A DNA stretch of 64,000 nt from the NCBI RefSeq assembly GCF_900142205.1, contig NZ_FRAA01000001.1, positions 50,889-114,888 of the forward strand, read 5' to 3'. This DNA comes from Reichenbachiella agariperforans (GTDB taxonomy: Bacteria; Bacteroidota; Bacteroidia; Cytophagales; Cyclobacteriaceae). Of this stretch, positions 1 to 64,000 are shown piece after piece (the first letter of the stretch is position 1; every line of letters begins with the position of its first letter). Made by a program: the position numbers and the translations under genes. Below the pieces are notes generated by a model, which was not told where the DNA came from, searched no databases, and worked only from the letters and a program-made list of their open reading frames with translations.

Positions 1-1447
1 AACAATGCTGTTCCACTATTACTAGCTCCTGCATAGACATTGATCTCTGGTGCTGTTATCTCAGCGGTGATTGGAAATGTAAAAGTCCCTTCGTCTGCAT
101 CATCACTGCTAATGGTCACCGTCTCTTCATAAGTCCCAGCCGCCGCTCCAGCTAAACTAACTGTAAAAGTAGCTGAACCATCTACTGCTACACTGCTGAT
201 CATGCTAGTCACCGAAAAATCGCCTGTCACCGTAATACTACTCACATTCAATACACTAGAACCTATGTTGGCTATGGTGATGTTTTCGGATAGATCTGTT
301 CCCTCTATCACCGTCCCAAAATCCAAAGCATAACTAGTATTCCCATCCGATATTTCAGTCCCAGAACTATCATCTCCTTCGAACACTGCTATCTCTGGCT
401 TAGTAATCACAGCCGATACAGGAAAGGTAAAAGTAGCCTCATCTGCATCATCGCTGTTGATCGTTACACTTGCACTGTAACTTCCCTCGATCACACCAGA
501 TAGATTGATCTCAAAAGTCTCCGTCTCTCCTGCTCCTACTTCGCCTGGTGCATTCTCTATACCGAAATCGCTACCTGTCACTGTGATATCACTGATAGAC
601 AATACGCTTGACCCAGTGTTTACGATCGCGATCGTCTGTATCAAATCAGTCCCCTCTACAGCAGTGCCCATATCGAGTACTTCTGTTTGATCGAAACTAA
701 GTGCTGTACCTGTATCATCATCTCCTGCATATACACTAATCTCAGGAGTGGTGATGGCTCCCGTGATCGGGAAGGTGAATGTGGACTCATCCACATCATC
801 ACTCACGACTGTCACTGTAGCCGTATAAATCCCTACAGTAGCGCCCGAGAGTGTCAAAGTAAAAGTATCGTCATCATCTGCTGCTATTGCAGCAATGGCT
901 GAACCTACAGTGTAGGAATTGTTGTCTACGGTAATCGAAGAAACATTCAACGCGATATTCCCTGTATTCTCGATGGTAAAAGTTGAAACCAAGTCCGAGC
1001 CGACTATAGCACTTCCCAAATCCACATGGTTGGTTTGCGCATCCTCTAGTGTCTCTTCATCAAACAATATGTCTATCTCTGGATCTGTGATGACACCTGA
1101 AACAGGAAAAGTATAGGTTCCCTCATTGGCATCATTGCTAACAATGGTCACGATCTCTTCGAAAGTACCACTGGTCGCACCACTGAGCGTCAGGGTAAAA
1201 GTTTCTGTTCCTCCTCCTGCTATATCTGTATTGCCAGTATTGATATTAGTAGTAATACTGACGCTGTAGTCAGTACCAGATACAGTCACACTACTAACAG
1301 ACAGCTGTATTGCTCCTGAGTTGTGTATCGCAAAAGTAGTAACCAAGTCAGTCCCCAGTGCCTGAGATCCTAAATCTACCGTAGCAGACTGTGCATCTGC
1401 GATAGCTGTGCCAGTATTGTCCGTGCCTTCGTACACATCGATCTCCG
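1..1447 (-). repeat. In-frame tandem repeats of about 350 bp (choice-of-anchor-D modules)
   Basis: Each module opens with an E-I-x-V/I tetrapeptide, at about 1445, 1080, 740, 395 and 47 (minus-strand reading). The average period is about 350 bp (about 116 residues). Each ends with a conserved TFTFP.[ST]..I segment. The DNA copies have diverged, so these are domain repeats rather than a recent amplification. At least four complete copies are present and the array continues beyond the left edge. Confidence 0.75.
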
Positions 1448-3059
1448 TTTTAGCAAAAGTAATACGAGAGGTATTGTTACTGGTAGAAGTAGCAGTTGCA
1501 CTAATCTTAGCACCAGCGGAGATATTTAGTCCACTGAGAACCCAATCTCCGTTAGTATCAGCTATTGCACTACCCAGCAAAGTATTGGCTTGATCACTGT
1601 TACAATCATCATCTGCTACATAGACCTCCACGACATCTCCTGATTCAGAAGTACCACTAATCGAACCTGTACCTGCCCCTTCCGTGATATTGGCAAAAAC
1701 CGGAACAACCTTATTTCCATTCGCACCTGCATCTATTCTTAGTCCAATGCTATTACAGAATATGCTATTGGACCGCACGGCATTACCACTACCAGAAGTA
1801 ACATATACCCCTGTAGAGTTATAAGCGATGATATTGCCTTCTCCTTCCTCACTCCCACCTACGTGGACATTGCTCCCATCAATACTAATACCTCCACTGC
1901 TGTTTCCTAGACTCAGTGTCCCATCGAGGTTAGTGCCTATGGCATTGCCGACGATAGTCGCACCAGATGTTCGTATGAGCAATCCATACGAATTATTACC
2001 GGATATGATATTACCTATTTCTGATTCTCCATTACCGATACTAGCTCCAGTTCCTCCTCGCAAATAAATTCCAGCATCATTAGCCAATTTGGCCGTGGCA
2101 TCTGCATTGACACCTATATAGTTGCCATCAATAGTCACATTATTAGCATCTACCAAAATAGCGTTACCCGTATTTCCCGAGATCACGTTGCGCCCCGCCA
2201 AAGTACCATCACCGATGGTTGAGCCATTTCCATTCCTCACAAAAACAGATGTCCCTTGATTAGGGATGGATGACATACCTGTAATATCTGTCCCTATATA
2301 GTTGCCGAGCAATGTAGCATTGCCGTCTAATAAAATACTGGACAAATTACCAGAGATCAAGTTTCCTTCCCCAGCAGTAGTACCTCCTAATACATTGCCT
2401 GATGTGCCACTCGAAAATACGATAAGTGTTCCCGTATTGGCGTTAGCGGCAGTACCTGCTGCATTCGTCCCGATCTTGTTGCCTTTGATTGTATTGTTAT
2501 TGGCATTGACTCGAATAGCCGTCGCATTACCACTAATGACATTGCCTTTATTGATATCTCCGATTTGCGCTTGTGTCCCTGTAATCAAAATAGTCGATTG
2601 ATTAGACGCGTTAAATCCAGTGATCTCTAACCCATAAATCTGGCAACCATTTGCAGCTAAGTTAAACCCACTACCATTACTCACTTTAGCTGATCCAGTC
2701 GCTATGATTGTTATTAAATTCGTAGAAGTCCAGCCCGTAGCTGTCGTCCCATCTATGATGATGGGCTGATTGAGGGCAGGAAGAGTAGCCTCTAATGTAA
2801 TCTGCTCTGTCGCGTCCAAATCAAATGATATGATATGTGGAACAGCTATGGTAGCAGAGCTATTGGCATTTGCGTTAACAATAGCTTGTCTCAAGGTTCC
2901 AGTCCCTGCTCCTACAGCAGGGTTTATACCTCCATTATCTCCCGTAGAAGTCACTACAAGTGATGGGGCGGCAGCTGGGAATAGATAGCTATCCGCCCGC
3001 GTGGCAGACCATGAAATCATGAGGCTAAAAAAAGTAAGGGAAAGTAAATATTTGGTCAT
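1..3059 (-). CDS. Secreted beta-helix and choice-of-anchor-D repeat protein (3' end outside window)
   Basis: This is an open frame from an ATG at 3059 that stays open to the left edge, so about 1019 residues of a longer protein are visible. The start MTKYLLSLTFFSLMISWSA looks like a signal peptide. Residues about 35-60 carry a TSTGDNG...GTLRQAI.NAN motif typical of CSLREA/right-handed parallel beta-helix surface proteins. Residues about 60-480 hold repeated N.I.GN.IG and NVISGN rungs of the helix. From about 535 onward there are tandem beta-sandwich repeats of the choice-of-anchor-D/HYDIN type (E.I.V..G, then a TFTFP.TG.I end). Such proteins usually end in a T9SS sorting domain, but that end is not in the window. 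The role is probably cell-surface adhesion or structure; this is inferred from architecture only. It is transcribed in the same direction as the regulator upstream of it. Confidence 0.85.
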   Translation of the reverse strand, partial: MTKYLLSLTFFSLMISWSATRADSYLFPAAAPSLVVTSTGDNGGINPAVGAGTGTLRQAIVNANANSSATIAVPHIISFDLDATEQITLEATLPALNQPIIIDGTTATGWTSTNLITIIATGSAKVSNGSGFNLAANGCQIYGLEITGFNASNQSTILITGTQAQIGDINKGNVISGNATAIRVNANNNTIKGNKIGTNAAGTAANANTGTLIVFSSGTSGNVLGGTTAGEGNLISGNLSSILLDGNATLLGNYIGTDITGMSSIPNQGTSVFVRNGNGSTIGDGTLAGRNVISGNTGNAILVDANNVTIDGNYIGVNADATAKLANDAGIYLRGGTGASIGNGESEIGNIISGNNSYGLLIRTSGATIVGNAIGTNLDGTLSLGNSSGGISIDGSNVHVGGSEEGEGNIIAYNSTGVYVTSGSGNAVRSNSIFCNSIGLRIDAGANGNKVVPVFANITEGAGTGSISGTSESGDVVEVYVADDDCNSDQANTLLGSAIADTNGDWVLSGLNISAGAKISATATSTSNNTSRITFAKTEIDVYEGTDNTGTAIADAQSATVDLGSQALGTDLVTTFAIHNSGAIQLSVSSVTVSGTDYSVSITTNINTGNTDIAGGGTETFTLTLSGATSGTFEEIVTIVSNDANEGTYTFPVSGVITDPEIDILFDEETLEDAQTNHVDLGSAIVGSDLVSTFTIENTGNIALNVSSITVDNNSYTVGSAIAAIAADDDDTFTLTLSGATVGIYTATVTVVSDDVDESTFTFPITGAITTPEISVYAGDDDTGTALSFDQTEVLDMGTAVEGTDLIQTIAIVNTGSSVLSISDITVTGSDFGIENAPGEVGAGETETFEINLSGVIEGSYSASVTINSDDADEATFTFPVSAVITKPEIAVFEGDDSSGTEISDGNTSYALDFGTVIEGTDLSENITIANIGSSVLNVSSITVTGDFSVTSMISSVAVDGSATFTVSLAGAAAGTYEETVTISSDDADEGTFTFPITAEITAPEINVYAGASNSGTAL

Positions 3060-3179
3060 AGGTTCTATTTGATTTTATGTTTTCCAATCCATGTAAGTAT
3101 CTACCAAAGGCTGGCCAAGACTTACATTTCAAATAACGCATAAAACTATCTAAATCGTATCCTATTCATTAGAAATAAC

Positions 3180-3201
3180 CTTATACAAAGCTTATACAAG
3201 G
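3180..3201. repeat. Tandem 11-bp direct repeat CTTATACAAAG/CTTATACAAGG
   Basis: Two adjacent 11-mers differing at one position lie just past the stop codon of the LuxR-type regulator and about 120 bp upstream of the repeat-protein start at 3059. They could be a paired binding site for a transcription factor. No experimental motif is known to me that matches. Confidence 0.35.
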
Positions 3202-3210
3202 ACTACTTTG

Positions 3211-4860
3211 CTAAGAATAATTCTGGATAAACCGTATGAGATCCGTATCCTTGTCGAGCTGTAGTTTCTTTTTTAAACGATGACGCATCACTTGTACACT
3301 GGTAGGCTTCACATTGAGCAAACTGGCTATTTCTTTGGTGGACAAATTGATTTTGATATAAGCACATATGCGCAAATCATGCGTCGTGAGTGCAGGGTAT
3401 CTATTGAGCAAAAGAGATAAAAAACCAGTATGTACCTTTTCGAAGTATTCTCTAAACTGATTCCAATCTCTTTCCTTTTGGTTGTCACTCCTGAGAACCT
3501 TACGTAGCAGCTCTTCACTACCTGCTAAGCCATCAGTAGATTCTAGCCCTGCTTTGATCTGCTCGATTACTTCTCTTTTTTGGGCTACCTCCATCGCCGT
3601 GGAAAACAACTCCTTGCCAGTCTGCTCCAACTCGTCTCCCAACTTTTGAGCTCTGGCTTGCTGTCGTGTTCTTTCATTTTTTTCAATCTGGAGTGTAGCT
3701 ATCGTGTGACTGTATCGCTCTACTATAATGTAGGTCAAAAATAGCATCTCCAACATCACTCCTGCTCTGAGGTAATTGAAATCTAAAAATTCATTTCCGA
3801 TCAAACCAGATGTACTCAGTGAATACAAAATGATAGAGCCACACAGCGCAGACAATCCAATGAGATAGTTTCTGGCTATATGATTACCTCGTCTCCAGAT
3901 GTATATTCCCATCAAAAGCATCAAACCATTGTCAAATATAGATACCAAGACACTCAGTTGAACCACCCAAACTTCTCTAACCAATAGTGACATGGCAAAC
4001 AATGAGATTAAAAAACCTATGATTAACCTAATCGGTGTTATCAATCTAGGAGCAAAGGATTTCACCTCCAAAAAACCCAATGAAGACAAAGCAAAAAAGA
4101 CCTGTGTCAAAAACAACATGGAAATATGTGGTACGGCATGCAGCAACTCTCCTTCAGGGTAGAAAACAAGGTCTAGACGATTACGAAAAAAGGCAAACAA
4201 AAAACTACACCAAGTGAACATTGCATAGTACAGATATATTCTTTCTTTGAGCCGGACATAGAGGATCAAAGTAAAGAGCGTAATGACTAACATAAACCCT
4301 AAGAAGAAACCGAACTTAACTACATCCTGTAGCACATATCGGTCCCTAGCATCTTGTGTATACAAGCGAACGGGAAAAGTTGCATTGTACACGGGTTGTA
4401 TATTTAGAAAGTATGAATGCGGAAGCGAATCAGTTAGTAAAACAGGCAGTGTATGATAATAGGCCTTTTCCTGATTTTCATCTCTCGTTTGATCACCGAC
4501 AACTCCTAGCAAAACCAATTTCCCGTCTACCTCTTCATACAAACTTATTGAGTCTAGTACTGGAAAATTAACCTGTAACGAATACCTGATAGGGTCTTTC
4601 TGTTTCTGCTGTAGCATAAATCGAAAACAGAACTGATCTGTGGAAAGACCGAAATTCATTTTGGAATTTTTGACTGGAACGAACCCTAAACTATCCGCAG
4701 CGAAATCGCCAATCGTCGTATACCTAGCCTTTTGGCTGATACTCGAAACAGCATTAATATCCCAACTCCCTTCCCCTTCTAAAACTAGTGTTTCTTGGCA
4801 CACACACGGTTGTACTAAAAAAAGTACAGCTACTAATCCTGCAATAATATGTCTTCGCAT
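3211..4860 (-). CDS. 7TM-DISM membrane sensor with LuxR-type C-terminal HTH
   Basis: The product is about 549 residues from the chosen ATG at 4860. That start gives a clean signal peptide, MRRHIIAGLVAVLFLVQPCVC; the frame is open 60 bp further upstream. Domains in order are: an extracellular 7TMR-DISM-type beta domain (about 25-165), seven hydrophobic helices (about 180-395), a cytoplasmic coiled coil (about 400-470), and a C-terminal winged/LuxR helix-turn-helix. The last part contains L.THDLRICAYIKINLSTKEIA followed by LNVKPTSVQVMRHRLKKKL. This layout is common in Bacteroidota as a one-piece membrane-bound transcription factor that couples an outside signal to DNA binding. It lies between two giant secreted-protein genes on the same strand, which suggests it may control one or both; this is inference. 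Confidence 0.88.
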   Translation of the reverse strand: MRRHIIAGLVAVLFLVQPCVCQETLVLEGEGSWDINAVSSISQKARYTTIGDFAADSLGFVPVKNSKMNFGLSTDQFCFRFMLQQKQKDPIRYSLQVNFPVLDSISLYEEVDGKLVLLGVVGDQTRDENQEKAYYHTLPVLLTDSLPHSYFLNIQPVYNATFPVRLYTQDARDRYVLQDVVKFGFFLGFMLVITLFTLILYVRLKERIYLYYAMFTWCSFLFAFFRNRLDLVFYPEGELLHAVPHISMLFLTQVFFALSSLGFLEVKSFAPRLITPIRLIIGFLISLFAMSLLVREVWVVQLSVLVSIFDNGLMLLMGIYIWRRGNHIARNYLIGLSALCGSIILYSLSTSGLIGNEFLDFNYLRAGVMLEMLFLTYIIVERYSHTIATLQIEKNERTRQQARAQKLGDELEQTGKELFSTAMEVAQKREVIEQIKAGLESTDGLAGSEELLRKVLRSDNQKERDWNQFREYFEKVHTGFLSLLLNRYPALTTHDLRICAYIKINLSTKEIASLLNVKPTSVQVMRHRLKKKLQLDKDTDLIRFIQNYS

Positions 4861-4975
4861 TCGATGCAAAGCACCTGTAACAGCAAACAAAAAAAACTTC
4901 GTATCAATCATCAAGCCCAAATATACCTACTACCCATTTGTTGAGAAAGATAATCTAATCAGGCTACTTACTAAA

Positions 4976-5023
4976 TTCATGAACACTGATCGTTTAAAAA
5001 AATGACCAATCAGTGTTCATGAA
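4976..5023. promoter_or_regulatory. Perfect 15-bp inverted repeat with 18-nt spacer
   Basis: TTCATGAACACTGAT (4976-4990) and its exact complement ATCAGTGTTCATGAA (5009-5023) lie between the end of the giant protease gene (5072) and the start of the membrane regulator (4860). In RNA it would make a 15-bp stem with an 18-nt loop and no strong U-tract after it. It may be a processing or termination element, or an operator for the regulator gene. Confidence 0.5.
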
Positions 5024-5071
5024 AGTTAGATTTACCATAGGGGGAGTGGTATTATTTAATAAATCTAAGGT

Positions 5072-8000
5072 TTAGATTTTTACAATACGCTCTTGGCTTA
5101 CTCGGTTGTCCCCGTCGTACATCTCCAAAAGGTAAACTCCCGCTCTGACCTCTGCTATATCTAGCTCGAAGACATTGTCTCCATCAGGCATGACCGTCCA
5201 CTCCTTAACGATATTTCCACTGAGGTCAATCAAACGCAGCGCTAACTCATCTTTGAGTTCGATAGGAAAGTTGACTTGAAAAAACTCCTTCGTAGGATTT
5301 GGGTACAGTCTCATGTCTTCCTTTTCGACTACCAACCTAAACGACTGACTGACCTCATGCCAACCATCCTGAGCCACTAGCGCCACAGTATCCACTCCTT
5401 CGGCAGTTCCTTTGATAAACAGATCATTGTCATCCGTGAGGACAAACTGTGCTACAGCTGATGAGTCGACTGTCATCATCAGGTCATGACCATCGGCATC
5501 TGTAAAATAATCACCGAGTGATAGAGACTCTTTGAACTCACCATCCATACTCACATAAATTTCTCCAATGGTTTTGGTAATGATAGGTCTAGTATTCGCT
5601 ACTAGATCAATAGCTGTTTGTACTTTCCCCCCTTGACCATCGGTCACTGTGATCTGTAGCTGTCCTTGACCAAACTGCGTCCCCCAGAGTGTCAATAGAC
5701 CATCTTCTAGTGTTCTGTTTAGATAGCCCACAGTAGCAACTTCATAACTCAACACATCCTCATCTGCATCGCTAAAATAAGTCCCTAGGTCTACGCTCAC
5801 AGTATCCTCTCCAATAGCGATCAATCTAGCCTCCAAAGCCTCTTCGTGTACTGGCTCTTGGTTATACACGACCAACGCTACTGGCACGACCAAGCTATCG
5901 TAGTAGGGATCATTGGACAACAGTGTGAAATAGGACGAATACTCTCCTATTTCCATATCCATCGTAGAGATAGCCAAGTCATAACTAGCCGTAGAATCTG
6001 CCTGTAGATATGAACTATCTTTCACCATACGCATCCATGTCACGCCATCTTCAGGGATCAGTTGATACATGACCGTATCATTACCGACACTAGAGAGTTG
6101 ATAGGTAGCCGATAGTTCCTCTCCTCGGTGGGATTCAAAAGCAAAACTAAAAACATCCATGTTCAGCTCGACAGAAGACCGCTGACCAGCTCCTGATAGA
6201 CCGACTGTCAACACTGGCATATCAGGATCATTGGTAGACCAAGTCATTTCACCTGTATAAGTAGTAGGCTCAGTTGGGACGAACTGGATGGGAATAATCT
6301 TCGTTTCCTCGATACCGATGCGAACCGAATCGTTTGCATCATCTACCAACATAAATCCTGACACACGCTCATCCAAATCCAGAATCAATACATCCTTACC
6401 TATGTTTTGAACCTGTAGCTCGACATAAGTAGTATCATAGATTGTACTCAACCCGAAGTTTAGCTTATCTATATAGTCCCCCACTTGCGCATTGTTACCC
6501 GTGACGGTAAGTGCCAGTGGTATCTGGACCGATGGGTTTGACTGATCCGAACTATTGACCCATAAATCTGAGGTGTAGACTCCATTGTTAAGATTAGAAG
6601 AATTGAACTCAATACTTACTTCGATATTTTGACCTGGCGCTAACACAGTATCCTGCTGCGTGATAGAAAACACACTACTTGAAACCCCTGACTCAAATGC
6701 CAAAGCAGTCATCTGAGTTCCAGCATAACTAGTCGCCAAGGCTCCCAAACTTTGGGTCATCCCAGTGTTAGTATCAACCATTCTAAGTTCTGCACCGTTG
6801 GCATTGGAATAGGCGGCCATGTAAAAAGCCTTAGTTTTAAAATCATACGCCAAATCTTGACCAAACACAGCGTCAAACCCGATGTAACCAACCAGAGAAG
6901 CAGCACCTGTACGTACATCAATCTCATATAGGTTATCTTCTAAAGTATAACCATACATCTGACCCGATTCACCCATCGCGATCCCTATCATATTACTTGT
7001 CCCAAAATAACCAACGTACTCTGTCGAAAAAGTAACAGGGTCTACTAAGTACAATCCTGTCTCCGTACTCGCATACAAGCTACCTGTCACTGGGTCTTTA
7101 GTCAGCCCCGTCCAGCTACCAACCGATGGAAATTGGAAAATAGTATAACTGGTTTCTTCGATGACATCCACCAAACTAAGCCTACCCACATAATCCAATA
7201 CGTACATCTGAGTACTCGATCCATATACAAACTCAGCTGCCAAAGTAGTATTATAGCCAGCAGAAATAATTTCGTTAAAATCCTCAGGATGGTTAGTTGT
7301 ACTGTACCCTAGAAGGTTGAAGTCAGTGTAGGTAACAATCGAGCCATAAAAAGTCGTACCGATTGATGATTCATCCATCATTCTACTTGACACTTGATCA
7401 CTACTTGTAGGCTCTCTATAAGGTGCTATCCATGGGTTATCCTTTGACTCACCTTCACTGGCTATTTCGTTTATGCTATTGAGGCGAATCGGATTCAGAT
7501 TGGACTCAAAAGAAACACTAGCGGACTGAAACGAGAGAGATAGAGAATCAGACCCCGTATTAGACACCCTAAAAGTCTGATCGATACTATCGTTGACGAC
7601 CAGAACTTGCGCAAGCTCTGTCACACTGACCGAAATTTGAGCTGCTGATGCACGCCCGTTCCCGATCGCTACAAACTGATACACTGGCGCATTCGCACTA
7701 TTGTTATACACGGTGATCATGGTAGTGTCTACATCTATCCTTGTTGGCTTATAGAGTAACTTGAATTGGTCAGAATAATCATACGGATCGACCGATGTTG
7801 GTGCGGGCAACAACTGATAAGATGCTAACCCATCCAAATGCGCTATTGAGAACAACTCAAGATACAACTCGCCCTGACCTAACTGCCATTGGTTTTCATC
7901 AGACATAATTAGTAATTGTGAGATCACTAGATTACCCTCTTCCCATGTAAAAGCTAAATCTGTCACTTCGGTAGTCACGCCGTCTTTCTTTCTAACCAGT

Positions 8001-11000
8001 TTAGCACGCAATACCTCCTCTATGTCTGTGATGTTGACCGTGAGGCGTTTCGTACTGCTTCGATAAGAAACTTCATTGTTCAATGCCAAACTAGTAGCCT
8101 CATAGTATGGAAACAACAGTTCAAACTGTGTACTAGCCGAACGTATCGAGTCTACCGTTAGGATACCTAAGCTGTCGTTTTCAAACCAAACGCTTCTTTG
8201 ATTGACTTGTGTAAGAAAAGTGGTATCCATCATCAAGGTGTCACTATATACCGCTATACTAGATGGAGCATCCACAAAATAGGATATCTTCAACTGGCTA
8301 ACTGGGTTAATCGTATCATTGCTAGATACCGTCAGATAATCTGTATAATACCCACCCAAGTCATCCATCACATGATACACGAAAGGTATTTCTAAGGAAT
8401 CTCCTGGTTGAACCAATCCACTCGTTAGCGCTGGATCGATTCGCTGCTGCGGGTGAACAAACCGTACGGCCAACCCATCTCTGACATAATCGGTATTGAA
8501 TGCCACCTGTAGCCCCCGCGCTCCTGACTCATCCTCGATACCCACTGTTACATTTTCCGTAGTGCCTTGCATCTCCTCGTAGTAGAAGACAATCTCTCCC
8601 GACGCGAACAATTGTATCTGAAAAGTAAAAACTCCTGTCTGCTCATAATCAGGTACTGCATCGAACTGAACTGTCAAATGATCGTCGGTCAGTACATAAT
8701 AGATGCTCCCTCCTAGATTGGGAGATAAATCTTTCCAAAAAGCAGCAATTAGTCCATTGGGTGATGCACCGCTTGGTATCTGCGCATTGACTGGATTGTT
8801 TACGTGATCATCAAAAGACAACACTCCGTTCGCACCAATCGATATACTTGATTTTCGCAATCCGTAGAAAGGAAACTCAAATGGCAAATTAATCATGACC
8901 GAAGCATCATCTTCTAAATCAACCTCTACACCTGTAGTAGTAATGTCTTGCCACAGGTAATCAGGCCCTTCGTCTTCATCACTATCCATAAAAGCATACC
9001 CAAAAATATCCACCCCAATCCCCTGGGATACAGGGTAGCCTACTCGACTATCAACCTGTCCTTTGGTAGGGATGGCCGAAAAAGATAAAGGAGTATGCTC
9101 TTCTGCTTTGAAGTTTTGCGTCAGGTGCTGTGTATGAAACGTTCCAAATTGGAACGCCAAGTCTGCCTCACCCTCATTATGAATATAAAATGACGAAGCG
9201 ACCTGTCCTTGATAGTTTGCAAACAACGAAACACTATCTGGGTTTAGTCGAATAACACCTGGTGGAACTACCTCGGCGGATAGTACAACCTCCCGGTTCT
9301 GCACATCAGTGACATTTTTAATTGTAATGGTTTCGAAGTAGTGACCTATTTCATCTCCTGTAAACTGAATCAATCTTCCTGTCGTCTCAAAACCACCTGT
9401 CAAAAGGCTATCATAGTACGTGGTTTCAAAGTTCCCCAAACTGTCACCAGCGAGATAGTAATACGTCGCTCCACTCCCTTGATTGAGAATTCGTAACATA
9501 GCATCTGCAGTATATCCTATAGTCACACTACCAAAATCTAAGGTATCGACTGCTACAAGGTCTGACACGCCATCGCTGAAAACATCCAGCTGCATAGTTC
9601 TTGTGACAACTCTTGAATCTCCACTATAGGCAGTGATTCTCGCAGACTTCAGCGATTCTTCTGTCTCGTCCGAAGAGATCGTGGCAGTAATCTCGTTAGT
9701 CGCACCTCCTTCGAGGTTCTCCATGGAGTAGCTAGATAATTCCAACCAGTCGACATTGGAGTGCGCAATACCACCAGCGACATAGTTGAGCGCATTGACC
9801 ACTATTTGTACCCCATCAGTAGAGCTGTCCCAGTTGTAGCCACCATAACTATCTGAAACAGGGTAAAACCCTAGATCAACCAACCTCGCATGCGGCAACT
9901 CTTTGGCTACTATGAGTGGTGTACCATCCGACCATGATGCAACCAAATCAACATCTGGTTGGAGATCATCTACCGTTGCATTATATCTAACTGAAGATAT
10001 TCCACCATTGAAAGTATTGACGCCATTCATTAGCAAATGATCTGGTAAGTGTACAGTCCCCATGGAGATGTTGTCATAATTCCATAACACTTGCAGATTT
10101 TGATTGGAATAGACCGAATAGGTTTCGATCTCATCTCTCCAGCGCCCCCCCATCGAACGGTTAGAGGATTCGTACAGCGCCGAAACCACCCCTCCTCCTA
10201 AATCAACATAGTCAGCCAAAACATCACCAAGTACATCTGCGTTCTGATGACCATTTTTGTCATATAACAAAACAGCGTCATACTGTTTCATATCATCTAT
10301 ATCGAAGTAAAAACCATAATTAGAATTGACATAACCTACATAGCCAAAAGACTCAGAGGCGATCAAATAATCTACTACACTCTCCACTGCGGAACTATAA
10401 TCAGATGAGATAACCAAAACACTCTTTCCGCCCAAGGATTGAAACCCTCCAGCTAGTTCCTCTGGAGTAACCGTGTGTGCAGCTATGGTCTTGCCGTTAT
10501 TTGTCGTTTGAGCTGGAGCTTTCAATCCTCCCTCATAGACACCACTTTGAATTCTATAAGACTCAATACCCGCCGCAAGATAGCGGTACGGAACAGCCTC
10601 CTCTACCACTAGACGATAAGACAGCGCATCAGTACCGAGATTGGACAATGTCACTGATCTATCCTTCTTTTCTCCCACAGCTATCGTATCGATAACGTAG
10701 GTCTCTTCAAATTCTAAAATTGCTGAAGCAACCCCAGATGCTTTGACTGCAATTTCATATACTGCATGGGTCTTATCATTAGTAGATATAGACAACATTG
10801 CCTCTAATTCTTCGATTTCAGTAGGTGTGTAAACTACCTCTATTACTCCATACTGTTGAAACCCTACCGTATCAGTAAAGCTCACAACCTCAAAACCTGC
10901 ACTACTTGAAACTGTCACCTCATCTAGTATCAAATCCTCACTACCAATATTAGTGAAGAACAAATAAGCATGACCCGTACTCCCTACTGCCACATTTTCG

Positions 11001-14000
11001 AAGCTCAAAGTATCATTGTTCGATTCAAATCTCGCACTAGGCAGCACGGTAAGATTAGTAGGTATATCAATCACAGGTAGATCAGGATCATTGCTGAGCA
11101 CCTGTACGTTGTAGTCGTACTCCCCGAAATCTAACCCGTAGGTATCAAACGGAATAGTATTCACTTCACTAAGCGAAGGTTCTAATTCATAACTTCCATC
11201 AGATTCTACTGTTTCAATGAACCTCTCCATGATAGATGACATATCATCATTGTCCACATATCCACCACTAGCACTGGCAAACAATAGATAATAGAGTCTA
11301 CTTGTACCTGACAATTCATACACGGTGTGTTCATCACTATCACTATATGTATCAAAGCTGTGGTATACAGAACCATTATTTTCTACGATAATGAGATGGT
11401 TCACTGATGGATCAGAGGTGCTATACACTCGCTTAACAAAGCCGAGATACTCCTTGCTCCCAACTCTGTAGGATAAAACTGCACCATCTACACTGCCCGA
11501 ACCATCTGCTCCGAGCCCTCCATTTATACCAAAAGTTTCTAAGTCGCTATAATCTGCCGCGAAGACAAATAAACCTGGGTATTTTGCGGTAAAATAATTT
11601 TCATCTTGGAGATAATAGCTAGTTAGAATCTCACCATTAGTATAACCAATAGGCCCTCCTATGGAAGTATAAAGCCTATTACCCGTATCATACATATCTC
11701 CACCCCCATCACTAATGGAACTCCCTGTTTCTCCATTCGTGAAATCATATCGATTAGGAATCAAAGAATTGATCTCCGTATATGATTCATCTAATGCAGA
11801 TAAAACGTCTTCCAAATCCGTATTTCGAGTACCAGCTGCCATCAATCGATCAATGGCTTGTGAGCTGTATGGCAGCCCTTTGATCTCCAACAAGTCCAAT
11901 TCCTCCTTCGACTTAGTCGTTTGCGCAGTTCCCATATAAGTCTCAGAGGTCGATTCTACAACTACCTCAGTGCTATGTGGATCATTAAGAAATGAATAAA
12001 ACAGTGAACCCAGACCGCTATTCTCTACATTGATCGCTACAGAGTCTACTTGAGACTCATATAGGGTCATGACGATCTGATCCAAATCCACAGAAATTTC
12101 TGGAGCCAATAGACCTATCACATGCACCTCTACTAATAATGAAGGTTCGACAGGATCATTAGTACCTATTGCCAACGAAGTTCTAAATGAACCTTCCTCA
12201 GTTAACAAAAGACTAAATGGAACTTTGATAGAACTATATGCTGCTACAGAATATGCTTTATTTTCAATCTCAAATCGATCGTCGAACGCATTGATCATGT
12301 CAATCTCTAGTATACCCGATCCAGTATTAGAAATTTGTAAAGAGTCTTCATAGAGATGATCCACATAGGCATCTATGGTGATAGTATTAGATAGTTCCAT
12401 ACGAGACTCACCAGCTATAGTCGCATTGATTTCAACTGTGGCGTTACTATCCGTTATAGCATTAGAACTAATCATCCATCTATCAGTATAGCGATTGCCT
12501 TGGTCTAATCCATACAAATCATAAAATATCGGGATAGTTGCCGTTTCACCAGCAGCTAAATAGCCAATTGGATAATTGTACATATAGGTAAAGTCTTCAT
12601 AGATATCAAAGGCTACCAATTTGCCATATTGATTCATAGCCGTCCACATTTTCTCACCATCGAATGACAACCCATCGGTATTCGATACCTCCTGCCCTGC
12701 TACCTGATACAGGCGGTTTTTGTGCGAATAAGATTCCTTTTCATATACATATAAATAGCTTGATTGCTTAATATATAAGGAATTGGCTACTATCGAAAAG
12801 GCCGGATCAGTACTACTCCTACTTATCGAATAACTTAACAACTCTTCCCCCGAATCTTTATCAAACTGATACATCGTATAATTTGACTGGATCCAAAGGC
12901 CTGACTGATCTACTCCAATGTTATTATCATAATACCTACTCTGTAAATTCAGATAATCAATCCCCCCAGTTGTCAGATTGTACTTAACAATTCGACCTTC
13001 ATACGCATCTTGTTCATACAAGAACGCTTCATCTGCGGCAATCGCTACCGACTGTATCGCAACGGATTCTATGGTATCCAAAACTGTTTCACTACTCAGA
13101 TCGTACTTCAGTATCAAATTAGAATTTTGATCCGCTACCCATAGATGGCTGCCGTCCCATGCCAAATCCATCACCTCTTCTACAGGGCTATCTACACTGG
13201 TTTTGTAGCTCCCGATAGATGACACTTCATCCTTTTCACTTTCTGACTTTGCGTCTACCGACTGGTCTTCCAATGGGTCAAAAACTTGAGCGCTTTCCGC
13301 ACTGACTAAATAATTCAAAAGGTCTTCACCGTCATTTGTAATGGTAAAGAAGACCTGTCCAGATAGAGGGTCGTCTTCATCAATATCAATCGTGGTAGTA
13401 TTCACATTCAGTACCGGGGGCAGTGTCGATTTCCCTTTACCTACCAAGACTACCTTGTGGTGCGTGATCGCTTCATGGTCTGTTTGAAACAGAATAGAAT
13501 CCACCCACGAACCTGAGGTTTGTGGGGAGAAAGCTACCTCAAAACTCTGAAATGCCCCAGGAGCTAAAGTCAAGGGATCAAAAGTAAAACTATACTGATC
13601 ACTCGCCATATTCGCTTCGAGCAGTTCAATGTATCCAGTCCCCGAGTTTTGTATGGAGAAGCTCAATAACTCCTGCTGTCCAGGGTACAAATCACTGAAG
13701 AAGACTGTATCTACAGAAGTCAACTCGGGTTGATCCAAGGTATAAACCGATATAGGCAGTCGGTAAGTCTGCAGACTAGATACCGAAGGGTAGCTAAACG
13801 TTAAGAAACTACTATTGCCTCCCCCCACATCAGCTGCACTTAAGGTAACAGGAACTTTTGCGGTCGTGTTAGCAGCTATTGTCACACTGGGTCTATCTAC
13901 ACTGATCCATGAGACTTCTGGCGTAGCGATCTTGACAGTGAGGTCAAACTCACTTGTGTTGACCAAGCGCACTACGACTTCACTAGTTTCCCCTATAGTC

Positions 14001-15523
14001 AATTCCCTACTGACAGAAGCTGGATCGATCTGCACACTTCCAGGGCCTGCACTTCCTGTCCCCACGGCATCAAGCGCACGCGAGGCGTTGAGTCGTCCTG
14101 TCCCGAGTAGCCCCGTATAGCCAAGGTTCAAATCATAAATATCGTCCGTCGTAGACAACAGTGCTTCAGCCAGCCCTTGTCTCGTAAGTCCTGACCCAAA
14201 AGCCTTTGAAACCAATAGTGCTGCTACACCACTCACATGAGGGCAAGCCATAGACGTCCCTTGAAAAAAACCGTAGCTATTCCCAGGCAGGGTACTCAAG
14301 ACACCTTGATTGCTAATATCCGTCTCCCCACCGGGCGCTGATATATCCACCCAACTACCATAGTTAGAGTACCAAGATTTTCGATCTAGATGGTTCGTAG
14401 CAGACACCATAATTACTCCATCTATATCAGCCTTATAATCAAAACTAGTACTAGAGGAGTTACCAGATGAGAAAATAACTAGACCACCCTCCAAGCCACT
14501 ATCTCTACCACCAGCCTCTGAAATATAATATTGAATGGCGTCATAGACAGAACCGTCATAACTACCACCTCCCCAGCTGTTGGATGAAATCACCGACCCC
14601 ATGTCTGCTGCATAAATGTAAGAAGGTGCAGGGTTATAGATAGAATTGGATCCATAGTCATCTCCTAGTCGCATCATCATGATACGTACACCATCACTCG
14701 CACTAGTACCCCCTGCTACACCTGACACCCCAATACCATTGTTGTTCTCTGCGGCGATAGTACCAGATGTATGCGTACCATGTCCGTTATAATCCATCAC
14801 GCTACTCGGATCTCCTCCTGCCACTGCTGCCGCAAAATTGTACCCATAGTAGTCATCTACATATCCATTGTTGTCATTATCGATATTATCACCTGGTATC
14901 TCTCCATTGTTAGTCCAAATCCTATTCTGTAAATCTGGATGGTACAGATCTATCCCCGAATCATGCACCGATACGATGACACGAGCATCTCCTGCCTCCG
15001 TCTGCCATGCATCGAAAAGTGAAATATCTGCCGAAATCAATCCGCCAGTTTGTCCAGTATTCTCATAGTGCCACTGCTCATCGAGACGAGGATCATTGGT
15101 AGACTGAACTGCATCTTCTGCACCAGTACTGTACACCTGAATCGGCTCGACAGCAGCTACGACTTCTATCGCCCCATATGCCGCCATGAGTTCTTCTATA
15201 GAAGTCTCTGCATCAACTCTGATATCATACCAGAGATCTAAACCATAAGCTTGATGTTTGGACTCAAATTTTCCAGCATACGGGAATACTCGTCGCATTT
15301 GCTGAGCAGAAAAGCGTTGGTTGACTTGATCTAAACCCACATTCCCTACCGACAAGTATGTACCTGTTGCTTGAAAACTGTTTTGCTGATTGTTCAGCTG
15401 TAGTTGATGATTTTTTTGGAACTTAACACGGACGACTTTATTGATTAGATCCGCAGATGAACTTTGTCCTGTAACAACAAAGTAAAATGCCATACATACG
15501 ATGGCCAGTAAATATTTTCTCAT
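5072..15523 (-). CDS. Giant T9SS-secreted subtilisin-family (S8) protease, 3483 residues
   Basis: The signal peptide is MRKYLLAIVCMAFYFVVTGQ, followed by a propeptide-like region to about 140. The S8 catalytic domain spans about 150-490, with Asp188 (VSVHDSGID), His248 (NGHGTH), oxyanion Asn355 (SSGN) and Ser424 (GTSMACPHVSG) all present. Then come many choice-of-anchor-D/ASPM-like beta-sandwich modules. Inserted among them are two propeller-like stretches (about 785-1000 and 2755-2945), a GATase-like alpha/beta module (about 1690-1870) and a nidogen-like stretch (about 2170-2320). Two cadherin-like modules follow (about 3220-3400). The end (3404-3483) is a type A T9SS sorting domain beginning MRLYPNPTKEFF and ending QERIVKI. 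The protein should be exported and anchored or released at the cell surface, acting as an extracellular protease or adhesin. It is far longer than ordinary subtilisins. The frame has no interruption. Confidence 0.95.
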   Translation of the reverse strand: MRKYLLAIVCMAFYFVVTGQSSSADLINKVVRVKFQKNHQLQLNNQQNSFQATGTYLSVGNVGLDQVNQRFSAQQMRRVFPYAGKFESKHQAYGLDLWYDIRVDAETSIEELMAAYGAIEVVAAVEPIQVYSTGAEDAVQSTNDPRLDEQWHYENTGQTGGLISADISLFDAWQTEAGDARVIVSVHDSGIDLYHPDLQNRIWTNNGEIPGDNIDNDNNGYVDDYYGYNFAAAVAGGDPSSVMDYNGHGTHTSGTIAAENNNGIGVSGVAGGTSASDGVRIMMMRLGDDYGSNSIYNPAPSYIYAADMGSVISSNSWGGGSYDGSVYDAIQYYISEAGGRDSGLEGGLVIFSSGNSSSTSFDYKADIDGVIMVSATNHLDRKSWYSNYGSWVDISAPGGETDISNQGVLSTLPGNSYGFFQGTSMACPHVSGVAALLVSKAFGSGLTRQGLAEALLSTTDDIYDLNLGYTGLLGTGRLNASRALDAVGTGSAGPGSVQIDPASVSRELTIGETSEVVVRLVNTSEFDLTVKIATPEVSWISVDRPSVTIAANTTAKVPVTLSAADVGGGNSSFLTFSYPSVSSLQTYRLPISVYTLDQPELTSVDTVFFSDLYPGQQELLSFSIQNSGTGYIELLEANMASDQYSFTFDPLTLAPGAFQSFEVAFSPQTSGSWVDSILFQTDHEAITHHKVVLVGKGKSTLPPVLNVNTTTIDIDEDDPLSGQVFFTITNDGEDLLNYLVSAESAQVFDPLEDQSVDAKSESEKDEVSSIGSYKTSVDSPVEEVMDLAWDGSHLWVADQNSNLILKYDLSSETVLDTIESVAIQSVAIAADEAFLYEQDAYEGRIVKYNLTTGGIDYLNLQSRYYDNNIGVDQSGLWIQSNYTMYQFDKDSGEELLSYSISRSSTDPAFSIVANSLYIKQSSYLYVYEKESYSHKNRLYQVAGQEVSNTDGLSFDGEKMWTAMNQYGKLVAFDIYEDFTYMYNYPIGYLAAGETATIPIFYDLYGLDQGNRYTDRWMISSNAITDSNATVEINATIAGESRMELSNTITIDAYVDHLYEDSLQISNTGSGILEIDMINAFDDRFEIENKAYSVAAYSSIKVPFSLLLTEEGSFRTSLAIGTNDPVEPSLLVEVHVIGLLAPEISVDLDQIVMTLYESQVDSVAINVENSGLGSLFYSFLNDPHSTEVVVESTSETYMGTAQTTKSKEELDLLEIKGLPYSSQAIDRLMAAGTRNTDLEDVLSALDESYTEINSLIPNRYDFTNGETGSSISDGGGDMYDTGNRLYTSIGGPIGYTNGEILTSYYLQDENYFTAKYPGLFVFAADYSDLETFGINGGLGADGSGSVDGAVLSYRVGSKEYLGFVKRVYSTSDPSVNHLIIVENNGSVYHSFDTYSDSDEHTVYELSGTSRLYYLLFASASGGYVDNDDMSSIMERFIETVESDGSYELEPSLSEVNTIPFDTYGLDFGEYDYNVQVLSNDPDLPVIDIPTNLTVLPSARFESNNDTLSFENVAVGSTGHAYLFFTNIGSEDLILDEVTVSSSAGFEVVSFTDTVGFQQYGVIEVVYTPTEIEELEAMLSISTNDKTHAVYEIAVKASGVASAILEFEETYVIDTIAVGEKKDRSVTLSNLGTDALSYRLVVEEAVPYRYLAAGIESYRIQSGVYEGGLKAPAQTTNNGKTIAAHTVTPEELAGGFQSLGGKSVLVISSDYSSAVESVVDYLIASESFGYVGYVNSNYGFYFDIDDMKQYDAVLLYDKNGHQNADVLGDVLADYVDLGGGVVSALYESSNRSMGGRWRDEIETYSVYSNQNLQVLWNYDNISMGTVHLPDHLLMNGVNTFNGGISSVRYNATVDDLQPDVDLVASWSDGTPLIVAKELPHARLVDLGFYPVSDSYGGYNWDSSTDGVQIVVNALNYVAGGIAHSNVDWLELSSYSMENLEGGATNEITATISSDETEESLKSARITAYSGDSRVVTRTMQLDVFSDGVSDLVAVDTLDFGSVTIGYTADAMLRILNQGSGATYYYLAGDSLGNFETTYYDSLLTGGFETTGRLIQFTGDEIGHYFETITIKNVTDVQNREVVLSAEVVPPGVIRLNPDSVSLFANYQGQVASSFYIHNEGEADLAFQFGTFHTQHLTQNFKAEEHTPLSFSAIPTKGQVDSRVGYPVSQGIGVDIFGYAFMDSDEDEGPDYLWQDITTTGVEVDLEDDASVMINLPFEFPFYGLRKSSISIGANGVLSFDDHVNNPVNAQIPSGASPNGLIAAFWKDLSPNLGGSIYYVLTDDHLTVQFDAVPDYEQTGVFTFQIQLFASGEIVFYYEEMQGTTENVTVGIEDESGARGLQVAFNTDYVRDGLAVRFVHPQQRIDPALTSGLVQPGDSLEIPFVYHVMDDLGGYYTDYLTVSSNDTINPVSQLKISYFVDAPSSIAVYSDTLMMDTTFLTQVNQRSVWFENDSLGILTVDSIRSASTQFELLFPYYEATSLALNNEVSYRSSTKRLTVNITDIEEVLRAKLVRKKDGVTTEVTDLAFTWEEGNLVISQLLIMSDENQWQLGQGELYLELFSIAHLDGLASYQLLPAPTSVDPYDYSDQFKLLYKPTRIDVDTTMITVYNNSANAPVYQFVAIGNGRASAAQISVSVTELAQVLVVNDSIDQTFRVSNTGSDSLSLSFQSASVSFESNLNPIRLNSINEIASEGESKDNPWIAPYREPTSSDQVSSRMMDESSIGTTFYGSIVTYTDFNLLGYSTTNHPEDFNEIISAGYNTTLAAEFVYGSSTQMYVLDYVGRLSLVDVIEETSYTIFQFPSVGSWTGLTKDPVTGSLYASTETGLYLVDPVTFSTEYVGYFGTSNMIGIAMGESGQMYGYTLEDNLYEIDVRTGAASLVGYIGFDAVFGQDLAYDFKTKAFYMAAYSNANGAELRMVDTNTGMTQSLGALATSYAGTQMTALAFESGVSSSVFSITQQDTVLAPGQNIEVSIEFNSSNLNNGVYTSDLWVNSSDQSNPSVQIPLALTVTGNNAQVGDYIDKLNFGLSTIYDTTYVELQVQNIGKDVLILDLDERVSGFMLVDDANDSVRIGIEETKIIPIQFVPTEPTTYTGEMTWSTNDPDMPVLTVGLSGAGQRSSVELNMDVFSFAFESHRGEELSATYQLSSVGNDTVMYQLIPEDGVTWMRMVKDSSYLQADSTASYDLAISTMDMEIGEYSSYFTLLSNDPYYDSLVVPVALVVYNQEPVHEEALEARLIAIGEDTVSVDLGTYFSDADEDVLSYEVATVGYLNRTLEDGLLTLWGTQFGQGQLQITVTDGQGGKVQTAIDLVANTRPIITKTIGEIYVSMDGEFKESLSLGDYFTDADGHDLMMTVDSSAVAQFVLTDDNDLFIKGTAEGVDTVALVAQDGWHEVSQSFRLVVEKEDMRLYPNPTKEFFQVNFPIELKDELALRLIDLSGNIVKEWTVMPDGDNVFELDIAEVRAGVYLLEMYDGDNRVSQERIVKI

Positions 15524-15818
15524 AAAAATTGGTTGGAAAGACGTGACAGACTTTTTTCCTTTAACGTATTAATAAATAACATCGCAAAATAGTGACTTAC
15601 GACAGAGTATTAACACTTTTTAAGAATTAATCCCCCTTGAAAACTACCCTAGTTATGACAAACTATATCACCAATCTATTTACTAACTGATAATCAATTC
15701 ATTAAGCCAAAAGCATTACCAAAAGCATACAATTGTCAGTAACGGTTTATAGTGCTACTCTTTCCTTAAAAAAACATCAAAATGTAACAAGCCATTTGTT
15801 TTCTAGATATAAATAAAA

Positions 15819-16595
15819 CTACTCTAGCTCTTGCAATGCATCAAAGACCAACTGAGCCACTGCTTTGGCTCCCTCTGGTTGGAAATGGGTGTTGTCATTT
15901 TTTCCTTCTGGGTAATTAGCAAATTGCCCCTCCTGTAGATTCATAAAATAGTGATCAGTCACATACTCCATACCCTTATCACTAAATGCAGACATGGAGC
16001 GTTGATTAAGATCTATGATCAAAACTCCGTATTCCTGAGCAACCTCTATAGCAGCAGTAGGATAGTCTCCATGTACATTACTAAGGCGTCCTTCCTCCCA
16101 AGGATAATTCCGCGCTACTGGGGTAAGAACGATAGGAATGGCTCCCTTTTGCAGACTCTGACTGATGTATAGCCTGAGAAACTCTTTGTAGCCCTCTACA
16201 TCAACATAGCGTTCAGTCTTTTGTTCTGCAGCATCGTTGTGACCAAACTGCATCAGTACTAAATCCCCCTTTTTTAGACCATCATATATACTACGCCACC
16301 TGCCTTCTTGAAAGAAGGTTCGCGTACTCCTACCTCCACGTGCTCGATCATCGACAATCACACTATCTGTACTGATCAGACCTTTCACCAAGGGCAAGCT
16401 ATCTGCTGCAAAAAAAGGTTGAAACACCTGACCCCAGCCAGTCAGAGGGTACCGTGTCGTTATATAACCTCCTTCATAGAGGTTATAATCAGCCATTGTC
16501 GAGTCACCTATCAGGTAAACAGTTGTCACCTTTTTTTTCATTCCACCAGCTGATAGCACCATCATTATTACTACCACGAGCATGCTCTTTTTCAT
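15819..16595 (-). CDS. SGNH/GDSL esterase, rhamnogalacturonan-acetylesterase-like
   Basis: The product is about 258 residues. The ATG at 16595 is preferred because it gives the signal peptide MKKSMLVVVIMMVLSAGG; an in-frame ATG lies 12 bp upstream. All SGNH blocks are visible (numbered from the upstream ATG): GDS with Ser36, RGGRS with Gly near 91-92, GHND with Asn124, and DNTHF with Asp238 and His241. The layout matches the RGAE/YesT family that removes acetyl groups from pectic or other polysaccharides outside the cytoplasm. It is a single gene downstream of no obvious partner. The true substrate cannot be told from sequence. Confidence 0.88.
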   Translation of the reverse strand: MKKSMLVVVIMMVLSAGGMKKKVTTVYLIGDSTMADYNLYEGGYITTRYPLTGWGQVFQPFFAADSLPLVKGLISTDSVIVDDRARGGRSTRTFFQEGRWRSIYDGLKKGDLVLMQFGHNDAAEQKTERYVDVEGYKEFLRLYISQSLQKGAIPIVLTPVARNYPWEEGRLSNVHGDYPTAAIEVAQEYGVLIIDLNQRSMSAFSDKGMEYVTDHYFMNLQEGQFANYPEGKNDNTHFQPEGAKAVAQLVFDALQELE

Positions 16596-16767
16596 CTTGC
16601 CTACCATATCAATAACTATCTTCTTTTGATCAGATTTAATTCTAAACTATCCAACTAAATTAGATACCTGTAGGTATTAAGGCTATTCAATTAGCAACCA
16701 TTTCCTCCCATTTCACATTAGTCATCAAAAGCTCCGCAAAATGTAGCTTAGGTATTACTTCCAAACT

Positions 16768-16787
16768 TCAGAGTGATTTTACTCTGA
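16768..16787. promoter_or_regulatory. Short perfect hairpin TCAGAGT-6-ACTCTGA
   Basis: A 7-bp stem with a 6-nt loop ends 11 bp before the ATG of the decayed dioxygenase. No U-tract follows on either strand. It could be a remnant operator. Nothing else is evident in 16608-16797. Confidence 0.25.
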
Positions 16788-16797
16788 CAAAAAACTA

Positions 16798-17100
16798 ATG
16801 AAAGGAAAAGAACTTATAAAAAAGGGATTGATGAGTATGGGAGGTATTGTGGCTATTCCGGATATATTCAGCAGGTGTAGTGCTGATGATTCTAGCCATA
16901 ATCCCCAGCTCCCAGCGAAACAGCTGGTTTCTTTCCTATAAAAACGCCTGCTGATCTGGCAAGAGAAAATATCATCTCCGACAGAACAGGAGTTGCCTTA
17001 CTGATCAACATCACTATACAAATGATAAAAAAATCCCGATACGACTTTAGGAAACCATCGAAGAAGAACCTACACAATCTCAACAGATAGAAAAGAGAGT
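16798..17100 (+). pseudogene. Decayed N-terminal remnant of an intradiol ring-cleavage dioxygenase-like protein
   Basis: From the ATG at 16798 the frame reads MKGKELIKKGLMSMGGIVAI, followed by a Cys-containing lipoprotein-like stretch, and stops after 47 codons. Moving one frame at about 16917 restores the family motif (P-A-)E-T-A-G-F-F-P-I-K-T-P-A-D-L. It then continues ARENIISDRTGVALLINITIQ to about 17021. This is the conserved ETEGPFP...L..NI..DRTGVPL.I.I block of Bacteroidota intradiol dioxygenase-like proteins. A single lost G (GCGGAAACA to GCGAAACA) explains the first shift, and a second 1-base loss follows at about 17021. The catalytic Tyr/His part is gone. The gene is therefore a truncated, frameshifted relic. 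The family assignment rests on memory of that motif, not on a search. Confidence 0.65.
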
Positions 17101-17114
17101 ATCATTAGAATTCA

Positions 17115-18104
17115 TCAACCAATCATACCTTCTTCTACTAGCTTCTTGATAACGATCTCGGTCATCTCACTTTTAAATTTGAACTCGTCTCTGATATCTA
17201 ACACATAAGCTTTTAGTCGAACGCGAAAAATCGGTTTCTCATGCTTGATCTCATTGATAAAAATGACTGCAATCGGTTTGTTCATGTAGACATACTTGGA
17301 GACCTGTGCTGACTGTGTAGCAATCTCGCGCACCTTGACAGTATCTACGTGGATAGGTAGATAGATCTCTGCGACCACCTGACAGTTGGGTTCTCCAGTG
17401 TTGGCATTGGAGACAGCCTTGTTCATAATTTCGCTATTGGGGATAGATACCAAACTATCATCAGGCGTCAGTATACGAGTAGATCTGAGTCCAATCTCTA
17501 CTACCTCGCCATAGTGCTCTCCTACTTCGATCTTGTCCCCAGAGTTGAAGGGTCTATCGAAGAGAATCATAATCCCTCCAAATATATTCTTCAAGATATC
17601 CTGAGAGGCAAATCCTACTGCCACACCAATCGAAGCAGAAAAAGCCAATATCGTAGCAGCTGGTGGCTGAAACACCCCCATGATAATGATAATCAAAATA
17701 ATGACCCAGCCAGCGATTTTGACCACTGGAATCAAACTCTTGATCGTGATACGGTACTGCGTACTCTTCTCTGCGAACAACTCTAGAATCCGCGAGGTAA
17801 ACTTGATCACAAAGTAGCCCACGACCATAATCACGACTGCCCAAAAAATCTCAGAGAACGAAATCAATTCACTGATATCGGGAGGGTTATCTACGAGTTG
17901 TTTAGTCTTTTCTTTGACGGTCTGTGTAGGTGTTTTTGTACTATCCGATTTGTTCTCAGCGATCGTATCTTTCTTAGCCTCATCTGGATAGATCACACTG
18001 TCCAGCTGCATAAAAGCAGAGTCCAACCGGGTAGTATCTTGCGCATGAGCTACTGGTGCCATGAGACACAGGAGCCATACTAGTATCAACAATCGTTTCA
18101 TCAT
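17115..18104 (-). CDS. MscS-family small-conductance mechanosensitive channel
   Basis: The product is 329 residues. It has the signal peptide MMKRLLILVWLLCLMAPVAHA, a Thr/Lys-rich linker, three transmembrane helices (about 85-180) and the MscS pore helix rich in Ala/Gly (ASIGVAVGFASQDILKNIFGG). The beta domain follows, with RPFNSGDKIEV and the IPNS motif, then a C-terminal alpha/beta domain. It opens under membrane tension to release solutes during osmotic downshock. Its ATG overlaps the TGA of the upstream gene (TGATG), so it is probably translationally coupled to the 981-residue coiled-coil protein. The two may work as a pair. Confidence 0.93.
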   Translation of the reverse strand: MMKRLLILVWLLCLMAPVAHAQDTTRLDSAFMQLDSVIYPDEAKKDTIAENKSDSTKTPTQTVKEKTKQLVDNPPDISELISFSEIFWAVVIMVVGYFVIKFTSRILELFAEKSTQYRITIKSLIPVVKIAGWVIILIIIIMGVFQPPAATILAFSASIGVAVGFASQDILKNIFGGIMILFDRPFNSGDKIEVGEHYGEVVEIGLRSTRILTPDDSLVSIPNSEIMNKAVSNANTGEPNCQVVAEIYLPIHVDTVKVREIATQSAQVSKYVYMNKPIAVIFINEIKHEKPIFRVRLKAYVLDIRDEFKFKSEMTEIVIKKLVEEGMIG

Positions 18105-21049
18105 CAGTGAATTAAATTCTTGGATTTTAGCAAATTGATCATGCCTCGGTAGACGATCGGATTAATCATATAAGTGGACTTTTCTTCGAATACTACTCCA
18201 TCTTCTAGCAGTGCCAACAGCATGAGCTGACAGTGCGTCTGTGGTATATTCAGTACTTCACTGATCTGTGCTACGTTCAAGCCGTCATGCAGAATCAAGA
18301 CATGGAGAATGTAAACCTTTTCCATAGACAATGCCTTTAGAAACCCTAAATTAGGGTTCTTAAAAGTCCCTATGGTAATCCTGTTATCTTCGATTTTTCT
18401 CGTAGACAACAACCAGAAAATCAGCGCCATACTTACGTTGCTTTTCGCAAATGAATTGAGCGAAGAAAAGAACTCCTGCTTCAACTTATCCTGCTGCTGA
18501 GCAGATGTCAACTTCATAAACTTCTTATCATTGGACCTCTCCTCTTCTACTTCGAATTGGATGTTGTAGCCACTGATTTTATTTCTCTTCCAGACGATAT
18601 TGATAATCTGATCATTGGTCAGCTCCTTTAACTCGATGATATAAGAAAAATATTGATTAATCTGTATCGTCTGACTCAGGTAGTTCCAAGTATAGATCGT
18701 ACTAGTCACCACCCAAAAGATGTGCTGCCCTGTTCGACTAATCAACTGATTGAGTCCGATCAAGGCCTGAAACCCATCCACCTTCCTCAAATACATTTTC
18801 TGAATATCCTCCAACACGATGACACGTTTAGGGCCTTGATGAAAATGACTAACCAGTTCGTCCATGTTCTGGATATTTTCCAACTGGAACAAGCGACACA
18901 TCATCGTGATGAAATCGTCGTGACTATACAGATTCCCTTCTAGTGCATGTCGTGAGACCGAGTGTGTAAAACCTACCTCTTTGACAGCATAGTTCATAAA
19001 GGAAGTCAAGCCGCCCCATTTCTCTCCCAAAACCACAGTTGCACCATACCTGCCTAGTTTCCAGTTTTTAAAAGCACTCTGGAGCGCTTCATACTCCATG
19101 GCACGTCCTTCGAAGAGTTCGAGATCTTCGAGTGGCTCTATCTGGTATAGTCGCTGATAGATCAATGGCAGTTTGTCCAATGCCTGCTGCGACTCGTATA
19201 AGAAATCCGAAACCTGCTTGGTCAACTCTGGCTTATTGGCAGTGAGGATAAAACGACCACTCCATTTGCTCAATTCAGCTCTAAATACCGTATAATTCAC
19301 TTTGGATTTCTCCCATAGCTGCAAAGCCACCCCCTTGATTCTGTCCTGAAGCTCTTCGCGAACCTGTACCGCTTGGCGTGCTGCCTTGGCCTTGGTGATT
19401 CGCATTTTGAGCTCTCTGGTATTTTCATTGTGTGTCAGTGCGGTGAGACTATCACAAAACTGCTGAACAGCTGCCTCCAAACCATCGCTCGTTTCTGATA
19501 GTGATAGTTGTAGTTTCTCCCTGATCTCTGATAGACGTGAAGATGCCCGCTGAAAACCTTCCTCGGCAATAAGAATCACTTCCTGATCTGACTTTTCATC
19601 ATCCAAAGATGCAATCGCCGACGATAGACTAAACGTAATGATGTGATCAAGATCTTTGGTCTCATCTGCAGCTGATTCCAAGACACTGAACATCTGTGTC
19701 TTGAATCGTGCCAGTTCGTTTTGAAACACCACGAGTGTCTCAAAAGTGATCAGTTCGTCAATGGATATCTGATGAAAATCATCATGCTTGAGCGGTCTAT
19801 CATAGTCACCAGACTTCAGGATGATATGCTCTTCGGACAGCTCAGACACGAGCTGAGACACAGTGACTTCCAGTTTATTGATATGGCCTACTATGTTTTG
19901 ACTGGAAAGCTTCTCACTGAGCTGCGGTACCAAACTCTGATCCAGCTGCTTCACAGTCTGATAATGCAGGCGCTTCAGTTCCTTGAGGATAGATTCCTGT
20001 GGCTGACCTAATCCATCCAGTGCATCTGTAATGAATTGCTGTATCTTACCTATATCAGGATCGATATATTTGGTCAATTTCTGACGCTGTGCCTCCTGGT
20101 ACTGTGATAGTTCTGCGAGAGTTTTCTGTTGTAGGATGTAAATATCAAGATCGGACCTCCAATCCTCGAACACTGCATAGATCGTATTCTTCCACTCGTA
20201 CTGATGTCTAGACCAACTTTCGTGAGCATCCATCAACCACCCTGCTACTTTGGTGTCCGACAGTTTCCATTTGGCATACTCCCACGTGCCTGCACGCTCG
20301 TACTCCTGCTCGAAGGCCTTTCGTCGTGCTGCAAATATCTCTGCTATAATAGCTGGGGTCGATTCACTCCATTTCTTCTTGAATGCCAACACATGATCTG
20401 TCATATGTACGGAGCTAACTGCTGCATGTGTAGCATCCAAGGCCATGGTTTCTTGCCAAGCTTTGACGGTAAGGTATTCCTTGACCATTCCGCCAAAGAA
20501 ATGATCAGTCAGCCCTTCTAGATCCTCTATCAGACGTGCCCCATAGTGTCTCTGCACCAAATTACGCATTGGTATAGTATGAGACCAATAGTGAAGCGCT
20601 CGTTTCTCCTTTCGAAACAAATTAACAAAGCGTCGAGGTAGCTGACCCAAAATCAACAAGCTGCGCTTACTCATCTTTAGTAATCTCAAAAAGATAGAAT
20701 CCCCGACCAACGGATAAAATCGATCTCTAGACTGCTCATCCACCTGCTGTAGAGGACAACTCTCCATTTCAATCTCCCAAGCTTCAAATAGCTTAGGATA
20801 GATTTCTGCCAATGGTTTTTTCTCAGGTAAGTCCCAAGACTGATTGATGAGTTGATGCAGCTTCTCATTGCGAGCAGCGATACGCTGATGATCATCAGTA
20901 GCTCCTTCAACCTCTTGGATTTCAGCAGCAGCAATAATAGCTAACATGTGGTCACACTCTTGACTCATCTGGTCTTCCACTAGCCCCAGATAATGCGCTT
21001 GGTATAGCGTCTCTACATGCTCATATATTTCTTCGTTCGTCAGGCTCAT
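18104..21049 (-). CDS. Large coiled-coil, AAA-like protein with degenerate P-loop and C-terminal winged helix
   Basis: The product is 981 residues with no signal peptide. Residues 1-600 are helical with long charged coiled-coil stretches. An ATPase-like core begins at about 640. The Walker A position reads VVLGEKWGGLTSF (about 670), which lacks the canonical GK[ST]. A Walker-B-like strand, RVIVLEDIQKMY, sits at about 745, followed by sensor-like WVVTSTIYTW. The last about 80 residues look like a winged-helix domain (VYILHVLILHDGLNVAQISEVL). I do not recognise a named family. The four-base-type TGATG overlap with the MscS gene suggests a shared job such as gating or anchoring the channel; this is inference. 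Whether it binds ATP at all is uncertain. Confidence 0.75.
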   Translation of the reverse strand: MSLTNEEIYEHVETLYQAHYLGLVEDQMSQECDHMLAIIAAAEIQEVEGATDDHQRIAARNEKLHQLINQSWDLPEKKPLAEIYPKLFEAWEIEMESCPLQQVDEQSRDRFYPLVGDSIFLRLLKMSKRSLLILGQLPRRFVNLFRKEKRALHYWSHTIPMRNLVQRHYGARLIEDLEGLTDHFFGGMVKEYLTVKAWQETMALDATHAAVSSVHMTDHVLAFKKKWSESTPAIIAEIFAARRKAFEQEYERAGTWEYAKWKLSDTKVAGWLMDAHESWSRHQYEWKNTIYAVFEDWRSDLDIYILQQKTLAELSQYQEAQRQKLTKYIDPDIGKIQQFITDALDGLGQPQESILKELKRLHYQTVKQLDQSLVPQLSEKLSSQNIVGHINKLEVTVSQLVSELSEEHIILKSGDYDRPLKHDDFHQISIDELITFETLVVFQNELARFKTQMFSVLESAADETKDLDHIITFSLSSAIASLDDEKSDQEVILIAEEGFQRASSRLSEIREKLQLSLSETSDGLEAAVQQFCDSLTALTHNENTRELKMRITKAKAARQAVQVREELQDRIKGVALQLWEKSKVNYTVFRAELSKWSGRFILTANKPELTKQVSDFLYESQQALDKLPLIYQRLYQIEPLEDLELFEGRAMEYEALQSAFKNWKLGRYGATVVLGEKWGGLTSFMNYAVKEVGFTHSVSRHALEGNLYSHDDFITMMCRLFQLENIQNMDELVSHFHQGPKRVIVLEDIQKMYLRKVDGFQALIGLNQLISRTGQHIFWVVTSTIYTWNYLSQTIQINQYFSYIIELKELTNDQIINIVWKRNKISGYNIQFEVEEERSNDKKFMKLTSAQQQDKLKQEFFSSLNSFAKSNVSMALIFWLLSTRKIEDNRITIGTFKNPNLGFLKALSMEKVYILHVLILHDGLNVAQISEVLNIPQTHCQLMLLALLEDGVVFEEKSTYMINPIVYRGMINLLKSKNLIH

Positions 21050-21067
21050 TATATTGGTTAAAAGTTA

Positions 21068-21085
21068 GCTCCTACTTTTAGGAGC
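21068..21085 (-). promoter_or_regulatory. Leader hairpin GCTCCTA-4-TAGGAGC
   Basis: A perfect 7-bp stem with a 4-nt loop lies 19-36 nt upstream of the start codon of the coiled-coil/MscS operon. It is close enough to the start to influence initiation, or it may be an operator. No further structure is evident in 21090-21300 apart from the divergent metal-operon promoter. Confidence 0.4.
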
Positions 21086-21302
21086 ACTCATCTTGTAAAG
21101 TAATCCAATCCCTTGCTTTCTCAAAAAACGAATCAAGGAATAAAATTACGATCAGACGCAAAGTGATAGCAATACGAAGGATTCTAAAATACGGATAGGT
21201 TTTGTATCATTCTTTTTTCGATTGGCTTTTTCTTAAAGCAGATTTTTAACCACAGTACAAAGTAGAAACTAGCCCTAACCGAAAATAATGAACTGAAAAT
21301 AT

Positions 21303-21320
21303 TTTTAGATGAATCTAAAA
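21303..21320 (+). promoter_or_regulatory. Perfect dyad TTTTAGAT-GA-ATCTAAAA, probable DtxR/MntR operator
   Basis: Two exact 8-bp half-sites are separated by 2 bp, a geometry typical of DtxR/MntR-family operators. The dyad ends 6 bp before the TACATTTG box and therefore covers the upstream promoter region. It sits directly ahead of the DtxR-family regulator of the metal-uptake operon, so autoregulation is likely. The family match is by shape and context; the binding protein is inferred. Confidence 0.7.
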
Positions 21321-21326
21321 TAATCT

Positions 21327-21334
21327 TACATTTG
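21327..21334 (+). promoter_or_regulatory. Bacteroidota -7 promoter box TACATTTG
   Basis: TACATTTG matches the TAnnTTTG -7 consensus exactly and lies 17 bp before the ATG at 21352. The -33 region falls within the dyad at 21303-21320, so a repressor bound there would block polymerase. Confidence 0.6.
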
Positions 21335-21351
21335 CCTGAACAACAGGATGA

Positions 21352-22008
21352 ATGCTTAGTTACGCAGAAGAAAATTATTTGAAAGCCGTCTACCACTTGT
21401 CTGACTCTGGTCAGCATGCGGTCACTACCAACGCCATAGCGGATGTCCTCAAGACGAAACCCGCTTCGGTCAGTGACATGATCAAAAAGCTGAGTGACAA
21501 AGGCTATGTCTCTTACAAAAAGTACAAAGGTGCCAATGTATCCATCAAAGGTGCAAAGGCGGCGTTATTGGTGATCAGAAAACACCGCCTCTGGGAAGTA
21601 TTCTTGGTAGACAAGTTGGATTTCAAATGGGATGAAGTCCATGAGATCGCTGAGCAACTAGAACATATCAAATCACCGGTACTTGTTACCAAACTGGATA
21701 AATTCCTAGGTTATCCACGTGTAGACCCTCATGGAGATCCAATTCCTGACGAAAACGGAGAAATCGTCATCGGCAAGAAAGTCCCGCTGACAGAGGTCAA
21801 AATGGGCAAACAAGTCATCGTTACAGGTGTAGAAAATTCAGAATCTGACTTTTTGGCTCATTTAGACAAAATCAATATTTCACTCGGATCTAAAATCACC
21901 ATCAAAGACATCAACACCTTTGATGGTTCTATGCAGATAGACATTATAGGCTATCCCACCATTTTCATCTCTAAACAAGTAGCAGACAACCTGCTCGTTA
22001 CCGAATAA
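21352..22008 (+). CDS. mntR: DtxR/MntR-family metal-dependent transcriptional regulator
   Basis: The product is 218 residues. It has an N-terminal winged helix (about 1-65, with TKPASVSDMIKKLSDKGYV as the recognition region) and a dimerisation/metal domain (about 66-140, with LWEVFL, HEIAEQLEHI and the YPRVDPHGDPIP signature). A C-terminal FeoA/SH3-like domain (about 148-218) completes it. With metal bound, such proteins repress metal uptake genes. It is the first gene of a five-gene uptake operon, one base ahead of the binding-protein gene, behind a perfect dyad that is probably its own operator. Metal specificity (Mn, Fe or Zn) cannot be fixed by reading. Confidence 0.93.
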   Translation: MLSYAEENYLKAVYHLSDSGQHAVTTNAIADVLKTKPASVSDMIKKLSDKGYVSYKKYKGANVSIKGAKAALLVIRKHRLWEVFLVDKLDFKWDEVHEIAEQLEHIKSPVLVTKLDKFLGYPRVDPHGDPIPDENGEIVIGKKVPLTEVKMGKQVIVTGVENSESDFLAHLDKINISLGSKITIKDINTFDGSMQIDIIGYPTIFISKQVADNLLVTE

Positions 22009-22009
22009 C

Positions 22010-22930
22010 ATGAACAAACACCTCTACCATATCACCCTCATTCTATCGCTATTCTGCATTCTATCCTGTACTCCAAAACAGAAAGAAAAGAAGGGAAAAG
22101 TACAAATAGTCACCACGACAGGTATGATCTACGATGCGGTAATTCACATCGGTGGAGATCAAGTCGAAGCACAAGCACTCATGGGACCCGGTGTAGACCC
22201 TCATCTTTATAAAGCGACACAGGGGGATCTCCAAAAACTCCAACAAGCGGATATTGTGTTTTATAATGGACTACACCTAGAAGGTAAAATGGGGGAAGTA
22301 TTCGAGAAGCTGGCACGCATCAAGAACGTGGCAGCCATCAGTGCAGATCTCTCCGATAGCCTTTTGCGCGAAAGCGAAACCTACCCAGGTACTTACGACC
22401 CTCACATTTGGTTTGATGTAGCGCTGTGGGCTGATGCTATACAAAGCATTCGTGACCAACTGATCCGCTATGACAGTGCTCATATCGACTATTATACTCA
22501 AAATGCAAACAACTATCTACAGCAGCTCGATTCCTTAGATACTGCCGTCAAATCCGAAATTGCGACCATTCCTCCTTCTCAACGTCTGCTAATCACAGCA
22601 CACGATGCATTTGGGTACTTCGGGGATGCCTATGATATAGAAGTCAAAGGACTACAAGGACTCTCTACTCTATCAGAACCAGGTCTTAAGGATATTTCAC
22701 AGTTGGTAAAACTGATCATAGATCGAAAAATTAAAGCAGTGTTCATCGAAACATCCGTCTCCAAAAAAGCGATCAATGCTGTTGTACAAGGTTGTAAAGA
22801 AAGTGGACATGACGTCAAAATTGGTGGTAGCCTATACTCGGATGCCATGGGCTCGTTTGGCGAATTTGAAGGCACCTACATAGGCATGGTACATACCAAC
22901 GTACAAACCATCGTAAACGCACTGAAATAA
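22010..22930 (+). CDS. Metal ABC transporter substrate-binding lipoprotein (TroA/ZnuA/MntC type)
   Basis: The product is 306 residues. A lipoprotein signal ends at Cys20 (LFCILSC). It has the cluster A-I (TroA) fold, with the four expected metal ligands His65 (GVDPHLYK), His132 (YDPHIW), His198 (TAHDAFGYF) and Asp278 (LYSDAMG). These match TroA positions 68, 133, 199 and 279 almost residue for residue. There is no long His-rich loop of the kind seen in zinc-specific ZnuA, which leans toward manganese or mixed specificity. It delivers metal to the permease pair encoded just downstream. Its TAA overlaps the next ATG by one base. Confidence 0.93.
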   Translation: MNKHLYHITLILSLFCILSCTPKQKEKKGKVQIVTTTGMIYDAVIHIGGDQVEAQALMGPGVDPHLYKATQGDLQKLQQADIVFYNGLHLEGKMGEVFEKLARIKNVAAISADLSDSLLRESETYPGTYDPHIWFDVALWADAIQSIRDQLIRYDSAHIDYYTQNANNYLQQLDSLDTAVKSEIATIPPSQRLLITAHDAFGYFGDAYDIEVKGLQGLSTLSEPGLKDISQLVKLIIDRKIKAVFIETSVSKKAINAVVQGCKESGHDVKIGGSLYSDAMGSFGEFEGTYIGMVHTNVQTIVNALK

Positions 22931-23721
22931 TGATAGTAAACGTAGAAAACCCTATACTGGAAGTGCATGATCTCACGGTCACCTACAGCCGAAAGCCTGT
23001 ACTTTGGGGCGTAGACATGACGCTACCCAAAGGCTCACTCGTCGGTGTGATAGGACCCAATGGTGCCGGAAAATCAACACTTATAAAAGCCATAATGGGT
23101 TTGATTCCGCTCAGTAGTGGTTGGGTAGAACTATTCGGTAGTCCACTAGATGATGTTCGAAAGAAAGTCAGCTACGTCCCACAGAAAGAATCTGTGGATT
23201 GGGACTTCCCTGCGTCAGTACGAGATGTGGTGGTGATGGGACGCTATGCCAAAGTGGGACTATTCAAACGTCCTCGCAAAGCAGACTATGAAGCGGCAGA
23301 CTATGCCATCGCTCAGGTCAAGATGACCGAGTTCGCCAACCGACAAATCAGCCAGTTATCTGGTGGTCAACAGCAGCGCGTATTCTTGGCACGTGCCTTA
23401 GCTCAAAATGCCGATCTATACTTTATGGATGAGCCTTTCGCAGGCGTGGATGCTGCCACAGAAAAAGCCATCATCGGCATCCTCAAACAAATGTCTGCAC
23501 AAGGCAAAACAGTAATAGTCGTACACCACGACCTCCAGACCGTTACCAAATACTTTGACTGGGTTGTACAATTAAACACTCGACTGGTGGCCTCTGGCCC
23601 TGTTGAAGAAGTATTCACTCAAGAGCTGCTACAAGAAACCTACGGAGGTAAACTCACGATCCTATCCGATGTAGGCAACCTCCTAAGAAAGCAAGGATTC
23701 CCAACCCGAGACGTCACCTAA
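22930..23721 (+). CDS. Metal ABC transporter ATP-binding protein (ZnuC/MntB type)
   Basis: The product is 263 residues. It carries a full set of ABC ATPase motifs: Walker A GPNGAGKST (about 38-46), Q-loop VPQKESVDW, signature LSGGQQQR, Walker B LYFMDEPF and switch VVHHD. The SVDWDFPASVRDVVVMGRY segment after the Q-loop is typical of the manganese/zinc uptake branch. It powers metal import with the two permeases. It is joined to both neighbours by TAATG one-base overlaps. Confidence 0.95.
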   Translation: MIVNVENPILEVHDLTVTYSRKPVLWGVDMTLPKGSLVGVIGPNGAGKSTLIKAIMGLIPLSSGWVELFGSPLDDVRKKVSYVPQKESVDWDFPASVRDVVVMGRYAKVGLFKRPRKADYEAADYAIAQVKMTEFANRQISQLSGGQQQRVFLARALAQNADLYFMDEPFAGVDAATEKAIIGILKQMSAQGKTVIVVHHDLQTVTKYFDWVVQLNTRLVASGPVEEVFTQELLQETYGGKLTILSDVGNLLRKQGFPTRDVT

Positions 23722-25028
23722 TGGAAGATCTGATCTACTTCTTTTCGTTTCAGGATCCTAACATTCGTTATGTCGCGGCAGGTTCTGTATTGTTAGCTAT
23801 CAGTTCGGCACTGGTCGGTTGCTTTACCTTTCTCAAGAAAAAAGCACTCGTAGGAGACGCCGTGGCGCACTCTGTGTTACCTGGCATTTGTTTAGCATTT
23901 TTACTCTCTGGCAATAAGAATCCCGTCGTACTCATCATCGGAGCATTCATCACAGGATGGCTAGCACTCGTACTCATTGATTTCATCACGCGATCCAGCA
24001 AAATCAAAGAAGATACTTCCATCGGTCTCATTCTATCTGTATTCTTCGGCATAGGCATCCTCTTACTCACGATGATACAGCACTCAGGCAATGCCGCTCA
24101 GACAGGCTTGGACTCTTTCCTATTCGGAAAAGCTGCTGCCTTGGTAGGTACTGATTTGGTGGTATTTAGTAGTATCAGTCTAGTATTGGTAGTAGTTGTG
24201 CTCCTCTTCTACAAAGAATTTGCACTGATTTCCTTCGACGAGGATTTTGCCAAGTCCATTGGTTTTCCCGTTAGGAGGCTAGAACTCGTACTCACTACAC
24301 TGACGGTACTAGCAGTGGTCACTGGTATCCAAGCTGTCGGCGTGGTACTGATGGCTGCCATGCTCATCACGCCAGCCGCTGCGGCAAGATTCTGGACGGA
24401 CAAACTGAGCGTAATGCTTGTCATTGCAGCTGTTTTCGGAGCTGTATCTGGGATCAGCGGTGCCTTCATCTCTTACACTGCGCCTGCTATGCCTACTGGT
24501 CCATGGATAGTTCTGATCGTCTCAATGCTGGCTCTGGTTTCATTTTTTATCGCGCCCAATAAGGGCATTTTCTACAAACTACTGAGGCAATACCGTATCA
24601 AGCGTAGAATCCTCAACGAAAACATTCTTAAACTATTCTACCAACTCTCTGAGATAGATGCTGATCATCAGCGTGCTAGAACCCTCACTGAACTTCAAAA
24701 CAAAAGACCAATCCGTATGAAATCCCTAAAGAAAGGACTCAGACGTTTACATATCCAAGGGTATTTATCCAATAGGGATGACAAATGGAGTTTGACCGAA
24801 CAGGGTAAAATCAAAGGCCGTCGTGTCGTCAAACTACACCGACTATGGGAAGTCTACCTGACAAAATATCTGCGTATCGCGCCAGATCATGTACATGAAG
24901 ATGCGGATAATATTGAGCATATTCTGACGCCTGAGTTAGAACGAAGATTAGAATCCCTACTAGAATACCCAGAAAACGACCCTCACAGTTCTGCTATACC
25001 CTACGACCCTAACCTGATGAATAAATAA
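23721..25028 (+). CDS. Metal ABC permease fused to a C-terminal DtxR-like domain (YtgCR-like architecture)
   Basis: The product is 435 residues. Residues 1-285 are an eight- to nine-helix ABC-3 permease with KKKALVGDAVAHSVLPG near the start and the G.....A..I.PAA.A motif. Residues about 290-435 resemble a DtxR/MntR regulator. A degenerate winged helix (NENILKLFYQLSEID...LRRLHIQGYLSNRDD) is followed by a dimerisation domain with HRLWEVYL, HEDADNIEHILTPELERRL and YPENDPHSSAIPYDP. These closely parallel the stand-alone regulator encoded in the same operon (HRLWEVFL, HEIAEQLEHI, YPRVDPHGDPIP). Permease-DtxR fusions are known from Chlamydia, where YtgCR is cut to release the repressor. Whether this one is cleaved or acts as a metal-sensing gate is not known. 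Confidence 0.93.
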   Translation: MEDLIYFFSFQDPNIRYVAAGSVLLAISSALVGCFTFLKKKALVGDAVAHSVLPGICLAFLLSGNKNPVVLIIGAFITGWLALVLIDFITRSSKIKEDTSIGLILSVFFGIGILLLTMIQHSGNAAQTGLDSFLFGKAAALVGTDLVVFSSISLVLVVVVLLFYKEFALISFDEDFAKSIGFPVRRLELVLTTLTVLAVVTGIQAVGVVLMAAMLITPAAAARFWTDKLSVMLVIAAVFGAVSGISGAFISYTAPAMPTGPWIVLIVSMLALVSFFIAPNKGIFYKLLRQYRIKRRILNENILKLFYQLSEIDADHQRARTLTELQNKRPIRMKSLKKGLRRLHIQGYLSNRDDKWSLTEQGKIKGRRVVKLHRLWEVYLTKYLRIAPDHVHEDADNIEHILTPELERRLESLLEYPENDPHSSAIPYDPNLMNK

Positions 25029-25912
25029 TGGATGCGATATACATCATAACAACCGGATCATTGGTAGCCATCGCATGCGGTTTGCTTGGCTGCTTTCTCA
25101 TTCTTAGGAAAATGGCCATGGTAGGTGATGCCATCTCTCATGCCGTACTGCCTGGAATCGTTCTGGCCTTCCTGATCAGCGGCAGCAGGGATTCTTTCAC
25201 CATGCTATTGGGTGCAGGGGCTATTGGTGTACTCACAACTTTCCTCATCGAGTTTTTCCATAAAAAAGGAGGTTTGCAGTCAGATGCTTCCATTGGCGTG
25301 ACCTTTACTTGGCTGTTTGCGCTCGGAGTTATTCTGATCTCTGTCTATGCTGGAGAAGTAGATTTGGATCAAGACTGTGTGCTCTATGGCGAAATCGCTT
25401 ATGTACCTCTTGACCTATGGATAGGATCAAACGGTATAATTTATGGACCAAGATCATTGTATATCTCTGGAGTAGTCCTTGTCGTTATTATTTTATTCAT
25501 CACACTAGGATACAAAGAGTTACATCTCACCACCTTTGACCCTGCCTTTGCATCAGCAATTGGTATCTCAACTAGCCTATGGCACTACCTGCTGATGAGT
25601 GCAGTGTCACTTACTACAGTCTCTTCATTCGAATCTGTCGGAGCTATTCTGGTCGTAGCGTTATTAATTGCACCACCTGCTACTGCCTATCTACTCACTG
25701 CCAATTTCAAGAAAATGTTATGGATCACTGTAGCACTGAGCATATTGACATCAGCAACAGGCTACTATCTCGCTGTATACTTAGACGGCTCTATAGCAGG
25801 TGCCATGTCTACGATGGCAGGGTTATTTTTTGCGCTAGCATTTATCTTCTCTCCTGTGGATGGACTGATCGCAAAAAGACGTAGACAGCTGTATGAGACA
25901 TCAAAGAATTGA
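25028..25912 (+). CDS. Metal ABC transporter permease (second subunit)
   Basis: The product is 294 residues, an ABC-3 family membrane protein with about eight helices. The N-terminal LRKMAMVGDAISHAVLPGIV motif and the C-terminal ESVGAILVVALLIAPPATAYL segment are characteristic. It presumably pairs with the fused permease upstream to form a heterodimeric channel. Its ATG overlaps the preceding TAA by one base. No regulatory domain is attached. A weak inverted repeat (AGATCAA...TTGATCT) lies just downstream. Confidence 0.93.
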   Translation: MDAIYIITTGSLVAIACGLLGCFLILRKMAMVGDAISHAVLPGIVLAFLISGSRDSFTMLLGAGAIGVLTTFLIEFFHKKGGLQSDASIGVTFTWLFALGVILISVYAGEVDLDQDCVLYGEIAYVPLDLWIGSNGIIYGPRSLYISGVVLVVIILFITLGYKELHLTTFDPAFASAIGISTSLWHYLLMSAVSLTTVSSFESVGAILVVALLIAPPATAYLLTANFKKMLWITVALSILTSATGYYLAVYLDGSIAGAMSTMAGLFFALAFIFSPVDGLIAKRRRQLYETSKN

Positions 25913-26019
25913 GGCTGCTATTAGATCAATATTTCTTTCCTCGTTGCTGGCAAATTGACTTTCTTTGATCTGAAGTTGTTATTCTAGTATTCTAAAAACT
26001 AAAACCATTTCAATCCCAC

Positions 26020-26844
26020 ATGCCAATCACCCGTCTCATCTTACTATTTGTGTTCCTATTGTTTGGTAAAGCGTGCTTGGCTCTCTCCCCTTCTCGCACA
26101 TACAAAACTTTGCCGCAGGATCATAGGATGAAATACGAATCCATCAAAATCCCTACTCCTGATGGAGCTATATTACAAGCATGGTACTTCCCTTCTAGTA
26201 GAGGCAATCAACTGATGGTAATAAGCCATGATGGGGTAGAAAATATGGCTGCTTATTTAGAGCGTGTGAGGATTTTTGTCAATTATGGGTTCAATGTCGT
26301 TACCTATGACTATCGTGGATTTGGTGGTAGTAGTGACTTCCAAATCGACCCACTCAATTATATCTACAAAGAATTTTTTACAGACTTTGATGCAGTCATC
26401 GCTTATGTTAGTGAGCGCTTTGATCATGAAATCATCGTCTACGGCTGGGGAATCGGCGCGGGTATTGGGCTCAACCATGGATACAACAGACACCAGATCA
26501 CAGGGATTATAGCAGACAACCCTTATGTGGATTTTGCTGCGCTCGGGTCAAGGTTCAAAGCCATACACTCGCCTATGAAAATCCCGAGCAGTGTGATGAT
26601 ACCAGAGTTCAATACAATAACAGTAGTCTCACAACCAGCCGGCAAAGACCTGAGAGGAATTTTGTATTTCCATGGTAATGAAAATTATGTATTCAAGGAA
26701 GAGGATATGCAACGGCTCTATGATCAAACTGATTTTGAATTCAAACAACTGCATGTATTCGAAAAGTCAGGACACATGGATAATTTCACGGTCAATGAAT
26801 CTACCTACGCACGGATAATTTATGGATTTGTCATGAATTTCTGA
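26020..26844 (+). CDS. Alpha/beta-hydrolase-fold exported protein lacking the catalytic serine
   Basis: The product is 274 residues with the signal peptide MPITRLILLFVFLLFGKACLA. The fold is that of BEM46/acyl-peptidase-like serine hydrolases: PTPDGAILQAWYF, oxyanion region ISHDG, NVVTYDYRGFGGSS, nucleophile elbow, and SGHMDNF near the end. The elbow reads GWGIG, so residue 144 is Gly (GGA) where Ser is expected. The acid position reads HGNENYVF instead of the usual HG..D. The fold is kept but two of three catalytic residues are replaced. It is therefore probably a binding or scaffold pseudo-enzyme, unless another residue acts as nucleophile. It stops 5 bp from the convergent rhomboid gene. 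Confidence 0.8.
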   Translation: MPITRLILLFVFLLFGKACLALSPSRTYKTLPQDHRMKYESIKIPTPDGAILQAWYFPSSRGNQLMVISHDGVENMAAYLERVRIFVNYGFNVVTYDYRGFGGSSDFQIDPLNYIYKEFFTDFDAVIAYVSERFDHEIIVYGWGIGAGIGLNHGYNRHQITGIIADNPYVDFAALGSRFKAIHSPMKIPSSVMIPEFNTITVVSQPAGKDLRGILYFHGNENYVFKEEDMQRLYDQTDFEFKQLHVFEKSGHMDNFTVNESTYARIIYGFVMNF

Positions 26845-26849
26845 CTTGA

Positions 26850-27413
26850 TTAATCTACACGTGCGCGATTTCTAAACACGAACGCCAGAGACGTCCCTAC
26901 TCCTGCTCCGAAAACGTGTGATTCCCACGATGTCTGTGGATCGTTTGGCATCAGACCATAGACTAAACCTCCATACACTACCACGACGATGATAGAAATG
27001 AGGAGTGATTTTTTATCCTTACGGAAAAGACCAAACAGCATAAGAAAAAACGCTAAACTGTAGATCACCCCACTGGCTCCAATGTGAAAGAACTCTCGTC
27101 CAAAGAGCCAAACTAAAAGCCCTGTCGCCAAATAAGAGTTAACAAACACCACACGCGCTATTAGAGGGTAGAAGTGAAAGAGTACAGCTCCTAGTAATAT
27201 CAGTGGTACAGTATTGGACATAATATGGTTCACATCCCCATGAACCAAAGGACTCACTAATACTCCTATCAGACCAAGTAGGTGCCTCGGATAAATACCC
27301 AAAAATCCTAAATCGTGTCCCGAGTAGAATTGGTACGTAAACAAAAGCCACATGACAAATGCCATGCGTAGTGGGATAACCGAACTACGCCTATAAGTAC
27401 TTATCTTCTTCAT
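26850..27413 (-). CDS. Rhomboid-family intramembrane serine protease
   Basis: The product is 187 residues with six hydrophobic helices, the minimal rhomboid core. Key residues are present: HIMSN with His63 and Asn67 (oxyanion), GASG with nucleophile Ser114, and SHVFGAGVG with catalytic His166. It cleaves membrane proteins within or near the bilayer; the substrate is unknown. The start at 27413 lies right after a terminator for the upstream gene, so it probably has its own promoter within or beyond that hairpin. Confidence 0.92.
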   Translation of the reverse strand: MKKISTYRRSSVIPLRMAFVMWLLFTYQFYSGHDLGFLGIYPRHLLGLIGVLVSPLVHGDVNHIMSNTVPLILLGAVLFHFYPLIARVVFVNSYLATGLLVWLFGREFFHIGASGVIYSLAFFLMLFGLFRKDKKSLLISIIVVVVYGGLVYGLMPNDPQTSWESHVFGAGVGTSLAFVFRNRARVD

Positions 27414-27420
27414 AACAAAA

Positions 27421-27446
27421 AACGCTACCCTTTAGAGGATAGCGTT
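27421..27446 (-). terminator. Rho-independent terminator of the TerB-like gene
   Basis: Read on the minus strand, AACGCTATCCT-CTAA-AGGGTAGCGTT forms an 11-bp stem with one mismatch and is followed by TTTTTTG. It lies 25 bp after the stop codon at 27472 and 8 bp before the rhomboid start. Confidence 0.75.
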
Positions 27447-27471
27447 TATCAAATTTTTCAATAGGTCGATA

Positions 27472-27945
27472 TTACTGCTCAAAAGTATCTGGATCTTCAA
27501 TCATTCCAAGCTCCATCAATTTGGCCTCTTCGTAGCTCACAGACATATAGCCTAACACACCACCAGAAGCCTCAGCTACTTTTTTTGCCATTTCTTTGAG
27601 GCTTGCATAAAGCTTCACAGCAAAGTTATGCTCAAGTTTTGGCAGGATATGGTTGAGTTTCCTCAATTCAGTACTGATCAAATCTGTTCTAGCACTTGCA
27701 TTGTCTGGCAACTCTGCCACATACTTCTCAAACTTTGCCTGAAAATCCTTGCCTACTTCTCTGTAATACTCGATCAGCTGCTCGCGCGCGCGCGCTTGCT
27801 TGCTATTAGCAATCTCTACTGCTTGCGTGATTTCTGTCTTATCGATCTTGTCGTCAGCACCAGCTATCATTACAGATACAAGAACTGGGGCATTTAATAA
27901 TACCTCAATTTCATCGTCTCTCAGTGTTTTAAATTCTTCAACCAT
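27472..27945 (-). CDS. Small helical TerB-like protein of unknown function
   Basis: The product is 157 residues, almost wholly helical and acidic, with no signal peptide. The segment VSVMIAGADDKIDKTEITQAVE resembles the first repeat of the TerB/DUF533-like fold, where Asp/Glu residues can bind metal. The C-terminal half contains a helical GGVLGYMSVSYEEAKLME stretch. A 13-base alternating CG run encodes Ala-Arg-Ala-Arg in the middle. It is a single gene with its own terminator. The family assignment is tentative and no pathway is suggested by the neighbours. Confidence 0.7.
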   Translation of the reverse strand: MVEEFKTLRDDEIEVLLNAPVLVSVMIAGADDKIDKTEITQAVEIANSKQARAREQLIEYYREVGKDFQAKFEKYVAELPDNASARTDLISTELRKLNHILPKLEHNFAVKLYASLKEMAKKVAEASGGVLGYMSVSYEEAKLMELGMIEDPDTFEQ

Positions 27946-28036
27946 TTGGTTTTATTTAATCTTCAAAAATTCTGCTCCGAAAATAAGAGAATTAGTCCAA
28001 AGCGAAAACAAAATAATAATTATTCCCTCAAAAATA

Positions 28037-29434
28037 TTACTGTAATGCTCTTCTAACCTGTTCTTCCACAAAGCCTTTGACCTGTTCTACATCCAGCTTC
28101 TTCGCAATGATTCGTTTGTCTTTGTCCAGAATGTACAGCATAGGTGTACTGCGTACATTATACTCTACCCTAAAATTGCTTTTGTACCCCATATCTGCAT
28201 AATTCAACCAATTTAGGTCTAATTCTTGGATAAACTCCTTCCACTTCTCTGCATCGGTATCAGTACAGACTGCCACGACCTCTGCCTTACCATCCAACTG
28301 GTCATAAACCTCTTTGAGTACAGGCGTTTTCTTTTTGCAATGACCGCAGGTAGGTGAATAGAAATATAAGATAATGTAATCATCCTTGATACTGTATAAA
28401 CTACTGGCTACACCAGACGTGTCCTGAAAATAAATCTGTGGAGCTATATTCCCGATTTGATTGTCACGATGAAATACCATTTCCTTTTTGAGTTCTGTAA
28501 TCATTGCCTCATCAGCCCATGGAGCTTTACCTTTTAGGTAATACTCATCTGACAGATAGACGAATACTTTGTCCATTCCCATGATCTTATGGTTTTGGTA
28601 TTTCTGAAACAAAGTCACCAGCAGATAGCGATACAGTTCCTCATTGTCTTGGCTACTACTCAATAGAAAATCTACTGAATGAATAACCGAATCAGGATTT
28701 TGTATCGTGACTTTGTCTAGATACTCATTGATTTTGGACTCAAATATCGGTGTACGAACGAGTCCTTCAGAGTTGAAATCAATGTTTTTGAAATAGTCAT
28801 TTTTGAATGCATTGTACTGCTCCTGCTTTTCTTCTACGGTCAGTGAGTCTCCTTCAAAAGCAAAGTCAGCTCGCAATCCCATTAATTCGATCAGTTCTGC
28901 TACAAAACTATCTCCACACTGTTCTTGGAGACTGTCTCTTGATGCCAAGTTCAGATCATTTAGCTCTTGCACCCGGTCAAATATGGTAACAGAGTCTTTC
29001 TTGGTGGAGGTAGAATCCAATCGTTGCGTAAGATCACGAACATTCTGCTGATGAGCTATCATCAACTCCTGAAAATCTCTAAACTGAACATTCGACGGAG
29101 AGTCCTCTACGATCATACTACCGTATAAATCAGTACGCTTAGTAGATAATTTAAACTGCTGCTCGTCAATAATCAAATCCATATACAACGCTCCTCCATA
29201 CAGAAAATACATACCTGTTTTCAGCCGTCTATCCCCTTCAAAAACAAGCCGTCCACCAGCTCCTAACTTGGCAGTATCTTGGAGGTACTTTTTGGGACCA
29301 AAGTGATTGCCCAAATAGACAACCGTATCTTCTAGACCTTCCATCACAACTTCTATCCTATACCCTTCTGTCTGCCCAAATCCATTTAAGCTTATTAATA
29401 CAAACGAAAAAAACAAGCACTTTTTAATCCACAT
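28037..29434 (-). CDS. TlpA/ResA-like thioredoxin with DUF4369/DUF5106-type N-terminal region
   Basis: The product is 465 residues with signal peptide MWIKKCLFFSFVLISLNGFG. Residues about 25-115 look like the DUF4369 beta domain (YRIEVVMEGLEDTVVYLGN) and about 120-320 are helical (DUF5106-like). The C-terminal thioredoxin domain carries the redox pair Cys363-Gly-His-Cys366 (YSPTCGHCKKKTPVL) and cis-Pro segment RSTPMLYILD. It is an extracytoplasmic disulfide reductase or oxidase of the kind common in Bacteroidota. The partner substrate is unknown. It stands as a single gene. Confidence 0.92.
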   Translation of the reverse strand: MWIKKCLFFSFVLISLNGFGQTEGYRIEVVMEGLEDTVVYLGNHFGPKKYLQDTAKLGAGGRLVFEGDRRLKTGMYFLYGGALYMDLIIDEQQFKLSTKRTDLYGSMIVEDSPSNVQFRDFQELMIAHQQNVRDLTQRLDSTSTKKDSVTIFDRVQELNDLNLASRDSLQEQCGDSFVAELIELMGLRADFAFEGDSLTVEEKQEQYNAFKNDYFKNIDFNSEGLVRTPIFESKINEYLDKVTIQNPDSVIHSVDFLLSSSQDNEELYRYLLVTLFQKYQNHKIMGMDKVFVYLSDEYYLKGKAPWADEAMITELKKEMVFHRDNQIGNIAPQIYFQDTSGVASSLYSIKDDYIILYFYSPTCGHCKKKTPVLKEVYDQLDGKAEVVAVCTDTDAEKWKEFIQELDLNWLNYADMGYKSNFRVEYNVRSTPMLYILDKDKRIIAKKLDVEQVKGFVEEQVRRALQ

Positions 29435-29526
29435 AAGTCAATAATTTATGTTCTGAATGAATGCAAAAGAACTAATTTTGATATGATATTCTGAACGAGA
29501 AGCCACTTTCTTTTTGAGGTTGATAT

Positions 29527-29600
29527 TTTTGATCCATTTCTTACTCAGAACCCTTTCAGTATTATGATTTTCAGCAATACTTGCGTATTTTGGATCAAAA
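29527..29600. repeat. 9-bp inverted repeat TTTTGATCC ... GGATCAAAA
   Basis: The arms lie at 29527-29535 and 29592-29600, 56 nt apart, in the divergent region between the thioredoxin gene and the small-peptide/kinase unit. It could be a regulator site for the hybrid kinase, which ends in an AraC domain. Confidence 0.3.
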
Positions 29601-29628
29601 TTCATTAAAACATAAAAATAAACAAACC

Positions 29629-29733
29629 ATGAAAAATTTAATAGTAAACAAGACTCTAGTAACAAGAATGCCTGATGATGATGACACTGACAAGGACAAA
29701 AACGAAACTGGTCTTCCCGAAAAGCGCTCATAA
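29629..29733 (+). CDS. Putative 34-residue peptide ahead of the hybrid kinase
   Basis: The ATG at 29629 is preceded by an A-rich leader (AAAACATAAAAATAAAC), the usual Bacteroidota start context. It encodes MKNLIVNKTLVTRMPDDDDT followed by a charged tail that ends in EKRS and a TAA at 29731-29733. There is no transmembrane segment. It lies 45 bp upstream of the TTG start of the hybrid kinase, so the two are likely co-transcribed. It may be a signalling or leader peptide; I know of no named family, and a fortuitous frame cannot be excluded. Confidence 0.5.
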   Translation: MKNLIVNKTLVTRMPDDDDTDKDKNETGLPEKRS

Positions 29734-29778
29734 TTACTATAGCAGCATTTGAGAAATTAATTATTAGAACCCATTGCA

Positions 29779-32688
29779 TTGAATAAATCATTAAAATCAG
29801 CAGTTTTAATTCTATTCAGTTTTTTTTATTCCTCTTCCATCTTCCCAATCAATGGTGGAAGTGGAATTGAATTACTTACACTTGATAACAAAGCTCTCCT
29901 TGATCATGTTGACAAACTTATCGATGATCAAGATTACGACTCTGCCCAATTTTATTTCAATATACTTGATTCCCGTTTTGATGAAGGAAAACTTTTAGTG
30001 GTAGATAAACTCACACAATTCTATCATCAGGCGAGAATGAACCATCATAAAGGCAACTATATGAGCTGTGTTCATTTTTCTAATGCATACACCCAACTAC
30101 TAGAGATCAAAAATGAACCTCATCATGCTGAAGCTCAAGTTTACGTGTATTTAGGTTTAGCGTATTATTTTTTAGACCAGTTAGGACTATCAATAGATGC
30201 GCACTTCAATGCAATGAAGGCATATAAAGAGCGTCATGACGAATTCGGAGTTATTCTATGTTATTATAACATTGGCAAGAGCTACGACGACTTGGGGAAC
30301 TTTGACAAAAGTACTCAGTATATTAATCTAGCTATTCAGGGTCTAAAAAAAGATCAAAAACATATGGACCGACTTAGCGGCTGGTACTCGTATATGGCTA
30401 GTGTTCAGTTATCTAATAAAAATACAAGAGCAGCAAAAAATTATCTTGACAGTGCGCTCACAGCGAGTAAAAAACATGAAAACACCGATTTTTTATCTAG
30501 CATACATCGGTACTATGGTAAAGTACATTACGCCGAAGGAAATGTAAAGCAAGCTATTAAGTCACTTAATCTTGCCATTAAATACGGTAAAGAGCAAAGA
30601 AGCGAAACCAGTAACATTGAAAACATGATCGCTCTGGCTAATATTTATAATAGGACAAGTAATCAAATCAAGACAATCGAGCTGTTAGAACCTTACCTCA
30701 AAGAACAACTTAGTAAAAACACGTACCAAACCCGCTTAAAGACGCTCAAAGAAGAATTGTACATGGCATACACTGATTTAGGCAAGTACAAAAAGGCGAT
30801 AAACTTAGTGAGTGATTTTGAATATTTGGCAGACTCTATTCAAAAGCTTGATATGGTCAATCAGGTGCAACAGGCAGAAATTCGTGCCCATGCAGCAAAC
30901 CAATCTGCTGAGAACGAACTGCTCAAAAAGAAAGACGAACTAAATCAACAAACGATCAAAACACAAAATACAATGTTGATTTCGTCTGTTATTGTATTGA
31001 TACTTGTCGTAGCAATAGCGATCATCGTTTATCGAGCAGCAGTCATCAACAAGCGACTTTCCAAGAAAAATAAGGCTCAAGCGGATCGTTTGATTCAGTT
31101 AGATGCTGCCAAATCTCGTTTTTTTGCCAACATCTCTCATGACCTTCGTACCCCGATGACTCTGATTATGGGCGGTATACAGCAAGTCCTCGAAAATAAA
31201 GACGTATACCTAAACTCCCGAGCGGAAAAGCAACTAATGATTGGTCTAAAAAATGGAGAAAGAATACTTCATTTGACCAATGAAATCAACGAACTGATCA
31301 AACTAGAGGACAATAAACTCGCTATCAAGCCGAAGTATATTGACATAAATGAGGTACTTAACCTATTTGTACAAATGTTTAGTTCTATGGCAGAAATGCG
31401 AGGAGTACACCTCGCCTATTCTAGCACGATCATAGAGGGTGGTAGTATTGTTCATGTAGACCCTTTTCATTTTGAAAAAGTCCTGTTCAATTTGATTACC
31501 AACGGTCTAAAACACACCCAAGAAAAAGGATCATTGACCGTTAGCCTGAGAAAAATAGATACTTCGCTTTGTGTATCTATTCTTGACACGGGCGAAGGTA
31601 TCCCCGAAGAAAACATCCCATATATATTCGACAGATATTATCAGGCACCAGAGACAACCTTCAAAACCCAAGAAGGTTTTGGTATTGGGCTAGCACTAGT
31701 CAAAGAAATTATAGATAAACACCATGCAAAAATTGAGGTCAAAAGTAGAGTTGGTATTGGGACCGAATTTATCATATACCTAAAACAGGAACGTGTAGGT
31801 ATTGATCAAGTTACTAACCTATCTCAGTTACTATACAGTGACCAAAAAAGAGATTTATTCAGAGACATTGAGGATACTGTAGAAGCAAAACCTACTGTTC
31901 ATATTGACAGCATACGAAACAAAAGCAAAGATGTCAAAAACAAAACTATCTTGATCGTAGAAGATCATCCAGAAGTAAGGGATTACATCTATGATATCAT
32001 CTCCGAGCACTATACGGTATTGACTGCTTCAAATGGTCAACGTGCGCTTAAGATCCTAGCTAAGGAACCTGTAGACCTTATCATCACAGATCTCATGATG
32101 CCATGGTTCGATGGATTCGAATTATTGGAGCAACTTCGACAGGACGAAAAATTAAAAAAGATCCCTGCATTAGTTCTCTCAGCTAGGACTTCAGAAGAAG
32201 ACAAAGAAAAAGTCTTAATGAAAGGAGTCAATGACTTCCTATCAAAGCCATTTCAACCCAAAGAACTTTTACTAAGAGTAGAAAATCTTTTAAACCAAAA
32301 AGAATGGAATAATGCCAACGAAAATGCTTTGTTCATCAATAGTCAAGAAACCATTGATGAAGTGGAAGCTTCGCTACTCAAAAAAGTAGAAAATTTAATC
32401 TTGGAAAGAATTGATGATTCCAATCTCAGCATTACTTTCTTAGCGAAAGAAATATGTGTCAGTGAAAGAAAATTTTATAGATTTATAAAAAAATTAACGA
32501 ACGCTACTCCATACGAATACATCAAGGAAGTAAGGTTGCAATACGCCAACCGAATCATTAGAGAAAAAAAATTAAGCAATTCCTCAGAACTAGCTCGAAT
32601 GATAGGCATGAACAATGTCAGCCACTTCAATACCCAATTCAAAAAAAGGTTTGGAAAAAAACCTACTGATCTTTTACAAAAAACCTAA
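29779..32688 (+). CDS. TPR-containing hybrid histidine kinase/response regulator with AraC-type output
   Basis: The product is 969 residues. The frame starts with TTG at 29779 (upstream stop at 29758, no ATG until after the signal peptide), giving signal MNKSLKSAVLILFSFFYSSS. A periplasmic TPR array (about 60-370) is followed by a transmembrane helix (about 395-420). HisKA carries His454 (ANISHDLRTP), and HATPase has NLITNGLKHT, DTGEGIP and GFGIGLA. A receiver domain holds phospho-Asp771 (IITDLMMP) and the end is an AraC HTH pair. The whole phosphorelay sits in one polypeptide, as in HTCS proteins of Bacteroidota, but with TPRs rather than Reg_prop propellers as sensor. Target genes are unknown. 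The weak start codon may keep expression low. Confidence 0.93.
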   Translation: MNKSLKSAVLILFSFFYSSSIFPINGGSGIELLTLDNKALLDHVDKLIDDQDYDSAQFYFNILDSRFDEGKLLVVDKLTQFYHQARMNHHKGNYMSCVHFSNAYTQLLEIKNEPHHAEAQVYVYLGLAYYFLDQLGLSIDAHFNAMKAYKERHDEFGVILCYYNIGKSYDDLGNFDKSTQYINLAIQGLKKDQKHMDRLSGWYSYMASVQLSNKNTRAAKNYLDSALTASKKHENTDFLSSIHRYYGKVHYAEGNVKQAIKSLNLAIKYGKEQRSETSNIENMIALANIYNRTSNQIKTIELLEPYLKEQLSKNTYQTRLKTLKEELYMAYTDLGKYKKAINLVSDFEYLADSIQKLDMVNQVQQAEIRAHAANQSAENELLKKKDELNQQTIKTQNTMLISSVIVLILVVAIAIIVYRAAVINKRLSKKNKAQADRLIQLDAAKSRFFANISHDLRTPMTLIMGGIQQVLENKDVYLNSRAEKQLMIGLKNGERILHLTNEINELIKLEDNKLAIKPKYIDINEVLNLFVQMFSSMAEMRGVHLAYSSTIIEGGSIVHVDPFHFEKVLFNLITNGLKHTQEKGSLTVSLRKIDTSLCVSILDTGEGIPEENIPYIFDRYYQAPETTFKTQEGFGIGLALVKEIIDKHHAKIEVKSRVGIGTEFIIYLKQERVGIDQVTNLSQLLYSDQKRDLFRDIEDTVEAKPTVHIDSIRNKSKDVKNKTILIVEDHPEVRDYIYDIISEHYTVLTASNGQRALKILAKEPVDLIITDLMMPWFDGFELLEQLRQDEKLKKIPALVLSARTSEEDKEKVLMKGVNDFLSKPFQPKELLLRVENLLNQKEWNNANENALFINSQETIDEVEASLLKKVENLILERIDDSNLSITFLAKEICVSERKFYRFIKKLTNATPYEYIKEVRLQYANRIIREKKLSNSSELARMIGMNNVSHFNTQFKKRFGKKPTDLLQKT

Positions 32689-32742
32689 AAACAGAAACAA
32701 ACTTTACTATTTCAGTCGAAGTATGAGTGCTTTATTTTGCTC

Positions 32743-32763
32743 AAGTTAATTTTTAATTAACTT
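32743..32763. terminator. Perfect 9-bp palindrome AAGTTAATT-TTT-AATTAACTT
   Basis: This AT-only stem with a 3-nt loop lies between the hybrid kinase and the K+ channel gene. It could weakly terminate the kinase transcript or serve as an operator for the channel. No U-tract follows. Confidence 0.35.
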
Positions 32764-32816
32764 CAACTTTGATATCTTGAAATCACAATATCAACCTAAC
32801 ATAAGCGTCAAAATAT

Positions 32817-33896
32817 ATGCTCAATTCCACTGAGAGACGGAAGATCAATAGATTCATATTTGCAATATTGATAGGTATTGTAGTCTATTTTATACTTATC
32901 ACACTACTCATACGATTCGAACAAGACAGTTCTCAGTCATCGATCACCAATTATCACCAGGCTGTGTGGTATACTGTCGTCACGCTCACCACAGTAGGCT
33001 ATGGCGATATCTACCCCAACACTATTTATGGACGAGTCATCGGTTACATATTCGTACTACTTAGTGTAGGTATTTATGGTTTACTCATTGGAGAAATCAC
33101 TAATCTTGTGTCCACAATTAAACAAAATAAAATGCTAGGCTACAACGGAACTGTATTCGAAAACCATGTTGTAATTATCGGCTGGAGCGACTTTGGCCAA
33201 TTGGTCACCGAGCAACTTATTGGTGCAAACAAACAAGTGGCTATAGTCACAAACCAACGGACTGATATTGATTTGATTCATGAAAAATATGAGAAAAAGA
33301 ATGTTTTCACACTCTATGCCGATTTCGAAAACTTTGATGCGCTCAAGAAAGTCAACATCGAAAAGTCATCGGTAACATTCGTTAATTTAAATGACGATAC
33401 GGAAAAGCTAGTATTCATTTTGAATATCAAAAAAATCTATGACAATATTGAATTCGTAGTAACTTTAGAAAATGCCAATCTCAAAAACACATTTATCAAT
33501 GCTGGGGTAACGAATGCCATCTCTCCTCATGAGATCTCATCCAAAATCCTGGCTAGTTATATGTTCGAACCAGATGTAGCGGCCTACACGGAGGATATCA
33601 TGTCCTTTGCACACACGCCTACAGACTATGATATCAAGCAGTTCTTGGTTACCTATGACAATCCTTATCTAAACAAAAAGTATCAGCAGGCATTTGACGG
33701 GATTAAATTAGATTTCAATGGTGTACTGATCGGAATGGTTAAAAGGTCAGGAGGAAAAAGACTTTTAATCAAGAACCCACAGAAAGAATATAAAATCGAA
33801 TTAGGAGATTATTTGATTATCATAGTGAACGGTAGTTCGTTCGAACTTATCCAAAAAGCATTCAATGTTCAAGAAGGTTACTTCAAAGAAACTTAA
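32817..33896 (+). CDS. Two-helix potassium channel with cytosolic RCK (TrkA-N) domain
   Basis: The product is 359 residues. Helix 1 spans about 12-33, with pore helix and selectivity filter T58-T59-V60-G61-Y62-G63-D64 and helix 2 at about 73-100. The RCK domain follows from about 118, with VVIIGWSDFGQLV as the Rossmann start, and a RCK-C part lies at about 265-345. It is a ligand-gated K+ (MthK/Kch-like) channel of the cytoplasmic membrane. The following lipoprotein gene starts one base after its stop, so they form an operon. Confidence 0.92.
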   Translation: MLNSTERRKINRFIFAILIGIVVYFILITLLIRFEQDSSQSSITNYHQAVWYTVVTLTTVGYGDIYPNTIYGRVIGYIFVLLSVGIYGLLIGEITNLVSTIKQNKMLGYNGTVFENHVVIIGWSDFGQLVTEQLIGANKQVAIVTNQRTDIDLIHEKYEKKNVFTLYADFENFDALKKVNIEKSSVTFVNLNDDTEKLVFILNIKKIYDNIEFVVTLENANLKNTFINAGVTNAISPHEISSKILASYMFEPDVAAYTEDIMSFAHTPTDYDIKQFLVTYDNPYLNKKYQQAFDGIKLDFNGVLIGMVKRSGGKRLLIKNPQKEYKIELGDYLIIIVNGSSFELIQKAFNVQEGYFKET

Positions 33897-33897
33897 T

Positions 33898-34317
33898 ATG
33901 ACCAAATTCAAACACTCCTTCACTATAATAGGATTCCTACTGATAGGTACTGCTTGTGAAAATCGTGATGTCAATGCTGGAGACGGACCTAATTTCAGTG
34001 AGATTCACGAGAACATCAATTATCATTTTGATCACACAGTCATTGATGGAGTAGAATACCATATACTCGAACGTGACAGAAATAATCCCCACGAAGGCTT
34101 TGGCTTTATGGCTCTCAATGGTAAAAAGATTCGTGACAATCAGGACTCGATCAAAGCCTACCTAAAGACGTTACTAGAACTTCAGATTATCGCTGCTGCC
34201 AAAAGACAGAATACCACCACTAAAGAAATGGAGTCACATGCAGACGAACTATTCAAGTTCTACATGAAGTCATCAAAAACCCCATTAGACATTAAACGAG
34301 AAAAGGCAGCTGAATAA
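33898..34317 (+). CDS. Small lipoprotein of unknown function, co-transcribed with the K+ channel
   Basis: The ATG at 33898 gives 139 residues with signal MTKFKHSFTIIGFLLIGTAC and lipid-accepting Cys20. An upstream in-frame ATG at 33865 would overlap the channel gene and bury the signal, so it is rejected. The mature part is short, charged and rich in Lys/Glu, with HILERDRNNPHEGFGFMALN in the middle. No domain was recognised. Its tail overlaps a terminator hairpin. Confidence 0.8.
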   Translation: MTKFKHSFTIIGFLLIGTACENRDVNAGDGPNFSEIHENINYHFDHTVIDGVEYHILERDRNNPHEGFGFMALNGKKIRDNQDSIKAYLKTLLELQIIAAAKRQNTTTKEMESHADELFKFYMKSSKTPLDIKREKAAE

Positions 34318-34330
34318 TCAACTGCCTTTT
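34301..34330. terminator. Bidirectional Rho-independent terminator
   Basis: AAAAGGCAG (34301-34309) and CTGCCTTTT (34322-34330) form a 9-bp stem around a 12-nt loop. A-tract and T-tract flank it, so it can serve both the lipoprotein gene (whose stop lies inside it) and the convergent GPP34 gene. Confidence 0.7.
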
Positions 34331-34356
34331 CTTGTTTAAAATTATTTGTACAGACT

Positions 34357-34992
34357 TTACAGCGAACTAAAGTGTCCTTTTAGACTCTCTAATGCTACTT
34401 TCGTATTATCATCTACATATCCACTTGCCGCGACATCCTTAGCAACCTTTACTGCGTCTATCAGCTGATCTTTTTCTTTGAAAACTTCTTCAAGGATTCC
34501 ACAGTTATGAATCACACTCATCAGAATTACAATCGCTGGAGTTGGTTTTTTACCACTCTGCACGACTGCCTTTAACGTATCTCTGATTTCTTGTTCAAAC
34601 GCATAGTTAGCATTATCCATTCTTTCAGACACTGGAATCCATAGCAATTTGGTAGACTCTACCTTCAAAATACCTCTCTGAACCAACAACTCTATCACAT
34701 CATCCTGAATATGCTCAAAGGAGCCAACCAATTTTTTGATAGTATCAGGCAAAGTAGAACCACCACCACCTAAGGCCTTCAGTACGTTATCTAGTACCTT
34801 ATTTCCTGTTCCCGTAGTGTCTTTTATTACAACTTTACCTCCGTCAAACGAGACTCTTTTGATTAAAGACAGCTCTAAGATAACAATAGCCAATATACCA
34901 TGATCAATGGAATGCTCTGCCGCTGCTAATAGTCTACCTTCCTCATCATCTAAGGCAATTAGCATCAATCCTTCTGCTAAGCTTAATTTCAT
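34357..34992 (-). CDS. GPP34 (Golgi phosphoprotein 3-like) family protein
   Basis: The product is 211 residues, mostly helical, with no signal. The start MKLSLAEGLMLIALDDEEG and the AIVILELSL segment match the GPP34/GOLPH3 family, which in bacteria and eukaryotes binds phospholipid headgroups at membranes. A Gly-rich GGGGST loop and RGILKVE..K.LW follow in the usual places. It lies 52 bp downstream of the antiporter gene on the same strand. Its bacterial role is poorly known. Confidence 0.82.
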   Translation of the reverse strand: MKLSLAEGLMLIALDDEEGRLLAAAEHSIDHGILAIVILELSLIKRVSFDGGKVVIKDTTGTGNKVLDNVLKALGGGGSTLPDTIKKLVGSFEHIQDDVIELLVQRGILKVESTKLLWIPVSERMDNANYAFEQEIRDTLKAVVQSGKKPTPAIVILMSVIHNCGILEEVFKEKDQLIDAVKVAKDVAASGYVDDNTKVALESLKGHFSSL

Positions 34993-35044
34993 TTAATTTC
35001 TGTTTAATCCAATACTAAGGTGCAAATATGATAAAACCTTTTTA

Positions 35045-36295
35045 CTATTTCATAATTTTCTCAATAGTCAATCCTTGAAATAGAATCGAGAACACCACTA
35101 CAGCGTATGTTGCCGTGACAATCACATCCTTAGCCGGTATGCTGTCGGAGAGTGATAATGCCAAGGCTACCGATATACCACCTCTTAATCCTCCCCAAGT
35201 TAATATCATTATTGTTTTTCTCTCAAACTTTTTACCGAAAGATTTAAGTATAGTAATTGGAATAGAAACGCCCAAAAAACGTGCAAATAACACCACAACA
35301 ATGGCTACAGGCATAATCAGAAGGTAATGATTTTGAAATGTCTGCGTAATTACGATAAACTCTAGACCGATCAAGATGAACAAAATTGCATTCAGTGCTT
35401 CATCTAGCAAATGCCAAAACTTGTAGACATATTCTCCGGTGGCATTCGCTAAATGCTCACTTCTACCCTCATTACCGATAAACAATCCCATCACTACCAT
35501 ACCCAATGGAGCAGACACATGGATCAGTTCAGCCAAACGACCACCAACCATTACAAGTGTCAGCGTCACCAATACTTCTAGTTCCACATGATCGTTATCT
35601 ATGTAGTTGAGCAACCTAAAGCCCATATAACCAAACAAGGCACCTAACAGTAGTCCTCCAAAAACCTCAGTAGCAAACAATCCAGCAACACTGGCAACAC
35701 TCACTTCACCACCATGTTCTCCACCACCTTGAGCAATCCCTAGTATCGTCAAAAAGATAACCACACCAACTCCATCATTGAAGAGGGATTCACCAGCAAT
35801 CTTAATCTCTAGGCGCTTAGCCAAACCCACTTTCTTCACAAGTGACAATACCGCAATTGGATCAGTAGGCGATATCAATGCACCAAAAAGCAAACAATAG
35901 ATTAAGTCTACTTCTGTCCCCATCAATGGAAAAGCGAAGTACATCAAATACCCTACAATAAATGTAGACATCAGCGTACCAAAAGTCGCTAGTATGATAA
36001 CCGACCACTTTTCATTTAACAATCGACTCAAATCCACAGACAGTGCTCCCGCAAAAAGCAGGAAGTTCAGCATGACATTAAGAAGTACCTCTTTAAAATC
36101 AAACTCATGTACTATATGTTCTGCACCACTAAGTATCGATGGCATCACATACCCCAGTATGACAATACCTACAGAAGAAGCCAAGGCTATTGCCATCAAC
36201 CCAATGGTTGACGGTAGCTTGAGTAAAGTAATATTAACGAGTGTAAAAACTGCTGCTAAAAAAATCAGCAAGGTGATCAGATCAAGTATCCCCAT
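35045..36295 (-). CDS. Na+/H+ antiporter, CPA1 (NhaP) family
   Basis: The ATG at 36295 ([18 protein letters not shown]) is preferred; the frame is open 75 bp further but that part is polar and non-helical. The product is about 416 residues with 12-13 membrane helices. The CPA1 ion-site motifs are present: [14 protein letters not shown] and [14 protein letters not shown] with the ND pair. It exchanges cytoplasmic Na+ or K+ for protons, suiting a marine lifestyle. The GPP34 gene follows on the same strand and may be co-transcribed. Confidence 0.92.
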
Positions 36296-36583
36296 TTTAA
36301 TAAAATTAAAGTAAGTGTTAAAGCTTTTCTCTTTGCAATCTTCTAATAATACAACAATCAAAAACCGCAACTAGAGCGCCAAGATACGAAGATTTCAAGC
36401 GTATTTTGAAATAAACAACATTAAATCCAGATGAGAATTTCCCCTCCAAAAAGCCGTATTATCCGTATTTATACCGATTAGACACTGTATAAAAAGTAAG
36501 TTGGATCATGTTGCAAAACCAAAGAAATACCCAATCCTACAGATAAATGTTATGCAAATAACAATTATCGATTCAAAGATTAT

Positions 36584-36661
36584 CATTTTTGCAAAAATGT
36601 AAGTGAGTCAGATTAATTCGATTAATAATATCTCACTTTTGTTGTAATAAGAATAATTTTG
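36584..36661 (+). promoter_or_regulatory. serBA control region: 16-bp palindrome, compound dyad and TAATTTTG box
   Basis: CATTTTTGCAAAAATG (36584-36599) is a perfect 16-bp palindrome. Next, AAGTGAG (36601-36607) pairs with CTCACTT (36632-36638) around ATTAAT-TCG-ATTAAT (36612-36626); all are nearly co-centred at 36619. TAATTTTG (36654-36661) matches the -7 consensus, 62 bp before the serBA ATG. The rest of 36296-36580 holds no gene I can support. The binding protein is unknown. Confidence 0.5.
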
Positions 36662-36723
36662 CGCCAAGATGAATAGGTGATTTTGGGACTCTAAAATCCA
36701 CTCAAAACAAAGTAACTAATTGA

Positions 36724-38622
36724 ATGACAGAATCTAAAGTCAAAAATTTCGTAATTGATTTTGACAGCACTTTCACAAGAGTAGAAGCGCTAGATGTACT
36801 TTGCACACTGGCTTTTGAGAATGAAGCAGAAAAAAAAGTAGCATTGGCAGAAATTGAGCGAATAACTAATCTTGCCATGGGGGGTGATTTGTCTTTCAGG
36901 GAATCCCTAGAAAGCAGGTTGAAAATACTGAGGGCTAATAAAAATCATATTCCGTTATTAATAGACAAATTAAAAGCCCTCGTTTCCAAATCATTCATTC
37001 GAAACAAAGCATTTTTAGAAAGTAATGCTGATCGTGTTTACATTCTTTCGAACGGATTCAAGGAGTTCATCTCCCCTATCGTCAAAGAATATGGCATCAA
37101 GGAAGATCATGTCTATGCGAACACTTTTGAGTTTGACGAAAACGGGACGATCACTGGTTTTGACAAAGACAACATCCTATCACGTAGCAAAGGAAAACCA
37201 GCGTTGATAGATTCGCTTAACCTTGAAGGTGACATCTACGTCATTGGTGATGGATACAATGACTATGAAATCAGAAAAGAAGGAAAAGCCAATAGGTTCT
37301 ATGCCTTCACCGAAAACGTAAAAAGACAAAACGTAATGGACTATGCTGACCACATAGCCCCATCACTCGACGAAATACTATATCATAATAATATGGAAGG
37401 AGCACTCTCATACCCTAAAAACAGAATTAAGATTCTACTACTAGAAAACATCCACAGTAAAGGTGTCAAAATAGTAGAAGAAGAGGGATATCAGGTAGAA
37501 GTTCACCCAGCAGGTTTGACTGAGGACGAACTCGTAGAAAAAATCAAAGACGTATCGATACTCGGGATCAGGTCTAAGACGATTGTCACCAAAAGAGTTT
37601 TGGACAATGCAAAACGTCTCATGTCGATTGGTGCGTTTTGTATCGGAACCAATCAGATCGATCTAACTGAGTGTACTAAGAGAGGTATTACGGTGTTCAA
37701 TGCACCATACAGCAACACGAGATCTGTAGTAGAACTTGCGATTGGAGAGATGATCATGTTGATTAGAAACCTACCAGACAAAATTGCTAAAATGCATGTC
37801 GGAAAATGGGACAAATCAGCAAGCAATAGTTTTGAAGTCCGAAACAAAAAACTCGGAATTGTAGGATATGGTAATATCGGAAAACAGCTTTCGGTATTGG
37901 CTGAAGCGATGGGACTACAGGTCTATTATTACGACATAGACGAGCGTCTCCCTATTGGTAACGTGACTAAGTGCAATTCTCTCAATGAAATGCTATCACA
38001 AGTAGATATCGTGTCTCTACATGTGGATGGCAGAAAAAGTAATAAAAACATCATCGGCAAAGAGCAATTTGACGCAATGAAAGATGGGATCATCTTCATG
38101 AATCTATCTCGTGGACATGTGGTCGATATCCCTGAATTGAAAAAAGCCATAGAGTCGGGTAAAATAGCAGGTACTGCCATAGATGTGTTCCCCGAAGAGC
38201 CTTTGAGTAACAACCATGAATTCGTGTCAGAATTGAGAGGATTACCAAACGTGATTTTGACTCCACATATCGGTGGTAGTACATTAGAAGCTCAAGAAAA
38301 TATCGCTGAGTTCGTGCCTAATAAGATTATTAGCTATATCAACTCTGGATCCACTACTAATAGTGTTAACTTCCCTAACTTGACACTACCTAAGCTAGAG
38401 AATGCACACCGCTTCATTCACGTTCATCACAACAAACCAGGTATCATCGCTGAGATTAACAACATCTTAGCCAAGCATGACATCAACGTCATGGGACAAT
38501 ACCTCAAAACCAACGAAATCATGGGGTATGTGATTACAGACATCGATAAAAAGTATGACAAGGATGTCATTAAGATCATGAAAAAGATCGAAGGGACAAT
38601 CCGATTCAGAGTGTTATACTAA
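36724..38622 (+). CDS. serA: Fused phosphoserine phosphatase and D-3-phosphoglycerate dehydrogenase
   Basis: The product is 632 residues. Residues 1-225 are a HAD-IB phosphatase (SerB-like), with nucleophile pair Asp12/Asp14 in VIDFDSTFT, ILSNG, and VIGDGYNDYE. Residues about 235-555 are a 2-hydroxyacid dehydrogenase, with the NAD site VGYGNIGKQL at about 380, catalytic Arg in LSRGHVVD, Glu in FPEEPL and His in LTPHIGGST. Residues about 562-632 form an ACT domain (HHNKPGIIAEINNIL) that usually senses serine. The chain thus carries the first and the last step of serine synthesis. The middle step (SerC) is encoded next on the same strand. A strong terminator follows. Confidence 0.95.
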   Translation: MTESKVKNFVIDFDSTFTRVEALDVLCTLAFENEAEKKVALAEIERITNLAMGGDLSFRESLESRLKILRANKNHIPLLIDKLKALVSKSFIRNKAFLESNADRVYILSNGFKEFISPIVKEYGIKEDHVYANTFEFDENGTITGFDKDNILSRSKGKPALIDSLNLEGDIYVIGDGYNDYEIRKEGKANRFYAFTENVKRQNVMDYADHIAPSLDEILYHNNMEGALSYPKNRIKILLLENIHSKGVKIVEEEGYQVEVHPAGLTEDELVEKIKDVSILGIRSKTIVTKRVLDNAKRLMSIGAFCIGTNQIDLTECTKRGITVFNAPYSNTRSVVELAIGEMIMLIRNLPDKIAKMHVGKWDKSASNSFEVRNKKLGIVGYGNIGKQLSVLAEAMGLQVYYYDIDERLPIGNVTKCNSLNEMLSQVDIVSLHVDGRKSNKNIIGKEQFDAMKDGIIFMNLSRGHVVDIPELKKAIESGKIAGTAIDVFPEEPLSNNHEFVSELRGLPNVILTPHIGGSTLEAQENIAEFVPNKIISYINSGSTTNSVNFPNLTLPKLENAHRFIHVHHNKPGIIAEINNILAKHDINVMGQYLKTNEIMGYVITDIDKKYDKDVIKIMKKIEGTIRFRVLY

Positions 38623-38625
38623 AAA

Positions 38626-38836
38626 TGAAAAATCCCGTCCAAATGGACGGGATTTTTTTCTAAGGATCGTGTGGTTTAGTTAAACCTCTATAAGTAAAGA
38701 TTTGAGCTATCCAAATGATTCAATCGTCCACTGTTATCTCCAAAGAGTTCCGACAAGTCGAAATGAGGCCTGATTTAGCCACCAGAGTCACCCGGTACTG
38801 TTATGATCTATAGTTTAATAAACTTATGATCCAAAG
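38626..38836 (-). ncRNA. Structured non-coding RNA, probable 6S-like (ssrS) RNA
   Basis: On the minus strand a TATATTTG box (38849-38842) is followed about 6 nt later by a transcript start near 38836, and the shared terminator at 38630-38659 gives an end. The body is about 175 nt before the terminator. Its two ends pair: GGATC (38832-38828) with GATCC (38668-38664), then GTTTA with TAAAC, AAA with TTT, and CTATA with TATAG. The centre can fold further (for example around TTCGACTTGTCGGAA). One long, interrupted hairpin with its own promoter and terminator and no open frame is the 6S RNA plan. The 6S identity is inference; a structured RNA here is better supported. Confidence 0.55.
38630..38659. 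terminator. Strong bidirectional Rho-independent terminator
   Basis: AAATCCCGTCC (38630-38640), AAAT loop, GGACGGGATTT (38645-38655), then TTTTC. The perfect 11-bp stem ends serBA on the plus strand. On the minus strand it is followed by TTTTTCATTTTT, so it can also end a minus-strand RNA. Confidence 0.88.
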
Positions 38837-38841
38837 AGGTG

Positions 38842-38849
38842 CAAATATA
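38842..38849 (-). promoter_or_regulatory. -7 box TATATTTG for the minus-strand RNA
   Basis: CAAATATA on the plus strand reads TATATTTG on the minus strand, an exact TAnnTTTG match, placed about 6 nt before the 5' end of the paired RNA body. No clear -33 motif is visible. Confidence 0.5.
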
Positions 38850-38871
38850 TCTAGTTTCCGTTCTTTTGTAA

Positions 38872-38879
38872 TAATTTTG
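38872..38879 (+). promoter_or_regulatory. -7 box TAATTTTG for serC
   Basis: This exact TAnnTTTG match lies 34 bp before the serC ATG and is identical to the box ahead of serBA. It overlaps a small dyad GCGTT-6-AACGC (38879-38894). It faces away from the minus-strand RNA promoter, making a divergent pair. Confidence 0.5.
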
Positions 38880-38913
38880 CGTTGTTTATAACGCATATGT
38901 CTCAACTTTATAG

Positions 38914-39996
38914 ATGAATAAAATTTTCTTCACTCCCGGCCCATCTGCCTTGTATTTCACAGCAGAACAACACATAAAGAATGCCATCAAAAACGATATT
39001 CTTTCCATTAGCCATAGAAGCAAACAATATGTGAGTATTCACCAAGAAACGGTCGAATCTCTCAAAAAACTCCTCAACTTACCCGATGGATATCACATCG
39101 GATTCACCTCTTCTGCTACAGAAGTATGGGAAAGGATATCCGAGAATTTGATTGATCAAAACTCATACCATTTCGTAAACGGCTCATTTTCAGAGAAATT
39201 CCATCAGGCAGCTCAAGACCTTGGAAAAAATGCCATCTTGGATCAAGTAAAGCCTGGCTCCAATCATGACCTGATCGCGGCAGTCATTCCAGACAATGTA
39301 GAATTGATCGGATTAGCACAAAATGAAACCAGTACAGGAGCTATGTTACCTGTGGCTGATATAGAGGCGCTAAAGAGAAACAACCCAAACAAACTATTGG
39401 CTGTGGATTCTGTAAGTTCTCTCCCGATTACCAAATATGACTTCAGTATGCTAGATACCTTGTATTTTTCTGTACAAAAATGCTTCGGTCTTCCTTCTGG
39501 TCTAGGGGTATGGATATACAATGACAAGTGTTTGGAAAAGGCTCAAAAGCTGAAAGAAGCGGGGAAATATCACAACACCTACAATAGCCTACTTAGTATT
39601 GATAAATTTGCTCAAAAGCATCAAACAAGTTGTACGCCTAATGTTCTAAATATTTACTTGCTAGGGCAAGTTGTCAAGGACATGCTCAACAAAGGCATTG
39701 ATCAAATCAGACAAGAAGCAGCCTATAAAAGTGCTTTGATTTATAACCTGTTCGATACACACGAAAAGCTTACTCCATTTGTCACTGAAAAGAAATTCAG
39801 ATCCGTAACGATAGGTGTAGCCGAAGTAACCGGAGGTGCTGAGAAGCTGATGTCCGCGCTCTCTGACAAAGGAATGAACGTGGGTAGTGGCTATAGCCAG
39901 TTCAAAGGTAAGCATATCCGAATAGCCAACTTCCCTACTCATTCTAAGGAACAAATGGAAATGCTAGTCGATTCAATCAATGGGATTGATTTTTAG
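38914..39996 (+). CDS. serC: Phosphoserine aminotransferase
   Basis: The product is 360 residues, the usual SerC length, class V aminotransferase fold. FFTPGPSALYF opens it, ISHRS follows, and the PLP lysine is Lys189 in SVQKCFGLPSG. It converts 3-phosphohydroxypyruvate and glutamate to phosphoserine. With the fused SerA/SerB gene upstream it completes the serine pathway. A separate TAATTTTG promoter suggests it is transcribed apart from serBA, although the matching boxes hint at shared control. Confidence 0.93.
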   Translation: MNKIFFTPGPSALYFTAEQHIKNAIKNDILSISHRSKQYVSIHQETVESLKKLLNLPDGYHIGFTSSATEVWERISENLIDQNSYHFVNGSFSEKFHQAAQDLGKNAILDQVKPGSNHDLIAAVIPDNVELIGLAQNETSTGAMLPVADIEALKRNNPNKLLAVDSVSSLPITKYDFSMLDTLYFSVQKCFGLPSGLGVWIYNDKCLEKAQKLKEAGKYHNTYNSLLSIDKFAQKHQTSCTPNVLNIYLLGQVVKDMLNKGIDQIRQEAAYKSALIYNLFDTHEKLTPFVTEKKFRSVTIGVAEVTGGAEKLMSALSDKGMNVGSGYSQFKGKHIRIANFPTHSKEQMEMLVDSINGIDF

Positions 39997-40049
39997 CATC
40001 ATATTTGATAAGCCGACCGTAACAATTAATTCACCTGTACATCATACAC

Positions 40050-40970
40050 ATGGATAGTTTCAAAAAAATTTTAGTAGCACTCGATCACACCGATATAGAC
40101 AAGCAATTGATCAAAGCAGCTTCATTTCTATCGACATTGGCTAAGAGTGAAGAGGTTCTCTTCATCAATGTGATTAAAAGCACAAATATCCCAGATCAGA
40201 TCAAGAAGGAATTTCCTAACCTGATGGAAGATGCATTGAAGGAACGCCAAGCAGCTATTAAACTCAAAGTGGATCAATACTTTGAAAACAATAACACGAA
40301 GGTTAGAATAGAGATCAAATCAGGTCAACCAACAAAATCCATTCTAAAATATAGCGCAACCAAAAAGATAGATTTAATTATCATTGGTCGAAAAAACGAA
40401 CACAAAGGGGGGGGCGTTTTAATTCACCGTATTGCACGTCGAGCGGGTTGCTCTCTACTCATTATACCTAAGGGCTTTGACAAGAAGGTCAACAAAATCC
40501 TTGTTCCAATAGACTATTCTGATCACTCGTTAGACTCTCTCAATCAGTTGATTGATCTATCAAAGGATAAGATGCCAAAAGTAAAAATGATTCCTCAAAA
40601 CGTCTACCAAGTACCATCTGGGTATCATTATGCGGGCAAGACTTTCGGGGACTTTGCAAAAATCATGGAAGAAAACAGTCAAAAAGAGTACGCTGCTTTT
40701 GATGCTAAGATTGTAAAACAAGGGATGGAAATCAAACCTATCTTCACTCTAGATAGAGATGAGGACATCATCTCTACTATATATGCAACTGCAAAGAAAA
40801 TTAGAGCCAACGCAATAGTCATCGGAGCTAAAGGGGTAACAAGTACTTCTGCTCTGTTTTTGGGTAGTAGTGCTGAAAAACTTATTCAACTGGACTCTGA
40901 AATCCCTCTCTTCGTCATGCGAGCTAAAGGGAAACAGAAGAATATCATTGAGTACTTACTAAAACTTTAA
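40050..40970 (+). CDS. Tandem universal stress protein (two USP domains)
   Basis: The product is 306 residues made of two UspA folds (about 1-145 and 146-306). The first has KKILVALDHTDIDKQ and IDLIIIGRK; the second has KILVPIDYSDHS and ANAIVIGAKG...FLGSSAEKLI. The G-2x-G-9x-G(S/T) ATP signature is better kept in the second half. USPs respond to energy or redox stress. A run of eight G (40407-40414) lies in the first domain and encodes Gly-Gly-Gly. Its stop codon abuts the stop of the convergent MarR gene with no gap. Confidence 0.9.
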   Translation: MDSFKKILVALDHTDIDKQLIKAASFLSTLAKSEEVLFINVIKSTNIPDQIKKEFPNLMEDALKERQAAIKLKVDQYFENNNTKVRIEIKSGQPTKSILKYSATKKIDLIIIGRKNEHKGGGVLIHRIARRAGCSLLIIPKGFDKKVNKILVPIDYSDHSLDSLNQLIDLSKDKMPKVKMIPQNVYQVPSGYHYAGKTFGDFAKIMEENSQKEYAAFDAKIVKQGMEIKPIFTLDRDEDIISTIYATAKKIRANAIVIGAKGVTSTSALFLGSSAEKLIQLDSEIPLFVMRAKGKQKNIIEYLLKL

Positions 40971-41432
40971 TTAGTCTGGTTCTGTACCTCGGAAACGATC
41001 CAGAAATGCATTTATAGCCCGACATTCATCATCCGTAAAAGTATTGATTCGAGCTGTAAATGCATACAGTTTTTCATCGATCTCTTCTAAGAGCTTTAGC
41101 CCCTCATCGTTAATTTTTACATCTACGGCTCTCTTGTCTTTCTTGTTTACCTCTCGCGTTACGAGCCCCTTCCCTACCAGTTTATCTACTATTCTCGAAG
41201 CATTAGACATCCTATCAAGCAATCTTTCTATGATTAGATTGATAGTTGCTGCATTCGGATACTGCCCTCTTAATATTCTAAGCGTATTGTACTGTTGAGT
41301 AGTCAGTCCATATGGCTTAAACATATAAAATTCCTCTTGATTTAACCAGTTGCTAGTAAACATCAAATTGACAACTACCTTATCAAATTCTGACTTAAAC
41401 CCCTCCTGCTTTATATCGGCTCCTAGCCCCAT
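40971..41432 (-). CDS. MarR-family transcriptional regulator
   Basis: The product is 153 residues with a winged helix in the middle: YGLTTQQYNTLRILRG, RMSNASRIVDKLVGKGLV (recognition helix) and DKRAVDVKINDEG (wing). It is diverged from the DoxX-like gene, with about 100 bp between starts, the standard layout for a MarR protein controlling its neighbour and itself. The ligand is unknown. Confidence 0.9.
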   Translation of the reverse strand: MGLGADIKQEGFKSEFDKVVVNLMFTSNWLNQEEFYMFKPYGLTTQQYNTLRILRGQYPNAATINLIIERLLDRMSNASRIVDKLVGKGLVTREVNKKDKRAVDVKINDEGLKLLEEIDEKLYAFTARINTFTDDECRAINAFLDRFRGTEPD

Positions 41433-41437
41433 AACGA

Positions 41438-41478
41438 TTCATATTTAATGTATAGACACTAAATATATATGATATGAA
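41438..41478. promoter_or_regulatory. Inverted repeat in the marR/doxX divergent region
   Basis: TTCATAT (41438-41444) and ATATGAA (41472-41478) flank an AT-rich centre that also holds TTTA...TAAA. It is a possible MarR operator. Confidence 0.35.
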
Positions 41479-41532
41479 CTAAAGTATATAAAGGAGGTGT
41501 TGATTAAATTGATACCCAAGCTAAAAAACAAG

Positions 41533-41958
41533 ATGATTACACGAAAGAGCCTTTTTAAATATACCCCAAGAGTAGTTGCAGCCTTCATTTTGTTACAGAC
41601 ACTATGGTTCAAATTTGGGATAGGTGGAAACGCCGCATTAAAAGAATCAAAAATAATATTCGTCCACTTATCTCAAAGTCTATTAGACACTGGCCAGTAC
41701 GAGGGGTTGTTTAGATTAGGTACCGGTATGGCAGAGTTACTAGTCTCGATAGCTCTATTCACAAGGTATGCTGGGTATGGAGCGTTATTGGGTGTGGTTA
41801 TTATGCTCGGCGCAATACTCTCCCACTTACTTCTAATCGGCATCTCTATCAATGGAGATCACGGACAACTCATGGTGATGGCCGTGATCGTTCTTATCTG
41901 CTGCGTTAAGGTTGCTTTTAATGAGCGAAACAATACAGTACTAAAAAGGTTTATTTAA
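41533..41958 (+). CDS. DoxX-like four-helix membrane protein
   Basis: The ATG at 41533 gives about 141 residues with four membrane helices (VVAAFILLQTLWFKF, ELLVSIALFTRY, GALLGVVIMLGAILSHLLLI, LMVMAVIVLICCVKVAF). This is the DoxX/DoxD-like fold often linked to redox stress. An in-frame GTG at 41497 lies inside an AAGGAGGTG sequence, a near-perfect match to the 16S tail, and a TTG at 41509 sits 11 nt after it. If that site is used, translation would begin earlier. Regulation by the divergent MarR gene is likely. It overlaps the convergent gene by 8 bp. Confidence 0.78.
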   Translation: MITRKSLFKYTPRVVAAFILLQTLWFKFGIGGNAALKESKIIFVHLSQSLLDTGQYEGLFRLGTGMAELLVSIALFTRYAGYGALLGVVIMLGAILSHLLLIGISINGDHGQLMVMAVIVLICCVKVAFNERNNTVLKRFI

Positions 41959-42874
41959 CTACAAAACTACCTGCTCCCATTTTGTAATCTTCGGTATAGA
42001 CTTCTACCAAATATTTCCCTAGATCATATTCAGAACCTTTGTCATACAAAAAAGTCAAAGACTGCGCATTTCTATCATAGAGAATATCCTTTTTCACTGT
42101 ATAAAAATTCTCTCTTCCCTCGAACACAAAAGTCCCTGAACCAGTCGCTACATCAAAAATAACTTTCTTATCTGGCCCAGTAATTTTCACTAGAATACTC
42201 TTTCCTTCTATTGCAGCGACACTGTTTTCCAACACATCAAACTCAATCTTCAAATGGGTAATATGACGGTTTTTGAACTCTCCTTCACGTTCCTTACCAC
42301 TACTATTTATAGCTAAAATTTTCATCCCATCTATCTTCAACTGAGATGCCTTTGCTACTTTTTCTTCAAGCGCACTTCGAGTAGTGTTGAGGTCACGTAA
42401 GGACTCATTCAGCTCATTGGCTTCATCTTTCAACTCACTGTTTTCCACCAGCAATTTCTCATTTACTGCCTTCAATCTAACGATTTCCTTATCCTGAGCC
42501 AATAGCATTTCTTTGTAACCACTTACTTTCCCCTGCAGATCATTGATCTGTCGGTATGCCTTGGTTCTAAAAGCTTTCTTCTCTTCTTCTAACTGGTTCT
42601 TTATCTGTAGTAAAGTATCGATCTCTCCCCCCAATTGGGCTATTTTGAGGATACGCGTATCTAGTTCATTACTCATAGAGTCGAGCTCATTGTAAGCTGT
42701 ATCTAATTGCTGTTGAGTCAACTCATTTTGTTTCTCTAACTCCAGCGATTCTATCACTTGATGGACCAAACCGATAACTAGTGCTGCAAACACAATAATA
42801 CTAAGTACAACCAAGATTCTCTTTCTACTCTGCACTTCTTGCTTCTGAGGCTGCTGCTTTTGATTTATTTCCAT
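41951..42874 (-). CDS. Single-pass coiled-coil protein with C-terminal beta domain
   Basis: The ATG at 42874 (MEINQKQQPQKQEVQSRKR) gives about 307 residues; a longer open frame upstream is not protein-like. One transmembrane helix (ILVVLSIIVFAALVIGLV, about 20-40) is followed by a long coiled coil (about 45-190). A beta-rich domain of about 110 residues ends it (ITHLKIEFDVLENS...KYLVEVYTEDYKMG). The type is widespread in Bacteroidota as an unnamed protein. It may span the periplasm; no function is known to me. Confidence 0.8.
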   Translation of the reverse strand: MEINQKQQPQKQEVQSRKRILVVLSIIVFAALVIGLVHQVIESLELEKQNELTQQQLDTAYNELDSMSNELDTRILKIAQLGGEIDTLLQIKNQLEEEKKAFRTKAYRQINDLQGKVSGYKEMLLAQDKEIVRLKAVNEKLLVENSELKDEANELNESLRDLNTTRSALEEKVAKASQLKIDGMKILAINSSGKEREGEFKNRHITHLKIEFDVLENSVAAIEGKSILVKITGPDKKVIFDVATGSGTFVFEGRENFYTVKKDILYDRNAQSLTFLYDKGSEYDLGKYLVEVYTEDYKMGAGSFVVK

Positions 42875-42979
42875 ATTACCTAAAATTCCTATTTGTAAAA
42901 TTATACCAATATCATTCTTAACCAAGACATGTTTAGAGGTAATCCTCCCAGACTACTCAAATACCAGACCAATTCACCT

Positions 42980-43768
42980 TTAAAAATCCACAATGTATTT
43001 ACCTCGTTGTAACCTAGGGTTGAAAAACAAAAAACCCATTTGATAAGTCTCTAGTACTACGCCTTTGTCAAATTTCTTTGACAACTCGTCCCAGGCTCGT
43101 CGCATACCAGAAGACCAATTGATGTCATCGAACACCACTACACCATGATTTTGATCTACCAACCGAAACATTAACTCACTGTAAGCCAACGTCCCTTCAT
43201 AAGTGTGATTCGCATCTAAAAAGATCAATCCAAAGCGGCGTTTTTGTTTTACAAAATCTCTAAGGACAACTTCTACATCCGCATGAACTAGCTCTATTCT
43301 ATCCGTGAGTCCCAACTTTTTGAATAACTCGCTAGCTACGTCGATCAAAACATCATTGCGCTCGACTGTAACGATGGATTGTAATGAGGAATTACAAAGG
43401 CGAATAGTATTAACTCCAATAGAAGCTCCTAGCTCTAGTACAGTACTAAACGCATGGTAATCAATGATGCGCTGGATCAACTGGGCATGCCTGAGATCAG
43501 TAATCCCATGCTTGGCTATTTGAGACACTGTGTATTTTTTAGTCGTCAAACTCGAACCTGCACCTGACTGAGTAGGGACTTCACGATGATCAGACTGAAG
43601 CTGATGTAGGGCTGTAGTAATCTCAGAGCTGTCGGCTTTCTGAACTCCTCTGAACACTTCATTATATAGCTCAAAAACATAAGGTGCTTGGAGAGAATGC
43701 TGGTCAACACACTGCAACCAATAGATAACGTATCGTTTGACACGAAATAGTGCTGTACTTAAATCCAC
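42980..43768 (-). CDS. Class I SAM-dependent methyltransferase (Methyltransf_24 type)
   Basis: The product is 262 residues. The SAM site VLELGASIGVNTIRL (motif I), VTVERND (motif II) and LIFLDANHTYEG (motif IV) define a Rossmann methyltransferase; VVVFDDINWSSGM follows. The N-terminal 90 residues are helical, with a Ser/Gly-rich linker. The substrate is unknown. It lies 15 bp downstream of apaG and is probably co-transcribed. Confidence 0.85.
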   Translation of the reverse strand: MDLSTALFRVKRYVIYWLQCVDQHSLQAPYVFELYNEVFRGVQKADSSEITTALHQLQSDHREVPTQSGAGSSLTTKKYTVSQIAKHGITDLRHAQLIQRIIDYHAFSTVLELGASIGVNTIRLCNSSLQSIVTVERNDVLIDVASELFKKLGLTDRIELVHADVEVVLRDFVKQKRRFGLIFLDANHTYEGTLAYSELMFRLVDQNHGVVVFDDINWSSGMRRAWDELSKKFDKGVVLETYQMGFLFFNPRLQRGKYIVDF

Positions 43769-43783
43769 AAATGATAGAAAAGA

Positions 43784-44170
43784 TTAATTGTTACGCTCAG
43801 GTACGATCATGGTAAACTCAGGAATTAGAACCTCAAGCATTTTACCATCGATAATGCGCTCCATCAAATAGGTACCATACATCTTACCAACACCACTACG
43901 AAGGTTGCAACCCGACACATAAATGTGCTCTTGCCCCGGTTCGATTGTAGGCTGTTGTCCTACTACACCCTCACCTTCTACTTCACGATCAGTATAAGAA
44001 GCATCTTTGATATGCCAGTGTCGTCTTTTGAGTTGAATCGTGTTATCACTTTCGTTTTTGATGATCACCTTATACGTAAAGACATAGTGAAACTGACGAG
44101 GACTAGAATACTTTGGTTGGTACTCAGTCTCGACACTCACTTTGATTCCTTTTGTTTTTTGGGATACCAT
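43784..44170 (-). CDS. apaG: ApaG protein
   Basis: The ATG at 44170 (MVSQKTKGIKVSVETEYQ) gives 128 residues, the usual ApaG length, and avoids overlap with the divergent ung gene. The fibronectin-III-like fold carries RQFHYVFTYKVIIKNE, RRHWHIKD and the conserved GVVGQQPTIEPG turn. ApaG is linked to Co2+/Mg2+ balance and Ap4A metabolism, though its exact function is unsettled. Confidence 0.9.
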   Translation of the reverse strand: MVSQKTKGIKVSVETEYQPKYSSPRQFHYVFTYKVIIKNESDNTIQLKRRHWHIKDASYTDREVEGEGVVGQQPTIEPGQEHIYVSGCNLRSGVGKMYGTYLMERIIDGKMLEVLIPEFTMIVPERNN

Positions 44171-44253
44171 CATATGAAATAATGAACTCAATAATGAAAA
44201 TGGTCTTTTGTTGAGATTACAAGTAAATGAATTTATTTTTACTTCCAAAAAGA

Positions 44254-44916
44254 ATGAATGTAAATATTCACGAAAGCTGGAAAGAACAACTGCAAAAAGA
44301 GTTTCAAAAGACTTATTTTCAAGAACTTACAGAGTTTGTCAAGAGTGAATATAAGAACCATAAAGTCTATCCACGACCTGCATATATTCTCAATGCGTTT
44401 GAATTTTCTCCTTTTGATACAACCAAAGTTATTATCATCGGGCAAGACCCTTACCATGGTGAAGGGCAAGCTCACGGCTTATGCTTTTCCGTCAACAGAG
44501 ATGTGAAAATTCCTCCTTCATTAAGAAATATATATAAAGAAATCCATGATGATGTGGGGACGACAATACCCACTCACGGCAATCTCGAGCATTGGGCCAA
44601 ACAAGGCGTACTCATGCTGAATGCCACACTGACTGTTCGAGCACACACACCAGGATCACATCAAAACAAAGGGTGGGAAACATTCACTGATGCTGTGATC
44701 CAAACCCTATCAGATCAAAAAGAGAATTTAGTATTCCTACTATGGGGAGCTTATGCACAAAAGAAAGGGGCCATTATCGACACCTCTAAACATCTCGTTC
44801 TAGAGTCAGCACACCCTTCCCCATTTGCTGCACATAGGGGATTTTTCGGTAATCGACACTTTAGCAAAACCAATCAATATCTAAAAGAAAAAGGCTTACC
44901 AGAAATCTACTGGTAA
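44254..44916 (+). CDS. ung: Uracil-DNA glycosylase (family 1)
   Basis: The ATG at 44254 (MNVNIHESWKEQL) gives about 220 residues; an in-frame ATG 27 bp upstream would collide with the apaG leader. Family 1 motifs are intact: GQDPYHGEGQAHGLCFSV with catalytic Asp65, LNATLTVRAHTPGSH, VFLLWGAYAQ and HPSPFAAHRGFFG. It removes uracil from DNA to start base excision repair. Its last codons form part of a terminator hairpin. Confidence 0.95.
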   Translation: MNVNIHESWKEQLQKEFQKTYFQELTEFVKSEYKNHKVYPRPAYILNAFEFSPFDTTKVIIIGQDPYHGEGQAHGLCFSVNRDVKIPPSLRNIYKEIHDDVGTTIPTHGNLEHWAKQGVLMLNATLTVRAHTPGSHQNKGWETFTDAVIQTLSDQKENLVFLLWGAYAQKKGAIIDTSKHLVLESAHPSPFAAHRGFFGNRHFSKTNQYLKEKGLPEIYW

Positions 44917-44922
44917 GCCTTT
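44890..44922. terminator. Bidirectional terminator overlapping the 3' end of ung
   Basis: AAAGGCTTACCAG (44890-44902) and CTGGTAAGCCTTT (44910-44922) make a perfect 13-bp stem with a 7-nt loop. The ung stop codon lies inside the right arm. T-rich sequence follows on the plus strand (CGTATTTCTTT) and an A/T tail on the other, so it can also end the convergent lepB operon. Confidence 0.8.
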
Positions 44923-44944
44923 CGTATTTCTTTATCACTCGAGA

Positions 44945-46039
44945 TTAATTAATTCCACTAAACAATCTTGACCAACGGATCATTCCCAACAGGTCTTCAT
45001 TTGGATCAATAGACATCCAAATAAATGAAGCCTCACCCACCACGTGATCCTCCGGCACAAAACCCCAGAAACGGGAATCTTCAGAGTTATGACGATTGTC
45101 TCCCATCATGAAATAATAGTTCTGTTGAAACGTATATTCCTTGGCTACTTGCCCGTCTATGATGAGCTTGTTCTCCTGAACCTTCACATCATCTAGGCCT
45201 TCATAGTCACGAATAGTCGATCCATATGTAGCAACCCCGTCAGCATCTAACTGAACAGTCATTCCTTCTGCGGGGATAACCAACGGCCCAAAGAAATCTG
45301 CATTCCACGGAAATCTACTTGCATCTGGGAAAATACGTGGTTCTACATCATCAGATCCACGTTTTACAGGTTGTACTTTCGTAACGAAAGGCAAAGTCTC
45401 AAACTTCTTAGCATCAGATGGCTTGGCCTGAATATAATACCCTCCGTTAACAGGAGTTCTATCCCAAACACCATTCTGTTTGAATACTCGCTCGTTAATT
45501 GTCTTTTCTGTCGTAATGAAATACAAAAACTGCATTTCCTGAGGATTCTCTCCTTTCTCACCATTGATATAAACCTGTGTGTCTTTAATCTGCAAAGTAT
45601 CTCCACCTATGGCTACACATCTCTTGATATAGTGTGTTTTGAGATCTACTGGGTGCTCAAATTCTGGTGGATAGTTAAACACTACTACGTCATTTCTCTC
45701 TACATCACCAAACCCAGGTAATCTAAACTGTGGTAACTGTATTGCGTCAGAGTAAGAAGAAATACCACTCAAAGGCCCCCATAGTTTTGCATGTGTCAGT
45801 GGTACCTGTAGTGGTGTTTTAGGCGTTCTAGGTCCATAGTTGATTTTGCTCACGAACAAGAAGTCACCTACCAACAATGAGTTTTCCATCGATGGAGTCG
45901 GTATCGTATAAGCTTCCATAAACGCCCAGCGAATCAAAGTAGCTGCTACTACTGCAAAGACAATGGCATCCACCCACTCTCTGACTGGTCCTTTCTTTTT
46001 CTTTTCCTTCTTTTTAAATAAGTCCTTTATATTCATCAC
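44945..46039 (-). CDS. lepB: Signal peptidase I
   Basis: The product is 364 residues, longer than the Escherichia coli enzyme because of an insertion between boxes, as usual in Bacteroidota. A Lys-rich N-tail and a membrane helix (about 22-40) precede catalytic Ser50 (TIPTPSMENSL). Lys139 lies in YIKRCVAIGGD, and GDNRHNSEDSRFWG forms box E. It cuts signal peptides from exported proteins at the outer face of the inner membrane. It is the last gene of the parA-parB-DUF5683-dapB-lepB unit. Confidence 0.95.
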   Translation of the reverse strand: MMNIKDLFKKKEKKKKGPVREWVDAIVFAVVAATLIRWAFMEAYTIPTPSMENSLLVGDFLFVSKINYGPRTPKTPLQVPLTHAKLWGPLSGISSYSDAIQLPQFRLPGFGDVERNDVVVFNYPPEFEHPVDLKTHYIKRCVAIGGDTLQIKDTQVYINGEKGENPQEMQFLYFITTEKTINERVFKQNGVWDRTPVNGGYYIQAKPSDAKKFETLPFVTKVQPVKRGSDDVEPRIFPDASRFPWNADFFGPLVIPAEGMTVQLDADGVATYGSTIRDYEGLDDVKVQENKLIIDGQVAKEYTFQQNYYFMMGDNRHNSEDSRFWGFVPEDHVVGEASFIWMSIDPNEDLLGMIRWSRLFSGIN

Positions 46040-46056
46040 TTGATCTGATTGAAATC

Positions 46057-46770
46057 TTATAATTCTAATAGGTCATTCATAGAGAATACTCCTTCCTTAC
46101 CATGCAACCATTCCGCTGCTAATACTGCGCCCATGGCAAATCCCTTTCGGCTGTGCGCTACATGACTAATTTTAATTGTATCCACTTCTGATTCGTAGGT
46201 CACGTCATGTGTACCTGGTACATTTTCTATTCTCTCTGAGACAATGCCAATTTTACTTACATCGGACGTTTCTTCGTTTACCCAGCCAGTCTTCTCGGTC
46301 ATTTGACTCATCATTCCCTCTGCTAAACTGATTGCTGTACCACTAGGTGCATCAAGTTTCTGCGTATGGTGAATTTCCACTATCGACGCATTGTAATCGT
46401 GCCCCTTCATGAGTTTTGCTAAATACTCGTTGAGCTTAAAGAAGATATTCACACCTAAACTATAGTTAGATGCATAAAAAAAGCCCACTTTATTCTCCTC
46501 TACTATACGCTCAACCTCCGGAAACTGATCCAACCAACCTGTACTTCCTGACACTACAGGGACACTGTTGGTCAGGCAAGTAGATATATTGTTAAACGCT
46601 GACTCTGGCGCGGTGAATTCAATCACCACATCCGTATTCTCAGGAGAGATCTCTTGTAGCACTGATGGTGAATCGATGTTAACAATCTTAGACACTTCGT
46701 GTCCTCGCTCTATCAGTATCTGTTCGATGGCTTTTCCCATCTTTCCGTATCCTACTAATCCTATCTTCAT
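46057..46770 (-). CDS. dapB: 4-Hydroxy-tetrahydrodipicolinate reductase
   Basis: The product is 237 residues. The nucleotide site is GLVGYGKMGKAIE; the catalytic region is EIHHTQKLDAPSGTAISLAE, with the SGTA substrate motif. It makes tetrahydrodipicolinate for lysine and diaminopimelate, thus cell wall. The start overlaps the upstream DUF5683 gene by 4 bp (ATGA). Confidence 0.95.
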   Translation of the reverse strand: MKIGLVGYGKMGKAIEQILIERGHEVSKIVNIDSPSVLQEISPENTDVVIEFTAPESAFNNISTCLTNSVPVVSGSTGWLDQFPEVERIVEENKVGFFYASNYSLGVNIFFKLNEYLAKLMKGHDYNASIVEIHHTQKLDAPSGTAISLAEGMMSQMTEKTGWVNEETSDVSKIGIVSERIENVPGTHDVTYESEVDTIKISHVAHSRKGFAMGAVLAAEWLHGKEGVFSMNDLLEL

Positions 46771-47363
46771 TTATTCAAATTTATAACCAAAGACATGCCG
46801 ACGTTTCTTACCGTGTATTGTGTTTGGTGTTGGTATGATGGTAAAAAAGACAGTTCATCATTGATATCAAATTCTATCAAGTGAGCTGCCACATGTGCGT
46901 CTACTATTGTCAAAAGGTAATATGCTACACCAATGATGATCATAAAATCACGGTCCCGTTGAAACTTCTCAGCATTCCGCTGTAGTGAGTTCGCACTAAA
47001 AGCGGGGAACGGATTCACCGTACTCTCATCACCATCTGTCTCTGCGATCCATGCATTGCGAAAGGCATTGTAGTAATCATTGTTATACTTGATAAAATGC
47101 CCTATCATGATCGCTCCTCCGTACAGAATCGGCAATTTCCAATATTGTTTGTTATAGACTTGACCCAGTCCAGGTAAAACCGCAGCATACATAGCTGCTT
47201 TGTTTGGGTCTAATGTGGATTTGCTACGAAAACTCTCTATCCCTGCTGTTTCCAAGAATAAAGAATCTTCGTGAATAATCTGTTGATCTTGTGCGTTCAG
47301 GGTATGTACACACAAGATGAATAAAATTGAATAAAGCGATTTTTTAACCAAAGTATCAAGCAT
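46767..47363 (-). CDS. DUF5683 family membrane protein
   Basis: The product is 198 residues. It has the signal-like start MLDTLVKKSLYSILFILCVH, the family segment DPNKAAMYAAVLPGLGQVYN, KQYWKLPILYGGAIMIGHF and a second hydrophobic helix (FMIIIGVAYYLLTIVDAHV). The family always sits between parB and dapB in many Bacteroidota. Its function is unknown; the position suggests envelope or growth coupling. Confidence 0.88.
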   Translation of the reverse strand: MLDTLVKKSLYSILFILCVHTLNAQDQQIIHEDSLFLETAGIESFRSKSTLDPNKAAMYAAVLPGLGQVYNKQYWKLPILYGGAIMIGHFIKYNNDYYNAFRNAWIAETDGDESTVNPFPAFSANSLQRNAEKFQRDRDFMIIIGVAYYLLTIVDAHVAAHLIEFDINDELSFLPSYQHQTQYTVRNVGMSLVINLNK

Positions 47364-48285
47364 CGATAATCTCCAAGATCCTATTCAGTTCAGTCACTGA
47401 AGTAAATGGAATCTTGATTTCACCTTTATTTTTATCGTTGGCCGAAATTTTAATTTTCGTCCCGAAATGCGAAGATAGTTGATCTTGTACTTTAATTATT
47501 TCTTTACTAGGCTCTTTGTTCTCAATTTTTTCCTCAGGTTCATCAGGAAAAGACGCTTGCTTGACCAATGCTTCTACTTTCCTCACTGAGAGGTCTTCCG
47601 CTAGTATCTTTTTGAGTAAATCCAACTGAAAAACAGAATCCTCTACGCTGATCAACGCTCGTGCGTGTCCCATTGAGATTTTACCATCCCTAACTGCCGC
47701 CTGAATGTCTGGTGGAAGTTTAAGTAATCTCAGGTAGTTATTAACTGTAGACCTTTTCTTACCCACACGATCTCCCAACTCCTCTTGCTTAAGACTACAA
47801 TCTGTCAATAATCGCTGATAACTGAGAGCAACCTCCATCGCATTTAGATCTTGGCGCTGAATGTTCTCAATCAACGCCATCTCTAGCATCTGCTGATCAT
47901 CCGCAGTACGAATGTATGCGGGAACTTTTTTCAACCCCACTAACTTACTCGCTTGGAATCTTCGCTCACCTGAGATCAACTGAAAAGAATTGTTGTTCAG
48001 CTTTCTCAAAGTAATAGGCTGGATAATCCCTTGAACCTTGATGGACTCGGCCAGTTCTTCTAAAGCCTCTTTGTCAAAATCTGTTCTTGGCTGATAAGGG
48101 TTCACCTCGATTTGATCGAGCTGTACTTCGGAGATACTACCTACAGCAGCACTTCTCTCTCGCAATGGCTTACGTTCTCTTGGCTCCTCTACGATCCCTG
48201 CTTCTTTGCTATTAGAAGAATCATCAAGCAATGCTCCTAAACCTCTCCCTAACGCATTTCTTCTTGTTGGTTTCTTACCAGCCAT
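47356..48285 (-). CDS. parB: Chromosome partitioning protein ParB
   Basis: The product is 309 residues. The ParB/Spo0J N-domain holds QIEVNPYQPRTDFD, LIQ-type IIQPITLRK and the CTP-site motif GERRFQASKL. The HTH follows (EELGDRVGKKRSTVNNYLRLLKLP) and a C-terminal dimer region closes it. It loads on parS sites and slides as a clamp to separate chromosome copies. The start of the next gene overlaps it by 8 bp; no parS site was seen in the window. Confidence 0.95.
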   Translation of the reverse strand: MAGKKPTRRNALGRGLGALLDDSSNSKEAGIVEEPRERKPLRERSAAVGSISEVQLDQIEVNPYQPRTDFDKEALEELAESIKVQGIIQPITLRKLNNNSFQLISGERRFQASKLVGLKKVPAYIRTADDQQMLEMALIENIQRQDLNAMEVALSYQRLLTDCSLKQEELGDRVGKKRSTVNNYLRLLKLPPDIQAAVRDGKISMGHARALISVEDSVFQLDLLKKILAEDLSVRKVEALVKQASFPDEPEEKIENKEPSKEIIKVQDQLSSHFGTKIKISANDKNKGEIKIPFTSVTELNRILEIIDA

Positions 48286-48305
48286 CTACTTCCTATCTAA
48301 ATATA

Positions 48306-49091
48306 TTAATTCACTTCTTCTACTGCCACTTGGTTATTAGCGACGATCTCATGCGCCAAGTTCAAGTAGCTAATAGCACCTTTACTCTCCGCGTCATGAG
48401 CTATGGCTGGCAATCCAAAACTAGGTGACTCACTGAGCTTGATATTCCTAGGAATCAAGGTGTCAAACACCATAGATTTAAAATGAGTGGTCACTTCTTC
48501 TACCACTTGGTTAGACAATCTTAATCGCATGTCGTACATCGTCAATAGAATCCCTTCAATTTCCAATTCTGGATTCAGTCTTGACTGAATAATTTTGATG
48601 GTATTCAATAATTTCCCGAGACCTTCCAAAGCGAAATATTCACACTGTACAGGGATGATCACCGAATCTGATGCTGTCAAGGCATTGATAGTAATCAAAC
48701 CTAAAGAAGGTGAACAGTCAATAATGATAAAGTCATAATCATCCTTGATAGGCTCCAAGGCCTGTTTCATCTTCTGCTCACGCTCATCATAATCTACTAA
48801 TTCTACTTCCGCTCCTACCAAATTGATATGAGAAGGTAGTAAATCCAAGTAGTCCAAATCCGACTGAATAATACAATCGTACGGATCTACTCCGTCCACC
48901 ATGCACTCATAGATACCCGCCTCTATGTTCTTAGGGTCTTCACCAATCCCCGAAGTAGCATTCGCCTGTGGATCGGCATCCACAATCAAAGTCTTGAACT
49001 CTAATGCCGCTAAACTTGCTGCTAGGTTGATTGACGAAGTGGTCTTTCCTACTCCCCCTTTTTGGTTTGCAATTGAAATGATCTTACCCAT
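48306..49091 (-). CDS. parA: Chromosome partitioning ATPase ParA (Soj)
   Basis: The product is 261 residues. The deviant Walker A reads [20 protein letters not shown], switch regions include [11 protein letters not shown], and [16 protein letters not shown] is the Walker B part. It works with ParB encoded 20 bp downstream. A TATATTTG box lies about 60 bp upstream of its start. Confidence 0.95.
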
Positions 49092-49429
49092 AAAGCTTGG
49101 TTTCTGTTTATTTAAGTAGTGTAGTCACCATGAGGCAAACTACTGAACGGGGCAAATATATGTTTCGTTTAATCATTTACGATATATGACCTCAGAAATT
49201 TGTCCACATTAAAATGTTGATAAATATACTGCGAATCTCAGTATCAGCGCTTTACTAAATCATTAATTCTATGAATATCTATCTAATAGCGCATTAAACA
49301 CTATAGATCAATGTGTTAAATAAATTTCACTCTTTAAAGGCTTGCTCAATGAACATTTTCACAAGCTATCACATATAACTTCACTTTCTAGACAATTCCT
49401 CTAAATTCACATGTGCATAGCACTTAATA
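49092..49429. other. AT-rich intergenic region upstream of parA
   Basis: This 338-bp stretch has no open frame I can support. It holds the parA promoter and one sequence (TTGTCCACA at about 49200) one base off a DnaA box. No second box or AT-rich repeat array was found, so an origin is not claimed. Confidence 0.4.
49153..49160 (-). promoter_or_regulatory. -7 box TATATTTG for the parA operon
   Basis: This exact TAnnTTTG match on the minus strand lies 61 bp upstream of the parA ATG (49091). It is the same box as the one ahead of the 6S-like RNA. Confidence 0.5.
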
Positions 49430-50212
49430 TCAAAGGATTATACCTTTATTCAGTGACAATGCATCTGGATTCACATCTTGTTTCTCTACTCCTTTAAATC
49501 TCTTTACTATTTCGTCAGTGGTGAGCACCGAAGCATAGCGATTTTTCAAGCTGTTGATCGTGCCCTGCTGGAGCTCTGGCGTCACAGTCGTACAAGCATC
49601 CTCTACCATCGTGACGAGATAGCCGAGATCACAAGCATCCCGAATAGTCGTCTCCACACACTCATTGGTATACACCCCCGCTACGATGAGCTCGTTGACA
49701 CGTAGATTTTGCAAGATATAGTTGAGATTGGTAGATGAGAAAACACCACTGGCTGTTTTGTTTACCACGATCTCGTCTCCTTGTGGGGCTACTTCAGGCA
49801 AAAAATCAGCTTCTTTAGAACCTGGTGCCGCCAAAAGCCCTAGCCTTTTGTGTCCATTGCTACGGTCCCTCCCATCTTGGGTCATCGCTTGTATACGGGT
49901 ATGGATCACTTCTATCTTTTTATCTCTGAATGTCTTGAGTAGCCGCTGGACATTGGGTAGCACATAGCTATTGAGTGTATCAAAATAATATTCCTGTTGC
50001 TCTACTGGTATCCCCGAAGTTGCCACATCTTTAAAAACACCATAACCACGTGCTGCATCCAAATACTGGATATCGATAATCAGCAAAGCAACTTCTAGAT
50101 GTTCGAGATCATTTTTACGCTGTACCGAACTATCATCTACAAGTTCATGGTAGTACTGCTTCAGGGGGTCAAGGGAATCTTCGGGACGTAGGTCTCTATC
50201 GAATTCTTTCAT
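49430..50212 (-). CDS. Isochorismatase-family cysteine amidohydrolase
   Basis: The product is 260 residues. The triad of the family is visible: Asp in LLIIDIQ (about 48), Lys in VVNKTASGVF and Cys in GVYTNECVETT (about 184). Members include ureidoacrylate (RutB), N-carbamoylsarcosine and biuret amidohydrolases, all of which cut C-N amide bonds. It is the last gene of the eight-gene operon. Neighbouring amidohydrolase, carbamoyltransferase and symporter genes suggest a ureido or amide substrate. The exact substrate cannot be told. Confidence 0.9.
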   Translation of the reverse strand: MKEFDRDLRPEDSLDPLKQYYHELVDDSSVQRKNDLEHLEVALLIIDIQYLDAARGYGVFKDVATSGIPVEQQEYYFDTLNSYVLPNVQRLLKTFRDKKIEVIHTRIQAMTQDGRDRSNGHKRLGLLAAPGSKEADFLPEVAPQGDEIVVNKTASGVFSSTNLNYILQNLRVNELIVAGVYTNECVETTIRDACDLGYLVTMVEDACTTVTPELQQGTINSLKNRYASVLTTDEIVKRFKGVEKQDVNPDALSLNKGIIL

Positions 50213-50266
50213 TTTAGAAAAAGTTAAAAGGTAGAAAGTTTAAAAGAGGAAAATAATTTTGGCTAA

Positions 50267-51511
50267 TTAACGATCTCCCGCAATTCTTACGAGTGCATTC
50301 AGCGCTAAGTTAGCACCACTTTCGAGATGATGCCAATCGGTCCATTCGTGTGGCGAGTGGCTGATGCCATTTTTGCTCGGCACGAAAATCATGGCGATGG
50401 GTGCAATCTTGGCGACCATCTGCGCATCATGAGCCGCTCCACTCGGCATCACTTTGTAAGACATCTCTAGCTGCTGTGCTGCCTCTTCGAGATGCGACTG
50501 CATCTGGTTGTCACAAGCCACAGGATAGATCATACTGGCTTCTGTAAAATCAAAACTCAACTGCCGCCGTCTCGCAATCGCCGAAAGCGCTTTGCGACAA
50601 GCGTCTTTGAGCTCGTTCATCACCTCTAGGCTCACGTCACGTGCATCGATACTAAAATCCACTTCCCCAGGCACCGTATTGGCCGAACCTGGATAAAGCG
50701 CTACGTTCCCTATAGTAATCCGGGACGCTTCCCCACCATTTTCATCGATAATCCGCGGTATCTCATGTGCAAAATCCGCCAAACCCATAAAGGCATCTTT
50801 GCGCATCTCCATCGGGGTAGTCCCTGCATGGTTGGCTGCACCAAGCAGACGTACCTGCCACTTGAACAGCCCCGTGATGTCTGAGACGATTCCTACGGAG
50901 ACATTCTCTGCATCAAGCACGGGTCCTTGCTCGATATGGAGTTCAAGATAGCTTTTGATCTCCTTTTTGGGACGAGAAGCAGACAAGGCCTGGTACGGAT
51001 CGACTCCCAATTGCTGGAGCACATCCGATAGCATAATACCATCCAGATCCTGAGACTCTTCTATGATCCTAGGGTTGAGTTGCCCTGCGAAAGCTCGCGA
51101 ACCGAACATACCGCCAAACCTCCCCTCCTCGTCACTAAATGCAATCACCTCTAATGGATAGGCTGTTTGGATACTCTGTTCTTTGATACACAGCAAACAC
51201 TCCAGCCCTACCAGTACCCCTAGTGCTCCATCCAATGCACCTGCATTTGGTACAGTATCGATGTGCGAACCGATGACCACTGCGGGTTTATCTTGATTTG
51301 CTTCATTTTCGTAGCGCCCAATGATATTGAGTGCGGCATCTCGACGTGTAGGGATGCCATACGCCTCTAGCTTCGCCTCCAACCAATTCCTCGCCAAAAG
51401 TTCGTCGGCATTGAAAGCCATGCGATAGATTCCTCCGTCGTCCTTCTTTCCAATGGCTGCTAGCTCGTTGAAATTTGCCTTGAACCGCTCAAAATTGATT
51501 GTCAATACCAT
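50267..51511 (-). CDS. Allantoate/N-carbamoyl-amino-acid amidohydrolase-like M20 enzyme
   Basis: The product is 414 residues, standard length. Metal and substrate motifs of the AllC/HyuC group are present: GSHIDTVPNAGALDGALGV (His and bridging Asp), FSDEEG (Glu pair), LELHIEQGPVLD (His), GAANHAGTTPM and SGAAHDAQ. KNGISHSPHEWT ends the catalytic part. It hydrolyses a ureido group to amine, CO2 and ammonia. It lies 84 bp after the asparagine-synthetase gene, with a possible hairpin in the gap, and 54 bp before the isochorismatase gene. Allantoate, beta-ureido acids or N-carbamoyl amino acids are all possible. Confidence 0.9.
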   Translation of the reverse strand: MVLTINFERFKANFNELAAIGKKDDGGIYRMAFNADELLARNWLEAKLEAYGIPTRRDAALNIIGRYENEANQDKPAVVIGSHIDTVPNAGALDGALGVLVGLECLLCIKEQSIQTAYPLEVIAFSDEEGRFGGMFGSRAFAGQLNPRIIEESQDLDGIMLSDVLQQLGVDPYQALSASRPKKEIKSYLELHIEQGPVLDAENVSVGIVSDITGLFKWQVRLLGAANHAGTTPMEMRKDAFMGLADFAHEIPRIIDENGGEASRITIGNVALYPGSANTVPGEVDFSIDARDVSLEVMNELKDACRKALSAIARRRQLSFDFTEASMIYPVACDNQMQSHLEEAAQQLEMSYKVMPSGAAHDAQMVAKIAPIAMIFVPSKNGISHSPHEWTDWHHLESGANLALNALVRIAGDR

Positions 51512-51534
51512 AAGTCTATGTCTTTAAATCAAGA

Positions 51535-51562
51535 AACCCCTCCCAAATGAATGGAAGGAGTT
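51535..51562 (-). terminator. Possible attenuator between asnB-like and M20 genes
   Basis: On the minus strand AACTCCTTCC pairs with GGGAGGGGTT (two G-U pairs) around an 8-nt loop, followed by TTCTT. The U-tract is short, so it may reduce rather than stop transcription into the two hydrolase genes. Confidence 0.4.
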
Positions 51563-51595
51563 CTCTTATACACAAAAAATAAAATCTTTGCTCGT

Positions 51596-53578
51596 TTACA
51601 AATTCAACATCTTCCCATCGATGAACTGGTTTTGCAAAATTTGAAGTCCGAGGATATGATTGACCAAAGCGTCCTTCCGCACAAGCGAAACAGGGTCTTT
51701 GTCGTTTTGATACTCGGTAATGAACCGTTTGAGACGCCCTGTATCAAAGATCCCTGCATGACGCAAAGCATCTTCATTCAAGTATTCCTCGATCAACTCA
51801 TTGAGCGCATTCTTTTTCTTTTCTTCGGTATGTGCAGGTGGTGACATGAAGGCAAATTTTTCTCGCTCGTACAACACGGTCGGCAAAATATCCTTCATGG
51901 CTTCACGCAGTACCCACTTCTCTGTATTTCCCTTGATGCGATAGTGTGGTGGTATCTCACGCGCCATCTCAGCCACATGATGATCTAAAAACGCCGGACG
52001 TGACTCCATAGAATTGGCCATATCTACCCTGTCACCTCCCCAGTTGAGAATCTGACATTCGAGCATGGTTTTGCTCCATGTGTATTGTGCCTTGTCCAGC
52101 ACATGACGGTTGTTGAGCTGATTGGTGTCAAAACTCTGTGCAATGGTCGCTACCGGATCATAATCCTTGAGCTCCTCAATCAAATCATTGTGCAAGAGCG
52201 GACGTGCAATTTCCAAGGTATTCATCCATGGCTGAATCCATGAAGGTGTAAATCCACAAATCTCTTCCATCACAGGGTGTGAAACATGCTCCTCCGAGAG
52301 TATCGCCCCTTTGAACAGCGAATTGGTTTTCTCCATCAGTTCGCGGTAGCTATCTACCTCGTCCTGCGTATGCCCTGACCCTTCGATGTTTTGATAGCCA
52401 TACTTGAGCATGTCCCGCTTGAGCTGTGGGTATCCACCAAACAATTCATCAGATCCCTCGCCCGTCACGACCACACGGTAGCCACACTCGTTGACCTTTT
52501 TACTCATCTGCCATTTCGCCACTCCTAGGGTATTGTAGAACGTACGTTCGGAGTGGTACGCCGTCTTGCGGTAATTCTCCCCATATAGATCAGCCGCTGA
52601 GAGATTGATCTGTTCCTGATCTGCTCCGACACGATCTGCCATTTCTTTGGCGATGTGAGCTTCGTCATAGTCTTTGTTGTCAAAACTAATCGTAAATGCC
52701 TGCACAGGAGACTGCTGCATCGATGACGCCAAACCGAGCATCGAACAACTGTCTATCCCTCCAGACAAATAACACCCCACGGGCACATCTGCCTCCAACC
52801 TGTGCTCTACTGCCTCGACGAGTTCTTCTTGTACACGCTGGATGTGGTACTCCGCTGACTTACCCATGTCACGATCTTGTTCTTCTGGGAAGTCCATATC
52901 CCAGTATTTGTGATCTTTGACTTCTAGGTTACCTCCTTTGCGCTCGATGATCAGCATATGTCCCGGACGCAGCGCGTGGATATCTTTGTAAGCCGTAGTA
53001 CCTGGCACCATGGTCTGCATCAATTGATGCAATACTGCTTCACTGTCAAAGGCACGTGGCACCTCTGGGTGCACCATCAGTGATTTGATCTCCGACCCCC
53101 AAAACACATTGTTGTTTTGAATGTGATAGAAAAGTGGCTTGACCCCAAAACGATCACGCACCAAGACAAGGCGCTCTTCGTCCTCATCGTACATCGCAAT
53201 GGCAAACTCACCGCGCAAGTGACTTACAAAATCCAATCCATATTTCTTGTACAGCGGCAAAGCTATCTCACTGTCACTCTTGGTCGTGAACTCAAAACCT
53301 TCGAGTCTCAAGTTGGTACGAATACGTTTGTAGTCGTAGAACTCCCCATTGACGGTCAAGACGTGCTTGTTTTCGTTGGCAAACAAAGGCTGTCGCCCTG
53401 TCTCCAAGTCAATGATGGACAGGCGTGCATGCCCCATTGCCAAGCCCTTTGGCTCATCAAGGTGATAGCCATAGCCATCTGGACCTCTGTGATAGAGCAT
53501 TTGGGTCATTTTTTCTAAATTCTGCTGGGCAGATGATTCTAAAGCACCGGCTTTCCAATATCCTGTTATTCCACACAT
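51596..53578 (-). CDS. asnB: Glutamine-dependent asparagine synthetase-type enzyme
   Basis: The ATG at 53578 places the nucleophile at Cys2 (MCGITGYWKAG), which fixes the start; the longer open frame runs into the previous gene. The product is 660 residues. The glutaminase domain has MGHARLSIIDL and NGEFYDYK; the synthetase domain has YLSGGIDSCSM (PP-loop, about 265) and TGEGSDELFGGY. It transfers ammonia from glutamine to a carboxylate activated by ATP. It starts one base after the stop of the carbamoyltransferase gene, so it is coupled to that gene rather than free-standing. A substrate other than aspartate is possible. Confidence 0.92.
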   Translation of the reverse strand: MCGITGYWKAGALESSAQQNLEKMTQMLYHRGPDGYGYHLDEPKGLAMGHARLSIIDLETGRQPLFANENKHVLTVNGEFYDYKRIRTNLRLEGFEFTTKSDSEIALPLYKKYGLDFVSHLRGEFAIAMYDEDEERLVLVRDRFGVKPLFYHIQNNNVFWGSEIKSLMVHPEVPRAFDSEAVLHQLMQTMVPGTTAYKDIHALRPGHMLIIERKGGNLEVKDHKYWDMDFPEEQDRDMGKSAEYHIQRVQEELVEAVEHRLEADVPVGCYLSGGIDSCSMLGLASSMQQSPVQAFTISFDNKDYDEAHIAKEMADRVGADQEQINLSAADLYGENYRKTAYHSERTFYNTLGVAKWQMSKKVNECGYRVVVTGEGSDELFGGYPQLKRDMLKYGYQNIEGSGHTQDEVDSYRELMEKTNSLFKGAILSEEHVSHPVMEEICGFTPSWIQPWMNTLEIARPLLHNDLIEELKDYDPVATIAQSFDTNQLNNRHVLDKAQYTWSKTMLECQILNWGGDRVDMANSMESRPAFLDHHVAEMAREIPPHYRIKGNTEKWVLREAMKDILPTVLYEREKFAFMSPPAHTEEKKKNALNELIEEYLNEDALRHAGIFDTGRLKRFITEYQNDKDPVSLVRKDALVNHILGLQILQNQFIDGKMLNL

Positions 53579-53579
53579 A

Positions 53580-54668
53580 TTACGCTGTAGGTATTTTGTC
53601 TTTTGGGAGTTTATTAAATCGATTGAGTACGGAGATAAACAAGGCCTGCCTGATAAAGACCGCTCCGTGTGCCTGAGTAAAGTATAGGTTGTGATGGGTA
53701 TCGTCCAATATCGGGTCCAACTCGTCGAGCCGTGCCAAAGGATGAAGTACCACCGCATCTTCTTTCAATTTCGTGTTTTCGTCTAGTTTGAATCGACTAT
53801 CCAGTGACTTGTAGCTATCCCCCAAAAAGGCAATAGAATTCATATAGATCACATCGAGATCCTCGACTACTTCGTTGATATCATTGGTAATGTGAATTTT
53901 GATCCCCGAGGCTTCTGCTTTGACATTCAGTTCTTCGCCGAGAGGATCAGCCATCTCTGAGATGATAGAGATCTGCTTGATGTCGTCTTTGAAAAGGAGC
54001 GACATGCGCAAAAAGCTATTGACTGCACGCATACTCCCTGGCGTACCTAGAATCCCAAGGTGGATTTTCTCTTCCGGTTTCAGAACGCCCTTGAGTTGAG
54101 GTTTCCACTTGAGGATCGCAAACCAATCGGCCAGCGACTGTGTGGGATGCTCTCCCGAACCATTGCCAGCATTGATGAGTGGGACACGTAGGTTGGGCAT
54201 GATTTCTTCGATCGCTGAGGTCTCGGTATGTCGCATGACCACACAATCCCCATATGCATTGAACATCTCTCCGATATCGAGCAATGACTCGCCCTTGGCC
54301 TGACCTGTACTCTTGCCATCCGAGATACTGATGATCTTGCCATCCAATCTCAATACTGCACTCTCAAAAGACAGCCTCGTCCGTGTACTTGCTTCGAAAA
54401 AGGCTGTCACGATAATTTTCCCATCAAGGGGGTGAGATTTTGCAATTTCCGTGCTCTCAAGTAGTGCCGCAAACTTGCAGATCTCCAAGACCAGTTCTTT
54501 GTCAAACTGATTTACGGAAAGGATACTCTGCCCCGTGAGTCGCTTCAATACCTCTATATTGATCGGGTCTTCTTGGAGTAGTTTTTCGGGATCGGGATTA
54601 AGACCGTCCGATGCTAAGGGGTTTTTGTCCAGTGCATTTTTTCCTGGATCAAACTTATCACTTACCAT
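53580..54668 (-). CDS. Aspartate/ornithine carbamoyltransferase-fold enzyme in a catabolic-type operon
   Basis: The product is 362 residues. The carbamoyl phosphate motif FFEASTRTRLSFE (about 88-101), lysine loop AKGESL, GEHPTQSLADWF and HPLARLDE...YFTQAHGAVFIRQALF all match aspartate carbamoyltransferase. The first about 60 residues are an extra N-terminal segment absent from PyrB. There are no pyrimidine genes nearby. Its start overlaps the 40-residue membrane peptide gene by 7 bp. It may move a carbamoyl group to or from an uncommon acceptor, as oxamate or ureido carbamoyltransferases do, or it may be a true PyrB. Confidence 0.85.
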   Translation of the reverse strand: MVSDKFDPGKNALDKNPLASDGLNPDPEKLLQEDPINIEVLKRLTGQSILSVNQFDKELVLEICKFAALLESTEIAKSHPLDGKIIVTAFFEASTRTRLSFESAVLRLDGKIISISDGKSTGQAKGESLLDIGEMFNAYGDCVVMRHTETSAIEEIMPNLRVPLINAGNGSGEHPTQSLADWFAILKWKPQLKGVLKPEEKIHLGILGTPGSMRAVNSFLRMSLLFKDDIKQISIISEMADPLGEELNVKAEASGIKIHITNDINEVVEDLDVIYMNSIAFLGDSYKSLDSRFKLDENTKLKEDAVVLHPLARLDELDPILDDTHHNLYFTQAHGAVFIRQALFISVLNRFNKLPKDKIPTA

Positions 54669-54784
54669 AGTTGTTTGGATTTAATATCTCTAATCAATAG
54701 CCATACTAATGCTATCACTGTCACGGTGATTCCTAGCAAAGAAGTCCCAATCAATACACTTAAAAATAGTTCAGAAAAGTTCAT
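54662..54784 (-). CDS. 40-residue single-helix membrane peptide, probable symporter accessory protein
   Basis: The ATG at 54784 lies 10 bp after the symporter stop and the TAA at 54662 overlaps the carbamoyltransferase start by 7 bp. The peptide begins MNFSELFLSVLIGTSLLGIT, continues as one hydrophobic helix (VTVIALVWLLI) and ends RDIKSKQLW. Small one-helix partners are known for several sodium/solute symporters. The position between symporter and enzyme, exact frame and overlap speak for a real gene. It is too short for most gene finders. Confidence 0.75.
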   Translation of the reverse strand: MNFSELFLSVLIGTSLLGITVTVIALVWLLIRDIKSKQLW

Positions 54785-54794
54785 GGTATAGGCT

Positions 54795-56228
54795 TTATTC
54801 TTGAGATTTAGATTCGTTGAGTGTGTTCCATTCGAAATCGTCTGGAAACAAATAGGTACAGACCAGTACCGTCACCATAGACACAGCTGCTCCAATCAAT
54901 GAGGCGGTGTACCAGCCCAATTGAAAATAAGCCACTAGGCCGATACTACTACCCAGTATCATTCCGAGCATCGCTCCTTTGGCGTTGGCTTTGCGCCAAA
55001 ATAGACCCGTCACGATGGGCCAAATCGTACTCCCCACCATAGGCCCTGCAAAAAACAACACCGTAGCAAGCGTACCAATGCGTGGCATACAAAACGCCCA
55101 TGCCAGAACCCCCAAGCCAATAATGATTCCTGCCGAAACTTTTCTCAGCAGCTTTTCACCAGCTTTCGGATTAATCATCTTGCGGTAAATATCTTCGGTA
55201 ATAAGATCAGAGGTAGCCGCCAATAAACTGTCAATACTGGATGCGAGCGAACAAAAGAATACAGCAAATACAATCACCGCACCTGCTTGCCCCAGCACAT
55301 GAGACGCCACCAACGGCCCCACCATATCCGGACTAGTGATATTGACACCCAGCGAACCACTCGTCAAAGCGATAAATCCTGCCGCAATCGGCACAGGAAA
55401 CCAAAACAGACCCGATAACAAATAAGCCTTTTTTCCAATTTTTTCGCGCATAGCAAAGGCTCGACTCCACCACACGTTGCTGTGAAACACTTCCCCCAGC
55501 CCAAAAAGCAGGTTGTTAAATACGGACATGATCGCTGCAGGCATGAGTGCATTCAATAGCATGGGCTTTTCATCCAATACATTGATATATATGTGACCAA
55601 AATCAACCTGTGTCAATACACCAACACCCACGACCACTATACCAATCAAAATAATCAGAGATTGAATAAAATCCGTCCCGATCACAGCATACAAACCACC
55701 AAACAAGGTATAAACAACGCATACACCAAGGATCACTGTCATTCCCAGTTCGTACGGAATACCTGCGATGGCATTCATCAGGATCCCTCCCGCCATGCCC
55801 ATACTCACCAGCCATGTAAAACCATAAAAGATACTGATAACTAGAAAGACATACCAGGTAAACTTGCCATATCGTAGACGGATAAAATCCCCACTCGTGT
55901 AGCCCGTCGGCATCAGTGCTTTGATTCGATTCGCTAAAGGCGCAAAAAGAAATAACCCAAAGGAAGCAGTGGAATAGGCAATCATACCCCATATCCCAAG
56001 CTGCAGCGCAAACTGTGGCGCGAGCATCGTGGTATTGGATGTGACCCATGTCGCCATGGCCGTGGCAGCACCAAAAGCCAACCCCACATTGCGTCCAGCG
56101 AGCATGAACCCATCCATGTTTTTGGCCTTCTTGCCCCAGTAGACACCTAAAAATATCCACAGTGCACTGAGTACGGCCAGTAGTATCCATCCCGTCTCAG
56201 GCGAAATAATAAAAGATTGATGATTCAT
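54795..56228 (-). CDS. Sodium:solute symporter (SSS family)
   Basis: The product is 477 residues with about 13 membrane helices. Typical segments are MLAGRNVGLAFGAATAMATWV, GLYAVIGTDFIQSLIILIG and the FFCSLASSIDSLLAATSDLIT helix. SSS proteins use Na+ to import amino acids, vitamins, urea or allantoin-like compounds. It overlaps the FnIII-like gene upstream by 4 bp (ATGA) and is followed by the 40-residue peptide. It probably brings in the substrate of the operon's amidohydrolases. Confidence 0.93.
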   Translation of the reverse strand: MNHQSFIISPETGWILLAVLSALWIFLGVYWGKKAKNMDGFMLAGRNVGLAFGAATAMATWVTSNTTMLAPQFALQLGIWGMIAYSTASFGLFLFAPLANRIKALMPTGYTSGDFIRLRYGKFTWYVFLVISIFYGFTWLVSMGMAGGILMNAIAGIPYELGMTVILGVCVVYTLFGGLYAVIGTDFIQSLIILIGIVVVGVGVLTQVDFGHIYINVLDEKPMLLNALMPAAIMSVFNNLLFGLGEVFHSNVWWSRAFAMREKIGKKAYLLSGLFWFPVPIAAGFIALTSGSLGVNITSPDMVGPLVASHVLGQAGAVIVFAVFFCSLASSIDSLLAATSDLITEDIYRKMINPKAGEKLLRKVSAGIIIGLGVLAWAFCMPRIGTLATVLFFAGPMVGSTIWPIVTGLFWRKANAKGAMLGMILGSSIGLVAYFQLGWYTASLIGAAVSMVTVLVCTYLFPDDFEWNTLNESKSQE

Positions 56229-56647
56229 GACGTAGAGGGTGTTGAGCGTGAACCTTTGATGATAACAACTGACGTCAGGCTAAATACAAGCAAGCCCAAG
56301 CCTGACAAAGTCAACGCTAGATTTAGCGACTGATGTTGCACTTGTACTTGCAACACATTCGACCACTCGCCCTCATTGGCTTTGACTCGGTAGTAATACT
56401 GCCCGTCCAAGAGACCAGAAACAAAACTCGCCTTGTCAGGTCCACGGTAGATGACTTTGGTTTCCTCAAACAGAGAGTCTTTGGCCTGCTCCAGCCAAAA
56501 GAACTCTGCCTCACCTGACCAATCGAGCTGTATGTACCCACTCGGTGCTACCTGTAGGGATTCCCCTACGAACTCTACTTCTTGCGCTTGGACCACACTC
56601 ATCGCCCAACAGTAGATTCCCAGGGCCAGGGATAATTTTGAGACCAT
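56225..56647 (-). CDS. Exported FnIII-like protein with C-terminal membrane anchor
   Basis: The product is 140 residues. It has signal peptide MVSKLSLALGIYCWAMSVVQ, a small beta domain (FVGESLQVAPSGYIQLDWSG...YYRVKANEGEWSNVLQVQV) like fibronectin III, and a C-terminal hydrophobic helix (LALTLSGLGLLVFSLTSVV) with a charged tail. It would sit outside the inner membrane. It overlaps the symporter gene and shares a TAATG overlap with the gene upstream. No family was recognised. Confidence 0.75.
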   Translation of the reverse strand: MVSKLSLALGIYCWAMSVVQAQEVEFVGESLQVAPSGYIQLDWSGEAEFFWLEQAKDSLFEETKVIYRGPDKASFVSGLLDGQYYYRVKANEGEWSNVLQVQVQHQSLNLALTLSGLGLLVFSLTSVVIIKGSRSTPSTS

Positions 56648-56868
56648 TATTTTTCAATTTCTTTGTCCTCTTCTTTTTTTACTTCGGGTGTTTCCTCAGG
56701 AGGTTCATCCACTATGTTGCCAAACTCATCTACATAGGCAATCATTTCGTTGAGCGTACCCCCTCCATTTTCTCTTTCCTCTAGTTTCAGCCTTTTCTCT
56801 TCCTTCTTCTTTCTTTTTTTCTCCGCTTTCTGTCTTTTGACAAATGCATTAAAGTTCTTCTTTCCCAT
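56647..56868 (-). CDS. Small highly basic/acidic cytoplasmic protein
   Basis: The product is 73 residues. It starts MGKKNFNAFVKRQKAEKKRK, with a Lys-rich half, then a conserved GGTLNEMIAYVDEFGNIVDE core, then an acidic Glu/Lys tail. Similar small proteins are widespread in Bacteroidota and often lie beside cold-shock genes; that link is from memory. It is the first gene of the operon and overlaps the next start by one base (TAATG). Function unknown. Confidence 0.75.
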   Translation of the reverse strand: MGKKNFNAFVKRQKAEKKRKKKEEKRLKLEERENGGGTLNEMIAYVDEFGNIVDEPPEETPEVKKEEDKEIEK

Positions 56869-57579
56869 CTCTCTCCTGTTTTAGTCCATGTATTTCGCTT
56901 CCATTCTCTACTGGCATATCCTGCGCAGGAAACGATTCTACGCACGATAGGGTCAGACATCTTAGCGATTGAATTAAAACACCAATTCCTTTTCTACAGC
57001 ATAGAATGGGCATAGCAAATCCTCCTTTTTCTGAAACAGAAAAAGTGAACACACTATCCCTAGCAAGTTTTTGTTAAAAAGAAATTGATAATTGGAAGTA
57101 GGGAATCCGTCGGGTGACACACACACTGGTAGCCCCAGTTGGTTCATGACCAGATATGATCTGGTGCATTCGTGTAGCTCGACCCTGTCGATGACGGAGA
57201 TATGTACTTTAAAACCTTCGATAAATATGTGGTGTCCCCATAGGCTCTGATCCAGCAGTAGCCATATGATTAACTCATCTTCTAAGATATTTAATGACAA
57301 TACGAAGTTAGAATATATGTCCTACACCACAAATTATAAGCGAACTAATCTATATGTATGCCCATGCAAGGCTAATCTCATTTACATATTATACAACAAT
57401 AGTACCCACCGGTAGAGGTGAAGTAAACAAAACCTGATAGATTGATGACTAATCTATCGTCATAGACAAGACTATCCCCCCTTCTGATCCTAACTAAAAA
57501 GAACCGTTTAATAAAGTGCAGTACTAATAAGAAAGTTAATGGAGTCAATGACTAACTATCTAATGGTAGAGCGTACTCT
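56869..57579. other. 711-bp stretch without a supported gene
   Basis: A minus-strand frame at 56974-57300 begins with TTG and has no domain I recognise. A clean hairpin, GATAGATT-7-AATCTATC, lies at 57436-57458. The eight-gene operon promoter should be in the left part, but no exact TAnnTTTG box near 56868 was found. Confidence 0.4.
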
Positions 57580-57978
57580 TTACACTACCAAATCGCCGAG
57601 TCGTTCACAGTCTTCCAAACTCAGCGGCTTTCGCGCTATACTATGAATCTCCTCGTTGATCAGTAACTTTTCTAATCTAGCAATCTGGTCTTCATAAGTC
57701 AAAACAACAATCTTAACGTCCTCTTTATCAAAATGATTGAGCATGGCATATTCATGCAAAAACACTTGCCCTTCGATCACTGGAATATGAACATCGAATA
57801 GGATGAGTTTTGGAAGTGTACAACCTGAACTCTTCAAATAATCAATAGCTGCCTTTCCACTCGTCACTACTGCTACATTCTCTGCCAACTGAGACTCAAT
57901 AATCGCCAGCTTATGCGCATAATTGTCAGTTGCATTGTTATCTATCAACAGTGCATTCTTGCATCTATATTCTCTCAT
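57580..57978 (-). CDS. Single-domain response regulator (CheY-like)
   Basis: The product is 132 residues, just a receiver domain. The acidic start reads ALLIDNN, phospho-Asp is in LILFDVHIP, Thr in VVLTYED and Lys in ARKPL. Asn residues follow the first Asp where a second acid is common, so metal binding may be weaker. There is no output domain. It follows the lytic transglycosylase gene, separated only by a second TAG stop. Confidence 0.85.
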   Translation of the reverse strand: MREYRCKNALLIDNNATDNYAHKLAIIESQLAENVAVVTSGKAAIDYLKSSGCTLPKLILFDVHIPVIEGQVFLHEYAMLNHFDKEDVKIVVLTYEDQIARLEKLLINEEIHSIARKPLSLEDCERLGDLVV

Positions 57979-57981
57979 CTA

Positions 57982-59916
57982 CTATTCTTTGACTCTAATT
58001 CTCTCCCCTACAGAAAGTGCAAAATTATCCTTTTGATTGATCCTCAACAAGTCCTGAATCGGAATGTTATATTTTTTGGATATCCCATAGAGCGTTTCGC
58101 CTGGTTCAACGACATGAAAATCCACCTCCTTAGGTTTCATCTCAAATGCGCGCCCTTCTCCGTGTATGATCAGTGTTTGCCCTAGACTCAGGCCGACATC
58201 ATAGAGATCATTCCATTCTTTGATATCCTCTACCGACACCCCATACTTCTTGGAGAGTGAGTACAAGGTTTCTCCCTTTGTGACCTCATGAGTGAAATAA
58301 TTTCTATCCTCGGTTTTTTTCTCTTTTCTAGGAGCTTCAGCAACTGGGGTTGGTTCTTTGTCTGGCTCAGGCTCTCCTACTTCCATAAAAGTCGGCAACT
58401 CTTCAGGAGCTTCTACTTTTTCTTCCTTTACCTCATCCACGGCATCTTCTTCTAGAGGTGTCGGTTCTTGCTCATCTACCTCTTCTTCCTGGATCGCTTT
58501 CTCTATGATTTCTTGTTCCTTCTTCTCTGCTAGTTTTTCAGCCTTTTTCTCCTCACGGATCAGTTCCTTTACTGGAATCGTCTCATCTACTGGTGCAGTA
58601 GATAGTTCGCGAATCTCTACAGGTTGATCCTTTGGTCGTCTATTTCTAAGCCACATCACACGACCTGCTTTGATAGGGTCTATGGTCATCATTCGATTCA
58701 TACGAGCCAGTCGCTTTTCTTTGATCCCGAACTTTTGTGAAATCTCCCACATCGTCTCACCTGGCAGTGCAGTATAGTAATAGGTCCGCCCTCGATTACG
58801 CTTTGCCCTCAGGTAGTACACTTCTCCTTCTTGTATCGCCTCCCCAACAGTGATATCGTTGTACTTGGCCAAACGCTCAGGGTGTAAAGCTGCCTTTTCT
58901 GACAAAGACTGCACATCATCTCCTGGCTGTGCCAATATAGTCGGCAGCCCATTGATCTTAATGAAGATATTTTTCTGCGTATTCAGACCTGCACTGAGTG
59001 ATGGGATCACTACGGGTGCAGCTGTGCCCCCTGTATCTGATTTTTCGCTTTTCTGTACATGATGTTTTTCTACCCCACCATTGATTTTATCAATAGACTT
59101 TAACTTACCCGTCACTGGTACAACTACGGTATAAGTTTTATCATCTGGAATTTTACTGGTTTTCAACCATTTGTTATACTGTTTAAGTTCCGTCTCGCTG
59201 ACTTTGAGTTCGTCTGCAATCTTACTCAACGTTTTTCCACCACCTCGCTCATAGACGAGTAGTTTCATCCCCTGACTATGCCCTCTCTTCATCGCTTCCT
59301 CAAAAGCGATTTTGTGCGCTAAACAACGCTTCACGTACCAATGTGTCTTTCGATCTATTGTCATTCGGGTCGCTCCGAACTGTTTCTCATCGACATACTT
59401 CGCTGCACCACCACGCCCAGTCATGTGGGCGAGCAGTGTATATATCCAATTGTTGAAATAGAAATTGTGACGTTTGAAATACTTGGCTGCACCAATAGTA
59501 GAAGAAACAATATTCAATCGCTCGTCAACATTCCTATCAATGCGCAACCCTACCTCTCTACCTGTAAAATCCTTAAACTGCCAGAACCCCACTGCGTTGG
59601 CAGAGGACACTGCATCTGAAATCAATGCACTTTCCTGTACGGAGAGAAATTTAAAATCATCTGGCACGTTCTGCTCTTTAAGCGTCTTCTCTATCACAGG
59701 AAAGTATAGCCGAGCACGATCTGCCTTCAATTCAAAATATTTTTCACTCCGAGTGAGCATATCTACGTCTTCTTGAATTTCCTTTCGTGCACCTTCGGTG
59801 ATCTTGAGTTTCATTCCGGCAAACTCCATCGTCGTGGGGACTTTGGGCTGATATGGCTCTTCGGCTCGGAGACCGGAACACAAAAAGAGGACTAAACAGG
59901 TGAAAAAGTATCTCAT
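57982..59916 (-). CDS. MltD-like lytic transglycosylase with LysM repeats
   Basis: The product is 644 residues with signal MRYFFTCLVLFLCSGLRA. The SLT catalytic domain has Glu95 (LSVQESALIS), AVGFWQFKDFTG and YTLLAHMTGRGGAAKYV. Then come LysM-type units: one diverged at about 215-265, one at about 370-420 (YYYTALPGETMWEIS), and two strong ones at the end (HEVTKGETLYSLSKKYG; HVVEPGETLYGISKKYN). An acidic Glu/Pro linker separates them. It cuts peptidoglycan glycan strands in the envelope. It overlaps the upstream methyltransferase gene by 4 bp and ends with two TAG codons in a row. Confidence 0.93.
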   Translation of the reverse strand: MRYFFTCLVLFLCSGLRAEEPYQPKVPTTMEFAGMKLKITEGARKEIQEDVDMLTRSEKYFELKADRARLYFPVIEKTLKEQNVPDDFKFLSVQESALISDAVSSANAVGFWQFKDFTGREVGLRIDRNVDERLNIVSSTIGAAKYFKRHNFYFNNWIYTLLAHMTGRGGAAKYVDEKQFGATRMTIDRKTHWYVKRCLAHKIAFEEAMKRGHSQGMKLLVYERGGGKTLSKIADELKVSETELKQYNKWLKTSKIPDDKTYTVVVPVTGKLKSIDKINGGVEKHHVQKSEKSDTGGTAAPVVIPSLSAGLNTQKNIFIKINGLPTILAQPGDDVQSLSEKAALHPERLAKYNDITVGEAIQEGEVYYLRAKRNRGRTYYYTALPGETMWEISQKFGIKEKRLARMNRMMTIDPIKAGRVMWLRNRRPKDQPVEIRELSTAPVDETIPVKELIREEKKAEKLAEKKEQEIIEKAIQEEEVDEQEPTPLEEDAVDEVKEEKVEAPEELPTFMEVGEPEPDKEPTPVAEAPRKEKKTEDRNYFTHEVTKGETLYSLSKKYGVSVEDIKEWNDLYDVGLSLGQTLIIHGEGRAFEMKPKEVDFHVVEPGETLYGISKKYNIPIQDLLRINQKDNFALSVGERIRVKE

Positions 59917-60599
59917 AAAACTCGTAGGATCATTAGTCCATCTCGGACTGGCATAAGTACATTTTCGACCCGATCGTCTTGATGTACATTTTGATTGAAA
60001 GCCAATAGGGCTTTGGTGTCTTTGTCCGTTGATTTCTCGTCCACTACTTTGCCACTCCAGAGGACATTGTCTGCGATGATAAACCCTCCCTGTCGCATCT
60101 TTGGCAGCACTAGGTCAAAATAAGCTTGGTAGTTAGACTTGTCGGCATCTATAAAAATTAGATCAAATACCTCGTCTATCGTCGGGATTATTTCCAGTGC
60201 ATTGCCTACATGAAAATCAATCTGATCATCATAACTCGACTCGGACAAGTAGCCACGTACACGCTCCTCTAGTTCTTCATTCACATCCAGCGTAACCAAC
60301 CGACCGTCGGGAGCCAACCCCTCAGCCAAACATAGCGCTGAGTATCCAGTGTATGTGCCTATCTCTAGTACTACTTTTGGTCGTATCATGTGCGAAAACA
60401 TAGACAGTACCCTGCCTTGCATGTGCCCAGAGAGCATTCTAGGTCGCATTACATAGAGATGTGTTTCTCGGTCTATCTTCTCTAGAAGTGAACTAGCAGC
60501 TTGACTATGTTGCTCTGCGTATCGCTGTATTTCGTTTGCTAAAAAATCCAAATGGTTTCGATCAATAAATTGTGACAATTCTAGTCCATATCCCGCCAA
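59913..60599 (-). CDS. O-methyltransferase, class I SAM-dependent
   Basis: The product is 228 residues, usual for the caffeoyl-CoA/catechol O-methyltransferase-like family. Motifs are VVLEIGTYTGYSALCLAEGL (SAM), TLDVNEEL, IFIDADKSNYQAYFD and GGFIIADNVLWSGKV (metal site Asp/Asn). The true substrate is unknown. It leads the operon with the transglycosylase and response regulator. Confidence 0.9.
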   Translation of the reverse strand: MAGYGLELSQFIDRNHLDFLANEIQRYAEQHSQAASSLLEKIDRETHLYVMRPRMLSGHMQGRVLSMFSHMIRPKVVLEIGTYTGYSALCLAEGLAPDGRLVTLDVNEELEERVRGYLSESSYDDQIDFHVGNALEIIPTIDEVFDLIFIDADKSNYQAYFDLVLPKMRQGGFIIADNVLWSGKVVDEKSTDKDTKALLAFNQNVHQDDRVENVLMPVRDGLMILRVL

Positions 60600-60664
60600 T
60601 TAGCAACTTACTTTTCATGATTCACATGAAGCAAAATCAAGCTTTTTAAAATAGAATAAAGGCT

Positions 60665-60672
60665 TATTTTTG
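60665..60672 (+). promoter_or_regulatory. -7 box TATTTTTG for the deoxynucleoside kinase gene
   Basis: This exact TAnnTTTG match ends 21 bp before the ATG at 60694. It also covers an upstream in-frame TTG at 60670, which argues against that codon as the start. Confidence 0.5.
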
Positions 60673-60693
60673 CGCAAACAGCACAACAACCCC

Positions 60694-61317
60694 ATGATCA
60701 AACACATCGCCATTGCAGGGAATATAGGAGCAGGCAAAACTACGCTGACCAAAATGCTTGCCAAACATTATGGATGGGAAATCCAACTCGAAGAAGTCGA
60801 CAACAACCCCTATCTAGCAGATTTTTACAAAGACATGTCCCGTTGGGCATTTCATCTCCAGATATTCTTCCTAAATAGTCGGTTCAAACAGGTACAAGAG
60901 ATTGCACAAATCCAAGCGCCCGTCATCCAAGACCGCACGATCTACGAAGACGCCTATATTTTTGCAAAAAGCCTCTATGACCAAGGCTACTTTGTGCAGC
61001 GCGACTATGACAACTACCTTTCCATTTTTGAATCCATGATCCAATATGTAGAGGCTCCTGACCTCCTGATCTATCTCAAATCTGACCTGGATAATCTGGT
61101 AAGAAACATAGAAAACCGAGGCAGAGACTATGAAAAAACAATCCGAATCGACTACCTACAAGAGCTCAAAACCCACTATGATACATGGATACAAAACTAT
61201 GACAAAGGCAAACTGCTCATCATAGATGTCAATACGATCAATTTCGTAAAAAATCCCGAAGACTTCTCATCTATCGTATCCAAGATAGATCGTGAACTAT
61301 TTGGCTTATTTAGCTAA
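60694..61317 (+). CDS. Deoxynucleoside kinase (dNK/dGK family)
   Basis: The product is 207 residues from the ATG at 60694 (MIKHIAIAGNIGAGKTT). P-loop GNIGAGKTTL, LEEVDNNPYL, the QDRTIYEDAYIF motif (ERS-type DR site) and a LID-like RNIENRGRDYEK arginine segment are present. It phosphorylates deoxynucleosides for salvage. The -7 box just upstream sets the start choice. Confidence 0.92.
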   Translation: MIKHIAIAGNIGAGKTTLTKMLAKHYGWEIQLEEVDNNPYLADFYKDMSRWAFHLQIFFLNSRFKQVQEIAQIQAPVIQDRTIYEDAYIFAKSLYDQGYFVQRDYDNYLSIFESMIQYVEAPDLLIYLKSDLDNLVRNIENRGRDYEKTIRIDYLQELKTHYDTWIQNYDKGKLLIIDVNTINFVKNPEDFSSIVSKIDRELFGLFS

Positions 61318-61383
61318 TCAATGAGTCTAAATAGAGATTATGTAAAGTCTCCCTACTATATGTAAATTACATTAACACATAAC

Positions 61384-63402
61384 ATGACCAAATCAATGAA
61401 AACCCTATTTATCTGGCTGGTATTACTAGTGAGTACGCTAGCATGCCAGCAACAAGACGTTCCACAGTCCACCTCCGAAGACGATTTTGAATATAGCACG
61501 GAGCAATTTGCAGACCTTAAAATCTACCGCTACCGCATCCCAAACTTTGATGAACTGAAGTTAAACCAGAAAAAACTCGTCTACTATCTGGCACAAGCTG
61601 GACTAAGTGGTCGTGACATTATCTACGACCAAAACTATCGTCATAATCTCACCATCAGGAAAGCCCTTGAAAATATAGTATCCAACTATACTGGAGACCG
61701 TAGTGATGCGAATTGGGCTCAACTAATGGAGTACACCAAGCGTGTTTGGTTCTCTAATGGGATACATCACCATTATTCGATGGCGAAGATTATTCCTGAA
61801 TTCTCTCCCGAATATTTCGATACGTTGTTACATGCTACCAACCAAGAACTATCTAATGAGGTTCTTGATGCTATTTTTGACCCTTCGGTGGACAACAAAA
61901 AAGTAAATCTAGATGAAAGCAAAGGACTGCTATTAGGCTCTGCCACTAACTTTTATGATCCTGATGTGACAGCCGATGAAGTAGAACAATACTACAGCCA
62001 GATCATCAACAAAAACACAGACCAGCCTCTCTCCTATGGACTAAACGCTAAGCTCGTCAAAAACGAAGACGGACAGTTAGAAGAAATAGTATGGAAATCT
62101 AACGGTCTCTACGGTACCGCCATCGATCAAATCATATACTGGCTAGACAAAGCCACCACTGTAGCAGAAAACGATGCGCAGAAAAAAGCATTAGAACTCC
62201 TCATCAGCTACTACCAAACGGGGGATCTCAAAATATGGGACGACTATAATGTCGCATGGACTAGCGCGACGGAGGGAGACATTGACTACATCAACAGTTT
62301 CATAGAAGTATACAATGACCCACTAGGATACAGGGGTTCTTTCGAGTCTATCGTGCAAATCAAAGATTTCGAAGCATCGGACCGCATGCAAGTACTCTCC
62401 GACAATGCGCAATGGTTCGAAGACAACTCTCCCATCATGGACGAGCATAAAAAAAGCAATGTCGTAGGAGTCAGTTACAAGGTCGTCAATGTTGCCAGCG
62501 AATCTGGTGATGCTTCGCCTTCTACTCCCATCGGTGTAAACCTACCCAATGCCAACTGGATTAGAAGCCAACACGGCTCTAAATCCGTTAGTCTTGGCAA
62601 TATCATAGATGCCTACAAAAAAGGCAGCAGCGGTGGCATGACCGAGGAATTCACCTTCTCCAAAGAAGAAGCGGCAAGAGCAGAAAAGTATGGCGTATTA
62701 GGAGACAAAATGCATACCGCCCTTCATGAAGTGATCGGACACGCATCAGGTCAAATCAACCCAGGTGTAGGTACGCCTAAAGAGACACTCAAAAACTATG
62801 CTTCTACCCTAGAAGAAGGAAGAGCAGATTTGGTCGGCTTGTATTTCATCATGGATCCAAAACTCGTAGAGCTAGGGCTAATCCCTAGCCAAGAAGTAGG
62901 TATGGAAGAATACGACAGCTACATTCGAAATGGTATGCTTGCCCAACTGAGAAGAATCGAACCAGGTGAGTCCATCGAAGAAGCCCATATGAGAAACCGC
63001 GCCTGGGTATCAAACTGGTCTTACGAACAAGGTCTAACAGACAATGTCATTGAAAAAGTAATGCGTGATAACAAAACCTATTATGTTATCCATGATTATG
63101 AAAAGCTCAGAGAGATATTTGGGCAACTACTCCGCGAGACACAGCGCATCAAATCCGAAGGGGATTACCAAGCCGCTAAAGACTTGGTAGAAAACTACGG
63201 GGTAAAAGTAGACCCTGTGATACACTCAGAAATACTAGCTCGAACCGAAAAATTGGACATAGCACCCTACGGTGGGTTTATCAATCCGCTGCTCGTACCC
63301 AACGCCGATTCGGATGGCAACATCACAGATATCACAATCGAATATCCAGAAGACTTTACAGAGCAGATGCTCTACTACGCCAAGAAGTACTCCTTCTTGT
63401 AA
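61384..63402 (+). CDS. M49 dipeptidyl-peptidase III-like lipoprotein
   Basis: The product is 672 residues. The start MTKSMKTLFIWLVLLVSTLAC gives a lipoprotein signal ending at Cys21. The zinc site is HEVIGH (His448, Glu449, His453) with EEGRAD 24 residues later (Glu478 as third ligand), the M49 pattern of Bacteroidota. It removes dipeptides from peptide N-termini, here probably in the envelope rather than the cytosol. It is followed by a perfect bidirectional terminator. Confidence 0.92.
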   Translation: MTKSMKTLFIWLVLLVSTLACQQQDVPQSTSEDDFEYSTEQFADLKIYRYRIPNFDELKLNQKKLVYYLAQAGLSGRDIIYDQNYRHNLTIRKALENIVSNYTGDRSDANWAQLMEYTKRVWFSNGIHHHYSMAKIIPEFSPEYFDTLLHATNQELSNEVLDAIFDPSVDNKKVNLDESKGLLLGSATNFYDPDVTADEVEQYYSQIINKNTDQPLSYGLNAKLVKNEDGQLEEIVWKSNGLYGTAIDQIIYWLDKATTVAENDAQKKALELLISYYQTGDLKIWDDYNVAWTSATEGDIDYINSFIEVYNDPLGYRGSFESIVQIKDFEASDRMQVLSDNAQWFEDNSPIMDEHKKSNVVGVSYKVVNVASESGDASPSTPIGVNLPNANWIRSQHGSKSVSLGNIIDAYKKGSSGGMTEEFTFSKEEAARAEKYGVLGDKMHTALHEVIGHASGQINPGVGTPKETLKNYASTLEEGRADLVGLYFIMDPKLVELGLIPSQEVGMEEYDSYIRNGMLAQLRRIEPGESIEEAHMRNRAWVSNWSYEQGLTDNVIEKVMRDNKTYYVIHDYEKLREIFGQLLRETQRIKSEGDYQAAKDLVENYGVKVDPVIHSEILARTEKLDIAPYGGFINPLLVPNADSDGNITDITIEYPEDFTEQMLYYAKKYSFL

Positions 63403-63405
63403 CTA

Positions 63406-63437
63406 AAAAGGGCTGTCATGTAAATGACAGCCCTTTT
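63406..63437. terminator. Perfect 14-bp bidirectional terminator
   Basis: AAAAGGGCTGTCAT (63406-63419), GTAA loop and ATGACAGCCCTTTT (63424-63437) separate the convergent M49 peptidase and peroxiredoxin genes. The A- and T-runs allow use in both directions. Confidence 0.88.
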
Positions 63438-63458
63438 CAATTTCTATTCAATCAACAG

Positions 63459-64000
63459 CTATTTCAAATCTGGCTGAGGAGTCATTCTCAAATACGGTTT
63501 TACTTCTTTATATCCTTTAGGAAACAAAGCAGGAATATCCTCTGTCTTCACTGCTGGTACTACGACACAGTCATCACCAGCCTTCCAGTTGGCTGGAGTG
63601 GCCACTTTATGATAGGCAGTCAACTGCAATGAGTCGATAACTCTCAGGAGTTCTTCGAAGTTTCTACCCGTAGAAGCTGGGTAAGTAATCATCAGCTTCA
63701 CCTTCTTGCTCGGGTCGATGATAAACACCGATCTCACGGTCAATTTATCATTTGCATTCGGGTGAATCATGTCGTACAGTTCAGACACCTTTCTGTCCTC
63801 ATCCGCGATAATAGGAAAGTTCACTGTCGTGTTTTGCGTCTCATTGATATCCTTGATCCATCCATGATGAGACTCCACTCCGTCTACACTTAAAGCAACT
63901 ACTTTGACATTCCTTTTATCAAATTCAGCCTTGTAATTGGCTACTGCACCGAGTTCGGTCGTACATACAGGTGTGTAGTCAGCAGGGTGAGAGAATAGTA
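63459..64000 (-). CDS. 1-Cys peroxiredoxin (AhpC/TSA, Prx6 type), 5' end outside window
   Basis: The frame continues past the right edge, so about 180 C-terminal residues are visible. Near the edge it reads SHPADYTPVCTTELGAV, with peroxidatic Cys encoded at 63965-63963. Further on are ALSVDGVESHHGWIKDI, NFPIIADEDRKVSELYDM and RSVFIIDPSKKVKLMITYP. The long C-terminal arm (NWKAGDDCVVVPAVK) is typical of the Prx6 group. It reduces peroxides. A GTG within the frame at 63878 is not the true start. Confidence 0.92.
   Translation of the reverse strand, partial: LFSHPADYTPVCTTELGAVANYKAEFDKRNVKVVALSVDGVESHHGWIKDINETQNTTVNFPIIADEDRKVSELYDMIHPNANDKLTVRSVFIIDPSKKVKLMITYPASTGRNFEELLRVIDSLQLTAYHKVATPANWKAGDDCVVVPAVKTEDIPALFPKGYKEVKPYLRMTPQPDLK

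Follow-up and report, generated by a model that had tools for sequence, protein, structure and literature searches.

The gap between serBA and serC (serBA stop 38622, serC start 38914) of Reichenbachiella agariperforans contains a small-RNA gene on the minus strand, at about 38837-38628 of the window (the whole 64,000-nucleotide stretch of DNA that was analysed), and we are highly confident that this locus encodes the 6S RNA of this Reichenbachiella. Comparison between genomes establishes a conserved RNA gene, with a predicted promoter box and terminator, homologous to the 6S-Flavo and Bacteroidales-1 RNAs. The RNA is too diverged for standard annotation and is a 6S RNA outside Rfam families RF01685 (6S-Flavo; Weinberg et al. 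2010, PMC2864571) and RF01693 (Bacteroidales-1) as curated; it is not filed under either because it stays below their cut-offs. The 6S RNA is a general transcription brake, rarely mentioned for Bacteroidota in the literature searched, and the primary sigma factor of these bacteria reads an unusual promoter. In the same literature no paper on a Cytophagales 6S RNA was found by title or by the start of the abstract; Wehner et al. 2014 (PMC4615782) lies outside the scope of that search.

The features of the locus are as follows.

38842-38849, minus strand: promoter -7 box TATATTTG of the Bacteroidota sigma-A type (exact TAnnTTTG in sequence)
38628-38837, minus strand: 6S-like RNA gene, predicted at about 210 nt with terminator (about 180 nt without); both ends predicted
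38812-38837, minus strand: 5' arm of the closing stem (38837-35, 38832-28, 38823-19 and 38818-12), from the lowest-energy fold
38794-38811, minus strand: 5' strand of the central bubble, A/U-rich, unpaired in the consensus
38704-38793, minus strand: apical arm with covarying helices, GGCCUC block, variable hairpin and ACAGUGGA block, from the alignments
38790-38793, minus strand: 5' arm of core helix 1 (GGGU; partner GCUC at 38707-38704), from the 63-sequence alignment
38682-38703, minus strand: central bubble, 3' strand, carrying a small hairpin (38703-38698/38687-38682), helix 6 of alignment A3
38659-38686, minus strand: 3' arm of the closing stem (38686-80, 38678-74, 38668-64 and 38661-59), from the lowest-energy fold
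38628-38657, minus strand: intrinsic terminator of 13 pairs, starting 6 nt past the serBA stop codon
38872-38879, plus strand: TAATTTTG, probably the -7 box of serC, whose promoter points the other way (from sequence)

An earlier note on this DNA had pointed to a minus-strand promoter box, and TATATTTG at 38849-38842 is indeed an exact TAnnTTTG. A sigma-A box of this form has been reported at -12 to -5 in F. psychrophilum (PMC9723704). With that spacing, the position of TATATTTG puts the predicted start near 38837, next to the 38836 proposed in the note. The motif as such is not rare (59 occurrences in the 64-kb window versus 52 expected). Of 62 homologous cores, 38 have its strict form somewhere in the preceding 80 nt, compared with 3.55 expected in shuffles, and none of the seven rny-linked loci among the 62 has it. 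At the other end, the strong terminator of the note is recovered as the 13-pair hairpin at 38657-38628, the one site of such kind in 38500-39000 (0.2 expected). It may act for both convergent transcripts, that of the RNA and that of serBA. The frameless body, put at about 175 nt in the note, comes to about 180 nt, and no ORF of at least 60 aa overlaps 38626-38849 on either strand; a coding gene in the gap was rejected on this ground. Upstream, TATATTTG on the minus strand and TAATTTTG, the probable serC box, on the plus strand stand back to back within 38842-38879, and the promoters of the RNA and of serC should therefore overlap. serBA itself (36724-38622, 632 aa) is an apparent fusion of HAD-type hydrolase, 2-hydroxyacid dehydrogenase and ACT domains.

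None of the Rfam families reaches its gathering cut-off in the 64-kb window. At E ≤ 10, 24 Rfam rows are obtained for the locus, and the highest bit score is that of 6S-Flavo, which matches 38819-38682 on the minus strand along the whole 108-position model (35.1 bits, E 0.001 for 401 bases). With strict filters, the locus is the only 6S-Flavo match reported in the 5.0-Mb genome at E ≤ 10 (E 0.003) and the best one among 194 genomes of the order. Thus the covariance check suggested in the earlier note gave a full-length match to 6S-Flavo, but one of 35.1 bits against a gathering cut-off of 85, so that the RNA is not a member of RF01685 as curated; Bacteroidales-1 and the enterobacterial 6S RNA (RF00013) gave no match at the locus at E ≤ 10. 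Nor was Bacteroidales-1 matched in G000 at E 0.001, and RF01693, with a gathering cut-off of 60 bits, has no match in the window or in the genome. BSnc120 has a lower E value than 6S-Flavo (1.1e-4, 28.6 bits), a score carried by the terminator hairpin, and rnk_pseudo (E 0.0023), Thr_leader (0.0086) and MicC (0.056) cover the same hairpin. All four were rejected, as they lie far below their cut-offs and their names come from other bacteria or leader elements.

No genome among the 194 of the order and the 149 of the class that were searched has a 6S-Flavo match reaching the 85-bit cut-off. The three strongest 6S-Flavo loci found in the 149 class genomes (L047-L049, all of one family) score 75-83 bits. 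Nine loci with the arrangement zapA-6S-rny among L047-L056 score only 30.8-82.9 bits, against the required 85, and the gathering cut-off of RF01685 looks too strict.

A single sequence would not be convincing; it is conservation and covariation in relatives that raise the RNA above chance. By DNA similarity it was found in all seven other Reichenbachiella genomes and in three more genomes of the family (G013, G014 and G023); a match in G045 spans the terminator stretch only. The founding alignment consists of 12 family sequences, of which the one from G179 (L019) came from the 6S-Flavo search, and model R1 was derived from these 12, with none from outside the family. Their consensus has its nested helices in the same order as 6S-Flavo. 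In its 17 core pairs 94.1% of the cells are paired, compared with 26-47% when partners are slid, 11 pairs have double changes (4.4 in shuffles), and none of 500 shuffles reached the covariation score.

The larger alignment, A3, comprises 63 of 64 source sequences, L050 being left out because it missed the E limit of 0.05. A3 was fitted to the model and so leans towards it, which bears on its covariation and G-U counts: 87.9% of the cells are paired versus 29-56% with slid partners, 234 cells have double changes versus 82 in shuffles, and 184 G-U against 35 A-C cells favour the minus strand, as do the paired cells (1259 versus 1110 of 1433). Covariation in relatives, the check named in the earlier note, is present in the same alignment, where 19 of 23 core pairs have double changes. 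Core helix 1 is paired in 98.8% of cells, with changes on both sides in all four pairs, and helix 6, the hairpin of the 3' bubble strand, in 84.8%. A plus-strand leader of serC was rejected, since the G-U and A-C cells, the promoter box and the terminator favour the minus strand. What the note had called a separate structured RNA appears to be a free-standing gene with its own promoter box, pairing ends, terminator and covariation in relatives.

The comparative structure has the closing stem, central bubble and interrupted apical arm that make up the rod of the 6S class. The 5' edge of the bubble is partly shared, as aAaCTaAca in the family and the order group and TAAACTCAACa at other loci, and the UUAAAC beside the 5' bubble strand is partly common to rny-linked 6S RNAs. 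Shared sequence at this edge would fit a conserved pRNA template, whose side of the bubble is probably the 5' strand (38794-38811) with the adjoining block 38823-38812. As inspection by eye, without a count, found no conserved TAnnTTTG mimic in the bubble, the pRNA start is placed only by inference.

The lowest-energy fold pairs both ends of the RNA in four blocks with 20 pairs (38837-35 with 38661-59, 38832-28 with 38668-64, 38823-19 with 38678-74, and 38818-12 with 38686-80), and the four consecutive pairing blocks between the ends described in the note are found there. The energy of the fold is ordinary without the terminator (z -1.03, 31 of 200 shuffles equally good) and low with it (z -3.36, none of 200), and the plus strand of the locus folds about equally well (z -3.17). 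The closing stem, which lies outside the model, was examined in 62 of the 63 sequences, as L127 lies at a contig edge. The median for native duplexes is -23.7 kcal/mol, against a mean of -14.0 kcal/mol when partners are swapped between homologs, and in 48 of the 62 homologs at most three of 61 swapped partners pair equally well. The duplex of the window is the weakest of all 62 (-12.4 kcal/mol, with 17 of 61 swapped partners equally good).

Inside the closing stem, the free fold and the consensus disagree. The window sequence can form all 23 consensus pairs (apical arm and 3' hairpin) as standard pairs, but the free fold has none of them and keeps only the closing stem; imposing the conserved core costs 9.7 kcal/mol (-29.9 versus -39.6 kcal/mol). 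In addition, closing block 4 (38818-12/38686-80) and the conserved 3' bubble hairpin (38703-38698/38687-38682) are mutually exclusive, and with the core imposed either arrangement has -29.9 kcal/mol. The pairing plan of the earlier note holds for the ends, but the conserved inner helices are different from those of the lowest-energy fold. Release of polymerase from 6S RNA involves refolding of the RNA. A switch between block 4 and the hairpin would suit such refolding by analogy, without being evidence for it. Because the identification as 6S RNA rests on comparison, the fold conflict leaves it standing.

Searches with our own models connect the RNA to 6S RNAs of other families. In the window, R1 matches the core at 38823-38674 with 161.2 bits, this sequence being one of those used to build it. 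The reciprocal test of R1 covered 40 loci (209 kb, E up to 10) that had been picked by 6S-Flavo, the question being whether R1 picks the same place. It did so in nine of the 12 class loci of other families (L047-L058), with E values of 0.006, 2.7e-4 and 1.2e-4 for L047, L048 and L049, 5e-6 to 2e-8 for L052-L056, and a weak 0.22 for L051. The loci missed are L050, L057 and L058. L050 has the fourth-best 6S-Flavo score among the class loci (49.3 bits) and adjoins zapA and rny, and its genome has an R2 match at the same place (E 0.053). The order gave 30 6S-Flavo loci, including the window's own (L017); R1 was applied to L018, which it matched at E 0.003, and to L020-L028, while L029-L046 lie outside the reciprocal test. 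R1 landed on none of the nine weak matches L020-L028, which are probably chance.

The widened model R2 was built on 63 sequences, seven of which come from class 6S-Flavo loci. It lands on all nine loci matched by Bacteroidales-1 (E 3e-7 to 0.015), four of which exceed the RF01693 cut-off, and R1 alone reaches four of the nine at E ≤ 0.05. In terms of homology, then, the locus has a full-length 6S-Flavo match below the cut-off together with reciprocal matches of the models. The proposal of a 6S-like RNA, which the earlier note had drawn from the hairpin plan, is now supported by homology too, through the 6S-Flavo match, R1 (9 of 12), R2 (9 of 9) and covariation; the polymerase binding it mentioned would follow by analogy.

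Of the 148 Cyclobacteriaceae genomes, 137 have a single R1 match each, and seven of these had contributed to the model. Among the genomes sampled across the order, R1 matched all 16 of the family (two of them used in training) and 15 of the 178 from other families, with two of those 15 matches short and likely chance; R2 found no match in 162 of the same 178. Among the 11 family genomes without an R1 match, L137, L140 and L141 look like chance, and five genomes have no match of any kind; L138 is a blank row, as is L083 in another set. Two of the 11, G472 and G378 of one genus, have what appear by eye to be shortened 6S-like RNAs (L136 and L139, 1501-1623). A 6S-like RNA of R. versicolor (L008, about 1494-1614) resembles them in that its apical arm is reduced to a short GCCC...GGGG hairpin, and the shortening has perhaps happened twice. 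Two R2 matches each occur in G273 (C93:5495-5659 and C37:11980-12137) and G304 (C3:61134-61291 and C7:46683-46841), possibly second 6S copies or contamination.

Outside the family, the gene is typically found between zapA and rny. rny adjoins nine of the 12 class loci L047-L058 (the exceptions are L051, L057 and L058); of the 24 best-scoring R2 loci from other families (L145-L168, seven families) it flanks 20, or 15 of 19 without the five training genomes. zapA is on the other side in all 29 of these rny-flanked loci (nine class and 20 R2), a number in which some places are counted twice; Pfam identified ZapA at one of the loci and in the genome of the window. In Proteobacteria, ssrS is also reported to follow zapA (PMC7641849). 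The zapA-rny gap measures 34-124 bp in nine Cyclobacteriaceae genomes, 63 bp in that of the window, and at nine family rny loci no 6S RNA was detected between the two genes (Rfam E ≤ 1, R1 E ≤ 10).

Instead, in Reichenbachiella the RNA lies between serBA and serC in all eight genomes examined. Among 49 family loci, which are those fetched, mostly best-scoring and not a random draw, serC or serBA is within 1.5 kb in 35, neither in 14, and rny in none. The RNA is divergent from serC in all 33 family loci with serC within 1.5 kb, with L134 (29% identity) doubtful, and on the strand opposite serBA in all 21 where serBA was seen. It appears that in Cyclobacteriaceae the 6S gene left the zapA-rny gap for a place beside serC, in divergent orientation. 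Most simply, it moved once, presumably in the direction of serC, and further moves or insertions came later. Two contigs assigned to Candidatus Roizmanbacteria MAGs (L065 and L067) carry serC (42-46% identical) beside a serBA relative, as in the window; they reflect either gene transfer or mis-binned contigs. A more far-reaching proposal, which we hold to be rather unlikely, is that 6S left zapA-rny and was captured by the serC upstream region, that initiation of the RNA and of serC may exclude each other, and that the Bacteroidota have a single 6S family. If true, global polymerase control would be wired to serine demand, and 6S-Flavo, Bacteroidales-1 and the Cyclobacteriaceae branch would be one family, split only by Rfam models and cut-offs.

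It might be argued from this neighbourhood that the RNA is dedicated to serine biosynthesis and regulates serC or serBA, given its place between the two genes in 8 of 8 Reichenbachiella genomes and its divergence from serC at 33 of 33 loci. We regard this as highly improbable, because 14 of 49 family loci have neither gene within 1.5 kb, other families have the RNA beside rny, and the elements it conserves are 6S elements. Another reading accepts descent from 6S RNA but holds that in Cyclobacteriaceae the RNA has lost polymerase binding and taken up another task. The moved gene, the score below the Rfam cut-off, the free fold unlike the consensus and the reduced apical arm of R. versicolor and of two genomes from a different genus would all agree with such a change. 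On the other hand, the genome yielded no other 6S candidate, none was found at rny in nine family genomes, and the core pairs and closing stem are maintained by compensating change; we regard a change of task as highly improbable.

That a terminator next to an unremarkable spacer might give the same picture by chance has a virtually nil probability. The z of -1.03 without the terminator and the abundance of TAnnTTTG in the window would be expected in that case, but the single R1 matches in 137 of the 148 genomes of the family and the strong covariation already refute it.

If the locus encodes a functional 6S RNA, its most likely mode of action can be pictured by analogy. The rod with its bubble would mimic an open promoter and occupy RNA polymerase carrying the primary sigma factor, so that sigma-A transcription would be damped as growth slows. 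When nucleotides return, the polymerase would start on the 5' bubble strand and transcribe into the closing stem, making a short pRNA (template at about 38808-38836), and pRNA synthesis would refold the RNA and free the enzyme.

The present evidence links RF01685 with RF01693 and records a probable relocation of the gene from beside zapA to beside serC. R1 now recovers the 6S RNA in most genomes of the family, and the 6S-Flavo cut-off is reached in none of the genomes searched. A direct test in Cytophagales becomes possible, of sigma-A polymerase occupancy and of the pRNA start.

Among known systems, 6S-Flavo has its conserved blocks and nested helices in the same order as the Reichenbachiella RNA, along the full 108 positions of the model. 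The differences are that the Reichenbachiella RNA lies beside serC and not in the zapA-rny gap, that its bubble sequence is diverged, and that it scores 35 bits against 85. The enterobacterial 6S RNA (ssrS, RF00013) has the same architecture. Its place after zapA, as reported for Proteobacteria (PMC7641849), is also that of the RNAs of relatives outside Cyclobacteriaceae, but its model has no match at the Reichenbachiella locus at E ≤ 10. For Bacteroidales-1, Rfam states '6S-Bacteroidales RNA suggested'. A study of B. thetaiotaomicron reported detection of a Bacteroides 6S RNA and evidence for pRNAs (PMC7366714), and this RNA is probably that of RF01693. By eye, Bacteroidales-1 shares AAACU, CCGAG, GGGCC, GGUGGA-like and CUCAAAUC blocks with the Reichenbachiella RNA, whereas its four loci above the cut-off have neither rny, zapA, serC nor serBA within 1.5 kb.
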